The translations under genes and the position numbers were made by a program. A stretch of DNA of 39,363 bases from a virus: IMG/VR virus record IMGVR_UViG_3300036792_000223, positions 1 through 39,363 of that record; one strand, 5' to 3'. The number at the start of each line of letters is the position of its first letter. The stretch's first letter is position 1. Positions 1 through 39,363 of this stretch are shown piece by piece. A model generated the notes under the pieces. That model was not told the origin of the DNA, made no database searches, and saw only the letters and a program-made list of their open reading frames with translations.

Positions 1-36
1 GTCGTCGACGGGCAGGATCGGCGCCGGACCGGTCAT
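1..36 (-). CDS. 5' end of a tail-module gene (tail terminator or major tail protein), cut by the window edge
   Basis: An ATG at 36 overlaps the TGA of the preceding gene as ATGA, the usual coupling in this operon, and 12 codons stay open to the window edge (MTGPAPILPVDD). The position directly after the head-completion genes is where siphoviruses place the tail terminator or the major tail protein. The window's right edge holds the C-terminal part of a tail protein on the same strand, so the missing DNA may join the two. Joining position 1 directly to 39363 puts this reading frame onto a stop after seven codons, so the ends do not simply abut. The assignment rests on position only. Confidence 0.45.
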   Translation of the reverse strand, partial: MTGPAPILPVDD

Positions 37-281
37 GGCGCGTCGGTCTCCGTCTCAGTCCCGGTCTCGGACGTCGCGGCCAGGGAGGCCTGCCCAGACA
101 CGGTCTTCGCGTCGTCGCCCTGGGCGTCGTCCTCGCCGGCGGTGTCCGCGCTGCCGGCGTCGGTGTCGTCGACCGGGAAGGCGGCGCCGTGCGTGATCAG
201 CTCGGCGGCTTCGCTGTCGGGGAGGTCGATGATGTCGCCGGGGCGGTCGTCGCCGCGGAAAGCGTTGAGCTTGACCTGCAT
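33..281 (-). CDS. small acidic protein of the head-tail joining cluster, unknown function
   Basis: This gene encodes 82 residues with a good ribosome site (AAGGAG seven bases before the ATG at 281). The first 45 residues look ordered and carry a repeated acidic pattern around DRPGDIIDLPDSEAAELITHG. The second half is low-complexity, rich in D, T, A and E, and probably disordered. The N-terminal part resembles the short domain found in many actinophage neck clusters, in which a strand about gaining or losing position in a list of residues is followed by an acidic tail, but I cannot name a family. It lies nine bases after the HK97 gp10-like gene and overlaps the next gene by four bases, so it belongs to the morphogenesis operon. 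Confidence 0.75.
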   Translation of the reverse strand: MQVKLNAFRGDDRPGDIIDLPDSEAAELITHGAAFPVDDTDAGSADTAGEDDAQGDDAKTVSGQASLAATSETGTETETDAP

Positions 282-290
282 GTTTTCTCC

Positions 291-587
291 TTATGCTGCT
301 TCGAGTGCGCGGCCCAGGACCCGGTGCCGCGGGGTGGTGCGGGTGCCGAACTCGATGCTGAGCGAGCCGTCGTCGAGGCTGAAGATCGTCGAGATCGGCC
401 GGCCGGAGCGGGAGCGGTGGTGGTCGACCTCGAGCGAGGCCTCGAAGTCCCCGGACTGGGCGACGGCGGCGGCGCCGCTGCGGGCCGCGTCGAGCACGCG
501 GTCGCCAGCCTCGTAGACGCGCTCGGTGAGCTCGTCGGAGGCGAAGAGCTCCTTCTCGAAGTCGGGGTTCGGCACGAATCGGCCCAT
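291..587 (-). CDS. HK97 gp10-like neck / minor capsid protein
   Basis: This gene encodes 98 residues. I start it at the ATG at 587, which overlaps the TGA of the head-closure gene by one base (TGATG); longer readings in the frame have no ribosome site and an implausible Arg-rich start. The N-terminus runs MGRFVPNPDFEKELFASDE, then a long helix (ERVYEAGDRVLDAARSGA), then a beta-rich stretch with Asp-His-His-Arg near residue 55 and a closing motif of a tyrosine-poor hairpin. The shape (helix plus short beta sheet) and its place between head closure and tail genes match the HK97 gp10 / minor capsid group that completes the head-tail joint. Exact family membership is inference. Confidence 0.6.
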   Translation of the reverse strand: MGRFVPNPDFEKELFASDELTERVYEAGDRVLDAARSGAAAVAQSGDFEASLEVDHHRSRSGRPISTIFSLDDGSLSIEFGTRTTPRHRVLGRALEAA

Positions 588-928
588 CAGCCGCTCACCT
601 GCTTCAGCGAGGCTTCGACGTGGTGCACGCCCCCGCCGGGCGCCGGCCAGCGGTTGACGTCGCCGTCGACCTGCAGCGTGATCCCGCCCCATTCGATGCG
701 GTCGGTGGCGAGCAGGTCGATGTCCTGGCCGCGCGAGGTGAACAGCGTGAACCGGCCGACCAGGAGCTCACGGTCGCGGACGTCCTCGGTGGAGGAGACC
801 GGCTGCACGCACACGCCCGGGTAGTCGGTGCGGGTCGCATGCGACCAGTCGCGGGACTCGCCGCCATAGCGGCCGGCTGTGAGCGGGGCCCGGACGACGG
901 TGACGGTGTCGGTCGCCAGGATGCTCAT
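587..928 (-). CDS. head closure / head-tail adaptor protein (Hc-type)
   Basis: This gene encodes 113 residues. The start is ATG at 928, overlapping the upstream stop as ATGA. The sequence is a small beta barrel: MSILATDTVTVVRAP, a strand with YPGVCVQPVSSTED, RELLVGRFTLFTSRG, then DIDLLATDRIEWGGITLQVDGDV and a C-terminal HHVEASLKQ strand. The motif order (a valued strand, a region saying which base units apply, then D-R-I-x-W/x-G-x-x-x-x-V-D-G) is the signature of phage head closure proteins such as SPP1 gp16 relatives. These cap the connector below the portal once DNA is packaged. It sits one gene before the gp10-like neck protein, the normal order. Confidence 0.75.
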   Translation of the reverse strand: MSILATDTVTVVRAPLTAGRYGGESRDWSHATRTDYPGVCVQPVSSTEDVRDRELLVGRFTLFTSRGQDIDLLATDRIEWGGITLQVDGDVNRWPAPGGGVHHVEASLKQVSG

Positions 929-1311
929 GTCAGCGACACGGCCAGGGCGGCGGCGTCGAACTGGAACGTGTCGCCGGCGTTGAGCGTCTTGGACGCGCTC
1001 AGCGGTCCCCACCAAAGCCGCTGAGGAGTACCGGAGCTGTCCCAGATCTCCACGCCGGTCACGGTCACCGCGGGCATGCCGGTGAACACCACGGCGCCGG
1101 TGTTGGCCGCGACGGCGCCCGAGGCCGCGCCGAAGTTGACGGCTTGCGCGGCGTAGGAGCCGCCGACGACCTCGGTGCCGGCGGCCGTCGCGGTCCCGGT
1201 CGCCGTCATCAGCCGGGCGTGCAGCGGCGTAGTCGGCTGCGTGAACGCGGCGACGCCGTTGATGTGGTCGAGCAGCTTGTTGTCCATGGTCTGCGTCAGG
1301 CCGCCGGACAT
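925..1311 (-). CDS. phage fibre/decoration-type protein of the head-tail cluster
   Basis: This gene encodes 128 residues. I chose ATG 1311 because TAGGAG lies nine bases upstream and the longer reading has none. After MSGGLTQTMDNKLLDHING the protein runs as a beta sandwich with ATGTATAAGTEVVGGSYA, VNFGAASGAVAANTGAVVFTG and a Trp-rich segment (RLWWGPLSASKT), ending in a GDTFQFD strand. This pattern (a 'loss of lattice' helix followed by A-x-V-x-F sandwich strands) is common in small proteins labelled phage tail fibre protein that lie inside head clusters. They may be capsid or neck decorations; the name in databases is unreliable. Its gene overlaps head closure by four bases. Confidence 0.6.
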   Translation of the reverse strand: MSGGLTQTMDNKLLDHINGVAAFTQPTTPLHARLMTATGTATAAGTEVVGGSYAAQAVNFGAASGAVAANTGAVVFTGMPAVTVTGVEIWDSSGTPQRLWWGPLSASKTLNAGDTFQFDAAALAVSLT

Positions 1312-1321
1312 GTGCGCGCTC

Positions 1322-2248
1322 CTAAGGTCGGTAGGTGGTGCCCGCATAGGGCCGGAGTGTCAGGCGGGCGTGGCTGCTGCTGGCCGCCGCGGCCCCGGAC
1401 GCCGAGGCCAGCGCGGCGACGGCATGCACGGTGCGCCGCGCCGCCGCGGTGACGCCGCTGGCGGTCGCCGGCGAGCCGGCGGCGTGCGCGGTGGCTCGGC
1501 CGGCGGCCTGCAGCGCCGAGGCTGAGCCGGGCGCGGCCGCGGCCGGGACCGCGCGGGTTCCGGCGGCCGCGGTGGCGCTGGCCGAGCTCGGCGCGGCCGC
1601 GCCCTCGGCCAGGGTGAGCGCCTTGAACGCGAGCAGCAGCTCCTGCGCGTCGGGCCACGCCCCGGTCCAGGACGCCGCGGTGGAGACGCTGCCGGCGGCG
1701 CCGGCGTCCAGGCTGTCGCCGACGATGGTGTACACCGCGGTGATGCCGCCGGCGGTCATGCCGTGCGCGGCCGCGGTGGACAGCCCGCCGGACCAGGTCG
1801 GCGCGGTCGGCTCGGCCAGGCCCACGCCGGCGGAGTGCAGGTGCGCCAGGCCGACGACCAGATCGTGGTCGGCGCTGGTGGCGACCGTGACCGCGGTGGT
1901 CGACGTCGTCGACGACCCGGAGATCATCGAGGTGCCGGAGATGTCGAACGGAGACCCGGCGAGGCCGGAGTACTCGACCAGGCCGGCCACGATCCAGTCC
2001 GACACCGACGGCGTGAACGTCACCGCGGACGGCTCGCCGGCGCCGGCGATCTTCCACCAGGCGTAGGCGCCGTTGCCGTCGATGACGACCGGGCCCGCGG
2101 TCCAGCCGGCGCCGCCGATCGTCACCGTCGCGTCGCTGTTCGCCCAGGCCACCAGCAGGTTGCCGGCGGTCGGCGCGACGGCGAGCGTCGCGGTGGCGGA
2201 GGTGCCGTTGACGCCGTCGGCAGCGGTCTGGACGCGGGCTACATCCAC
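1322..2248 (-). CDS. virion surface protein with beta-sandwich domain and Ala-rich C-terminal tail
   Basis: This gene encodes 308 residues, starting at GTG 2248 inside the end of the preceding gene (10-base overlap); no ATG fits without entering non-coding-like sequence. Residues about 1-200 look like an all-beta extracellular domain (VNGTSATATLAVAPTAGN, AGLVEYSGL, STTSTTAVTVATSADHD, then a strand LLLAFKALTL). The last 105 residues are almost only Ala, Ser, Thr, Gly, Arg and His, in loosely repeated units such as ATAHAAGSPATASG, ending LTLRPYAGTTYRP. The first domain resembles phage adhesin or decoration proteins that bind carbohydrate; that role is inferred. It lies between connector genes, so it probably decorates the head or neck. 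Confidence 0.6.
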   Translation of the reverse strand: MDVARVQTAADGVNGTSATATLAVAPTAGNLLVAWANSDATVTIGGAGWTAGPVVIDGNGAYAWWKIAGAGEPSAVTFTPSVSDWIVAGLVEYSGLAGSPFDISGTSMISGSSTTSTTAVTVATSADHDLVVGLAHLHSAGVGLAEPTAPTWSGGLSTAAAHGMTAGGITAVYTIVGDSLDAGAAGSVSTAASWTGAWPDAQELLLAFKALTLAEGAAAPSSASATAAAGTRAVPAAAAPGSASALQAAGRATAHAAGSPATASGVTAAARRTVHAVAALASASGAAAASSSHARLTLRPYAGTTYRP

Positions 2249-2529
2249 GGCGGTGGCTCGGGCAGCAGCAGGATGCCGCCGGTGCCGCGGTCCGCGGCAC
2301 CGGAAGCGATGACCACGGCGGCGGTCACCGGGATGCCGGCCTGGACCGGAATGGCGACGGGTCCGCTGCCGGGGTTCACGTAGAGCACCGCCGCACCGGT
2401 GCCGTCGACCGTGACCGCGGGGTCGTCCCAGGCGCGGGTGTCCGGGTCGTAGTGGACGGTCGCGGTGATGGCGCTGCCGTCCGGGCGCGTAATCGACAGG
2501 GTCTCGGTGCCGGGGGGTGCTGCGGGCAT
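2239..2529 (-). CDS. small hypothetical protein of the head-tail cluster
   Basis: This gene encodes 96 residues with a clear ribosome site (GAGGAG about seven bases before ATG 2529). The sequence is beta-rich: TLSITRPDGSAITATVHYDP, AVLYVNPGSGPVAIPVQAGIPVTAAVVIASGA, with a Pro-rich end. It ends inside the start of the next gene. It looks like the small companion of the surface protein that follows, possibly a structural domain split off as a separate gene. I recognise no family. Confidence 0.7.
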   Translation of the reverse strand: MPAAPPGTETLSITRPDGSAITATVHYDPDTRAWDDPAVTVDGTGAAVLYVNPGSGPVAIPVQAGIPVTAAVVIASGAADRGTGGILLLPEPPPWM

Positions 2530-2540
2530 AGGGTGACTCC

Positions 2541-3125
2541 TCAGGCGATGACGGGGTCGATGGCGCGGTCGAGGATGCCCTGCTCAAGGGGCGTGAATTC
2601 CACGCCGGCGGTCTTAGCGCCGTAGCGCAGCTGCATGCCACCGATCTGCTCGGAGATCAAGCCCGTGGGGTTGGACATCAGCCGGGCAGCGACCGCCAGA
2701 TTCACGCCCTTGATCGAGGGCTTCACTGTGCCGGCGCCGCGGTTGTAGGTGACACGGATCGAGGACTGTCCGACAGGCCATGCCGGCAGCACCAGCGAGC
2801 CGGGAGAGCCATGAGGCCAGCGACGCCGCACCACCCCTGAGCTCGACCAGGTGTAGTCGACTCCGCTGGTGAGCAGGGTCCAGCTGCCGTCGGCGCCGAG
2901 GGTCTCGATGGAGGTGACCGAGTTGACCGGGAACCCGGGAAGCACGAACTCGGCCGTTCCTGTGCCGTCGAGAAGCAGCCCAGTGAGATCCTGCTGGGCC
3001 AGGGACTGGTCGCACCAGTCATCCATGCTGCCGGCGACGATGTCCAGCATCAGCTGGGCGGTGGCCGTGTCCACCGACGGCACCTGCATGAACGAGGCCA
3101 GGTCGGCCGGGGTGGCATAGGCCAT
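2541..3125 (-). CDS. head-tail connector (adaptor, gp6/gp15-like)
   Basis: This gene encodes 194 residues starting MAYATPADLASFMQVPSVDTATAQLMLD. This opening, a 'T-x-x-D-L-x-x-F-L' helix followed by a helix with A-x-x-x-L-D and then W-C, is the hallmark of HK97 gp6 / SPP1 gp15 adaptor proteins, which form a ring under the portal. The middle has the expected beta segment (GTGTAEFVLPGFPVNSVTSI) and a Trp-rich hairpin, and the C-terminal helix (NLAVAARLMSNPTGL) leads to a tail that contacts the portal. It is three bases from the upstream gene and twelve bases from the next gene. Confidence 0.85.
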   Translation of the reverse strand: MAYATPADLASFMQVPSVDTATAQLMLDIVAGSMDDWCDQSLAQQDLTGLLLDGTGTAEFVLPGFPVNSVTSIETLGADGSWTLLTSGVDYTWSSSGVVRRRWPHGSPGSLVLPAWPVGQSSIRVTYNRGAGTVKPSIKGVNLAVAARLMSNPTGLISEQIGGMQLRYGAKTAGVEFTPLEQGILDRAIDPVIA

Positions 3126-3128
3126 CGC

Positions 3129-3461
3129 TCAGGCCACCGCGTTCGGGTCGTCCAGGTCGCCGGCGTCCTCGTCCTCGTCCTTAGCGCCCTTCTTCTTGGC
3201 CGTGCTGGCGCTGCGGCCGCGGGTCGGCTGGGGGCGCGCCGGCGGAGTGAGGACCTTGGCCACCAACTCGCCGTCGTCACCCTTCTCATATGCTGTGACC
3301 GGCTCAACCGGCGGCGACTCGTAGTTGCCGGTGCCCGGGGCGTTGTGCCAGTCCGCATTCACGGTGATCGGTGCACCGGGCATCGGGAACACCACATCGT
3401 GCTTGGTCTCCGGCGCCGCGGCCGGCTCGGACGGCTCGTTCTCCGGCGGGGTTTCGGACAT
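3129..3461 (-). CDS. small acidic-basic protein after the major capsid gene, unknown
   Basis: This gene encodes 110 residues, starting at ATG 3461 with AAGGAG ten bases upstream. The N-terminus is low complexity and rich in E and P, the centre carries an ordered stretch (VVFPMPGAPITVNADWHNAP), and the C-terminus has a Lys/Arg run and then Asp/Glu (KKKGAKDEDEDAGDLDD). It may be a head accessory or a DNA-binding packaging aid, but nothing in the sequence decides. It is the first gene after the capsid terminator hairpin, so it may be expressed more weakly than capsid. Confidence 0.65.
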   Translation of the reverse strand: MSETPPENEPSEPAAAPETKHDVVFPMPGAPITVNADWHNAPGTGNYESPPVEPVTAYEKGDDGELVAKVLTPPARPQPTRGRSASTAKKKGAKDEDEDAGDLDDPNAVA

Positions 3462-3491
3462 GCGGGAGCTCCTTATCGGTGGGGGTGGAGA

Positions 3492-3529
3492 ACGGCCCGC
3501 GGCGGGTAGGTAGTCGCACCGCGGGCCGT
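3492..3529 (-). terminator. GC-rich hairpin after the major capsid gene
   Basis: ACGGCCCGCGG at 3492-3502 pairs perfectly with CCGCGGGCCGT at 3519-3529 across a 16-base loop. It lies 16 bases beyond the capsid stop codon on the transcribed strand. There is no U-run, so it may be an attenuator or an mRNA-stabilising 3' end instead of a full stop. Confidence 0.6.
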
Positions 3530-3544
3530 CCGGATGGGGGCGGC

Positions 3545-4789
3545 TCAGCCTTCGAGCGTCAGACCGGTGACCTCGCCGAAAGCTCCGGGGCGGTACACGG
3601 CCAGGGCGAGGCGCTCCTCGGCGCGGATCGCCACGAGACCCTTCTGGAAGAAGTCGACGTGGCTGTTGCTGGCCTCCACCGTGATACCGCCCTTGCGGAA
3701 CAGCTGCGCGGCCTGCTTGAACGCGCCGACCACGGCGGTGGTCGCCGGCATCGCCGGGGTGGCCACGACCTTCTTGCCCCACAGCATCGGGTCCTGAGCG
3801 CTGGCGAACGGGCCCTGCGCGTAGTAGAACCCTTGGCTGTTCTTGGACAGCAGGATGTCCTCCCAGCCGACCGGGTCGATCACGACGCTGTCCGGTTCCA
3901 GGAAGGACGTGATCCGGATCTGCGTGATCTGTCGGTAGATCGCGTCCATCGCATTGTCCGAGGCCGGGATGCTACCGCCGTTGCCGGCCTGCGGGATCGC
4001 AGTGGCCAGACCCGAGCGGTTGAGCAGGCCCTTCAGATGCGGGTCGGTACCGGATCCGGTGAGCAGCTCGCCCTGCTCGGTGAGGCTGACGAACAGCTTG
4101 AGCCGCCCGTCGATGTAGGACTGCGCCTGCCCCCAGTCCTCGAGCATCTCATCGGTGATCGGCAGGAAGGTCGCGATCTTCTTGAGCGGCTCGTCGACCT
4201 TGTCGAAGGCGAGCGCGCTCTCGGGGTAGGCCGCACCTTCGGACGTGGCGGCCGCGGCGTTGGTCGCGACGGTCTCCACCAGGTACCGGATCAGCGGGGT
4301 CTCGGTAGTGCCCTGCGCGAACAGGTCGGCCACGACCAGCGGCTGGAAGCGGATATCGACGATGCCAGGCAGCAGCGTCGGGATGGCGACCGGCGAGTTG
4401 CCCGGTCCCGGGCTGGCGACGGTGCCCTCGGACAGCGTCGTCTTGATCTCGATCTGGCCGGTGGACCAGTTGCCCTTCAGCCCGGACTTGATCAGGTTCT
4501 TGTAGCCGTCGGACTCCACGAACTGGGTGCCGATCGACTTCAGATTCTGTCGGCCCTGCTCCTCGGAGCGGGCGCCGAGCTCCTCGGTGGTGACTCCGAG
4601 GAACTGCTTGCGCTTCTCCTCCACGTGCTGCAGGTCGGCGACGTCCTGCTGCGCGGTCTTGAGGTCGGCCTCGATCTTGTCGACCGCAGCCTTCTGCTCC
4701 GACGGTGTCATGTCGGTGGCCTGGACGACCTTCAGAGCATCCAGAGACAGCTTCTTGACCGTCTCCTGTGCCTCCTTGAGTGTTGGCAT
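3545..4789 (-). CDS. major capsid protein, HK97 fold
   Basis: This gene encodes 414 residues. The first 100 form a charged coiled coil (MPTLKEAQETVKKLSLDALK onward) typical of the scaffold-like delta domain removed by the prohead protease. The rest is an HK97 major capsid protein: the E-loop region (STGQIEIKTTLSEGTVASPG), the spine helix and P-domain (FLPITDEMLEDWGQAQSYID), the A-domain stretch (TDPHLKGLLNRSG) and the family ending LFRKGGITVEASNSHVDFF followed by IRAEERLALAVYRPGAF. ATG 4789 has CAGGAG eight bases upstream. It forms the shell and follows the protease by three bases, the usual order. A long hairpin follows its stop. Confidence 0.95.
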   Translation of the reverse strand: MPTLKEAQETVKKLSLDALKVVQATDMTPSEQKAAVDKIEADLKTAQQDVADLQHVEEKRKQFLGVTTEELGARSEEQGRQNLKSIGTQFVESDGYKNLIKSGLKGNWSTGQIEIKTTLSEGTVASPGPGNSPVAIPTLLPGIVDIRFQPLVVADLFAQGTTETPLIRYLVETVATNAAAATSEGAAYPESALAFDKVDEPLKKIATFLPITDEMLEDWGQAQSYIDGRLKLFVSLTEQGELLTGSGTDPHLKGLLNRSGLATAIPQAGNGGSIPASDNAMDAIYRQITQIRITSFLEPDSVVIDPVGWEDILLSKNSQGFYYAQGPFASAQDPMLWGKKVVATPAMPATTAVVGAFKQAAQLFRKGGITVEASNSHVDFFQKGLVAIRAEERLALAVYRPGAFGEVTGLTLEG

Positions 4790-4791
4790 GC

Positions 4792-5721
4792 TCAGGCTCC
4801 TGTCTTGATGTAGTGATCACGGAGTGCGCCGAGCGCGCGGGCGCGGACGGCTGCGATGCGATCGGGCAGGGCCGCGAGGTCGGCGGCGGACGCGGCGGAC
4901 GCGGCCTTGGCGGCGTCGGCGGCATCGGCGGTCTCGTCGTCGGGTTCGTCCGGATCGGCGACCCCGAGCGCGTCGAGCAGCTCATCGACGGTGGCGCCGG
5001 CGCTGTTCATCAGCGCGAGCGCTTGCTGCACGGGCTCGGGGAGATTGGTGAGGTCGACGTCGGCCAGCAGTGCGGCGGCCTGGTCGAGGGCGGCGTCGAC
5101 GCCCTGGGCGAGCTCGCCCGGGTCGGTGTCGTCGTCGCCGGCCATGGTGGCGGCTTTGCCGCCGGTGCACGATGCGCCGAGGGCGGCGGCGTTGTCGTGG
5201 ATGGCCTGGATCGTCTTGGCGTCCGCGCCGTTGTTGCGGCGCCCTTCCTTGGTGGCCGCGGCGCTCTTGCTGGCCAGGACCAGCGCTTCGGTGTTGGCCG
5301 GGATGGCCACGAATGCGCCGTTGAGCAGCTCGCGGGACACGGACTTGACGCCCTTGGCGTCGGTGGAGGTCTTGCGCAGGAACGCAACGCTGGTGGTGCG
5401 GATGTGCCCTTCGTTGACCAGGGCTCGCACTTCCTGGGCCCGGGGGATCGATGCGTACGTGCCGCGCACGTGCATCTCGCCGTTCTCGATGGTCGGCGTG
5501 CCGGATCCGACGGTCGTGGCCACGGACATGCCGTGGTCCTCGTCCATGGTGATGTGGCTGGGCAGCGGCTGTTCCCACTGGTCGGGCAGGAGCTCCTCGC
5601 CGTCCCGGTCCTTGGCCGCGGTGGACAAGATGATGTGGAACGAGCCGTGCGGGGTGTCGGCATCGTCCTCGCCTGGCGTGATCGAGGCCAGGGCGTTCTT
5701 GCGGACCGTGGTGATCGTCAT
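4792..5721 (-). CDS. HK97-type prohead protease with long acidic C-terminal tail
   Basis: This gene encodes 309 residues. Residues 1-160 form the protease domain: the opening strand FHIILSTAAKDRDGEELLPD, the catalytic His in MDEDHG (His63), and the catalytic Ser in HIRTTSVAFL (Ser111), with the following strand LLNGAFVAIPANTEALVL as in the family. The remaining half is Ala/Asp-rich, with a long acidic, probably helical stretch, which could act as a scaffold removed on maturation. The enzyme cleaves the capsid delta domain inside the prohead. ATG 5721 has AGGAG seven bases upstream, and it ends two bases before the capsid gene. The acidic tail is longer than usual. Confidence 0.9.
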   Translation of the reverse strand: MTITTVRKNALASITPGEDDADTPHGSFHIILSTAAKDRDGEELLPDQWEQPLPSHITMDEDHGMSVATTVGSGTPTIENGEMHVRGTYASIPRAQEVRALVNEGHIRTTSVAFLRKTSTDAKGVKSVSRELLNGAFVAIPANTEALVLASKSAAATKEGRRNNGADAKTIQAIHDNAAALGASCTGGKAATMAGDDDTDPGELAQGVDAALDQAAALLADVDLTNLPEPVQQALALMNSAGATVDELLDALGVADPDEPDDETADAADAAKAASAASAADLAALPDRIAAVRARALGALRDHYIKTGA

Positions 5722-5728
5722 GGCTCTC

Positions 5729-7690
5729 CTAGGCGAAGCTCAGTGAGCAGTTGCAGCCGGCGACTTCATCGGCGCCGCCGGACGGGTCGCCGGGGCCATC
5801 CATGCCGTTGCTGAACGGCCGTCCCAGCGGGACGGTCTCGCCGGCCATGCCGGCGTGGTCGGCGCGCGGGTTGGGGCCGGTGACCCATGTCTTCGTGGTG
5901 GCGCCGGATTGCCGGGCCGCGGTGCGCTGCGCCAGGCCGCCGACGACGGTCACGCGGGTGCCTGCGATCTGATCCGACCGGGAGCCGATCAGCGTGTCGT
6001 AGACCTGTGTGATGGCGGCCGCCGGATCGGCGGCGTCCTCCAGGGCTGTGGCGAGCTGATCCAGGGTGGTGGTGTTGATCCGCTGCGCCGAGGTGGTGGC
6101 GTTGTCGCGGATCCATTCGGCCATCTCGGCGACGTCGAATGTCCCTCCGAGGGCGTTCGCGGTCGTGGCGCCGAGCACCTTGGCCGTGGCCGTGGCCAAC
6201 CCTTCGAGCAGATCTCCAAGGGCCTGGTCCCAGGTCTGAGCGTTGAACAGCGCCTTTCTGGCCACGCTGGCCAGGGCATCGTCGCGCTGCGCGGCGAACG
6301 TGGTGCGTAGCGCGCGGGCGTGTTCGTCGACGAGGGCCTGGCGGCCGCGGTCGACGGCCTTGAGGCTGCCGAGCCGGCCCATCATGGACCGCTCAGCCCG
6401 TACTGCGTCCGGTCGTGGCGGCTCGATAGCCAGCGGCGGCCGGCCGGCCGCCGGCAGCGCTGGCTGCGCCCCGGCGACCGGAGTTCCGAGCGGCTGGGTC
6501 GCTTGGTTCGCGTAGAGCTTGTCCGCCTCGGGGCCGGCCGGGGGCAGCCGGAACATCGGGCGGGCCTCGGCCGGTTTCATGATCGCGCCGGTGACCAGTT
6601 CCACAGCGGCCTTGGCGCGGGTCTCGAAGTCCCCGCGGATCACATCGTCCAGGTTGAATCGCGGAACCTGCTGGCCGCCGAAGTCCGGGACGAGGTGATG
6701 GGCCAGCACGCTCTCGTACTCGGCCAGCTGGGGCGCCATCGTGTCCCGGTACATCGACCTGAGCTGTTCGGTGATGTTGGAGAAGGTGGCGTGGTCGAGG
6801 ATGTGCACTACCGGCGGCGGGATGTCGAAGGCGGCGCAGACCTCTTCCCGGTTCAGCTTGCGGGACTCGATGTACTGCAGTTCCTCAGCATCGAGCTGCA
6901 TCTTCACAGCGGTGACGCCGTCCTCAAGGACCAGGGTCCCGCCGACCTTGTCGGCGCCACCGTGCAGGGAATCGATCCGGGACTTCAGCCGCTCCCCGGC
7001 GTCCTTGGAGATCTTCTTGTCGCTCTGCAGGACCATGCCGGGCCGGGCGCCGGAGCGCCAGAAGCTTGCCGAGGCACGGCGCATGGCGTCCTCGTTGAGC
7101 AGCGTCTGGCGCAGTCCTTCGAGCACGGACACGCCGCGCTCGGTGGTGTCGGGGCTGTAGGAGACGAACGGGATGACGTCGGCGGCCGGGATCGGCGGCA
7201 GAACGGTCACCGTGCGGACGCCGGTGGTGTAGAGGTACCAGACATTCCCGTCCGGGTCCCGGTGGACAATCGTGTTCGCCGGGTGCATCGGGTGCAGCTC
7301 GCGCACGGTGCCTGACGTGTCGCGCAGCTTCAGCAGGTAGGCCTCGCCGTAGATGTGCCGGGTGCTGGCCACCCACGTCCACATCTTGAACGCATCCAGG
7401 CGGTCGTTGGGACGCACGAGCAGCTGCGCCAGCGGACTGGCGGTGTCCAGGCCCGCGTCCGGGTCCTTGCTCTCCCACAGGTCCAGAGGGAGCCGGGCGG
7501 TGGCCGCGGCCAGCTTGCGCACCACGGTGCCTACCCATGGCTGCGACCGGTACAGCGCGCCGTACGCGGCCCACTGCCCTGTCAACTCCAGGTGCGAGCG
7601 GCCGTAGTAGTTCGCGTCCGCCAGAAGCGGCGTGGTGTCGGCCAGCGTGCCGACCGGGATGCTGACGGGCGCCCCGTTGGACAGGAACAC
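5729..7690 (-). CDS. portal protein fused to a MuF-like minor head domain
   Basis: This gene encodes 653 residues from GTG 7690, with GGAGG seven bases upstream; it starts just after the stop of the Sm-like gene. Residues about 20-400 match HK97-type portals: the clip and wing region with YRSQPWVGTVVRKLAAATARLP, then HIYGEAYLLKLRD, the motif RGVSVLEGLRQTLLNEDA, and LNREEVCAAFDIPPPVVHI with the barrel segment after it. The C-terminal part carries the MuF signature: KTWVTGPNPRADHAGMAGE and a closing cysteine pair (GCNCSL). Portal forms the 12-mer DNA gate; MuF domains go with portals in early head assembly. The fusion in one chain is seen in several actinophages. Confidence 0.9.
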   Translation of the reverse strand: MFLSNGAPVSIPVGTLADTTPLLADANYYGRSHLELTGQWAAYGALYRSQPWVGTVVRKLAAATARLPLDLWESKDPDAGLDTASPLAQLLVRPNDRLDAFKMWTWVASTRHIYGEAYLLKLRDTSGTVRELHPMHPANTIVHRDPDGNVWYLYTTGVRTVTVLPPIPAADVIPFVSYSPDTTERGVSVLEGLRQTLLNEDAMRRASASFWRSGARPGMVLQSDKKISKDAGERLKSRIDSLHGGADKVGGTLVLEDGVTAVKMQLDAEELQYIESRKLNREEVCAAFDIPPPVVHILDHATFSNITEQLRSMYRDTMAPQLAEYESVLAHHLVPDFGGQQVPRFNLDDVIRGDFETRAKAAVELVTGAIMKPAEARPMFRLPPAGPEADKLYANQATQPLGTPVAGAQPALPAAGRPPLAIEPPRPDAVRAERSMMGRLGSLKAVDRGRQALVDEHARALRTTFAAQRDDALASVARKALFNAQTWDQALGDLLEGLATATAKVLGATTANALGGTFDVAEMAEWIRDNATTSAQRINTTTLDQLATALEDAADPAAAITQVYDTLIGSRSDQIAGTRVTVVGGLAQRTAARQSGATTKTWVTGPNPRADHAGMAGETVPLGRPFSNGMDGPGDPSGGADEVAGCNCSLSFA

Positions 7691-7691
7691 C

Positions 7692-7913
7692 TCAGACCTC
7701 CGGACGCTGCAGGTAGGCGACACGGTCGGTCGGCAGCCACAGCTGCCCGTCGATGGCGACGCTCTTGCCGTCATCGGTGAGCTGGACGGCGTCGACCATC
7801 ACCAGGTGGCCGGGGTCGGCATCGAGCAGAATGCCGTCGAACGTCTCGCGCGAGGTGGTGGTGACCAGTACGCGTCGGCGCTCCAGGTCGCGAATCAGGC
7901 GGCGGGACCTCAT
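7692..7913 (-). CDS. 73-residue protein with Sm/LSm-like fold features, between terminase and portal
   Basis: The protein starts MRSRRLIRDLERRRVLVTTT, then SRETFDGILLDADPGHLVMV and, after a loop, GQLWLPTDRVAYLQ. The order of a short N-terminal helix, a strand, a 'h-x-G-x-h-x-x-x-D-x-x-h-h-h' strand pair (Gly at 28, Asp at 32-34) and a final strand with DRVAYLQ matches the Sm1/Sm2 layout of LSm proteins. The ATG overlaps the large terminase stop as ATGA and the stop comes one base before the portal start. Many actinophages carry a small gene here. The LSm assignment is from pattern only, and its role (RNA binding, or a ring at the portal) is unknown. Confidence 0.6.
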   Translation of the reverse strand: MRSRRLIRDLERRRVLVTTTSRETFDGILLDADPGHLVMVDAVQLTDDGKSVAIDGQLWLPTDRVAYLQRPEV

Positions 7914-9652
7914 AGGATCAGCGGCCCCCTCTCCTCATAGACGGACTCTGACGGCGCCTCGGTGCGCATCGTGCGCTCGAGGGCGTTGACGGCGGCCGCG
8001 ACGCCGTCGATCTTGTCGGCGGCTTTGCCCTTGTCCGGCTTGACGTTGCCGGCGGCGTCGATCTGGACGGCCAGGTTGTCGACCATCCAGATCAGGACCG
8101 GGTTACCGCCGTGCCGGAACATCGGCGCGGTGCGGGAACCGGCTAGGACCAGGCGCTGCAGCTCCTTGGTCGGAGCGGACAGCGAGGCGTACCCCTGGCC
8201 GATCGGGGACATCGGCATGTCCTCGGCGACCAGGTCATTGACCATCTGACTGGAGTTCCACCGGTCGTAGGCGATGTCCCGGACGTCGAAGGCTTCGGCA
8301 TCGCGGAGCACCTGCGCCTTGATCCAGTCGTAGTCGGTGACGTTGCCCGGGGTGGTGAGCAGCCATCCGTCACGGACCCACCCGGTCGCGGCGTCCGCGG
8401 TCCGCTTGTCCAGGGCCTCGAGGTTGTCCTCGGGAATCCATAGGCGCCAGATCGCATCGAAGCTGCCGTCCTCGGCCGGGAAAAGCCAGCACAGTGCGGT
8501 GATGTCGCTGGTACTCGCAAGGTCCAGGCCTCCGAAAGCCTCGCGGCCGGCGAGCTTGGTCTCGTCGATCCGCGGACCCGCGTTGCGCTCCCAGGCGGCC
8601 AGCGGGATGTACTTCGTGGTCTGCTTCGTGCGCAGTCCCAGGTGCAGCCGCTGGAAGCTCGCCAGGTCGGCCGGTGAGCTCGCGGCTTTCGCCGAGGCGG
8701 CGACCATGAACTCGCGGGTCGGTGAGATGCCGTAGCCGGGGTTCGCCTTGATCCAGGTCGCCTCGGCGTGCGGATTGTCCTTCGGGTCGGCGGCCCAGAT
8801 GACGCCGTACACCGACGGGTCCGTAAGCGCGCGGCGGGCCAGCTGCTCGATGCGCTTGCGGGTGTGCGCGTAGACCGTGTCCGGCTTGCCGTCGTCCGGG
8901 GTTGTGATGATGACGATGAGCGGCTGCTCGCGGGCGCCGGTGCCGGTGGTGATGGCCTCGACCAGGTCAGGGCTCTTGTGCACGTGCAACTCGTCGATCA
9001 CGCCGCCGTGCAGGTTCGCGCCGTGGATCAGGTCCGCCATCGAGGAGACGACGGCGAAGTAGGAGCCAGACCGCGGGTGGGTGATGCGGTCGCGCATCGG
9101 CTTGACGTGCGGCTTCAACGCCGGCGACTTCTCGGCGATCGTCTTGATCGGGTCGAAGCAGAACCGGGCCTGATCCTTGCCCGCGGCCGCGGCGATGACC
9201 TGCGCGCCGGCCTCGCCGTCGGCGAAGGTCAGGTAGCAGGCCTGTCCGCCGGCGAGCGTGGTCTTCCCGTTCTTACGCGGCAGCTCGACGTACTCGGTGC
9301 GGATGATCCGTGCCCAGCGGCCGGCATCGTTCTTACGGACCCACCCGTAGACCGGGGCCAGGATGTAGGCGATCTGCCAGGGGTCCGGGTGCAGCGGCCG
9401 GCCGGCCCACTGGCCTTGGGTGTGACGTAGCTTGCCGAAGACTTGCAGGACCTTGTCGACGCGCGCCGGGTCGAACTTCGCGCCGGGCAGGCGCCGCGGC
9501 TCGGGGGTCTTGTATCGCGGCGGGCAGGTCGGCAGCGGGATCCCGCGGCTGTAGAGGTACCAGCCGACCTCGGGGGAGATCTTGAGGCGGCGTAGTTCCT
9601 TCGGGTCGTACCGGCCGGCGTCCTTAGCCGAAGGGGTTGTCGTCGTCGTCAT
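7910..9652 (-). CDS. terL: terminase large subunit
   Basis: This gene encodes 580 residues. It holds the packaging ATPase motifs: Walker A PRKNGKTT (125-132), Walker B GGVIDELH (Glu at about 221) and coupling motif IITTP (248-252). The C-terminal nuclease half has GGLDLASTSDITAL (Asp377) and a late acidic motif DKIDGVAAAVNAL near residue 548. The N-terminus carries Thr repeats, and the start overlaps the small subunit gene by 29 bases, with no strong ribosome site. It pumps DNA through the portal and cuts it at unit genomes. HK97-like terminases are of this form; the neighbouring HNH gene supports cos packaging. Confidence 0.95.
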   Translation of the reverse strand: MTTTTTPSAKDAGRYDPKELRRLKISPEVGWYLYSRGIPLPTCPPRYKTPEPRRLPGAKFDPARVDKVLQVFGKLRHTQGQWAGRPLHPDPWQIAYILAPVYGWVRKNDAGRWARIIRTEYVELPRKNGKTTLAGGQACYLTFADGEAGAQVIAAAAGKDQARFCFDPIKTIAEKSPALKPHVKPMRDRITHPRSGSYFAVVSSMADLIHGANLHGGVIDELHVHKSPDLVEAITTGTGAREQPLIVIITTPDDGKPDTVYAHTRKRIEQLARRALTDPSVYGVIWAADPKDNPHAEATWIKANPGYGISPTREFMVAASAKAASSPADLASFQRLHLGLRTKQTTKYIPLAAWERNAGPRIDETKLAGREAFGGLDLASTSDITALCWLFPAEDGSFDAIWRLWIPEDNLEALDKRTADAATGWVRDGWLLTTPGNVTDYDWIKAQVLRDAEAFDVRDIAYDRWNSSQMVNDLVAEDMPMSPIGQGYASLSAPTKELQRLVLAGSRTAPMFRHGGNPVLIWMVDNLAVQIDAAGNVKPDKGKAADKIDGVAAAVNALERTMRTEAPSESVYEERGPLIL

Positions 9653-10082
9653 CGTCGGGGACCAGGCTGCCGAGGCGGCCCTCGGCCGACGGGGTCAGGC
9701 CGAACTCGGCCGACCAGGCGCGGAGCTCCTTGCCGGCCGACTCGACGATCAGGACGGCAGGGTTCTTCACGGGGCCGTTCTTGCCTTCGAGGACCAGGCC
9801 CTCGTGCTTGACGATGGCCTGTGCTTCGCACAGCCTCTCCCAGGTCAGGCACATGGCGGTGAGGGAGGCCTGGTCGATCGGCTTGAGGAGCTGCAGCCGC
9901 TGCAGCTCGGCTACGACCTGGTCCCACATCTCGCGGGCTCGGCCGGCCAGGAAGTCCGGCGGCTCCGGTGGAAGCCGGGTGAACCCGGGTGTTGCTTTGA
10001 TCGGCCGGCCGCCGGAGTCGCGGCCGTTGCCCCGACCCTCCAGGATCTTCAGTCCGGCCGGCTTCGGCTTGGGCGAGGCCAT
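9624..10082 (-). CDS. terS: terminase small subunit, P27 family
   Basis: This gene encodes 152 residues from ATG 10082; a GTG two codons upstream (10088) is an alternative. It opens MASPKPKPAGLKILEGRGNG, the P27 family's N-terminus, which binds the packaging site. The middle (FLAGRAREMWDQVVAELQRL, LTAMCLTWERLCEAQAIV) is a helical oligomerisation core. The C-terminus ends in a run of Asp (DDDDDD) shared with the large subunit's start in another frame. It delivers the packaging site on DNA to TerL. It lies about 90 bases after the HNH gene. Confidence 0.9.
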   Translation of the reverse strand: MASPKPKPAGLKILEGRGNGRDSGGRPIKATPGFTRLPPEPPDFLAGRAREMWDQVVAELQRLQLLKPIDQASLTAMCLTWERLCEAQAIVKHEGLVLEGKNGPVKNPAVLIVESAGKELRAWSAEFGLTPSAEGRLGSLVPDDDDDDNPFG

Positions 10083-10174
10083 CCTCACCCCCGGTCCTCG
10101 AAATTTTCAGGTTGAGACGGTGTGCGCGAGACTGCGCGTGCCGGTCTAGGTCGAAAAGCGGTAGAGATCTTGAC
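10083..10174. other. intergenic stretch between HNH and small terminase, candidate cos region
   Basis: This is the only gap between the HNH endonuclease and terminase genes. It has a short AT-rich palindrome-like piece (GAAATTTTC) and GC-rich flanks. In cos-type phages with an HNH gene next to terS the packaging site often lies here. I see no motif that proves it. Confidence 0.25.
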
Positions 10175-10600
10175 TCACCCCCCGCCACGACGGGCCCACC
10201 CCCCGGGCTGATCCCGGGCCGTCCGGCGGGAGTGGCACTCGTGCGTCATAGATCGCAGATTCGACCAGTCGTGACCACGTGGGCCGCGCGGTCCAAGTCC
10301 GTCACGATGATCAACTTCCTCGGCTGTCGGTCGGCGCCAGCTCGGTAGCTTCAGGCAGTCGTCGCACTCGCACTGCGGATGCTCGGCGAGATAAGCGGCC
10401 GCCGTGCGCTGCCACTCGGCGTCATACCCCCGCTCTGCAGCGGATGGTCGACGGGCGTCGTACTCCCTCTGCCTGTCGAGGTAGCACCCCTCGCATAGCC
10501 CCCGGCGCACAGCGCGCTCCGTGCAGCGGCGACCTTTGCCAGAGCAGAAGCCCGCAGGTGATGTCGGCACGAATGACACCCCCTGTCGATCCGCCCCCAC
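10175..10600 (-). CDS. HNH endonuclease next to terminase
   Basis: This gene encodes up to 141 residues from GTG 10600; GTG 10579 or 10570 could be the true start. The HNH core is clear: EEVDHRDGLGPRGPRGHDWS followed by NLRSMTHECHSRRTA, with the first conserved His in VDHRD, Asn in SNLRSM and His in CHSRR. Four cysteine pairs (CSGKGRRC, CEGCY, CECDDC) suggest structural zinc. HNH proteins beside the terminase in HK97-like phages are needed for cos cleavage and packaging. The position supports that role here; homing is a less likely alternative. Confidence 0.85.
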   Translation of the reverse strand: MGADRQGVSFVPTSPAGFCSGKGRRCTERAVRRGLCEGCYLDRQREYDARRPSAAERGYDAEWQRTAAAYLAEHPQCECDDCLKLPSWRRPTAEEVDHRDGLGPRGPRGHDWSNLRSMTHECHSRRTARDQPGGWARRGGG

Positions 10601-10645
10601 GGTTCAGGCCGGCCCGGTATCGGCCAGCGCAGACCCACCCCCTGG

Positions 10646-10915
10646 TTAGACGATCGGCGGCCAGAACGCCGCGGCCGGGATGCGGCGGCCGTCCTTGCAG
10701 ATCCGGTAGGTGGTGACCTGCTCGGCAGACTCGCGATCGTCGTACAGAGCGACGCTCGTCAGCCAGTACTCTTCGGGCCCGTCGAGCACGACTTTGAGGT
10801 TCACGCCCTGGTCTTTCCAAACTCGCGTGATCATCGCGGGTGCGATGTCGCCGCCGTTGTTCCGGGCCGGGTCAACGAAGACATGGACGATGCGGCCGAG
10901 CGCAGGCTTGGGCAT
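10646..10915 (-). CDS. small early protein of unknown function
   Basis: This gene encodes 89 residues starting at ATG 10915. The sequence MPKPALGRIVHVFVDPARNNGGD is followed by PAMITRVW, a strand LKVVLDGPEEYWLTSVALYDD and a C-terminal PAAAFWPP. The pattern resembles small all-beta proteins that are common in actinophage early operons (RIVHVFVDP...N..GDIAPAMI). I know of no demonstrated function. It lies between the HNH gene and a similar small beta protein, separated from the next gene by five bases. Confidence 0.7.
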   Translation of the reverse strand: MPKPALGRIVHVFVDPARNNGGDIAPAMITRVWKDQGVNLKVVLDGPEEYWLTSVALYDDRESAEQVTTYRICKDGRRIPAAAFWPPIV

Positions 10916-10920
10916 GCGGA

Positions 10921-11151
10921 TCAGTCCGCGTTCGGCTCGAACGTGAGCGTGTAGGAACTGCCTAGCTCGAAGTTCTCGGCGACTGAGGCCTTGACGGTCA
11001 TCTGTAGCGAGAGGCTTGGTGTTGCTTCGGCCCACTCCGCATTGCGGCCAGACTGATAGTCAGGGCCGAAACTCAGCATGACCGAGTCGTTGTAGCCGGG
11101 GGTGCGGCGAGTGCACTCGACCTTGGCTGTGACGGCGGCGTGCTGCGACAT
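10921..11151 (-). CDS. small beta-rich early protein, unknown
   Basis: This gene encodes 76 residues; the start is ATG 11151 with AGGAG ten bases upstream, a better start than the longer reading. It alternates short strands (AVTAKVECTRRT, SVMLSFGPDY, SLSLQMTVKASVAENF, SYTLTFEPNAD), which suggests a small barrel or sandwich. A Tyr-Asn-Asp motif is in the first loop. It lies just downstream of a terminator-like hairpin, so it may have its own promoter there. No family is recognised. Confidence 0.7.
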   Translation of the reverse strand: MSQHAAVTAKVECTRRTPGYNDSVMLSFGPDYQSGRNAEWAEATPSLSLQMTVKASVAENFELGSSYTLTFEPNAD

Positions 11152-11173
11152 GATCGACTCCTGACATGCGAAA

Positions 11174-11199
11174 TGCCCCGCTCGGATCGAGTCGGGGCA
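11174..11199 (-). terminator. hairpin terminator between early genes
   Basis: TGCCCCG at 11174-11180 pairs with CGGGGCA at 11193-11199, and an inner CTCG/CGAG pair extends it with one bulged base. On the minus strand the stem is followed by TTTCG, a weak U-run. It lies between the DUF6221 gene and the next small gene. Confidence 0.6.
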
Positions 11200-11234
11200 C
11201 AGCTGTACTACCTGCAGATAGGGTGCTACAAAGA

Positions 11235-11690
11235 TCAGCCCGAAGCAAGATCCCACGTCGGGTCATAGTCCGGGTGGTCGGCGTACGGTGCGGCCATCAG
11301 CCTCAGCAGCATGTTGCTACCCTCATGCCACATTTCATCGCTGGTGCTGCCTACATCGAACTCGTTACGAACGGTGGCCTCACAGCTGAGGAACTCAGGA
11401 ATTACCTCGCTCAGTACGCGCCTCTTCGCCGCCACATCGCGAAGCACGCGGGCCGGGTCGTGGCGGGCGATGTGATCGGCCGCGTAACTGCCGTTGACGA
11501 CGGCCACGCCCATCTCGTGTTCGTCGTTGACGTAGGAGGCGGTCGGAACTGCGCTGGGATTGTCGGAGCGCCATTCCTCTACGATCCATTTGTGGCGCGG
11601 GTTAGCACGGTGACCAGCCGCGGCCGCCTGTTTCGCATGCCGCTCGTCCTCGTCCAGCCGCGCGTTCAGGAACGCCACGATATCGGTCAT
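11235..11690 (-). CDS. DUF6221 family protein
   Basis: This gene encodes 151 residues with the family pattern: an opening helix (MTDIVAFLNARLDEDERHAK), a central HIARHDPARVLRDVAAKRRV motif and a C-terminal LMAAPYADHPDYDPTW. DUF6221 proteins are small, common in Streptomyces genomes and phages, and have no known function. The start ATG overlaps the preceding stop as ATGA. The protein is acidic and lacks a transmembrane segment. The Cys in FLSCEATVRNEF is the only cysteine. Confidence 0.85.
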   Translation of the reverse strand: MTDIVAFLNARLDEDERHAKQAAAAGHRANPRHKWIVEEWRSDNPSAVPTASYVNDEHEMGVAVVNGSYAADHIARHDPARVLRDVAAKRRVLSEVIPEFLSCEATVRNEFDVGSTSDEMWHEGSNMLLRLMAAPYADHPDYDPTWDLASG

Positions 11691-11929
11691 GCGGACGAAA
11701 CCGCCGCGTCGCTGATGCGTTGTCCCTGCTCAACGGCCGATGCCAAGTAGGCCTCGAAGACCGTCGCCGCGGCAACGATCTCGCCGTTTCGGGTTGACGG
11801 GTTGGTCGGCGACGCTCCGCGGTCGGCGTACAGCTTGACCGCCTGCTCGAGCGCGAAGGCACGGGCGTTGAACTGGTCGACCTGCGCGAACTGCAGGAGA
11901 GTTCCTTGGATCTCTGCCTGGTCAGTCAT
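11687..11929 (-). CDS. small helical early protein, unknown
   Basis: This gene encodes 80 residues. It is mainly helical (TLLQFAQVDQFNARAFALEQ, EIVAAATVFEAYLASAVEQG), with an amphipathic pattern that could dimerise. No domain is recognised. The ATG at 11929 overlaps the upstream stop as ATGA and the gene is in the middle of the coupled set, so it probably works with DUF6221 and the helix-turn-helix gene, but I see nothing that says how. Confidence 0.7.
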   Translation of the reverse strand: MTDQAEIQGTLLQFAQVDQFNARAFALEQAVKLYADRGASPTNPSTRNGEIVAAATVFEAYLASAVEQGQRISDAAVSSA

Positions 11930-12195
11930 GGGCTCACTCTTTCCTCGGTTCGACTTCGCCGGCGACGTCGGGTGCTCATCGCGGCCGTGACCGCTTCGGC
12001 GTCGTACAGCGCGCGCCGGGTCTTGATGTCTGAGGCGATCGGCTCGCAGCGCGCCCGGATCGTCGACGCCGGCCGGTCGAGTAGCGCGGCGAGCGCTTCT
12101 CGGTCGGCGAGCGTCAGTCCTTGGACGTACCGGACGATCACGCGTCCAGGGTACGGCCGGCTGGTGGTCGGCCGGCCGTAGCTGGTAGTCGTCAT
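11926..12195 (-). CDS. small putative DNA-binding protein (helix-turn-helix)
   Basis: This gene encodes 89 residues from ATG 12195, which overlaps the DUF2637 stop as ATGA. The N-terminal 25 residues are flexible and basic. The core VRYVQGLTLADREALAALLD, then RPASTIRARCEPIA, looks like a helix-turn-helix with the turn at LDRPAS, and the end SDIKTRRALYDAEAVTAAM plus an Arg tail fits DNA binding. Small proteins of this style accompany DUF2637 genes in actinobacterial plasmids and islands. The binding target is unknown. Confidence 0.6.
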   Translation of the reverse strand: MTTTSYGRPTTSRPYPGRVIVRYVQGLTLADREALAALLDRPASTIRARCEPIASDIKTRRALYDAEAVTAAMSTRRRRRSRTEERVSP

Positions 12196-13112
12196 CCGCC
12201 GGCGATGGCCAGCCGTCGCGGCTGCGCGGCCAGTTCGGGGTGCCGGTCTTCGATCGCTCGGCGGACGCGCTTGGCCGTGGTCAGGGACGGTTGGCCGACT
12301 GCAGCCGGCAATGCGCCGGCGTTGATCAGTTCGGCCACGCGGTGGCTGAGCGCGGTCTGTAGCGCGCGTTCGTTCGGTCGGTCGGTCGGGTGCTTCTTGA
12401 GTTGCTGGTAAACCGGTCGGCCGATCTCTACCCACACGTCGATCCGTAGCTTGCCAGCGTCGGCGTGCGGCCCGAGGTCGCCGAATGGCTGCGGTTGGCC
12501 GGTCGGATGGACGGCCGGTTTTACCGGGATCGGCGGGATGTTGTTGGCCGGTCGCTGTTGAACGGTCGCTGTGGTCGGCTGGACGGCCGTTGTCGGCTGG
12601 ACGGTCGGTCGCTGTTGAACGGTCGGCTGGACGTCCGCGGCGCTCGGCCGGTCGTCGGCCGGCTTGTCGCTGTGACGCAGCAGCGTCGAGCCGAGGAACG
12701 CGGCGGCCGGCCACATACCGATGATCACGTTGGTGATGAGGTCGGCCGGGTTGGCGTCGGCGGGTGCGTTCGCGATGGCGTCGGCGATGTTCGCGCCGAG
12801 GCTGGCCGTGAGACCGATGATGAACCAGGACCAGGCGACGCCGGTCTTCTTGCCGGCGGACTGGTCGGCCTTGAGGCGCCGGTATGCGGCGACGGTGATG
12901 AGGTCGACGGACAGCGGGTAGGCCCAGGATTTCCATCCGGCCTGTCCGTGGTGAAGCGCGACGTCGCGGATGTGGGTGAAGGACAGTGCGCCGGCGATGA
13001 GGGCCTGGACCAGGGTGCTGTCGGCGACCTTGGATTTCAGGTGGGCGCGCCGAGCGCGACCGTTGTCGACGGTTGCGGCGCTGGTCGGTGTAGCGTTCGT
13101 GGTGGACGTCAT
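12192..13112 (-). CDS. DUF2637 membrane protein with long QPT/VQQRP linker
   Basis: This gene encodes 306 residues from ATG 13112 (TGGAGT upstream). Residues about 30-140 are the DUF2637 domain with several transmembrane segments: LIAGALSFTHIRDVALHHGQ, AYPLSVDLITVAAYRRLKA, SWFIIGLTASLGANIADAIA and a fourth containing NVIIGMWPAAAFLGSTL. A Pro/Thr/Gln-rich linker follows, coded by repeated DNA. The C-terminal 100 residues (IDVWVEIGRPVYQQLKKHPT, then a helix-turn-helix-like KRVRRAIEDRHPELA) look soluble. DUF2637 proteins occur near replication and spread genes of Streptomyces integrative plasmids; here one sits in a phage early operon. Confidence 0.85.
   Translation of the reverse strand: MTSTTNATPTSAATVDNGRARRAHLKSKVADSTLVQALIAGALSFTHIRDVALHHGQAGWKSWAYPLSVDLITVAAYRRLKADQSAGKKTGVAWSWFIIGLTASLGANIADAIANAPADANPADLITNVIIGMWPAAAFLGSTLLRHSDKPADDRPSAADVQPTVQQRPTVQPTTAVQPTTATVQQRPANNIPPIPVKPAVHPTGQPQPFGDLGPHADAGKLRIDVWVEIGRPVYQQLKKHPTDRPNERALQTALSHRVAELINAGALPAAVGQPSLTTAKRVRRAIEDRHPELAAQPRRLAIAGG
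12549..12633. repeat. direct repeats in the linker of the DUF2637 gene
   Basis: The 20-bp sequence CGGTCGCTGTTGAACGGTCG is present at 12549-12568 and again at 12606-12625. The shorter TCGGCTGGACG occurs at 12575-12585, 12593-12603 and 12623-12633. They encode the repeated VQQRPTVQPTT stretch. Confidence 0.85.
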
Positions 13113-13143
13113 TGGATTGAGACTCCAGTGGGGTTTCTGCTTC

Positions 13144-13165
13144 GGGCCCGGCGCAAGCCGGGCCC
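13144..13165 (-). terminator. perfect 9-bp hairpin upstream of the DUF2637 gene
   Basis: GGGCCCGGC at 13144-13152 pairs with GCCGGGCCC at 13157-13165 over a four-base loop. It lies between the stop of the zinc-ribbon gene (13181) and the DUF2637 start (13112). It could weaken read-through or mark a processing site; no U-run follows. Confidence 0.5.
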
Positions 13166-13180
13166 TCTCCGTTTTCGGGG

Positions 13181-14026
13181 TCAGGCGGCGTTCTTGGCGA
13201 TCTCTACGGCGAGCAGCGGCCAGCGGGCCTTTGGCCATTCGGTTCGGCAGCGATCGCAGCGGATGATCTTTGAGTTCGGGTCGACGAGAAGCACACGGCC
13301 GCATGTGCGGCCGCCGAGCGGCGCCGGGCAGCGGCCGATTGCCTCGTAGTTGCTTCTCACGCCGAGGGCCATGCGGCAGGCGCTGATGATGTCGCCGATC
13401 TCGGCGGCGAACTCGTCGATCGCCGGGTGTGTGTCCGCTGCCCAGGCCAGAAGCACGTGCAGGACGTCGACGATGCTGGCGAGGAGCCGGCCGCCGTCGA
13501 GCTGCTGCTCGCGGTCGGCGCGCGCCGAGTTGAGCGGCAGCCCGCACCGTTCGCGCCAGTCGGTTTCCCAGGTGCCGAGGATCGACACGATCCCGCCTCG
13601 GCACAGCAGGCTGAGCGGCTCAACGCGCAGCGGCAGCGGCGGCGTTCGAGTGCCGGACACGCGCTCGCTCTCGCCGCGGCCGGGGCGCAGGGCAACGGCG
13701 AGGTCGGCGTATAGCGCGGGGATGGACCGCAGCTGGTTGTCGAGATCGTCGAGGCAGTCGTCATGCACGGTCGCAGCGTGGCGACCACACAGCGGGCACA
13801 TGGTCAGACTCCTGGCGCACATAGCCCGCATGGTTTGCGGGTGCTTCGGGTGGTTGGGGCAGTAGCCGCTTTCGGCGCGGGGTCGCAGGTCAAAGCGGCC
13901 GGCGTAGACCTGGTGGATCTCGCCGGACAGGGCGCATGAGATGCGGCAGCCGGAGCGGTCGAGCAGGCGCTCGACCGCGTCCTGGGCTGCGCGCTCGGCC
14001 TCGCGTTGCAGGTCAGCCTGCGCCAT
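13181..14026 (-). CDS. zinc-ribbon protein of actinobacterial mobile elements, unknown role
   Basis: This gene encodes 281 residues, starting at ATG 14026 with AGGAGG eight bases upstream. The N-terminal part has a Cys/His cluster (CPNHPKHPQTM, then CARSLTMCPLCGRHA and HDDC), a likely zinc site. The middle is helical and Leu-rich (DLAVALRPGRG, GRLLASIVDVLHVLLAWAAD). The C-terminal part ends in a second ribbon: CPAPLGGRTCGRVLL, IRCDRCRTEWP. The two-ribbon design resembles a widespread Streptomyces phage/plasmid protein. It may bind nucleic acid, but that is inference. Confidence 0.75.
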   Translation of the reverse strand: MAQADLQREAERAAQDAVERLLDRSGCRISCALSGEIHQVYAGRFDLRPRAESGYCPNHPKHPQTMRAMCARSLTMCPLCGRHAATVHDDCLDDLDNQLRSIPALYADLAVALRPGRGESERVSGTRTPPLPLRVEPLSLLCRGGIVSILGTWETDWRERCGLPLNSARADREQQLDGGRLLASIVDVLHVLLAWAADTHPAIDEFAAEIGDIISACRMALGVRSNYEAIGRCPAPLGGRTCGRVLLVDPNSKIIRCDRCRTEWPKARWPLLAVEIAKNAA

Positions 14027-14363
14027 CGTCGGCCTCCTGGCGGGCGGCGCGCAGTTGTAGGTTCGCGTAGCTGGCGCGGCCTTCGATGACGCGACGCGCG
14101 CCGAGGAGCGCGGTATAGCGCGCACAGCTCGTGCAGTCCGCATCGCACGCGGGTGCCTTGTGGCGTTGGCAGGCGACAGTGAGGCTGCCGAGTTCGGTGC
14201 CGAGGCGCAGCTCGTACATCGGCAGCGCGACGGCGAGGGCGGCGCGGAGGGCTTCCCGTAGCGTCAGCTCGGTTGCGGGGTCGTCGGTGCTGGCCTCGGC
14301 GATGGCGCGCTCAGCGGCGTCGAGGATGGCTGTTGGTACCACGGGCGGGCAGCGGTCGCTCAT
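14013..14363 (-). CDS. small Cys-containing early protein, unknown
   Basis: This gene encodes 116 residues from ATG 14363, which overlaps the upstream stop as ATGA. A helical first half (AILDAAERAIAEAST, REALRAALAVALP) leads to a cysteine motif (CQRHKAPACDADCTSCARYT) that could hold a metal, then a basic helix (LGARRVIEGRASYANLQLRA). The overlap with the following zinc-ribbon gene (14 bases) suggests coupled expression. No family is recognised. Confidence 0.7.
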   Translation of the reverse strand: MSDRCPPVVPTAILDAAERAIAEASTDDPATELTLREALRAALAVALPMYELRLGTELGSLTVACQRHKAPACDADCTSCARYTALLGARRVIEGRASYANLQLRAARQEADDGAG

Positions 14364-14800
14364 GATCCACTCGCCTTCTGCCGGTCGTCGGGTTCCGGGC
14401 ACGACGGTGTCCAGGTTCTGTCGGTCAGTCGCCACAGGCACTGGCCGGCGGCCGCGGCCTTCTCGAGGGTCCAGCTGCTGCCGTCAGTCATCACCGGGTC
14501 GTCGAAAGCGATGGCGCCGTCTTCCGAAAGGGCGACGAGTCGGCCGCATCGGCACTTGGCACCGGTAAGGATTTTGCGGGCGAGTTCGGTGGCGGCCCGC
14601 GTGGGACTCGGCTGATCGGCAGCGGCGATGCGGCCGCCGACGTAGTAGGCGATGGCGTACCAGCCGGCTTTCTCGCTCGGCACGTCGTCGTGCAGGTAGC
14701 CGATTTGGAACTGCTTGGCACCGCTGCGGCCGACGAGGTCGGCGCAGGCGGTGACGGCGTTCTCGTCGTCGGGCCCGAGAAGGCGATTGTTGATCTTCAC
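14360..14800 (-). CDS. small early protein with Cys-rich strand, Streptomyces phage type
   Basis: This gene encodes 146 residues from GTG 14800 (GTGA overlap with the preceding gene). It has MKINNRLLGPDDENAVTACA, a Tyr-rich stretch (YLHDDVPSEKAGWYAIAYYV), the characteristic GAKCRCGRLVALSEDG and a closing AAAAGQCLWRLTDRTWTPSC. I have seen this arrangement (CRCG...W...AGQCLW) in actinobacterial phage and plasmid proteins; function is unknown. The two Cys pairs may be structural. Confidence 0.7.
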   Translation of the reverse strand: MKINNRLLGPDDENAVTACADLVGRSGAKQFQIGYLHDDVPSEKAGWYAIAYYVGGRIAAADQPSPTRAATELARKILTGAKCRCGRLVALSEDGAIAFDDPVMTDGSSWTLEKAAAAGQCLWRLTDRTWTPSCPEPDDRQKASGS

Positions 14801-15951
14801 TTGTCGTCCTTCGCGATCATGCGCTCGCGCGTGGTGGGGTTGATCCAGCTGGGCGCTGGCGGCTTGTTGTGCGCCATGAGGCTCAGCAGGGTGCGCAGGT
14901 GCGCGAGCTCGGTGATGCAGCTCTCACCGGCGCGCAGCTCCCGGTGCATCGTGTACGGCGGGTACGTCGCCGGGACGTAGCTCCACGGGATCTTCGGCTC
15001 GGGGAACCAGCGGCGCGCGTTCGGCGGCGCAACGCCGGAGAACAGCGCGAGGCGGTCCTCGACGGCGTCCTCGGGCTTGATGCGCGGCAGCGGAGTGACG
15101 CGGGCGCCGTTCACGTGCCCGTCGCGCTCGGTCCAGCCGATGCCGCGCGCCTCGGAGATGGATGCGGCCAGTCCCGCGAGCTCGGCCGGCCCGATGGTGC
15201 CGGCGTAGCGCTGATGGCGCTCGGCTTTCTTCTCCGGGGTGTCGTCGTACCAGCCGCTGTCGAGGTCGTCGATGCTGCGCACGCGCCCGTCGAAGACCAG
15301 GGCGCCGCCGACGGTTTCGATGCGCAGGTGGGTGATGTTCCAGCCGCGGCCGCTGGCGATGAGGATCGCGGCGGGGTCGGCGAGGACTTCGCGCGCCCAC
15401 TCGGCGGCCGCGGCCTGTGCGGCGCGGGACTGCTCGCACCAGCGCTTGAATGTCACGTCGCGGACGCAGCCGGCGCAGTACCGGGTGCGCAGCGGCCGGA
15501 GTTCGGGCAGCGGCCGCCGACTCGGTTTGGAGCAGCCGGCGCAGGTGCGCGCCTCGGCCCAGGCGGCCGCGCGCGCCGGGCTGAGCTTGGTTCGCTGCAG
15601 GGTGTCGACAATGGCATACAGGTCGGCGATGTCGCGGCGCTTGTAGATCGCGACCGGCTTCTGGTCGGGTGCGGGTTCGCGGTTGTGCTCGATGCGCAGC
15701 GCGGTGCGGGCGGCGAGCAGCTCCAGGGGCAGGTTGCCGTACGAGTACTCGTCGTCGTGCAGGACCTTGATGGTCCAGTCTGCCGGGTTGAACGGGATGG
15801 CGCGGTCGGCGGCGACGGCCAGGCGCAGGCCGGCCTTGCGCGCGCCGGGCCGCGGCGGCAGGACGACGCCTGTTCGGTCGCGCTTGCCGGGCGCACTGAT
15901 CTTGACCAGGTAGCCGATCAGGTTGGTCACGCGTTCGGTGAGGTCGGCCAT
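14797..15951 (-). CDS. 384-residue early protein with Cys-rich centre, perhaps a degenerate exonuclease relative
   Basis: ATG 15951 has AAGGAG eight bases upstream. Residues 1-120 contain a strand-rich domain (NLIGYLVKISAPGKRDRTGV, DWTIKVLHDDEYSYG). A zinc-like motif follows: TCAGCSKPSRRPLPELRPLR and YCAGCVRDVTFKRWC. After it comes AAAAEWAREVLADPAAILIAS. In Streptomyces mobile elements such a Cys-rich piece plus WAR-x-x-LADP often precedes a DEDD exonuclease with DTETTGL. Here that motif is not present, so the protein may be a related but inactive form, or unrelated. The end is a Pro-rich, Trp-containing stretch. Its function is not known. Confidence 0.6.
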   Translation of the reverse strand: MADLTERVTNLIGYLVKISAPGKRDRTGVVLPPRPGARKAGLRLAVAADRAIPFNPADWTIKVLHDDEYSYGNLPLELLAARTALRIEHNREPAPDQKPVAIYKRRDIADLYAIVDTLQRTKLSPARAAAWAEARTCAGCSKPSRRPLPELRPLRTRYCAGCVRDVTFKRWCEQSRAAQAAAAEWAREVLADPAAILIASGRGWNITHLRIETVGGALVFDGRVRSIDDLDSGWYDDTPEKKAERHQRYAGTIGPAELAGLAASISEARGIGWTERDGHVNGARVTPLPRIKPEDAVEDRLALFSGVAPPNARRWFPEPKIPWSYVPATYPPYTMHRELRAGESCITELAHLRTLLSLMAHNKPPAPSWINPTTRERMIAKDDK

Positions 15952-16511
15952 GGCTCCTTCTTCGCGATCGAGGCAATCGGTCGGATCTTGATGGGGGCGG
16001 TACTCAGCACCGCGCCGGTGATGTTGGCCGAGGTCGGGGGGGCGTTTTTGCTGCGCACGCCGATGTCGTAGCGGCTGTACCAGGCCATGAACCAGGGCTC
16101 GGACGGGTCGCCGGCGCGGTTCGGCCCCATGATCAGGCCGGGGCAGTTACAGCCCGGGTCGTCGCAGGGCATGCCGTCGAGATTGGGGGCGTGCTTGGCG
16201 TAGGTGGGCATGCGGCCGCTGACCATCGGGCAGGCCTGGATCGAGTACTTCGCGCACACCGGGTGCAGCGGCGGCTCGCTGGAGAACCCCTCGTCGATCT
16301 GCTTCTGGATCATCAGGAACAGGTAGGGCCGCTGTTCGAGATGGCGGCCGCACACCTGGCACAGGCCGTTCAGCAGGCACTCGGCGATGCGCCGGCTGCG
16401 GGTCCGGCCGAGGTAGGCGCGGCCGCCGGATTCCAGGCTGATATACGGCACGACCAGGCCGTTGTGGGTCGGCCGATGCGCCAGGAACTGCGGGATCAGC
16501 GGGACGGCCAT
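15927..16511 (-). CDS. conserved actinobacterial protein of the type mis-annotated as cell envelope OmpA
   Basis: This gene encodes 194 residues from ATG 16511. It begins MAVPLIPQFLAHRPTHNG, then YLGRTRSRRIAECLLNGLCQ, VCGRHLE, LHPVCAKYS and ACPMVSGRM. This chain of motifs belongs to a common Streptomyces family labelled 'cell envelope biogenesis protein OmpA', a label I think is wrong: there is no signal peptide or OmpA domain and it has several Cys pairs. It recurs near phage and plasmid early genes. The real function is unknown. It overlaps the next gene by 25 bases. Confidence 0.75.
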   Translation of the reverse strand: MAVPLIPQFLAHRPTHNGLVVPYISLESGGRAYLGRTRSRRIAECLLNGLCQVCGRHLEQRPYLFLMIQKQIDEGFSSEPPLHPVCAKYSIQACPMVSGRMPTYAKHAPNLDGMPCDDPGCNCPGLIMGPNRAGDPSEPWFMAWYSRYDIGVRSKNAPPTSANITGAVLSTAPIKIRPIASIAKKEPWPTSPNA

Positions 16512-16834
16512 CAGCTGCTCTCCTCCGGCCGGGCCACGCTCCACACACGGAGGCTGGCGTGCAGGCTGATGTCGTTTTCCCGGGTGATCGCGCCCTCAGT
16601 CGACAGGTTGAGCAGCGCCTTGGCGAGGCTGTGCTTCCTGGCGCGAAGCACGCCGTACAGCTCGCCTTCGGGCAGCGGTCCGAAGTACGTCAGTGCGATC
16701 AGGATGCGGCGTTCGCGGCGCCGGGTGATCGGGCCCCGAATGCCGACGGTGCTTCGCTGTCGCGGCTCGACCGGGAGGCCGGTGGCCTCAAGGGACATCT
16801 CGATCTCGTCATCGTCGGGCGGTTCGAACGTCAT
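16511..16834 (-). CDS. putative winged-helix early regulator
   Basis: This gene encodes 107 residues (ATG 16834, GAGAG upstream). After an acidic N-terminus the core RRERRILIALTYFGPLPEG, ELYGVLRARKHSLAKALLNL and STEGAITREND gives helix, helix-turn-helix and a wing-like hairpin, so a winged-helix DNA-binding protein is likely. It could repress or activate part of the early operon. The stop overlaps the next start by one base. Confidence 0.6.
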   Translation of the reverse strand: MTFEPPDDDEIEMSLEATGLPVEPRQRSTVGIRGPITRRRERRILIALTYFGPLPEGELYGVLRARKHSLAKALLNLSTEGAITRENDISLHASLRVWSVARPEESS

Positions 16835-16885
16835 CGGTCAGCTCTCTTCGATCTTCACTGGATTGATCTTGGTCTGTTGTGAGGT

Positions 16886-17005
16886 CTAGCCGCGGTCGCT
16901 CAAGACCCAGATGACGACGGCCGCGAAGGTGAGGCACAGGCCCAGGACCAGGACGTCCAGGGGCGTGGGCTTGTGGAAGATGTCGGCGAGCGCCGGGTTC
17001 GTCAT
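16886..17005 (-). CDS. 39-residue single-span membrane peptide
   Basis: This short gene starts at ATG 17005 with AAGGAG nine bases upstream. The product, MTNPALADIFHKPTPLDVLV then LGLCLTFAAVVIWVL and SDRG, has one transmembrane helix. It is between the sigma factor and winged-helix genes, and its own strong ribosome site supports expression. Small phage membrane peptides of this kind can act in superinfection control, envelope stress or lysis, but no signal here identifies one. Confidence 0.65.
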   Translation of the reverse strand: MTNPALADIFHKPTPLDVLVLGLCLTFAAVVIWVLSDRG

Positions 17006-17032
17006 GGCTGGCTCCTTGGTGGGTTGTGACGG

Positions 17033-17659
17033 TCAGCGCGCGCCGTCGTCGGCGAGCGCCGGGTCGGCGGCGATGAGCCGGCCGAGCGTGCGTACGGCGC
17101 GGTACTGCAGGGTCTTGATGGCGCCCTCGTTCTTGCCGAGCTCCTGGGCGGTCGCGGCGACGCTGAGGTCGGCCAGGAAACGGTGCTCGATGCAGGCACG
17201 CTGATCGGGGTTCAGCCGGGCTATCGCCTCACGGACGGCGGCATCCTGGAGCCGCGCTAAGACATCGACCTCGGGGCTCTGCTCGGTCTCGTCGGTGTCG
17301 AACATCTCGCCGGTGCAGACCTCCATGCGGTACCGGCTGGACTTGAAGTGGTCGGCGATCAGGTTGCGGGCGATAGTGACCAGCCAGGCCCCGAAGTCGC
17401 GGCCCTGCCAGGCGAAGCTGGTGATGCGGCGCAGCGCGCGCGCGAAGGTTTCGCTGGTGAGGTCCTCGGCCAGGGCGTGAGTCGAGACGCGGTAGTAGAC
17501 GTAGCGGAAGACGGTGTCGCGGTAGATCCGGTACAGCTCGCCGAAGGCCTCGGCGTCGCCGTCCTGGGCACGGCGTACGAGGTGCCGCATCGCCTCGGTC
17601 TCGCCGTCGCCGGCGGCCGGCGCGGCATCGTGGGCGCCGGTGCGCTGCCCGGGGATCAT
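17033..17659 (-). CDS. ECF-type sigma-70 factor
   Basis: This gene encodes 208 residues from ATG 17659, overlapping the previous stop as ATGA. Sigma region 2 spans about 25-110: EAFGELYRIYRDTVFRYVYY, then HALAEDLTSETFARALRRI and FGAWLVTIARNLIADHFKSS. Region 4 spans about 145-195: IARLNPDQRACIEHRFLADL, SVAATAQELGKNEGAIKTLQ, with the helix-turn-helix typical of promoter -35 recognition. There is no sigma 1.1 or region 3, as in ECF factors. It would direct host RNA polymerase to chosen promoters. Such factors are found in Streptomyces integrative plasmids and some phages; its targets are not known. Confidence 0.9.
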   Translation of the reverse strand: MIPGQRTGAHDAAPAAGDGETEAMRHLVRRAQDGDAEAFGELYRIYRDTVFRYVYYRVSTHALAEDLTSETFARALRRITSFAWQGRDFGAWLVTIARNLIADHFKSSRYRMEVCTGEMFDTDETEQSPEVDVLARLQDAAVREAIARLNPDQRACIEHRFLADLSVAATAQELGKNEGAIKTLQYRAVRTLGRLIAADPALADDGAR

Positions 17660-17964
17660 GGCGCGGTCCTTGGGGCGGGCACGGTCGGCAGCCAGCGCCC
17701 GCCGATGCGGGCGATCCAGCCGGCTTCCACTGCCCGCGACACGAACCGGGCCACCAGGCCGACGTGCAGGCCGGTCTGCTCGGACAGCTCCTCGATCGAG
17801 ATCGAGAACTCCTCGCCGGCGTCGGCGGCCGCGGCCGCGGCGTCGGATGCCGTCCACAGCAGCAGGCGAGCGAGCGGCGGCAGCGCCGAGGCGCGGATCG
17901 CGGCGCCGATCCGGATCTGTTCAGCGCGCGCCGGGGTGAGCTCGGCGGCGGGTTCGGTGGTCAT
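17656..17964 (-). CDS. small winged-helix protein paired with the sigma factor
   Basis: This gene encodes 102 residues from ATG 17964 (ATGA overlap). The first half is Ala-rich and helical (RIGAAIRASALPPLARLLLW); the second gives ISIEELSEQTGLHVGLVARF and VSRAVEAGWIARIGGRW, the layout of a winged helix-turn-helix with wing. It overlaps the sigma factor gene by four bases and the initiator gene by four, so the three are co-translated. It may regulate or assist the initiator or the sigma factor. Confidence 0.65.
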   Translation of the reverse strand: MTTEPAAELTPARAEQIRIGAAIRASALPPLARLLLWTASDAAAAAADAGEEFSISIEELSEQTGLHVGLVARFVSRAVEAGWIARIGGRWLPTVPAPRTAP

Positions 17965-19028
17965 GCGTGCTCTTTCTGGGCGTCGTTGGGCCTGGGTGAG
18001 GGGATCGACCGGCTGTAGGCGGCGCCGGTCGTGGGCGGCGCGTCGAACTCCTGGGGTGCGGCACGGGCGTCCGCGGCGCAGCTGTGGCACAGGCCGGATT
18101 CGGTGAGTTCGACCAGCGGATGGACCTGGCACAGGCGCCGCGGCGGTTTGGGAACGGGGGCCGGCGGCGGTGGCGGCGCGGCGGCGGGGCGCATGCGGGC
18201 CAGAGCCTTGGTCAGGCTGTCCGGGGTGATCTGCTGCCCGGCGACCGCGAGGGCGTTGAGGGCGTGCGCGGCGGCGTCGCGGGGTACGCCGTTGTCGGCG
18301 ACGGCGGTGATCACCACGGCGCGGACGGCCTGGCGCCGCTGGGCGCTGCCGGCGCCGTGGACGCGCCAGAACGCGTCGGTCAGTTCCTCGGCGGTCTGCA
18401 GTCGTTGGGCTCGATCGCCGGCGGCGGCCGGTGGCTTTTGGTGGTCTTGGTGGTCTTGGTGGTCTTCCTTATATAGAGGTGTCACGCTGACACCCCCGGG
18501 GTGGCTGTCTGACACCCCATGGAGTGGCTGTGTGACACCCCACTGGTCGGATGGGGTGTCAGCCTGAATACAGCTGGGGTCGCTGTCTGACACCCCGGCT
18601 GTATTCAGCGGGACACCCGGTTGCCGCGCGAGATCGGCGTGCGGCTCGGCCTCGCCGCCCTGCAGCATGCGGCCCAGTTGATGCGCAGCGCGCTCGTGGT
18701 CGCGGTGCGCACCCTCGGCCGGGATGGCCAAGCGGTACTTGATCCGGGCGTGCCGGACGCTCTCCTCCGGCGAGGGACGGATCAGGATGAGCCATCCCTC
18801 GGCCTCGAGCTCCCCGCGGCGCCGGATCACAGTGGACTTCGACAGGCCGGTCTCGCGGGCCAGCTGCGCGGTGGACGGGGTACGGCGCGGCGGCAGCTCC
18901 GACGTGAGGTTGTCGGCGATATCCGCCAGGACGTGCATGATGTGCCGGCTATCCGAGTGCAGCGACGAAGCGCGCAGGGCCCGGCGGACACGCCAGGTCG
19001 GCAGCGGCTCCGAAGCGCGGGCGCTCAC
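17961..19028 (-). CDS. candidate replication initiator with internal origin repeats
   Basis: This gene encodes 355 residues from GTG 19028 (GTGA overlap). Residues about 20-105 give a winged-helix domain: HIMHVLADIADNLTSELPPR, STAQLARETGLSKSTVIRRR, GELEAEGWLILIRPS. A long low-complexity linker follows, in which the DNA holds iteron-like repeats. The C-terminal part contains AQRLQTAEELTDAFWRVHGA, a helical segment and a final zinc-like pair CQVHPLVELTESGLCHSC. An N-terminal DNA-binding domain, an origin-bearing linker and a C-terminal partner domain is the plan of lambda O-type initiators. No phage polymerase or helicase gene is seen, so it would load host replication enzymes. This is inference from layout. 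Confidence 0.7.
   Translation of the reverse strand: MSARASEPLPTWRVRRALRASSLHSDSRHIMHVLADIADNLTSELPPRRTPSTAQLARETGLSKSTVIRRRGELEAEGWLILIRPSPEESVRHARIKYRLAIPAEGAHRDHERAAHQLGRMLQGGEAEPHADLARQPGVPLNTAGVSDSDPSCIQADTPSDQWGVTQPLHGVSDSHPGGVSVTPLYKEDHQDHQDHQKPPAAAGDRAQRLQTAEELTDAFWRVHGAGSAQRRQAVRAVVITAVADNGVPRDAAAHALNALAVAGQQITPDSLTKALARMRPAAAPPPPPAPVPKPPRRLCQVHPLVELTESGLCHSCAADARAAPQEFDAPPTTGAAYSRSIPSPRPNDAQKEHA
18440..18620. other. candidate replication origin: iterons, AT-rich box and inverted repeat inside the initiator gene
   Basis: TGACACCCC occurs at 18488, 18510, 18533 and 18588 on plus, and in reverse (GGGGTGTCA) at 18553. Spacings of 22 and 23 bases are two helical turns. Before them lie three tandem GGTGGTCTT units (18440-18466) and an AT-rich CTTATATAGA. 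A 17-bp inverted repeat (CTGAATACAGCTGGGGT at 18564-18580, its complement at 18592-18608, one mismatch) flanks the last iteron. Confidence 0.6.
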
Positions 19029-19375
19029 CGGGGCAGCTCCGGTCCAGCCGGACCGTGGGTGTCGTTGGCCGCGCGCACCTTGTCCAGGACTTCGCGCAGG
19101 TGGGCATAGAAGTCGCCCTGTTCGGCCTTCAGGCGGCGCAGCTCGAGCTCCGCGGCCGCCAGGCGCTGCTCGTGCCAGCACGGCGGCGTGCACCGACCGG
19201 CGGCCCTGTCGACGCGGTTCTGCAGGACGGCGTTCTGCGACTCGAGCTGAACCACCCGGCGGTTCGCTGCTTTCAGCGCGCGAACGTCGTCGGGGCCCGG
19301 CGGCGGCGACGCGCGCCGGAGGAACCGCGGCCGCCTTCGTGGTGCGGCCTTGTCTCGGTCTTGCGATGTGGTCAC
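19025..19375 (-). CDS. coiled-coil early protein, unknown
   Basis: This gene encodes 116 residues from GTG 19375. The N-terminus is basic (RRRPRFLRRAS), then a coiled coil: DVRALKAANRRVVQLESQNA, VLQNRVDRAAG and, after a Cys motif CTPPC, ELELRRLKAEQGDFYAHLRE. It may dimerise and could bind DNA through its basic start. Similar proteins often precede actinobacterial replication genes. Its start is weakly supported because the ribosome site is poor. Confidence 0.6.
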   Translation of the reverse strand: MTTSQDRDKAAPRRRPRFLRRASPPPGPDDVRALKAANRRVVQLESQNAVLQNRVDRAAGRCTPPCWHEQRLAAAELELRRLKAEQGDFYAHLREVLDKVRAANDTHGPAGPELPR

Positions 19376-19416
19376 TGGCTTTCCCGTGGGACGTGGATCA
19401 GGTGTGGGAGGTCGAG

Positions 19417-19546
19417 GGCCGCGCCGACCGGGATAGGGTCGGCGCGGCCGGTCGCCGGCTTCCTAAGGGCCGGCGTGGCCCGCGGCCGGCCGGGCGGGGG
19501 CCGGTCGCGGGATCAAGGGCCGGGCGGCCCGCGGCCACCGCCCGGC
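19417..19546. terminator. cluster of three GC-rich hairpins in an intergenic region
   Basis: Three perfect stems follow one another: 12 bp (19417-19428 with 19438-19449, nine-base loop), 7 bp (19453-19459 with 19469-19475) and 9 bp (19519-19527 with 19538-19546). They fill the gap between the coiled-coil gene's start and the next gene's stop. They may form a strong terminator or regulated attenuator on the minus strand; a promoter for the initiator segment may also lie here. Confidence 0.6.
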
Positions 19547-19557
19547 GGCTCAGGGGG

Positions 19558-19926
19558 TCAGCCGTCGTGGCGCGCTATCGTCGGGCACGCATAGGGGATG
19601 GGGCGCCCGGCGAGCTCGGAGCAGTGAGCACAGACCACGAGGCCGGGGAGCGTCTCAATGGGTTCGTGCAGCTGCTGCACGGTGTCGCATCGCTCCTGCT
19701 GGCCGGCGCGCTGCTGTATCAGGGCGCGGTCCAGCAGTCCGGCCTTGGCGGTCTCCACCAGCCGGGGCACGTCGCCGAGCGCCTCCAGCAGCGTCTCGAA
19801 GGCCTTCGCCGGGGCGGGAAGCTCCTGCTGCAGTACCTCCACCACGTGCTTGGCGAAGCTGCCGCGCGCGGCAGCGGCCTCCAGGTAGCCGAGGTCGACG
19901 GTGAGGTTCTTAGGGGTAGCGGTCAT
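19558..19926 (-). CDS. early protein with C-terminal zinc-like motif
   Basis: This gene encodes 122 residues from ATG 19926 (ATGA overlap). It runs as helices: DLGYLEAAAARGSFAKHVVE, VLQQELPAPAKAFETLLEAL, then LLDRALIQQRAGQQERCDTV, and ends GLVVCAHCSELAGRPIPYAC. The CAHC...C arrangement suggests a zinc knuckle. It is the last gene before the hairpin cluster, so it may be highly transcribed. No family is recognised. Confidence 0.7.
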   Translation of the reverse strand: MTATPKNLTVDLGYLEAAAARGSFAKHVVEVLQQELPAPAKAFETLLEALGDVPRLVETAKAGLLDRALIQQRAGQQERCDTVQQLHEPIETLPGLVVCAHCSELAGRPIPYACPTIARHDG

Positions 19927-20459
19927 GTCGAGCTCGGCGAGCGGTGCGCGTACAGGTCCTCGTACTGGCCGCCCTCGGTCGCGCTCCTCCACCCGGGCGC
20001 CTCAGGCCAGTCGCGCGACGCCGGCCGCGTCACGTACGGGTTGAGCGGATCGGACTGGTGGCGGAGCATGTCCTGGAACGCCGGGTCGCGCAGCGGCGCG
20101 GACGCGGGCCCGGGCGCGCCGGGCACGCGACGGTGCTCCGGATCGCGCTGTGCCTCAGGCTCGGGCCCGGAGACGCTCTCCTCCTGCTCCGGCCCGGCCG
20201 GCGGCCGCCAGACTCCGCGCTCCGGCTTGGGCGCGCGGTGCCGCCGCTTGGCCTGCAGGTGCTCCTCATAGCGGAGGAAACCGAACCGAACGCCGTGCCA
20301 GCCGAACGACGCCACGGCGCCGGCCGCGCCGACGACGGCCAGGAGCCGGTCGGTGTACGTCAGGCCGGCGGCCGTGCTCTGCGCGAGCGCCGCGAGGAGG
20401 ATGCCGGCGCCGATGGCCCCGGCGCAGATCTGGGCGAGGCGGATGGTGGATCTGGTCAC
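19923..20459 (-). CDS. two-span membrane protein, unknown
   Basis: This gene encodes 178 residues from GTG 20459 (GTGA overlap). Residues 1-60 carry two membrane helices: LAQICAGAIGAGILLAALAQ and RLLAVVGAAGAVASFGWHGV. The remainder is a long cytoplasmic tail rich in E, R and P, with repeated KPERGVWRPPAGPEQEE style, ending QYEDLYAHRSPSST. It could anchor a complex at the membrane. The tail is mostly disordered. Confidence 0.65.
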   Translation of the reverse strand: MTRSTIRLAQICAGAIGAGILLAALAQSTAAGLTYTDRLLAVVGAAGAVASFGWHGVRFGFLRYEEHLQAKRRHRAPKPERGVWRPPAGPEQEESVSGPEPEAQRDPEHRRVPGAPGPASAPLRDPAFQDMLRHQSDPLNPYVTRPASRDWPEAPGWRSATEGGQYEDLYAHRSPSST

Positions 20460-21163
20460 GGCGCGTCTCCCGGCGGCTCGGTGTTGGTGGACTTGGTCTG
20501 GTCGTCGGGGCCGGTGCCGATGTACTCGGCGAGCTGGGCGTTCAGGAGGACCTGGCACGTTGAGCACGTCACGTCGCCGGCGAACAGCGCAATGCGGGAA
20601 CCGCTGGGGGCACCGCAGCGCGGCTGCTCGGACCCGTCCGGCTGCAGGGCGTGCTTGATCTCGGGCGCGGGCGCCTCGGGCTTCTCGACGACCGAGCCGC
20701 CGCGGCCAGCCAGGAGCGCTCGGCACTCACGACATGTCACGTCGGAGTCGACCAGCGTGACGCGAGAGGTACGAGGGGCGGCGCACCGCGGCGTCCCGGG
20801 CATCCCCGGGATAAGGGCGTGGACGGCGTCGGGGCTGTTGCCGTCGACGGGTGCCTGGTCCTTGGCCTGCCACTCGCCGTCGACCCACTTCGCGAACCTG
20901 GTCAGGTTGTGCCAGTAGTGGTCCCGCGGCTGGTGGTGATACAGCGGCGGCTCGACCTTGCCAAGCCAGCGCCGGATGATCTCGTAGGTGAGGCGGGTCG
21001 TCAGCTCGCAGGCGTCCTTGTCCGCGTACGGCGCCGGGTTCGCCTGCGCGAGGTGCCAGTACAGCGCCAGCTTCGCGTCGCTGATCCGGCGCAGGTCCTC
21101 GTTCGGGATGGTGATCGTGATCTCCATCGGGGGCTTGGGCTCCCACGGCTTCGACGCGGCCAT
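20456..21163 (-). CDS. protein with duplicated H-C-C-C zinc knuckles
   Basis: This gene encodes 235 residues. ATG 21163 overlaps the preceding stop (TGATG). The N-terminal half has a helical domain (IPNEDLRRISDAKLALYWHL, LTTRLTYEIIRRWLG). The C-terminal half repeats one unit twice: HALIPGMPGTPRCAAPRTSR followed by VTLVDSDVTCRECRALL, then HALQPDGSEQPRCGAPSGSR followed by IALFAGDVTCSTCQVLL. Each unit holds His, Cys and CxxC, a likely zinc knuckle. Such knuckles are known in actinobacterial proteins; a nucleic-acid or protein-binding role is inferred. Confidence 0.7.
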   Translation of the reverse strand: MAASKPWEPKPPMEITITIPNEDLRRISDAKLALYWHLAQANPAPYADKDACELTTRLTYEIIRRWLGKVEPPLYHHQPRDHYWHNLTRFAKWVDGEWQAKDQAPVDGNSPDAVHALIPGMPGTPRCAAPRTSRVTLVDSDVTCRECRALLAGRGGSVVEKPEAPAPEIKHALQPDGSEQPRCGAPSGSRIALFAGDVTCSTCQVLLNAQLAEYIGTGPDDQTKSTNTEPPGDAP

Positions 21164-21543
21164 CACACACGCTCCGATCCGGACGGCTCCTGGGCGGCGG
21201 ACTCGGTGAGGTCGTCGGGACAGGCAGAGCCCCAGATGTGGAGCTCAACGCCCTGCCACTCGCCTCCGGCCGTGATCTGGGTCAGGCCGGTGTTACCGTG
21301 CGGCCGCTCGGTCACGGCCAGGCCGAACTTCTCGGCGTAGGGGCGGATCTGCGCGCGCAGCTCCGGGGCGGGCGGCGTCGGGTTGACGTGGAAGAACCCT
21401 TCGAGCCGCGGCGTCGCGAGCTGCAGGTCCGCGTAGGAGTGCATGCTCCAGTTGCTCGGCATCGGCAAGGTGCCATCGAGGAGGATCACCGAGAGAACTC
21501 GGACGCACAGGGCGTGGTCGGCGGCGGGCAGGGGCTTGCTCAC
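21163..21543 (-). CDS. small early protein, unknown
   Basis: This gene encodes 126 residues from GTG 21543 (GTGA overlap with the preceding stop). A helical N-terminus (LPAADHALCVRVLSVILLDG) leads to an alpha/beta segment (MHSYADLQLATPRLEGFFHV, then QIRPYAEKFGLAVTERP) and a final strand (EWQGVELHIWG). It resembles small alpha/beta proteins of actinobacterial mobile elements. I see no catalytic motif. Confidence 0.65.
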   Translation of the reverse strand: MSKPLPAADHALCVRVLSVILLDGTLPMPSNWSMHSYADLQLATPRLEGFFHVNPTPPAPELRAQIRPYAEKFGLAVTERPHGNTGLTQITAGGEWQGVELHIWGSACPDDLTESAAQEPSGSERV

Positions 21544-21815
21544 TGGAGACCGCCAATCCGGCGCACCTCGGAGGCGGCCAGGGTGTAGCCGGCCGCGAAC
21601 GACCGGGAGAAGTTGAGGTCGTACTCGGTGCTCCGGCGCACCTGGTTCAGCGCGTAGTCGAAAGCGGCGACGTCGTCGGGCCCGTGGCAGACCGCCAGGC
21701 GCAGCGCGTGGTGAATGCCCGTGGCCAGGCCGCACACCGCGGGCGTCTCGCCCAGGAGCGGGACCTGGTCGGCGGACAGTAGCGCCAGCACCGGCCGGCG
21801 ACCCGAGGAGACCAT
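21540..21815 (-). CDS. small early protein, unknown
   Basis: This gene encodes 91 residues from ATG 21815 (TGATG overlap); a GTG one codon upstream is an alternative. It reads as helices: VLALLSADQVPLLGETPAVC, HHALRLAVCHGPDDVAAFDY, then SRSFAAGYTLAASEVRRIG. Two cysteines are not arranged as a metal site. It continues the tight chain of small coupled genes. Confidence 0.65.
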   Translation of the reverse strand: MVSSGRRPVLALLSADQVPLLGETPAVCGLATGIHHALRLAVCHGPDDVAAFDYALNQVRRSTEYDLNFSRSFAAGYTLAASEVRRIGGLQ

Positions 21816-22228
21816 CACCGGGTCACCGCCAGCGGCGTGATCTGGTGGTCGGTGACGGCGGGCAGGGCGACCTGCAGCAGCTCCAGGCAGCGCTCCGCGG
21901 CCGGGTCACCCGGGTGCAGGATCAGCGTGTTCTGGGCGACGGCGAGCTCGAACTCGAGCGCGTTGGCCAGGCTGGCGGTGTGGCGCATGCGCTCGTGGTC
22001 GGCGCGGGAGGCGCCGAGGATCAGGCATGACGGCGACAGGCCCCGGGTTCCGCGTGCGTAGTCGCGCAGCAGGTTCGGGTCCTCCGGCGCGAGCCTCAGG
22101 GGCGTGTAGTCGTCGCTGGCGTACTGAGCCGGCGCGCGCCACGGCGCCGGGATGGCGCTTGGCGCGATACCGTCGCTCGGTCGCTCGGTCTTGAACAGTC
22201 GTGAGATGCTTCTCATCGAGCTGGTCAC
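21815..22228 (-). CDS. small early protein, unknown
   Basis: This gene encodes 137 residues from GTG 22228, with GAGAAAG upstream. It has a basic start (MRSISRLFKTERP), a Pro-rich segment and a C-terminal helical part (SRADHERMRHTASLANALEF, LELLQVALPAVTD). It is the first gene of a coupled run that begins after a hairpin, so a promoter or processing site may lie just upstream. No family is recognised. Confidence 0.65.
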   Translation of the reverse strand: MTSSMRSISRLFKTERPSDGIAPSAIPAPWRAPAQYASDDYTPLRLAPEDPNLLRDYARGTRGLSPSCLILGASRADHERMRHTASLANALEFELAVAQNTLILHPGDPAAERCLELLQVALPAVTDHQITPLAVTR

Positions 22229-22263
22229 CTTTCTCGGCCTGGTGGGTTGGGGTGGTGATCGGT

Positions 22264-22295
22264 AGAGGTCGACCCGGTGGCTCGGGTCGGCCTCT
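22264..22295 (-). terminator. 13-bp hairpin after the excisionase-like gene
   Basis: AGAGGTCGACCCG at 22264-22276 pairs with CGGGTCGGCCTCT at 22283-22295 with one mismatch and a six-base loop. It follows the excisionase-like gene on the minus strand. It may attenuate transcription into the long early operon. Confidence 0.55.
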
Positions 22296-22300
22296 TGCTT

Positions 22301-22579
22301 TCAGGAGCCGCGCCGAGGCGCGGGCAAGCCCAGGCGCTCGGCGGCCTTCGCGAGCTGCTTCGGGCTGTACTTGGGCTCGGGCGCTGGAGTGGAGAGCTCG
22401 CGAATCCTCTGTTCGATCTCAGCGACGTCGGGGTCGCTGAACTTCAGACCGCCAATCCGCGAGTGCGGCCAGCCCTGCGCAACACCGCGGTAGATCGTCG
22501 ACTTCGAGACGCCGAAGTGGATGGCTAGCTGCGCGACGGTCCGGTATTTCGGCTCGGTCTGAGTCTCGACGGCCACCAT
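22301..22579 (-). CDS. excisionase-like helix-turn-helix protein
   Basis: This gene encodes 92 residues (ATG 22579, TGATG overlap). The N-terminal half, TEPKYRTVAQLAIHFGVSKS then TIYRGVAQGWPHSRIGGLKF, is the MerR/AlpA-type helix-turn-helix with wing common to recombination directionality factors. The second half has a helix (VAEIEQRIREL) and a basic end. It is the second gene after the early switch. With a tyrosine integrase present, an Xis role is the natural guess; it might instead be a transcription regulator. Confidence 0.75.
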   Translation of the reverse strand: MVAVETQTEPKYRTVAQLAIHFGVSKSTIYRGVAQGWPHSRIGGLKFSDPDVAEIEQRIRELSTPAPEPKYSPKQLAKAAERLGLPAPRRGS

Positions 22580-22968
22580 CAGGCGGCCTCCAATCGCTCG
22601 CCGGCCTCCAGCTCGGCGACGCGCTCCTCGAGGCCCGCAAGCGCCTCGGATTCGACCGACAGCCGAAAGAGTTTGCCGTGGGCGTACTCAGTCGACACGT
22701 CGTTGAGGAGCGAGCCAGCCAGCGCCAGCCGGCCGAGCGTCCCCTGATCCGGCACTCGGAAATCGCGCTGATTCCTGCGCGCAGGAAGGATGGCATTCAG
22801 CGCGGAGGACGAGATGCCCGTGAGGCGGCCGATCGCGCGGACATTGGGCTGACCGTCACGGCGTCGTAGCGACTTAGCGCTTCTCACCAGCCAGTTCAGC
22901 CCGACGTCAGGGTTCTCCTTCGTCGGCTCGCGCAGCTCCCAGACGACGGGCTGCGGGGTTCTAGGCAC
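22579..22968 (-). CDS. Cro-like helix-turn-helix regulator, first gene of the lytic operon
   Basis: This gene encodes 129 residues. GTG 22968 is chosen because GGAAGGAG sits about nine bases upstream; a TTG at 23007 lacks one. The helix-turn-helix is NVRAIGRLTGISSSALNAIL, and the C-terminal part is a coiled coil (ESEALAGLEERVAELEAGER). It is divergent from the repressor across a region with matching palindromes, and one palindrome lies in this gene (22772-22787). This is the position and size of a Cro or early repressor. Its binding to the shared sites is an inference from the repeats. Confidence 0.8.
   Translation of the reverse strand: MPRTPQPVVWELREPTKENPDVGLNWLVRSAKSLRRRDGQPNVRAIGRLTGISSSALNAILPARRNQRDFRVPDQGTLGRLALAGSLLNDVSTEYAHGKLFRLSVESEALAGLEERVAELEAGERLEAA
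22772..22787. promoter_or_regulatory. operator site A inside the Cro-like gene
   Basis: TTCCTGCGCGCAGGAA is a perfect 16-bp palindrome. Two further copies with the same TTCC-G-N4-CAGGAA design lie at 23009 and 23168. Confidence 0.7.
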
Positions 22969-22976
22969 TCTTGGTT

Positions 22977-22996
22977 CTCCTTCCCTCAGGAAGGAG
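22977..22996 (-). promoter_or_regulatory. hairpin over the Cro-like ribosome site
   Basis: CTCCTTCC pairs with GGAAGGAG across four bases (8-bp perfect stem). On the minus mRNA the 3' arm is the ribosome site GGAAGGAG of the Cro-like gene, so folding would hide it. Confidence 0.55.
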
Positions 22997-23008
22997 GCTA
23001 CAGCCAAG

Positions 23009-23024
23009 TTCCTGTCCTCAGGAA
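23009..23024. promoter_or_regulatory. operator site C between the divergent genes
   Basis: TTCCTGTCCTCAGGAA; with its flanks it is GTTCCTG-N4-CAGGAAC (7-bp arms). It matches sites A and D in arms and spacing and overlaps the expected early promoter. Confidence 0.75.
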
Positions 23025-23167
23025 CAGGTCAATGTCACGGTTTCGTAACAGCGGGCGAGTGTGGTTTCGCGTCGACTACGACTCTGGCCCTGGCGTCATG
23101 GCAGCCCTATCACTACGGTCCGGGGTGAAAGGGGTGTGGGGCCGGGGCACGAACGGACCAGCCACAT

Positions 23168-23183
23168 TCCCGCGCGCAGGAAA
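23168..23183. promoter_or_regulatory. operator site D upstream of the repressor
   Basis: TTCCCGCGCGCAGGAA differs from site A at one base (C for T). It lies 58 bases before the chosen repressor start. Confidence 0.7.
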
Positions 23184-23241
23184 GAAGAAGTTAAGGTTCT
23201 CGCGTACGCAAGACGCACATGGGCCGGGATGGGGTGAATGC

Positions 23242-23697
23242 GTGGCGCGAGCTGATGCCGCCAGGAAGGCAAAGTGGTCTGCCTACGTCAAGGGCAAGCT
23301 TGCTGCGACCGCGTCGAGTCCGGCTGAGCTGTCACGCAAAACCGGCATCCCGAACAAGACCATTTACAACTGGACCCTGGGCGACGGCGTCGCCTCCGCT
23401 GAGAACTGTCTGATCCTCGCTGGCGCGTTCGGTGTCTCAGCATTCGAAGTTCTGAGCGCGGCCGGCTATGAAATCCTTGCGCAGGCGATGGCCGGGAAAG
23501 AGATTCGACTCGTCGGCGCGGAGCCAATGACGCCAGATCCCGGCATTGTCAAGATCATGTCTCGCGACGATATCCCCGACGATGTGAAGGCTACCCTTAT
23601 TCAGTGGTGGATAAAGCGCAGTGCCGACGATGAGGCTCGACGCCTGGCTGACGCAGACCAGATGATTGAGCTGCAGACCGACCGAAATACGGCATAG
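23242..23697 (+). CDS. phage repressor-type helix-turn-helix protein
   Basis: I start it at GTG 23242 (151 residues; GGGGTGA about six bases upstream). The frame is open further upstream to 23032, but that part reads like non-coding DNA and contains operator D. Residues 1-70 have a DNA-binding domain: KAKWSAYVKGKLAATASSPA, ELSRKTGIPNKTIYNWTLGD, then a helix ENCLILAGAFGVSAFEVLSA. The C-terminal half (DIPDDVKATLIQWWIKRSAD, EARRLADADQMIELQ) may dimerise. There is no peptidase (S24) domain, so induction would not be by RecA-type self-cleavage. It is the likely lysogeny repressor, divergent from the Cro-like gene. Confidence 0.75.
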   Translation: MARADAARKAKWSAYVKGKLAATASSPAELSRKTGIPNKTIYNWTLGDGVASAENCLILAGAFGVSAFEVLSAAGYEILAQAMAGKEIRLVGAEPMTPDPGIVKIMSRDDIPDDVKATLIQWWIKRSADDEARRLADADQMIELQTDRNTA

Positions 23698-23701
23698 CGC
23701 G

Positions 23702-23730
23702 TTGGACGTCATACCACATTCGAGTATTAG
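23702..23730 (+). promoter_or_regulatory. sigma-70-like promoter for the 23844 gene
   Basis: TTGGAC at 23702-23707, a 17-base spacer, then TATTAG at 23725-23730. It sits just after the repressor stop and before the small membrane protein gene. Confidence 0.45.
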
Positions 23731-23843
23731 TACGCTGATCCTCTTCCGTGCGCCCTGGCGCGCCCGTAGTGTAAATCCCTTCTCGCGGGTAGATCACCGT
23801 GAGTGGTAGCACTAAGGCGTCTCGGGGAGTCAGGAAGGGGAAA

Positions 23844-24203
23844 GTGATTGAACGCAGCAAGCGCTGTTTGTCTTGGAGTGTGCTGGCGCTAGCCGGGATC
23901 TCGGCGGCCGGCTGCACGGTCGTGTTCGTGTTCCACTCGGGCGCGGTCCAGAACGCCGCGGGCATCCTCAGCTGCGCCGGCATCGGCGCCGTCATCGTCC
24001 GGCGCCTCAACGCGGCAAGCGACGTCGTCGACGCCGCGCTGCACCTCGCCGAGGAGATCGCCAGGCTCGGCGGCGAGATCCCGGGCGGCTCTGAGTCGCA
24101 GGAGCGTGAAGGTCCGCACCTGGCAGTCGTGAGATCGCTTCCTGGACAACGGGCTGCGGTTGGCCAGGATGCTGAGCCCGCATGGTACGAAGATCGACAG
24201 TGA
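23844..24203 (+). CDS. small membrane protein of the lysogeny module
   Basis: I chose GTG 23844 because GGAAGGGG lies five to eight bases before it (119 residues); a GTG at 23799 would add 15 residues. Two membrane helices, LSWSVLALAGISAAGCTVVF and AAGILSCAGIGAVIVRRL, lead to a helix (VVDAALHLAEEIARLGGEIP) and a disordered tail. It is in the lysogenically expressed group with repressor and integrase. Small membrane proteins here often give superinfection exclusion, but no motif proves that. Confidence 0.65.
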   Translation: MIERSKRCLSWSVLALAGISAAGCTVVFVFHSGAVQNAAGILSCAGIGAVIVRRLNAASDVVDAALHLAEEIARLGGEIPGGSESQEREGPHLAVVRSLPGQRAAVGQDAEPAWYEDRQ

Positions 24204-24256
24204 CCCTATTCGGGGCGCCGGGCGCCAAAACTGCCACCGTCTGCTCACCGGTGCAC

Positions 24257-24316
24257 CACCCCAGGGCCTTGACCAGGGCGACAAACACCTGGTCGCCAGG
24301 TCAAGGTCCTGGGGTG
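24257..24316. repeat. 60-base near-perfect inverted repeat upstream of integrase
   Basis: CACCCCAGGGCCTTGACC (24257-24274) pairs with its complement at 24299-24316, with one G-T wobble; an inner stem GGCGAC/GTCGCC (24277-24282, 24292-24297) closes it to a nine-base loop. It lies in the 251-base gap between the membrane protein and integrase. Candidates are integrase arm-binding sites, attP, a transcription terminator or a regulatory RNA. The rest of the gap shows only short inverted pieces such as TTGGC-CTGT-GCCAA. Confidence 0.75.
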
Positions 24317-24454
24317 TAGGGGATAAGCCTTGGCCTGTGCCAAACCCTCTGACATGCGGAACAGGACCCGAACGCGTGATATCGGGTCGCGAAGAGGGGC
24401 ACGGATCCGTCGAATCGGGCGAGACGATCACGATGGGCCACCTAGCGTGACGGC

Positions 24455-25786
24455 ATGGCATACATCGAACCACCCCGCGAAAACCGAGACGGAACCTTCA
24501 CGTACCGCGTGCGGTGGCGCAAGGGCGGCAAGCGAGAGGGCAAGCGAGAGGGCGAGCCGTTCCGCGACCTGGTCGAAGCAGAGAACTTCCGTGACGCTGT
24601 GACGCGAGCCGGCGACGATTGGCCGTGGGGCTACGTGCCCGGGGTCGGCTGGGACCACGAGACCTACGCGGCGCTCCTCGGCGCCGAGGAGCCGGCACCG
24701 GAGCGCGAATCCATCACGTTCGCGGCGTTCGCTCAGGACTGGGCGAACGGGCGCACCAAGGCGGCAGAGGCAACCAGGAATAGGTATCGCGATCAGATCC
24801 GTCTGCATATCGAACCCGTATTCGGCAGCGCCGATATCTCGGACGAGAAGGCGATCAGCGAGGACACCGTGAACAAGTGGGTCATCAGCCTTCTGGAGGG
24901 GGGCGACGGCCGGCCCGCGCTCGCACCGAGCTATGTTCACGACCTGCACGCGGTGCTCAAAGCCATTCTCAAGGTCGCTGTTCGTCGCAAACTGCGCGAC
25001 ACGAATCCGTGCGAGGATACGGAGCTTCCGCCCCACGGCGCCGCGCAGGAAGACGAGATGGTATTCCTGACGCGCGAGCAATTCCACGTTCTCGCCGCTC
25101 ACCTGAATCCGGACGTGCGGGACATGGTCATCGTCGCGGTGAATACAGGGCTGCGATGGGGCGAACTTTCGGCCCTGCAAGTTCGCGATGTCCAGGGGAT
25201 GCCGGGTCCCAAACCCTACCTACGGATTCGACGGGCGTGGAAGAAAACCGGTGACGGCTCGTTCAAGCTGGGTCCGCCCAAGAGCAAGCGATCGCGTCGA
25301 AACGTCAGCGTGAACCAGTCGGTTGCGCTCATCCTCGTGGGACTGATTGCCAACAAGAAGCCGACCGACTTTCTATTCAAGACTCCAACCGGAAAAGTGT
25401 GGAGACATTCATACTTCTACAACGCGCGCTGGCGGCCGGCGGTGTACAAGGCAATCCGGTGCGAGGGTCACAGAAAGGACGATGGCTTGCCTGCCAGCCT
25501 CCGTGGATTGCGCGCCGTCCAATTGGTGCCGTGCGGATGCCCGGGAACGCTCGAGGTCGTCCCCACTATCCACTCGACCAGGCACAGCCACGCGGCTTGG
25601 GTGATCGCCGACGGGGGACACCTGACAACCCTTCAACGGCGCCTCGGCCACTCGAGTATCAAGATCACCTCTGACCGGTACGGGCATCTACCGCCAGAGA
25701 TCGACGATGCCCTCGTGGCGGCCCTGGAGGTCGGCTGGATAAGGACACTGCCTGCCGAAGAGCGAGAGAAGGCTCTGGCCGCTTGA
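24455..25786 (+). CDS. int: tyrosine integrase
   Basis: This gene encodes 443 residues. An N-terminal AP2-like arm-binding start (GTFTYRVRWRKGG) is followed by a core-binding helical domain (FAAFAQDWANGRTKAAEATR) and the catalytic domain. The active residues are Arg234 (NTGLRWGELSAL), Lys in PPKSKRSRR (about 275), His373-x-x-Arg376 (IHSTRHSH), His399 (LGHSS) and Tyr409 (SDRYGHL). A Cys/His insertion (residues 336-362) lies before the HxxR motif. The ATG has no ribosome site; TAGCGT six bases upstream could be a -10 giving a leaderless mRNA. It integrates and, with Xis, excises the phage DNA. Confidence 0.93.
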   Translation: MAYIEPPRENRDGTFTYRVRWRKGGKREGKREGEPFRDLVEAENFRDAVTRAGDDWPWGYVPGVGWDHETYAALLGAEEPAPERESITFAAFAQDWANGRTKAAEATRNRYRDQIRLHIEPVFGSADISDEKAISEDTVNKWVISLLEGGDGRPALAPSYVHDLHAVLKAILKVAVRRKLRDTNPCEDTELPPHGAAQEDEMVFLTREQFHVLAAHLNPDVRDMVIVAVNTGLRWGELSALQVRDVQGMPGPKPYLRIRRAWKKTGDGSFKLGPPKSKRSRRNVSVNQSVALILVGLIANKKPTDFLFKTPTGKVWRHSYFYNARWRPAVYKAIRCEGHRKDDGLPASLRGLRAVQLVPCGCPGTLEVVPTIHSTRHSHAAWVIADGGHLTTLQRRLGHSSIKITSDRYGHLPPEIDDALVAALEVGWIRTLPAEEREKALAA

Positions 25787-25800
25787 ATCGGCCAGAGCCT
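25770..25800 (+). terminator. 12-bp hairpin overlapping the integrase stop
   Basis: AGGCTCTGGCCG (25770-25781) pairs perfectly with CGGCCAGAGCCT (25789-25800) over a seven-base loop that contains the stop codon. It is followed by AGGGTTTC. Confidence 0.65.
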
Positions 25801-25810
25801 AGGGTTTCAA

Positions 25811-25845
25811 GCGTACGGCCCCGGCTTCGGATCGGGGCCGTACGC
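25811..25845. terminator. second, 13-bp hairpin after integrase
   Basis: GCGTACGGCCCCG (25811-25823) pairs perfectly with its complement at 25833-25845. It lies between two converging genes and can stop both strands; attP may also lie here. Confidence 0.65.
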
Positions 25846-25848
25846 CGC

Positions 25849-26082
25849 TCACGCCGGCAGTGCCGGCTCCTTCGACAAGGCCGGCTCGGCGGTGAAGCTG
25901 TTGCCGTCGGCCTCCCAGGCGATGCGTCCCTTTTCGACGCGCACATTCTTGCTGGCGGCGAGCACGACGCGCAGAGTGACACGATCCACGGGAAATCCGG
26001 CCGGGTTGCCCCCGCAGCGCCTGATCCACGTCTCTGCCTTGTTCGTGATCTCGATGAGGTGAGCGCGGTCTGGGCGCTTCAT
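25849..26082 (-). CDS. small cargo-module protein A, unknown
   Basis: This gene encodes 77 residues from ATG 26082 (GAGGAG upstream, ATGA overlap). It starts MKRPDRAHLIEITNKAETWI, then RRCGGNPAGFPVDRVTLRVV and, after a basic piece, RIAWEADGNSFTAEPALSKE. It is an alpha/beta protein with no recognised motif, the last of four coupled minus-strand genes. Its neighbours and its place beside a regulator cassette suggest an accessory function. Confidence 0.65.
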   Translation of the reverse strand: MKRPDRAHLIEITNKAETWIRRCGGNPAGFPVDRVTLRVVLAASKNVRVEKGRIAWEADGNSFTAEPALSKEPALPA

Positions 26083-26492
26083 CGGTCGCTCCTCGGGGGA
26101 TGCGAGGCGCGCCAGCCGGCGAGCCGGGCGGCGATCATCGGCTCGAAGGCCCTTCGCTGCGCATCGGTCGCGACGCGGCAGAGCCGGCCGGCCCGGCACC
26201 CGTAGACGTCCTGGGCGATGGCGATCTCTGCCTCGCCGAGGTCGATGGCGTCGAGGGCTCGCTCGATATGCAGGACGCTGTCGATGCCGATGCGCTTGAT
26301 GCCGAGGAGCTCCTCGCGCGTCTGTGCGCGGACCTGATCCATCGACCGGATCTGGGCTCGCGCGAGCGCGTAGCAGACCTGGAGGGGCACGCGGTGATAG
26401 AGCAGGACCCGTAGGCCGTCCATCATCTCGAGCTCCTCCGTCGGCTGCGTGTCGCTCGGCGCGGCTGCCGGGGTACAGGCGGCCGCTGTCAT
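26079..26492 (-). CDS. RNA polymerase alpha-CTD-like (helix-hairpin-helix) protein
   Basis: This gene encodes 137 residues from ATG 26492. After a disordered start, residues about 30-85 read VLLYHRVPLQVCYALARAQI, RSMDQVRAQTREELLGIKRI and GIDSVLHIERALDAIDLG. The 'L-x-I-x-S-V-x-x-L ... E-L-L-x-I-K-x-I-G' pattern is that of the alpha C-terminal domain and other helix-hairpin-helix units. The C-terminal part has a Cys pair (YGCRAGRLC). A protein that mimics this domain could bind DNA or compete for transcription factors. That role is inferred. Confidence 0.6.
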   Translation of the reverse strand: MTAAACTPAAAPSDTQPTEELEMMDGLRVLLYHRVPLQVCYALARAQIRSMDQVRAQTREELLGIKRIGIDSVLHIERALDAIDLGEAEIAIAQDVYGCRAGRLCRVATDAQRRAFEPMIAARLAGWRASHPPRSDR

Positions 26493-26707
26493 GCCGACTC
26501 CCGCAGCTGCCGAGCCTGAACGGCGGCCGCGCAGCCGTCGGCGGGGCAGATCACCTCATACGAGGTGTGGCCACGCCAGAGAACAACCGTTCCCCAGTCG
26601 CCACAGCGAGAGCACCTACTGCCCGCCGACGGCCGGTCGTACACGGCCAGTAGGGCATTCACTGCAGGTTCGCGGCCGGCCAGCGGCTCGGCCTCGGCCG
26701 CCGTCAC
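26489..26707 (-). CDS. small zinc-ribbon protein
   Basis: This gene encodes 72 residues from GTG 26707 (GTGA overlap). The motif CSRCGDWGTVVLWRGHTSYE followed by VICPADGC is a classical zinc ribbon with two metal-binding pairs. It lies between the alpha-CTD-like gene and the 58-residue gene. Small zinc ribbons often bind RNA, DNA or RNA polymerase. Confidence 0.7.
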   Translation of the reverse strand: MTAAEAEPLAGREPAVNALLAVYDRPSAGSRCSRCGDWGTVVLWRGHTSYEVICPADGCAAAVQARQLRESA

Positions 26708-26880
26708 CGGACGGCACCGGCGGGGGCCGCCGTCTGGTCGCCCTGGCGCAGGCGCTCGGCCTCGGCCAGAGCGTCGACGAACTCCTGGCTGTCAGTCGCC
26801 AGGCGCGTCAGCGTCTCGCGCATTCGCCTGGCCGCTGTGGCGAGTCGTCCGCGCACGCTCCACTCATCAAGCTGGTCCAT
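26704..26880 (-). CDS. 58-residue helical protein, first gene of the minus cargo operon
   Basis: It starts at ATG 26880 with AAGGAG nine bases upstream and ends in a GTGA overlap with the zinc-ribbon gene. The product is amphipathic helix throughout (MDQLDEWSVRGRLATAARRM, RETLTRLATDSQEFVDALAE) with a short flexible end. It could be a partner or antitoxin-like chaperone; nothing decides. It faces the XRE gene across a 113-base region. Confidence 0.65.
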   Translation of the reverse strand: MDQLDEWSVRGRLATAARRMRETLTRLATDSQEFVDALAEAERLRQGDQTAAPAGAVR

Positions 26881-26944
26881 CACTGCTCCTTCTCAGGCCA
26901 CTGAACTGGCAGTTTGGACGTTAGCTCCGAGATCACTCTCCGTA

Positions 26945-26963
26945 GGTCTACAGTTTGTAGACC
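26945..26963. promoter_or_regulatory. operator-like palindrome of the cargo cassette
   Basis: GGTCTACA-GTT-TGTAGACC is a perfect 8-bp inverted repeat in the divergent gap between the minus operon (26880) and the XRE gene (26994). It is a natural binding site for the XRE protein. Confidence 0.65.
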
Positions 26964-26993
26964 GTCACCATTGAGAGCTGACAGGGAGTGGCG

Positions 26994-28163
26994 ATGGACG
27001 ACCTCGGCATCGGCCAGCGCGTCAAACGACTGCGCATCGCTCGCGGCCTGACGCAGCAGCAGCTCGCGGACGGTCTCGGTCTCACACTGGGCTGGGTCAA
27101 GACTTTCGAGGCCGGCGGCAGGCAAGCCGATCCCCGTTTCAGCCTGCTGAAACAACTCGCCAAGGTTCTGGGAGTGCCCTTGCAGGCCCTCGTCGACGAC
27201 GAGGAGCCGCTCGAGGTGACTACCGTCGACGACGTCCGCGCCGCCCTGCTCGCGCCGGTCCCTCAGGCAGATCCGGGCGACCTGGACGTGAGCGCCGAGG
27301 CCTCGTATGGCCACCTCGCTTTCCAGGCCGGACGGTGGCGGGACGTCGTCGCGCGCCTACCCCGCCTCATCGACGCCGCGCGCGCCGCTGAGGGAGGATC
27401 CGGCGATCCGCGCGCACTCGGGCAGCTGGCCGACGTCTGTCATCTGGCCGCTGTCACGCTGACCAAGCTCGGCGACGTGCACGGCGGATGGGCGGCCGGC
27501 GATGAGGCCGTACGGCGGGCCGAGGGAGCCGGCGCCGCCATCGAGATCGCGATGGCCGCGCAGAGCGCCATCTACGCGGCGACGGCCGCCGAGCGCGCCG
27601 ACGTGGGCTTGGAGCTCACGCATCGCGTCGTCGACGCCGTCGGTGCCGAGCTCGCCGGCCTGGGCGACGCCGGCGCGTCCGCGCTGGGCATCGTCTATCT
27701 CAAGGGGGCGTATGCCGCGGCGGCCCAGGGCAATCCCGACGCCGCGGCGGTCATGATCCAGCAGGGCCGGCGGCTCGCTGCAGAGCTCGCGCCGGATTCG
27801 AATTGCCTGCTGACCAGCTTCAACGTGACCGGCGTCCTGATCTACGAGGCGTCGATCCTCGGCGACCTCGGCCAGTACGATCGCGCGATCGAGGTCGCGA
27901 CGCAGATCCAGCCCGAGGCCTTCGCCGCGCTTTCGCGCGAGCGCCGGATTCACCACCTGGTCGACACTGCCCGGTCGGCGCAGGGCGCGGGCCGTCCCGA
28001 TAGCGCTCTGCGGCTGCTGCTGCAGGCTGAGCGGGACGATCCGGCGAACGTGCGCACGTGGGCGCTGGCGCGGTCCGTGATCGTCGCGCTGCTGGCCGGT
28101 CGGCAGCCGGCTGATGGTCGCGGCTTGCACGGACTCGCGCGGCGCGCTGGAGTAGCCGGGTGA
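26994..28163 (+). CDS. XRE-family regulator with long helical sensor domain
   Basis: I use ATG 26994 (AGGGAG upstream, 389 residues); a GTG six bases earlier is an alternative. The helix-turn-helix is IGQRVKRLRIARGLTQQQLA, then DGLGLTLGWVKTFEAGGRQA. The rest is TPR-like helices (LAFQAGRWRDVVARLPRLID, VAELGRLD-style turns, RAEGAGAAIEIAMAAQSAIY, AFAALSRERRIHHLVDTARS). Streptomyces genomes hold many such XRE-TPR regulators, often directly before a flavoprotein gene. The overlap here is GTGA, so the two are translated together. It probably senses a peptide or small molecule and controls its own operon. Confidence 0.85.
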   Translation: MDDLGIGQRVKRLRIARGLTQQQLADGLGLTLGWVKTFEAGGRQADPRFSLLKQLAKVLGVPLQALVDDEEPLEVTTVDDVRAALLAPVPQADPGDLDVSAEASYGHLAFQAGRWRDVVARLPRLIDAARAAEGGSGDPRALGQLADVCHLAAVTLTKLGDVHGGWAAGDEAVRRAEGAGAAIEIAMAAQSAIYAATAAERADVGLELTHRVVDAVGAELAGLGDAGASALGIVYLKGAYAAAAQGNPDAAAVMIQQGRRLAAELAPDSNCLLTSFNVTGVLIYEASILGDLGQYDRAIEVATQIQPEAFAALSRERRIHHLVDTARSAQGAGRPDSALRLLLQAERDDPANVRTWALARSVIVALLAGRQPADGRGLHGLARRAGVAG

Positions 28164-28726
28164 CTGAGATACCGACCGCGCGTGTCCTCTACATCGTCGG
28201 CTGCGCCGCGCCCCCGATCCTGAAGGTGGCCGACGGGATCGGGCAGGCCCAGGCCCGCGGCTGGGACGTGTGCCTGATCCTGACTCCGACGGCTGCGCTA
28301 TGGCTCGAAGACTCCCTTGAGGAGCTCGCCGCGCTCACCGGCCACCCGGTGCGGCAGCGCTACAAACTGCCCGGTCAGCCCGACGTCTTGCCGCCGGCTG
28401 ACGCGGTCCTGGTCGCGCCGGCGACGTTCAACATGATCAACAAGTGGGCGGCGGGGACTGCGGACACCCTTGCGCTCGGCATGGTCACGGAGGGCATCGG
28501 CATGGGCCTGCCACTCGTCACGCTCCCGCACCTGAATGCGTGGCAAGCCGCACACTCCGCGTTCCCGCGCTCTGTCGACCAGCTGCGCGCCGACGGCGTC
28601 CAGGTGCTGATCGACGAGTCGGACGGGAACACGCCGCATGTGCCTGGCTCGCCGGGGCCGCGGCCGGCGTTCCCGTGGGTGCTCGGTCTGGATGCGCTGG
28701 AGGACGTGCGCCGGTCCCGGACATGA
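28160..28726 (+). CDS. flavoprotein (HFCD / PPC decarboxylase family)
   Basis: This gene encodes 188 residues starting at GTG 28160 inside the XRE stop (GTGA). It has the flavin fold: RVLYIVGCAAPPILKVADGI, then WDVCLILTPTAALWLEDSLE, the family motif VLVAPATFNMINKWAAGTAD, followed by LGMVTEGIGMGLPLVTLPHL and N-x-W. The proteins bind FMN and decarboxylate or oxidise cysteine-type substrates; the closest known chemistry is phosphopantothenoylcysteine decarboxylase, but the partner and substrate here are unknown. The catalytic-type His of PPC decarboxylases is not placed clearly. It ends just before a strong terminator. Confidence 0.85.
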   Translation: MTEIPTARVLYIVGCAAPPILKVADGIGQAQARGWDVCLILTPTAALWLEDSLEELAALTGHPVRQRYKLPGQPDVLPPADAVLVAPATFNMINKWAAGTADTLALGMVTEGIGMGLPLVTLPHLNAWQAAHSAFPRSVDQLRADGVQVLIDESDGNTPHVPGSPGPRPAFPWVLGLDALEDVRRSRT

Positions 28727-28732
28727 CGAAAG

Positions 28733-28759
28733 CGGCCCCGCCCTGGATGGGCGGGGCCG
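28733..28759. terminator. 11-bp terminator between cargo and lysis modules
   Basis: CGGCCCCGCCC (28733-28743) pairs with its complement at 28749-28759 over five bases, followed on plus by TGTCTTTT. It separates the cargo operon from the converging lysis genes and could act both ways. Confidence 0.8.
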
Positions 28760-28769
28760 TGTCTTTTGG

Positions 28770-29111
28770 CTATGGACCGTTCTGGCCGGCTCTGTCTTCG
28801 AGCTGGCCGATGCGGGTGTACAGGCGCGTGATCAGGCGTTCTCGGATTTCCTGGTCCTGGCGCAGGGTCTCGTTCTCCCGGAGCGCCTTGTCGAGCTGCT
28901 CTTGGAGAGCCAAGATCGTTTGCCGCTGGATCCCGGTGGCCTGGCTGGCCACGCCGAGGATCAGCGACTCCTGCTCGGCCGGCGCGGCCGCCTTGGCGCG
29001 GGCCTCGGCTGATCCCTTACGGCGCTCCTCGCGATACAGCCCGACTGCCTGCTGCAGGAGCGTGAGCGTCCCGACGCCGCCGATGGCGCTCATCACAGTG
29101 GTGAGGTCCAC
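28770..29111 (-). CDS. coiled-coil protein after the lysis genes
   Basis: This gene encodes 113 residues from GTG 29111 (AGGAG upstream). A short hydrophobic N-terminal stretch (TVMSAIGGVGTLTLLQQAVG) precedes a long coiled coil (ESLILGVASQATGIQRQTIL, LQEQLDKALRENETLRQDQE, RERLITRLYTRIGQLED). It may attach to the membrane by its first helix and could be a lysis accessory (spanin-like or holin regulator), but the fold alone does not show it. The gene ends before the bidirectional terminator. Confidence 0.65.
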   Translation of the reverse strand: MDLTTVMSAIGGVGTLTLLQQAVGLYREERRKGSAEARAKAAAPAEQESLILGVASQATGIQRQTILALQEQLDKALRENETLRQDQEIRERLITRLYTRIGQLEDRAGQNGP

Positions 29112-29119
29112 GCCCTCTC

Positions 29120-29566
29120 CTAACCGCTCCCGACGGGCGGCAGTGCGCGTCTCTCCACTCGGATGATCCAGGCGCGGATGGTGCAGGCGATGGACCAGCC
29201 GACGATGATCGGACCGGCCGCGAGGCCTGCCCGCCCGATCGCGATGATCGCGATGGAGTACATGCCGGCGGTGGTGGCGAAGCAGGTCATCCCCATCTGT
29301 TCCAAGCGGAGTGCCCGGGTCACCGCGTCAGCGGTGTCCGCGCCAGCAAGGAGCCATCTGGAGACTATGGTCAGTGCTCCGCCGACGCTCAAGGAGGCGC
29401 CCCAGGCGTGCAGGACCCAAGGGGACATATGGGCGGTCAAGGATCCGGGTCGGCTGGTGCCGAACAGTACGCATATACCGGAGACCAGTGCGGCGGCGGC
29501 GAGGAAGATCTCGAAGGGCTCGGCCGCAAATCTCCAGCGCCGCGGTAGCGCTGCGAGGTGCCTCAC
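29120..29566 (-). CDS. four-span membrane protein of the lysis cassette
   Basis: This gene encodes 148 residues from GTG 29566 (GTGA overlap with the small membrane gene before it). Four hydrophobic segments are visible: IFLAAAALVSGICVLFG, WVLHAWGASLSVGGALTIVS, CFATTAGMYSIAIIAIG and AAGPIIVGWSIACTIRAWII. Two membrane proteins directly after the GH25 gene are the expected place for holins. Size and topology fit a class with four spans. No direct sequence match is claimed. Confidence 0.65.
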   Translation of the reverse strand: MRHLAALPRRWRFAAEPFEIFLAAAALVSGICVLFGTSRPGSLTAHMSPWVLHAWGASLSVGGALTIVSRWLLAGADTADAVTRALRLEQMGMTCFATTAGMYSIAIIAIGRAGLAAGPIIVGWSIACTIRAWIIRVERRALPPVGSG

Positions 29567-29784
29567 GGCGGCCTCTGACGACTGCTGTCCGCCGGCGGGC
29601 CGTCCTGTTTGGTGTAGGCGGTCCACAGCACCTCGATGGCGGCGACGGCGGCGCCGATCGCCGGGAATCGCAGGATCCAGGGACGGAAAATTTCGGCCAG
29701 GGCGGGCCCTGCGATGACGACGGCGCTGATGATGCGCGCGGCCCTGTACAGGTCGGTGCGGTCCGGTGGGGTGAGGGTGGCCAC
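29563..29784 (-). CDS. small holin-like membrane protein
   Basis: This gene encodes 73 residues from GTG 29784, five bases after the lysin stop. Two hydrophobic segments, RIISAVVIAGPALAEIF and FPAIGAAVAAIEVLWTAYT, are separated by a charged turn (RPWILR), and the C-terminus is hydrophilic (KQDGPPADSSRQ). This is a class II holin-like layout. Holins make membrane holes that release lysin at the set time. Assignment is by size, topology and place. Confidence 0.65.
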   Translation of the reverse strand: MATLTPPDRTDLYRAARIISAVVIAGPALAEIFRPWILRFPAIGAAVAAIEVLWTAYTKQDGPPADSSRQRPP

Positions 29785-29789
29785 GGCGG

Positions 29790-30842
29790 TCAGCTCGCGG
29801 TCTGGTCCGCGGCCGGGGCCGGTGCTGCGCTCAGCGCCGCGCCCATCTCCATCACCGCGGCGTGTGCGACGGGCCCGGCGACCTTCTGCGCGAGCTCGGT
29901 GACGTCGATGCCGCCGCTGATGTGCGGCTGCAGGGCGGCGGCCAGCGGGGTCACGAGCGCGGCCGCCAGGCCGTCGACGTCGACGGGTGCGGGGGCGGGC
30001 GTGGCCACGGGCGCGGTGGCCAGCTGCCTGAGGAGCGGCAGCGCCTCGGCGAGCTGCGCCTCGATGTTGCCGGCCCGCTCGGCCGCGACGAAGCTGCGGA
30101 CCATCGCGTACGCCGCGGCGAGGCCTTCGTCGATTTCCATGCCGGCGGGGATGTGCTTCTGCAGGGCCTCGGCGACGTCCTGGTAGTCGTTCTGCCAGCC
30201 GGTGCTCATGGTGTAGGTGGCCACGGGTGCTCCTGGGGTGAGGTCGGCCGCGAGCTCGGAGGTCGAGCCGCGGTAGGCGTTCCGGTCGACGGGGCGCCCC
30301 TGGACGGGCGCGTCGTTGGTGAACTGGTAGATCAGCGGCGTCATGCCGCCGTAGGACTCCCAGCCGGCGGCGTTGTCGCCGGGGTAGCCGGAGCCGCCGG
30401 GGTACTGGCTGGACACCAGGGAGATGCCGCGGCGGGCGAGCGGGGTCAGGTCCGGGGACCCGATCTGTTCCCAGTACCAGCGCGGCAGGTAGGCCAGCGC
30501 GACGTGCAGGCCTTCGCGTGAGCAGGCGTCGGCGAGTGCGATCAGCTGCTGCAGGGTCGGCTTGTACGTGCCCTCGGGCTCGAAGTCGATCATGAGGGGC
30601 AGCGACTTGTTGCCGATTTTTTCGCCAACGTGCTTCGCCTGCGCGTCGGGGTCCTCGCCCGAGATGAAGTGGTAGGGGATGAAGATCTTGCCCGAGCTCG
30701 CGGCCTGCTGGCGCCACACCGGGTAGTCGGCATCGGTGTAGTACGTGCCCTCGGTGCACTTGCAGATCACGAACGGGTCCGGCAGCGCGCCGACGTTGAT
30801 GCCGTGCTGGAAGCTCGACAGGTCGTCACCGAAGGTCGTCAT
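29790..30842 (-). CDS. GH25 lysozyme-type endolysin
   Basis: This gene encodes 350 residues from ATG 30842 (GAGGAGG upstream). The GH25 domain occupies about 1-200: GDDLSSFQHG with Asp7, CTEGTYYTD, YHFISGED and the catalytic pair in LPLMIDFEPEG (Asp86, Glu88), then YQFTNDAP. GH25 enzymes cut N-acetylmuramic acid bonds of peptidoglycan. The C-terminal part is Ala/Pro-rich (TPAPAPVDVDGLAAALVTPL) and may act as a wall-binding or linker tail, but no known binding domain is seen. There is no signal peptide, so a holin is needed. Confidence 0.92.
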   Translation of the reverse strand: MTTFGDDLSSFQHGINVGALPDPFVICKCTEGTYYTDADYPVWRQQAASSGKIFIPYHFISGEDPDAQAKHVGEKIGNKSLPLMIDFEPEGTYKPTLQQLIALADACSREGLHVALAYLPRWYWEQIGSPDLTPLARRGISLVSSQYPGGSGYPGDNAAGWESYGGMTPLIYQFTNDAPVQGRPVDRNAYRGSTSELAADLTPGAPVATYTMSTGWQNDYQDVAEALQKHIPAGMEIDEGLAAAYAMVRSFVAAERAGNIEAQLAEALPLLRQLATAPVATPAPAPVDVDGLAAALVTPLAAALQPHISGGIDVTELAQKVAGPVAHAAVMEMGAALSAAPAPAADQTAS

Positions 30843-30852
30843 GCTGGCCTCC

Positions 30853-32046
30853 TCACAGCTTGGCCGTGTCGACGGCCGACGCCATCGCCAGCATCCCGGC
30901 CATGTTCGGATGGATGTGGCCGCCGTCGTCGTACATCGCGGCCAGCGCCGATCCGGCGCCTACCGCCGCATCGGGGTCGACGTCGCCGTCGGCGCCGGAT
31001 GAGCCGCCGCGGACCCACGTGTTGTAGGCCTGTCGCTGCGTTTCCTCGGCCGCCGTGCATAGAGCCGCGCCCGTGCAGGGCGTGATCGTCGCGAGCAGGA
31101 TTCGCAGGCCGGCGGCGTGCGCGGAGGCCACGAGCGAGGCCTGCGCCGACTCCAGCGCCGTCGCGGTCACCCCGGCCCGCAGATCATTGATCCCGTCGGC
31201 GTCGATGATGGTCCGGACGCCGGTGATGCCGAGGGCATCGTGGGCCCACCGGTGCTGGAGCGAGGGTCCGCCGGCCGAGCCGAGGTCGGCGAGGACCTGG
31301 TTGCCGCTGATGCCCTCGTTGATCACGGCCAGTCCGGACCGGCGTGCCAGGTAGTCGGACCAGCGGGCGTCCGAGTCGGCGGGGGTGCCGCCGGTGTCGG
31401 TGATGGAGTCGCCGATGACCACGACGGTCTGTGCGGAGCTGGAATCGGCCTCGATGCCGGCGATGTAGCTCTCGAACGTAAATGTGTTGTTGACCGGCGG
31501 ATTGATCTCCATCGTCGCGTCCTGGCCGACGATGTTGAACGCGGTCTCGTTCGCGTAGCTGTGAGAGTTCGCAGTCTGAACGGCTGAGCTGGTCGGCAGG
31601 TAGAGGCTGATCAGCAGCCTCTCGCCTGGCGTGGTCGCGTACGCCAGCGGATCGGACGTCGCCTCGGCCCCCGCGGCCATCGTCACCGAGGTGCTCCCGC
31701 CGAAGGTCAGCGCCGTCGGCGCCGCGGCCGTCTGCGCGCCGTTGAGCTGCGGAGCCACCGAGACGTGCGCCAGCGTAACCGCGTTGGACGCGAACTCATT
31801 GGAGAGATGCAGCCTCAGCTGCGCCCCGCCGGCAGAGACGGACACCTCCTCGCGCAGAGTCATGTTCGACCAGCCGGTCCCGCCGCTTCCGACGGGCATC
31901 CCGTGGTCGATGGCGTAGCCGCCGGTCTGCGTCCAGGGGCCGGCGGGGGCGCAGATCTGACCGGAGGTCGCCGCGGCGGGCGCGCTCACGGCCAGCGCCG
32001 TCACAGCAGCCCAGACCGCCAGCTTGAGAAGGGAGGAGCGGAGCAT
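30853..32046 (-). CDS. secreted SGNH/GDSL hydrolase
   Basis: This gene encodes 397 residues from ATG 32046, which follows the upstream stop by one base; ATG 32061 is an alternative. Residues 1-27 form a Sec signal peptide (LRSSLLKLAVWAAVTALAVS, APAAATS). A beta-rich N-terminal domain precedes the SGNH core: VVVIGDSITDTGGT with the Ser at about 214, NEGISGNQVL, IIDADGINDLRAG (Gly-x-Asn) and a C-terminal GGHIHPN. Secreted Streptomyces relatives have DHLHPN there; the Asp three residues before the final His is Gly here. Such enzymes deacylate lipids or polysaccharides. Its place between tail and lysis genes is unusual for a secreted enzyme. Confidence 0.85.
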   Translation of the reverse strand: MLRSSLLKLAVWAAVTALAVSAPAAATSGQICAPAGPWTQTGGYAIDHGMPVGSGGTGWSNMTLREEVSVSAGGAQLRLHLSNEFASNAVTLAHVSVAPQLNGAQTAAAPTALTFGGSTSVTMAAGAEATSDPLAYATTPGERLLISLYLPTSSAVQTANSHSYANETAFNIVGQDATMEINPPVNNTFTFESYIAGIEADSSSAQTVVVIGDSITDTGGTPADSDARWSDYLARRSGLAVINEGISGNQVLADLGSAGGPSLQHRWAHDALGITGVRTIIDADGINDLRAGVTATALESAQASLVASAHAAGLRILLATITPCTGAALCTAAEETQRQAYNTWVRGGSSGADGDVDPDAAVGAGSALAAMYDDGGHIHPNMAGMLAMASAVDTAKL

Positions 32047-32047
32047 G

Positions 32048-32752
32048 TCAGTACCACCCATAGAGTTCCAGGGATGATCCCGCGACGAGGTTTCCGCTGT
32101 CGGGCAGCAGGGTCACGGAGGTGACGGCAGCGGTTGAGTTCCACACGCCGCCGTGGGAGGCCTTGAAGTAGGTCGTGGTGCTGCAGACCAGCGAGGAGCT
32201 CGCATCGAACGGCTTGGCCGTGGCCGTGCTGGAGGCGTTGGCGATCGTGAAGTTGCCGGTGGCGAAGTACGTCGCCGTGTCGGAGAGTCCGGCACACAGG
32301 CCCATCTGCCAGTGGTCCACCAGGAGCGCGCCGGATGTGCCCGGGGCGGAGTTCCCGATCTGGTTGACCCACTGGTAGTCGTTGGCGGCGTCGCCGTTCA
32401 GGCGCATCCAGGTGAAGGCACCGCCCCCGCCGGTGTCCTTGCGGGCGGTATAGACCCCGTAGATGCTGCTGAAGCCGGCGGGCACCGAGAGGGTGATCGA
32501 GGCCTGCGAAGACGTCAGCACGCGCCCGGCGATCCGTTGCGCCGGGTAGACCCATGCCGAGCCGTTCCAGTAGGCGGTCAGGCCGGTGTCGGTCTCGTAG
32601 ATCGGCTGGCCGAGCCCCGGATTCGCTGGGCGGCTGGTGGAGCTGGATACGGCCGGCTGTGCACCGCGGCCGAGGCTGCCCTGCAGGGCGCGCACGTCCG
32701 CCGCGTTCTTCTCGATCGTGTCGAGGATGTCGCGGGGCAGGTTCGCGGTCAT
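32048..32752 (-). CDS. minor tail / tip protein with C-terminal beta domain
   Basis: This gene encodes 234 residues from ATG 32752 (GAGGGAC upstream). A helix MTANLPRDILDTIEKNAAD and a linker (SRPANPGLGQPIYETDTGLT) precede a beta sandwich (RVLTSSQASITLSVPAGFSS, IYGVYTARKD, WMRLNGDAANDYQWVNQIGN, ending LELYGWY). It looks like a tail-tip decoration or receptor-binding protein. The motif 'Y-E-T-D-T-G-x-x-A-Y-W-N-G-x-x-W' is a common phage fibre joint. It overlaps the end of the previous tail gene by ten bases' distance only. Confidence 0.75.
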   Translation of the reverse strand: MTANLPRDILDTIEKNAADVRALQGSLGRGAQPAVSSSTSRPANPGLGQPIYETDTGLTAYWNGSAWVYPAQRIAGRVLTSSQASITLSVPAGFSSIYGVYTARKDTGGGGAFTWMRLNGDAANDYQWVNQIGNSAPGTSGALLVDHWQMGLCAGLSDTATYFATGNFTIANASSTATAKPFDASSSLVCSTTTYFKASHGGVWNSTAAVTSVTLLPDSGNLVAGSSLELYGWY

Positions 32753-32761
32753 GTGCGTCCC

Positions 32762-33835
32762 TCAGTTCAGGATCAGATCGCAGGTTTCGGCGGCCCCTCG
32801 CTCCTGAGGCGAGACGGTCATGCCGACCAGGCGGTAGGTCGCCGTCAGCCCGGACGGGTAGAGGGCGTCGCGGATACTGATCCGGACCGAGTCGCCGAGC
32901 GATTGCGGCGTCAGGTCGATATCCGCCAGCCGAACGCGCAGGGTCGGGACGATCACGGGGGGCGTCGCCAGGGCAAGGTCGGCCGTGGCGTGCGTCTCCA
33001 GCGACGAGGCATCGGTAACCGAGCTATAGGAGCTGGTGCCGTCGAGCCTGGGGTATCCCGCGGCGAGGGCGGTGCTGTTCTTGTGGACGGTGGAGGTGAC
33101 GCCGTTGCCCTGCGCCACCAGGTAGGTCGCCGCGCGGGTGCCATCCTCAGGCAGGGTGTAGCCGAGGATCGCGCCGGGCTTGCTCAGGCGGTGTGTGACC
33201 CCGGTGGACAGGGTCGGGTATCCCAGCACCAATTTGCGAGTGCGAGCGCCGGTGACCGGGTCGGCGAAGGCCTGGATGGTGAACTCGAAGCCACTGTCGA
33301 GCTGGGCGAGGTCGGTCAGCATCTTCAGGTAGCTGGGGCGGCTCGCCGCGGTGTAAGCGACGCGGTCGCGGATCACGCCGGACAGCTGCAGCGGGTCGTA
33401 GCCGATGTTCATGTTCGCGTACGGGTCGGCCTGCATATGGTCGACGAATGACCTGGCGATGGCCAGCTGGTCGGTCGCAGGCAGTGCGGGCAAATCGACG
33501 CCCAAGCGGACCCGGTCCCAGTACTGCTCGAAGGTGCTGGCTCCGATCGCCACCGTCGGGTGCCCCTGCTCGTCGACGGCCGGCGTCTTGGTCCACACCA
33601 GACCGGGCCACCACAGGGCGCCCCCGCGGTAGATGTACATGGCTGTCGCGCCCGAGCCGCGGATCGAGGCGGCGATACGCGCGCCGGTGGTGGTGTCGCC
33701 TTTCGCGATCGGGATCTGGGCGCTGGCGGTGCCCACGGCTCCGAGCTGGGTTCCCATGCTGACGTGCGTGAGCGTGAATTCATCGCGCACCACGTCGGTG
33801 AATGGGTCTGTGAACTTGACGCGCCACTTGGCCAT
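32762..33835 (-). CDS. minor tail protein (tail-associated / baseplate type)
   Basis: This gene encodes 357 residues from ATG 33835 (TGATG overlap). It starts MAKWRVKFTDPFTDVVRDEF, then a chain of strands: TLTHVSMGTQLGAVGTASAQ, WPGLVWTKTPAVDEQGHP, then ARSFVDHMQADPYANMNIGY and SYLKMLTDLAQLDSGFEFTI. This order is that of actinophage tail tip proteins with a Gp37/Tal-like layout. They link the distal tail ring to fibres. The C-terminal strand VRISIRDALYPSGLTATYRL is also typical. Confidence 0.75.
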   Translation of the reverse strand: MAKWRVKFTDPFTDVVRDEFTLTHVSMGTQLGAVGTASAQIPIAKGDTTTGARIAASIRGSGATAMYIYRGGALWWPGLVWTKTPAVDEQGHPTVAIGASTFEQYWDRVRLGVDLPALPATDQLAIARSFVDHMQADPYANMNIGYDPLQLSGVIRDRVAYTAASRPSYLKMLTDLAQLDSGFEFTIQAFADPVTGARTRKLVLGYPTLSTGVTHRLSKPGAILGYTLPEDGTRAATYLVAQGNGVTSTVHKNSTALAAGYPRLDGTSSYSSVTDASSLETHATADLALATPPVIVPTLRVRLADIDLTPQSLGDSVRISIRDALYPSGLTATYRLVGMTVSPQERGAAETCDLILN

Positions 33836-34908
33836 CAGGTCGTCGATTCGTAGGCGATCGTGATCTGGAACTGGCAGCCGGCGCCGGCGAACGCGGCGGG
33901 GTTGGCCGCGCCGACGAAGTTCGCGCTGCCGTTGACCAGGCCGAACACGACCCCCGGGAAAGCCTGGGAGATGAACGACGTGCAGGTGTAGAACACGGAG
34001 CCAGAGGTAGAGATGGCCATCGAGCCGGAGTGCGCGAACGCACTCGCTGGGACGCCGGCCACATTGGCCGTGAAGGGCAGCGTCCAGGAGTAGCTACCGG
34101 TGCCGAAGGTAGTCGCCGAGCCGGTATTCATTTCGATCTTGGCGATGACGAGTCGGCCGATTTTCATGTAGGAGCCGAGCAGCGTGCCGCCGGCGCCCAG
34201 CACCGGGGCCGTTCCCGATGAGGCCCAGGCGACGGGGTAAGTCGTCCAGGTGAAGCCGGCCGGGTCGAAGACCGGCGTCCAGGTGATGCCGTCGGTGCTG
34301 GATTCCAGCGGTGTTTTCGCGGCCGCGGCGGCGGACACGTCCAGGCGGTGCCGGTACTGCACGCCGGCGACGGCGGCCGGGGCGTCGGAGGAGCTGCGCA
34401 CGGGCACGATCCCGCCGGCCGCCGCGGTGAACGGGTAGACGGCGGTGGCGGAGGCGAAGTTCACCGACGAGGCGAGCGCTGCGACCGGCACGTTGAACAA
34501 GGGGATGGAGTTCGCCGGCGTGGCAGGTGCTACGCCGGACCCCGGTGTGCCGGCGGTGTAGACGATCTGGCCGCGCTGGAACCCGCTGCCGTCGTAGGCG
34601 TTGTCCTGGATCTGCAGGCTGATCAGGTCGATGCGGGCCTGCGAGCTGCCCGCGTTGATCGTGACGGTGGTGGCGCTGTCCAGGGTGGCCCAGTAGCTGC
34701 CCTGCAGTGCGTTCGACGTGCCGTCGATCACGCAGGAGAAAGGCCCGACGGTGCAGGTGAGACTGCCGGTCCCGGTCAGCACCGGTGACGACGTCACCCC
34801 GGTGCGCGTGTTGAGCTGGCTGGTCGGGACGTATAGGCCGTTGGCTGCGAGCCGGAAGTCCTCCGCACTGTTGCTGGAGCCTGCGACACCGAAGATCCGC
34901 ACAGTCAT
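33835..34908 (-). CDS. tail fibre-like protein
   Basis: This gene encodes 357 residues from ATG 34908. It opens MTVRIFGVAGSSNSAEDFRL, then a strand-rich trimer-like part (GTGSLTCTVGPFSCVIDGTS, ITVNAGSSQARIDLISLQIQ) that resembles the N-terminal attachment of phage fibres ('A-R-I-D-L-x-x'). The C-terminal half has IGRLVIAKIEMNTGSATTFG and a jelly-roll-like end (CQFQITIAYES). Fibre proteins of this form recognise the host surface. It is placed between the Dit-like and Tal-like genes. Confidence 0.75.
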   Translation of the reverse strand: MTVRIFGVAGSSNSAEDFRLAANGLYVPTSQLNTRTGVTSSPVLTGTGSLTCTVGPFSCVIDGTSNALQGSYWATLDSATTVTINAGSSQARIDLISLQIQDNAYDGSGFQRGQIVYTAGTPGSGVAPATPANSIPLFNVPVAALASSVNFASATAVYPFTAAAGGIVPVRSSSDAPAAVAGVQYRHRLDVSAAAAAKTPLESSTDGITWTPVFDPAGFTWTTYPVAWASSGTAPVLGAGGTLLGSYMKIGRLVIAKIEMNTGSATTFGTGSYSWTLPFTANVAGVPASAFAHSGSMAISTSGSVFYTCTSFISQAFPGVVFGLVNGSANFVGAANPAAFAGAGCQFQITIAYESTT

Positions 34909-34918
34909 ATCGAGCTCC

Positions 34919-35794
34919 CTACAGGTAGGCGGATCGCCAGACCGCGGTCATCGAGGCGGCTGCGTTCGTGACGGCTGCGCGGATCGCCAGGCCGGTGCTG
35001 CCGGGCGGCATCAGGAAGGAGGAGATCGGCGCGGAGCGGTCCGTCAGCAGGGTGTTGTTCACGGCCCCGTTGAGACTCACGGTGCCGGCCAGCGTGTCGA
35101 TGACCGCGACGTCGGAGGCGGCCAGGGTCACGGCCAGCTCGATCACGTCGCCGGTGTCCAGGCGGTACACCGCAGGCGTCGTGAGCGGACCTTCGATCGA
35201 GATGGTCACCGGTGTCGGGTAGTCGCCGCTGTTGGTGACGAAGACCGTGCCGCCTGAAGTGGCGGCCGGCCAGGTCACCGGCCAGGTCACCGGCCAGGTG
35301 ATGCCGGCGCCGGTGGCCGGAGGCGAGGTGGTCGCCGAGGACAGGGCGGCGACGTAGCGGCGCGGGTCGGTGGCGATCAGCTGCAGCTGCGCTTTGGGGG
35401 TGCGGGCGCCGGCGTAGTTGTCGCCGTTGGGCAGCGACCGCTGCAGACACCGCGCGTTGCAGAAAAGGATCTGTCCGGCGAGCCGGACCGCGAACGGCGT
35501 CTCGGCGGCGAGCGTCGCTGTGGTGGCGGCGCGCAGGGCTGCGATGTTGGCGGCGTGGCCTGATCCGTCGTTGTGCACGCTCATCTGGACGGTGATGACG
35601 CGGGACTGCGGATCGATGGATCCGGGCCACGCGCCAGGGGTGTCCGGCCGTGGCACGTCGGCGGTGTCCATGCCGGGCAGGTCGTCCCAGCCGACCAGCC
35701 CGGTGTCGGCCTCGATCTCGTACGGCGTGCCGGCGCCGAGCAGCAGCGTGCCGAGCTGGATCTGGTAGTCGGCGGTGATGTTCTCCCCTGGCAC
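34919..35794 (-). CDS. distal tail (Dit)-like protein
   Basis: This gene encodes 291 residues from GTG 35794, four bases after the tape measure stop; GTG 35809 is an alternative. The N-terminal strand set (ADYQIQLGTLLLGAGTPYEI, EADTGLVGWDDLPGMDTAD) and the later KAQLQLIATDPRRYV, then PVTISIEGPLTTPAVYRLDT with DVIELAVTLAASDVAVIDTL, are the features of siphovirus Dit proteins: a ring domain and a galectin-like insertion. It comes directly after the tape measure, the normal place. A 12-bp DNA repeat encodes WPVTWPVTWP. Confidence 0.8.
   Translation of the reverse strand: MPGENITADYQIQLGTLLLGAGTPYEIEADTGLVGWDDLPGMDTADVPRPDTPGAWPGSIDPQSRVITVQMSVHNDGSGHAANIAALRAATTATLAAETPFAVRLAGQILFCNARCLQRSLPNGDNYAGARTPKAQLQLIATDPRRYVAALSSATTSPPATGAGITWPVTWPVTWPAATSGGTVFVTNSGDYPTPVTISIEGPLTTPAVYRLDTGDVIELAVTLAASDVAVIDTLAGTVSLNGAVNNTLLTDRSAPISSFLMPPGSTGLAIRAAVTNAAASMTAVWRSAYL
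35268..35301. repeat. 12-bp tandem repeat in the Dit-like gene
   Basis: GGCCAGGTCACC is repeated twice and then partly a third time (35268-35301). It codes for the WPVT motif repeat between the two Dit domains. Confidence 0.8.
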
Positions 35795-35795
35795 G

Positions 35796-38195
35796 TCAGA
35801 CCGCCGCACCGCGGGCGGTCAGCTTGCCGTACAGCAGCTCGGCGACCGTGTTCGCGGACATGCCCTGGGGGGTGTTGACGGTGCCGATCAGCGGGGCGTC
35901 GCGGCCGACGGGCCGCTGGGCGAGGGCGCGGGACACCGCTGCCTCCATCATGGGGATAGGGGAGACGATCTCGGCCTGGCCGGCCTCGGCGACGCGCACG
36001 ATGGTGCCGCCTGGCGCAGGCAGCACCAGGCCGCCAGTCGCGAGAAGAGGGATCGACGGCACGCCGACGGAGAATCCCCCGATTTTTCCGACGCCGGGGA
36101 TGTGGGTGTCGAGCGAGGGCATCGTGAAGCTCAAAGAGTTCCACCCACGAATCAGGGTATTGATAGTTCCTTCGAACTCTTTCCACATCCAGTCCCACAT
36201 GCCGGCGCCGGCCTTGGCGAGCTTGCCTGGGACGCCGCCGATGAACGTGACGACCTCGCCGAGCTTGTCGGAGATCCACTGCTTCGCCGAGGTGAAGGCG
36301 TCTTTCAGCCAGCTCAGACCGGACCCGATGCCGTGAACGGCATCGACGACACCGCTGGCCATGTGACCGGCGATGTCGATCGTCATGGTGAACTGGAGCG
36401 CCAAGAGCTTGAAGATCGGCAGCACCACGTCGCGCAGCAGCACCACGCAGACGTCGAAGGCAGGTCGCAGGATCCTGATAAGAAAATCGGCCAGTTGCAG
36501 GACGAACGGAATGATCTTGCCGAAGAGGAGATTCGCGACATTTTCCAGGGTCGGCAAGACGTTCTGTACGAAGAACGCGATCAGATTCTGGACGATCGGC
36601 GTGAGCTTCGCGACGGCGTCGTGCAGCAGGTTGAAGCCGTCGCGGATCACCGGCTGCAGGGCCGGCAGGACCTTCTGCTGGAAGAGGTCGACCAGGTGGC
36701 CGATCTCCGGAAGCACTCTCTGCGAGATCACGTCGCCGATCTGGTGGAAGATCGGGATGAGCCGCTCGACGGTGAAGTTGACCAGGTCGGCGACGCGCGG
36801 AATCACCTGCTGCTGCACGAACTCGCTGACCTTGAGGAGAGCGGGCAGCAGGTGCTGCGTGATCAGATCGGCGGCCGCGTGCAGCTCCTGGCCGAGGACC
36901 GGGCCGATTCCCTTGGCCAGGTTGACGACGATCGGGTACGCGTCGCGGGCGATCGTCTTGAGGGTGTCGAGCTTGTCCAGGAGCAGCGTCTTGAGGATCG
37001 GTCCGACGGTCTGAACGCCGCCGTGGATCTTGTCCCAGAGCTCTGAGGCGATCGGCTTGGCCTGGTCCCAGGCGAGCCGGGCCTTCTGCCCGATCTCCTC
37101 CATGATCGATCCGGCAGGGCCCCCGTAGTCGTACGCCCGCTTGAACCCGACTCCGATGTTGGCGATCTGCCCGACGGCGTCGTGGGCCTGGGCGCCGATC
37201 CGCTCGGAGATGCTCTTGGAATCGATGTCGGCGAACATGTCGATCCAGCCGCGGCGGATCCCCTTGACCCCGTCCCCGGTGTCCTTGAAGAACGCGGCAA
37301 GCGCCTTGCCGGTCTTCTTCGAGGCGTTGGTGATCGTGTCCGACCCGAGGAAGTTCGCCAGGCCCTGGGCGGCGGTGCTGGCCTCGTCGAAGACCGGCTT
37401 GAAGGCGCCGGCAATGCTCTGCGTCGCGGAGTCCTTGATGTTGGACAGGGCGCCGGCCATCGTGTGCGACTGCTGATCCATCATGCCGCCGAGCGCGGCG
37501 GTCGCTTTCGTGCCCTTCTCGATCCCGGCGACCAGGGCGGGCAGCGCCTCGGAGGACTGGACCTTGCCGGTCGAGATCATCTGGATCATCTGGCCGGTGG
37601 TGACCTTGTAGTGGTCGGCCAGGACCTTCAAGGCCGTGGGAACGCCGTTTTGCATCAGTTGGTTCATATTGCCCATGTCGAGCGTGCCCTTGGCATTCAT
37701 CTGATCGAATGCGAGGGTCACGGAATCGACTTGCTGGGCGGATCCGCCGATGGACGCTACTGAGTCGCCGAGGGCCGTCAGGTCAGGGATGACGTCCTTG
37801 GCGGCGATGCCCATGCCCATCATTTCTTGGGCGTTTTGTACCAAATTCCCGAATTCGAACGGGGTCGACTTCGCGAACTGCTGCAGCTGGCCGACGAAGT
37901 CGGAGGCCTTCTTCGAGCTGCCGAGCATCGTGGTGAACCCGATGTCAGCCTGCTGCAGCTCGGAGTTGAACCCGAAGACCGCTTCCTTGCCAGCGGAGAA
38001 CGCCGAGGAGATGCCGGTGGTCAGGGCGTTGCCGAGGACGCCGCCGAGTGCGATGGAGCCGACACGGCCCAGGAAGCTGGACTTCGCCGTGTCGGCGGCG
38101 GACTCGCCGGCGCTGGAGATGCCGCGCTGCAGGTCTTCGGTCTTGCCGAGAGCGACGTCGACATAGGCGGTCCCCCCGGACAGCGAGCGAGACAT
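35796..38195 (-). CDS. tape measure protein
   Basis: This gene encodes 799 residues from ATG 38195 (GGAGGTGAGGA upstream). It has the family features: SSFLGRVGSIALGGVLGNAL at the start, MLGSSKKASDFVGQLQQFAK, the tape measure domain with QQVDSVTLAFDQMNAKGTLD, followed by long repeated helices (VLPALLKVSEFVQQQVIPRV, RLIPIFHQIGDVISQRVLPE, VLPTLENVANLLFGKIIPFV) and a membrane-like segment. The C-terminus contains a channel domain ending GRDAPLIGTVNTPQ. The length predicts a tail of roughly 120 nm at about 1.5 angstrom per residue. It sets tail length and helps DNA enter the host. Confidence 0.95.
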   Translation of the reverse strand: MSRSLSGGTAYVDVALGKTEDLQRGISSAGESAADTAKSSFLGRVGSIALGGVLGNALTTGISSAFSAGKEAVFGFNSELQQADIGFTTMLGSSKKASDFVGQLQQFAKSTPFEFGNLVQNAQEMMGMGIAAKDVIPDLTALGDSVASIGGSAQQVDSVTLAFDQMNAKGTLDMGNMNQLMQNGVPTALKVLADHYKVTTGQMIQMISTGKVQSSEALPALVAGIEKGTKATAALGGMMDQQSHTMAGALSNIKDSATQSIAGAFKPVFDEASTAAQGLANFLGSDTITNASKKTGKALAAFFKDTGDGVKGIRRGWIDMFADIDSKSISERIGAQAHDAVGQIANIGVGFKRAYDYGGPAGSIMEEIGQKARLAWDQAKPIASELWDKIHGGVQTVGPILKTLLLDKLDTLKTIARDAYPIVVNLAKGIGPVLGQELHAAADLITQHLLPALLKVSEFVQQQVIPRVADLVNFTVERLIPIFHQIGDVISQRVLPEIGHLVDLFQQKVLPALQPVIRDGFNLLHDAVAKLTPIVQNLIAFFVQNVLPTLENVANLLFGKIIPFVLQLADFLIRILRPAFDVCVVLLRDVVLPIFKLLALQFTMTIDIAGHMASGVVDAVHGIGSGLSWLKDAFTSAKQWISDKLGEVVTFIGGVPGKLAKAGAGMWDWMWKEFEGTINTLIRGWNSLSFTMPSLDTHIPGVGKIGGFSVGVPSIPLLATGGLVLPAPGGTIVRVAEAGQAEIVSPIPMMEAAVSRALAQRPVGRDAPLIGTVNTPQGMSANTVAELLYGKLTARGAAV

Positions 38196-38220
38196 TCCTC
38201 ACCTCCGGGGTTCGTGTTGT

Positions 38221-38646
38221 TCAGCTGTTCAGCCAGGCCGCCAGCTCGGCCGGGGTGGCCGCGGGCACATCGGCCAGCGCCAGGTATTTCGACTCCGGCG
38301 CCGGCTCGGCGGCCGGCTCCTCGCCGGGGCGCGGCAACGGTTCCGGGTGCGGCAGCGCCGGTCGGTCCGGGTCGCGGTGTGCGGTGGCGTACATCCACTG
38401 CAGGAGCTGCAGGGAATCGAAAACGCCGGCGAGCAGGTGCTCGGTGTCAGTCCATAGCGCGCCGCCGGCGCGGGCGCGGGCCAGGATCCCGTCGGCCGGC
38501 AGGTGCCGGACCAGGACCGCTAGACGCCGCCAGGTCAGCGAGCCTTGGTAGAAGTCCGCGAGCCGGACTTGGTACGTGGCTTGGAGGTCCGCTTCGAGGG
38601 CGTCGCCGTAGGTGCGGAGGAGGTCGGCGAGCCCTGCAATTCCCCC
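38221..38646 (-). CDS. tail assembly chaperone T, read by -1 frameshift
   Basis: This is the second part of a G-T pair. It has no start codon and is in the -1 frame relative to the G gene: after the slip it reads IAGLADLLRTYGDALEADL, then QVRLADFYQGSLTWRRLAVL, VRHLPADGILARARAGGALW and TDTEHLLAGVFDSLQLLQWM. The two open frames overlap by 112 bases, and the reading to the TGA at 38221 is clearly protein-like. The slip is most likely at GGGGGAA (38646-38640). The fusion would be about 236 residues. G-T proteins chaperone tail tube assembly around the tape measure. Confidence 0.75.
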   Translation of the reverse strand, partial: GGIAGLADLLRTYGDALEADLQATYQVRLADFYQGSLTWRRLAVLVRHLPADGILARARAGGALWTDTEHLLAGVFDSLQLLQWMYATAHRDPDRPALPHPEPLPRPGEEPAAEPAPESKYLALADVPAATPAELAAWLNS

Positions 38647-38930
38647 AGGCTGGTGCCGAGCTCAGCCAGATAGTGGTTCAGGACCCCGGCGAGGTCCGGG
38701 GCGGACAGGCGACTGAAGGGAAACTCCTCGGCCTGCTCACCGAGCACGATTGCGAGGATCTCGCGGATCCCGTCAGCGCCTGAGGAGGCTTTGAGTTCTT
38801 CGACGCGTTCGGCGAGCTCCAAGGGGATTTCGCGCGGGAGTTTGTAGACCGTGCCGTCGAGCTTGATGGGCACGTGCTCGCCGCCGGCGGCCTCCAGGCG
38901 GCGGGCGCGCTCGGCGTTGACGTCGTACAT
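38535..38930 (-). CDS. tail assembly chaperone G
   Basis: This gene encodes 131 residues from ATG 38930 (AAAGGG upstream). It has a helical core (MYDVNAERARRLEAAGGEHV, LDGTVYKLPREIPLELAERV) and a C-terminal tail of Ser, Thr, Pro and Lys that is read only in this frame. The position between the tail protein and the tape measure and the overlapping -1 frame are the classical lambda G arrangement. The last 31 residues probably exist only in the unshifted product. Confidence 0.85.
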   Translation of the reverse strand: MYDVNAERARRLEAAGGEHVPIKLDGTVYKLPREIPLELAERVEELKASSGADGIREILAIVLGEQAEEFPFSRLSAPDLAGVLNHYLAELGTSLGELQGSPTSSAPTATPSKRTSKPRTKSGSRTSTKAR

Positions 38931-38961
38931 CGCAGGGCCCTTTCAGGGGTGGGGAAGTGAA

Positions 38962-38993
38962 GCGGCGGCCCGACTTCCCCGGCGGGCCGCCGC
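38962..38993 (-). terminator. 11-bp hairpin after the tail protein gene
   Basis: GCGGCGGCCCG (38962-38972) pairs perfectly with CGGGCCGCCGC (38983-38993) over ten bases. It follows the tail protein stop on the minus strand by 15 bases, like the hairpin after the capsid gene, and has no strong U-run. Confidence 0.6.
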
Positions 38994-39007
38994 GCTTGAG
39001 GGATGGC

Positions 39008-39363
39008 TCACGGAGCCATCGACGGGTCCTTCATGAGCATCGTGACCAGGTCGGTGACCGAGTCCGTGGCCATGGCCTGGTAGGTGATGCCGAGGGTGGC
39101 CAGACCGGCATGGGTGAAAGGGATGTCGGCGGTGTCGCTGATCGAGCCGCGGCTCGCGAACACTCTGTGAGTCACCGTGTTGACATCGTCCGTCCACTCG
39201 AAACCCATCATCATTTCCTGGTCGCGCGGGTTCGGGATGAACGACAGCTTGTATTCGCCACTGACGGCGCCGTTGGCCACGACAGCCGACAGTCCTTCGT
39301 TGCTGTAGACCGCCAGCGTCTTCTTGTTCCACTGCTCCATCACGAACATCCAGTGGATGTCCC
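39008..39363 (-). CDS. C-terminal part of the major tail protein
   Basis: The frame is open to the window edge, so the start is missing; at least 118 residues remain. The sequence DIHWMFVMEQWNKKTLAVYS continues with NEGLSAVVANGAVSGEYKLS, then IPNPRDQEMMMGFEWTDDVN and TADIPFTHAGLATLGITYQA. The pattern (a strand-rich domain, 'E-Y-K-L-S-F-I-P', then a late helix and strand) and its location before the G chaperone match siphovirus major tail proteins. It forms the tail tube. Confidence 0.7.
   Translation of the reverse strand, partial: DIHWMFVMEQWNKKTLAVYSNEGLSAVVANGAVSGEYKLSFIPNPRDQEMMMGFEWTDDVNTVTHRVFASRGSISDTADIPFTHAGLATLGITYQAMATDSVTDLVTMLMKDPSMAP

Follow-up and report, generated by a model that had tools for sequence, protein, structure and literature searches.

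A candidate lambda-type replication origin inside the O-like initiator gene of a probable actinophage

The initiator gene and the repeats in its linker

The gene order of the window (the whole 39,363-nt stretch of viral DNA that was analysed) wraps round the ends of the record: the head genes lie at the low end, the tail genes at the high end, and all are encoded on the minus strand. A tyrosine integrase is encoded at 24455-25786, and repressor-like genes occur at 23032-23697 and 26988-28163. The record suggests a near-complete, circularly permuted genome of a temperate phage. The host is probably an actinobacterium, based on the GC content of 69% and on terminase relatives from phages of Arthrobacter, Gordonia and Curtobacterium. 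These terminase relatives mostly carry other replication modules and gave only distant O-like matches. The locus comprises an initiator gene and the gene directly downstream of it:

17961..19028, minus strand: O-like initiator gene, 355 aa, GTG start (open frame with PHROG 391 and PHROG 270 matches)
18660..18998, minus strand: N-terminal winged helix, residues 11-123, the proposed iteron binder (AlphaFold2 pLDDT mostly >90; HTH_24 and HTH_36 matches)
18432..18659, minus strand: predicted disordered linker, residues 124-199 (pLDDT <50)
18192..18428, minus strand: C-terminal helical domain, residues 201-279 (helices in the AlphaFold2 model)
17656..17964, minus strand: stand-alone O-type winged helix, 102 aa, the next gene downstream of the initiator (matches the O-like DNA-binding domains of relatives, E 4e-6)

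The initiator matches PHROG 391, ‘replication initiation O-like’ (E = 3.8e-7, residues 18-158), and its N-terminal part matches PHROG 270, ‘replication initiation protein’ (E 4.8e-6). It has no profile match to lambda O (PHROG 277), and alignment of the winged helix with lambda O was not significant (HHalign probability 0.15%). Given that the N-terminal part matches the O-like PHROG but not lambda O, we consider the protein O-like and no lambda O orthologue. The nearest folds found by Foldseek in the PDB are generic MarR-type or winged-helix folds, all with E >0.008, and direct searches of viral contigs, phages, plasmids and genomes returned no usable close relative of the whole protein. The C-terminal helical domain shares 33% identity over 69 columns with Streptomyces-phage relatives (HHalign probability 92%, E 6e-7); by this alignment, it is homologous to the C-terminal domain of that protein set, and it may be a module for contact with the replisome.

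The stand-alone winged helix could possibly compete for the iterons or regulate their use. Similar stand-alone proteins are encoded by the Streptomyces phages Kromp (gp47) and Chymera (gp44). Two genes past the initiator is an ECF sigma factor (17033-17857, minus strand) that falls near the BldN family (NCBIfam TIGR02952, E 7e-58, under the cut-off) and is possibly a late-gene activator or a regulator of host development.

The DNA that encodes the linker is repetitive. The 9-mer TGACACCCC occurs on the plus strand at 18488, 18510, 18533 and 18588 and inverted at 18553, and elsewhere in the window only as a single stray copy, at 10574. The chance expectation for the whole window is 0.35 copies, and a count of 6 was reached in 0 of 100 shuffles. 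It is also the most densely repeated 9-mer of the window, with 5 copies in 109 bp (18488-18596); 30 Markov-3 simulations gave at most 4, and that once. When the copies are aligned with their flanks, the array resolves into six 21-bp imperfect dyads of the form GGGGTGTCA-N3-TGACACCCC, with TGACACCCC as the strong half, that span 18476-18619 at centre-to-centre distances of 22, 23, 32, 23 and 23 bp. Four of the dyads are good (8/9, 7/9, 6/9 and 6/9) and two are weak (4/9):

18476..18496, plus strand: iteron unit 1, last in gene sense, GAGGTGTCACGCTGACACCCC (8/9 dyad)
18498..18518, plus strand: iteron unit 2, GGGGTGGCTGTCTGACACCCC (7/9 dyad)
18521..18541, plus strand: iteron unit 3, GGAGTGGCTGTGTGACACCCC (6/9 dyad)
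18553..18573, minus strand: iteron unit 4, strong half inverted, CTGTATTCAGGCTGACACCCC as read on the minus strand
18576..18596, plus strand: iteron unit 5, GGGGTCGCTGTCTGACACCCC (6/9 dyad)
18599..18619, plus strand: iteron unit 6, degenerate and first in gene sense, CTGTATTCAGCGGGACACCCG
18564..18608, unstranded: inverted repeat of 17 bp, one mismatch (18564-18580 / 18592-18608), arising from units 4-6
18436..18475, unstranded: AT-rich element, a candidate unwinding element (GC 0.425, the lowest-GC 40 bp of the gene)

The units cover residues 137-184 of the initiator, and the whole array thus lies inside the linker. A sequence-only reading of this DNA had described four direct copies and one inverted copy, 22-23 bases or two to three turns apart, and all five are confirmed. 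The 17-bp inverted repeat that it placed after the array is also present, but units 4 and 6 share their left halves (CTGTATTCAG) and flank unit 5, so the inverted repeat is a product of units 4-6 and not an independent element.

The AT-rich element begins 0 bp from the array end and has a GC content of 0.425, whereas the window has 0.69 and the gene 0.72. It takes in most of TTATATAGA (18469-18477) and three GGTGGTCTT units (18440-18466); the AT-rich box and the three tandem units reported earlier were both found here. Read in the sense of the gene, which is encoded on the minus strand, the iterons come first and the AT-rich box second, which is the lambda order. The stretch at 18440-18466 consists of three identical GAC-CAC-CAA (DHQ) codon triplets, and the rare codon CAA accounts for 8% of this phage's Gln codons. 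The triplets may belong to the AT-rich element or have arisen by a recent tandem duplication.

Constraint on the DNA of the linker

The five exact cores are spread over the three codon phases and both orientations, and three kinds of synonymous shuffle (2000 each) placed five exact copies in the linker in 0 of 6000 cases, the highest count being 4, obtained once. Together, these results indicate that selection acts on the DNA. Linker GC3 is 0.68, compared with 0.89 and 0.88 in the flanks, and the rare codons TCA, ACA, CCA and CAA are used in the linker, both of which would be expected under a constraint on the base sequence. Counting 9-mer copies was unfit as a statistic for the window, where GC-rich runs in the C-terminal part let 6 of 40 shuffles score equally high, and was replaced by the exact-copy linker test and a de novo dyad search. 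The de novo search returned spacings of 23, 32, 23 and 22 for the window, with a score reached in 0 of 144 shuffles.

Could the repeats simply be a by-product of repeats in the protein, or of slippage in the linker, and have no role as DNA? The linker is of low complexity, and slippage could account for the three DHQ codon repeats (GGTGGTCTT x3). However, none of the spacings 22, 23 and 32 is divisible by three, and they are found again in relatives; the cores are inverted and in every codon phase, and synonymous shuffles never recreate them. The codon-phase and shuffle tests refute the by-product explanation for the iterons, although this does not extend to the three GGTGGTCTT units alone, and we give it almost no credence. 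The earlier claim that the repeats are not forced by protein function is thus backed by codon phases, orientations and synonymous shuffles alike.

Array layout among related initiators

Relatives were gathered by two scans that yielded ~60 loci, many of them duplicates, and 28 non-redundant genes. Pooled over these 28 genes, repeat distances of 22, 23 and 32 bp are enriched, occurring in 50, 39 and 25% of genes, compared with 9, 6 and 4% of control segments; the relatives are partly kin to each other, and the counts here and below are not independent events. A comparable dyad array, with other site sequences, occurs in the corresponding linker of 24 of the 25 winged-helix relatives, and each of the 24 scores above the maximum of its own 10 synonymous shuffles in the de novo dyad search. 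One winged-helix relative with a short linker (L100/L135) has no array. Spacings of 22-24 bp make up 58% of those in relatives and spacings of 32-33 bp 18%, compared with 11% and 2% in shuffles. Series recovered de novo among relatives include 22-32-22-23-22, 32-22-23-22, 24-33-23-22 and 24-33-22-23, and many relatives have an array tail of 32/33-22/23/24-22/23 despite differing half-sites. The first relative (L088/L094/L138), for example, has six CTAGGGCA dyads in its linker, spaced 22, 32, 22, 23 and 22. Two cultured relatives also score above their shuffles: gp45 of Streptomyces phage Chymera (host S. venezuelae ATCC 10712) has six dyads spaced 36, 36, 36, 25 and 24, with a score of 37 and a shuffle maximum of 20, and gp87 of Arthrobacter phage Shrooms has spacings of 18, 24, 24 and 24, with a score of 29 and a shuffle maximum of 15.

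The half-sites of relatives include CTAGGGCAG, CTGGGTCAG, CTAGGTCG, GTAACGGAC and GGTGGGGTC, compared with GGGGTGTCA in the window, and the iteron sequence of the window is present in none of the relatives examined. Given differing half-sites and shared spacing, the layout is conserved and the sequence is not, and the different half-sites point to several independent site changes. The sequence-only reading had tied its proposal to conservation of the repeats in related actinophages: place and spacing are conserved, whereas the repeats themselves differ in sequence. The 40-bp stretch of lowest GC directly adjoins the end of the array in 10 of the 24 relatives, as it does in the window and in lambda. 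Lambda O served as a positive control: the same script recovered spacings of 20, 24 and 23, which are those of its annotated iterons, and located the GC minimum at the end of the array.

The Streptomyces phage and prophage relatives (L094/L138, L149, L142, L103, L118 and others) likewise consist of a winged helix, an iteron linker and a C-terminal domain, with spacings of 22-24 and one gap of 32-33, and the half-site of each is unlike that of the window. Genes that share the C-terminal domain but start with other N-terminal types (PRIRTVKPEF with HNH, ARGHGRIL or MAWFALDD) mostly have no detectable array. No convincing array was found in phages Ignacio, Vondra, Cumberbatch, AxeJC, Raleigh and Darolandstone, which have the same or a related C-terminal domain with another N-terminal type. 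The array therefore accompanies the winged helix, as expected if the winged helix is the binder.

Streptomyces-phage initiators (L094-L127) look modular, with at least four unrelated N-terminal types on related C-terminal ends, and many of them end in an LTGTDAKVAGW tail. Initiator-like genes of Raleigh (L165, 1898-2848) and Darolandstone (L167, 1928-2878) are named ‘mucin-2’ in RefSeq, apparently on account of the low-complexity linker.

The gene next to the initiator encodes a DnaC-like loader in one relative (L142; PHROG 50, E 3e-33) and a DnaB-like helicase in another (L152; PHROG 19, E 9e-28). A helicase or loader next door is the classical neighbourhood of an initiator. Neither was found in the record studied here, and hence no counterpart of the O-P pair of lambda is demonstrated for this phage.

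Proposed origin function and its alternatives

So, is the array an origin? In lambdoid phages, the origin is situated midway in gene O and combines inverted-repeat iterons with an adjoining AT-rich region, and Stx phages have six iterons (PMC7466680). The window resembles lambda in that the iterons occupy the linker in the middle of the initiator gene, each is an imperfect inverted repeat, spacing is about two turns (20-24 bp centre to centre in lambda, 22-23 bp in the window) and an AT-rich element is directly downstream in gene sense; the number of iterons, six, is that of the lambdoid Stx phages. The window differs in that its iterons are unrelated in sequence, the array is split by an extra ~10 bp (the 32-bp gap), the genome is GC-rich and the C-terminal domain is of the Streptomyces-phage type. 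It also has no recognisable P gene and no significant direct match to lambda O.

Among other systems, oriL of Bacillus phage SPP1 lies inside gene 38, and the origin-binding protein gp38 has its repeats and an AT-rich element in its own gene (PMC6316719). The window similarly has candidate origin repeats and an AT-rich element within the gene of a (here proposed) binding protein, but in SPP1 a further origin, oriR, is located at a distance of ~13 kb, whereas the window has only the stray copy at 10574. Escherichia phage LLS gp44 (PHROG 391/270) shares a PHROG with the N-terminal part of the initiator and has five repeat copies in its linker, four of them 15 bp apart; its iteron sequence and spacing differ, and identity is weak (~33%). 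For mycobacteriophage cluster A RepA, which is likewise a helix-turn-helix initiator, an origin has been suggested possibly inside repA, with no repeat motifs in the regions examined near repA (PMC7157519). In contrast to the phage studied here, these are extrachromosomal prophages with parABS. The open literature yielded no description of origins in this actinophage group, in line with the original impression that none existed, but the proteins themselves are already termed ‘O-like’ in PHROGs.

The array and gene very probably constitute a lambda-type theta origin within the initiator gene, bound by its own product. The intragenic iteron origin first proposed from the sequence alone is supported by DNA-level selection, linker position, O-like PHROG matches, the abutting AT-rich element and the layout and spacing in relatives. 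From these features we infer initiator binding, melting, helicase recruitment and origin activity. Dimers of the N-terminal winged helix would bind the six roughly palindromic 21-bp iterons, which are separated by about two helical turns, or by three at the one wider gap. The resulting O-some-like complex would melt the adjoining AT-rich element. The C-terminal domain could then recruit the host replicative helicase, either directly or via a yet unrecognised loader. GC skew, suggested earlier as a check, is uninformative: there is no turn at 18.5 kb, and the skew follows gene direction.

Two other roles for the sites were considered. They could be an operator for the early operon, bound by the initiator or by the 102-aa winged helix, and no replication start. 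The nearest solved folds are those of MarR-type regulators, unit 1 is a near-perfect operator-like palindrome, and the stand-alone winged helix adjoins the initiator. Yet the sites are mid-gene with no promoter-like match close by (the promoter scan is a weak test for actinobacteria), and six evenly phased sites with an abutting AT-rich element, always in O-like linkers, better fit an origin, as do the helicase and loader neighbours of relatives. We therefore regard a purely regulatory role as improbable; autoregulation could coexist with origin function. A still slimmer chance attaches to a centromere-like partition site of an extrachromosomal prophage, bound by a winged-helix or ParB-like protein. 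The sites are short and iterated, as such a site would have them, and AspA, a winged-helix centromere-binding protein, is among the weak fold matches. Against this, no ParA-like gene was found among the genes scanned round the site, location within an O-like gene matches origins, and an integrated prophage is expected given the tyrosine integrase.

If the array is an origin, as we favour, then the noteworthy part of the finding is that array geometry is conserved and site sequences have been exchanged. On balance, we lean towards the view that intragenic origins of this type form a class that is widespread, and unannotated, in temperate phages of actinobacteria. In this class, the site sequence and DNA-binding domain would turn over as one cassette, within a fixed geometry of 22-23-bp dyads, a 32-33-bp gap before the last dyads and then a melting element, so that spacing, not sequence, would define the initiation complex.

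To our knowledge, origins are unannotated in most actinobacterial temperate phages. Database entries name the O-like initiator genes ‘hypothetical protein’, ‘helix-turn-helix’ or even ‘mucin-2’. The layout provides a rule by which origins may be located directly: a dyad array in the linker of an O-like gene, spaced 22-23 bp with one gap of 32-33, and an AT-rich end. The shared layout makes the unannotated origins of related phages testable, and the rule yields candidate replicons for Streptomyces tools. The relatives are, in effect, natural pairs of initiator and site with the same geometry and different sequence, and may serve to probe what an initiator complex needs.
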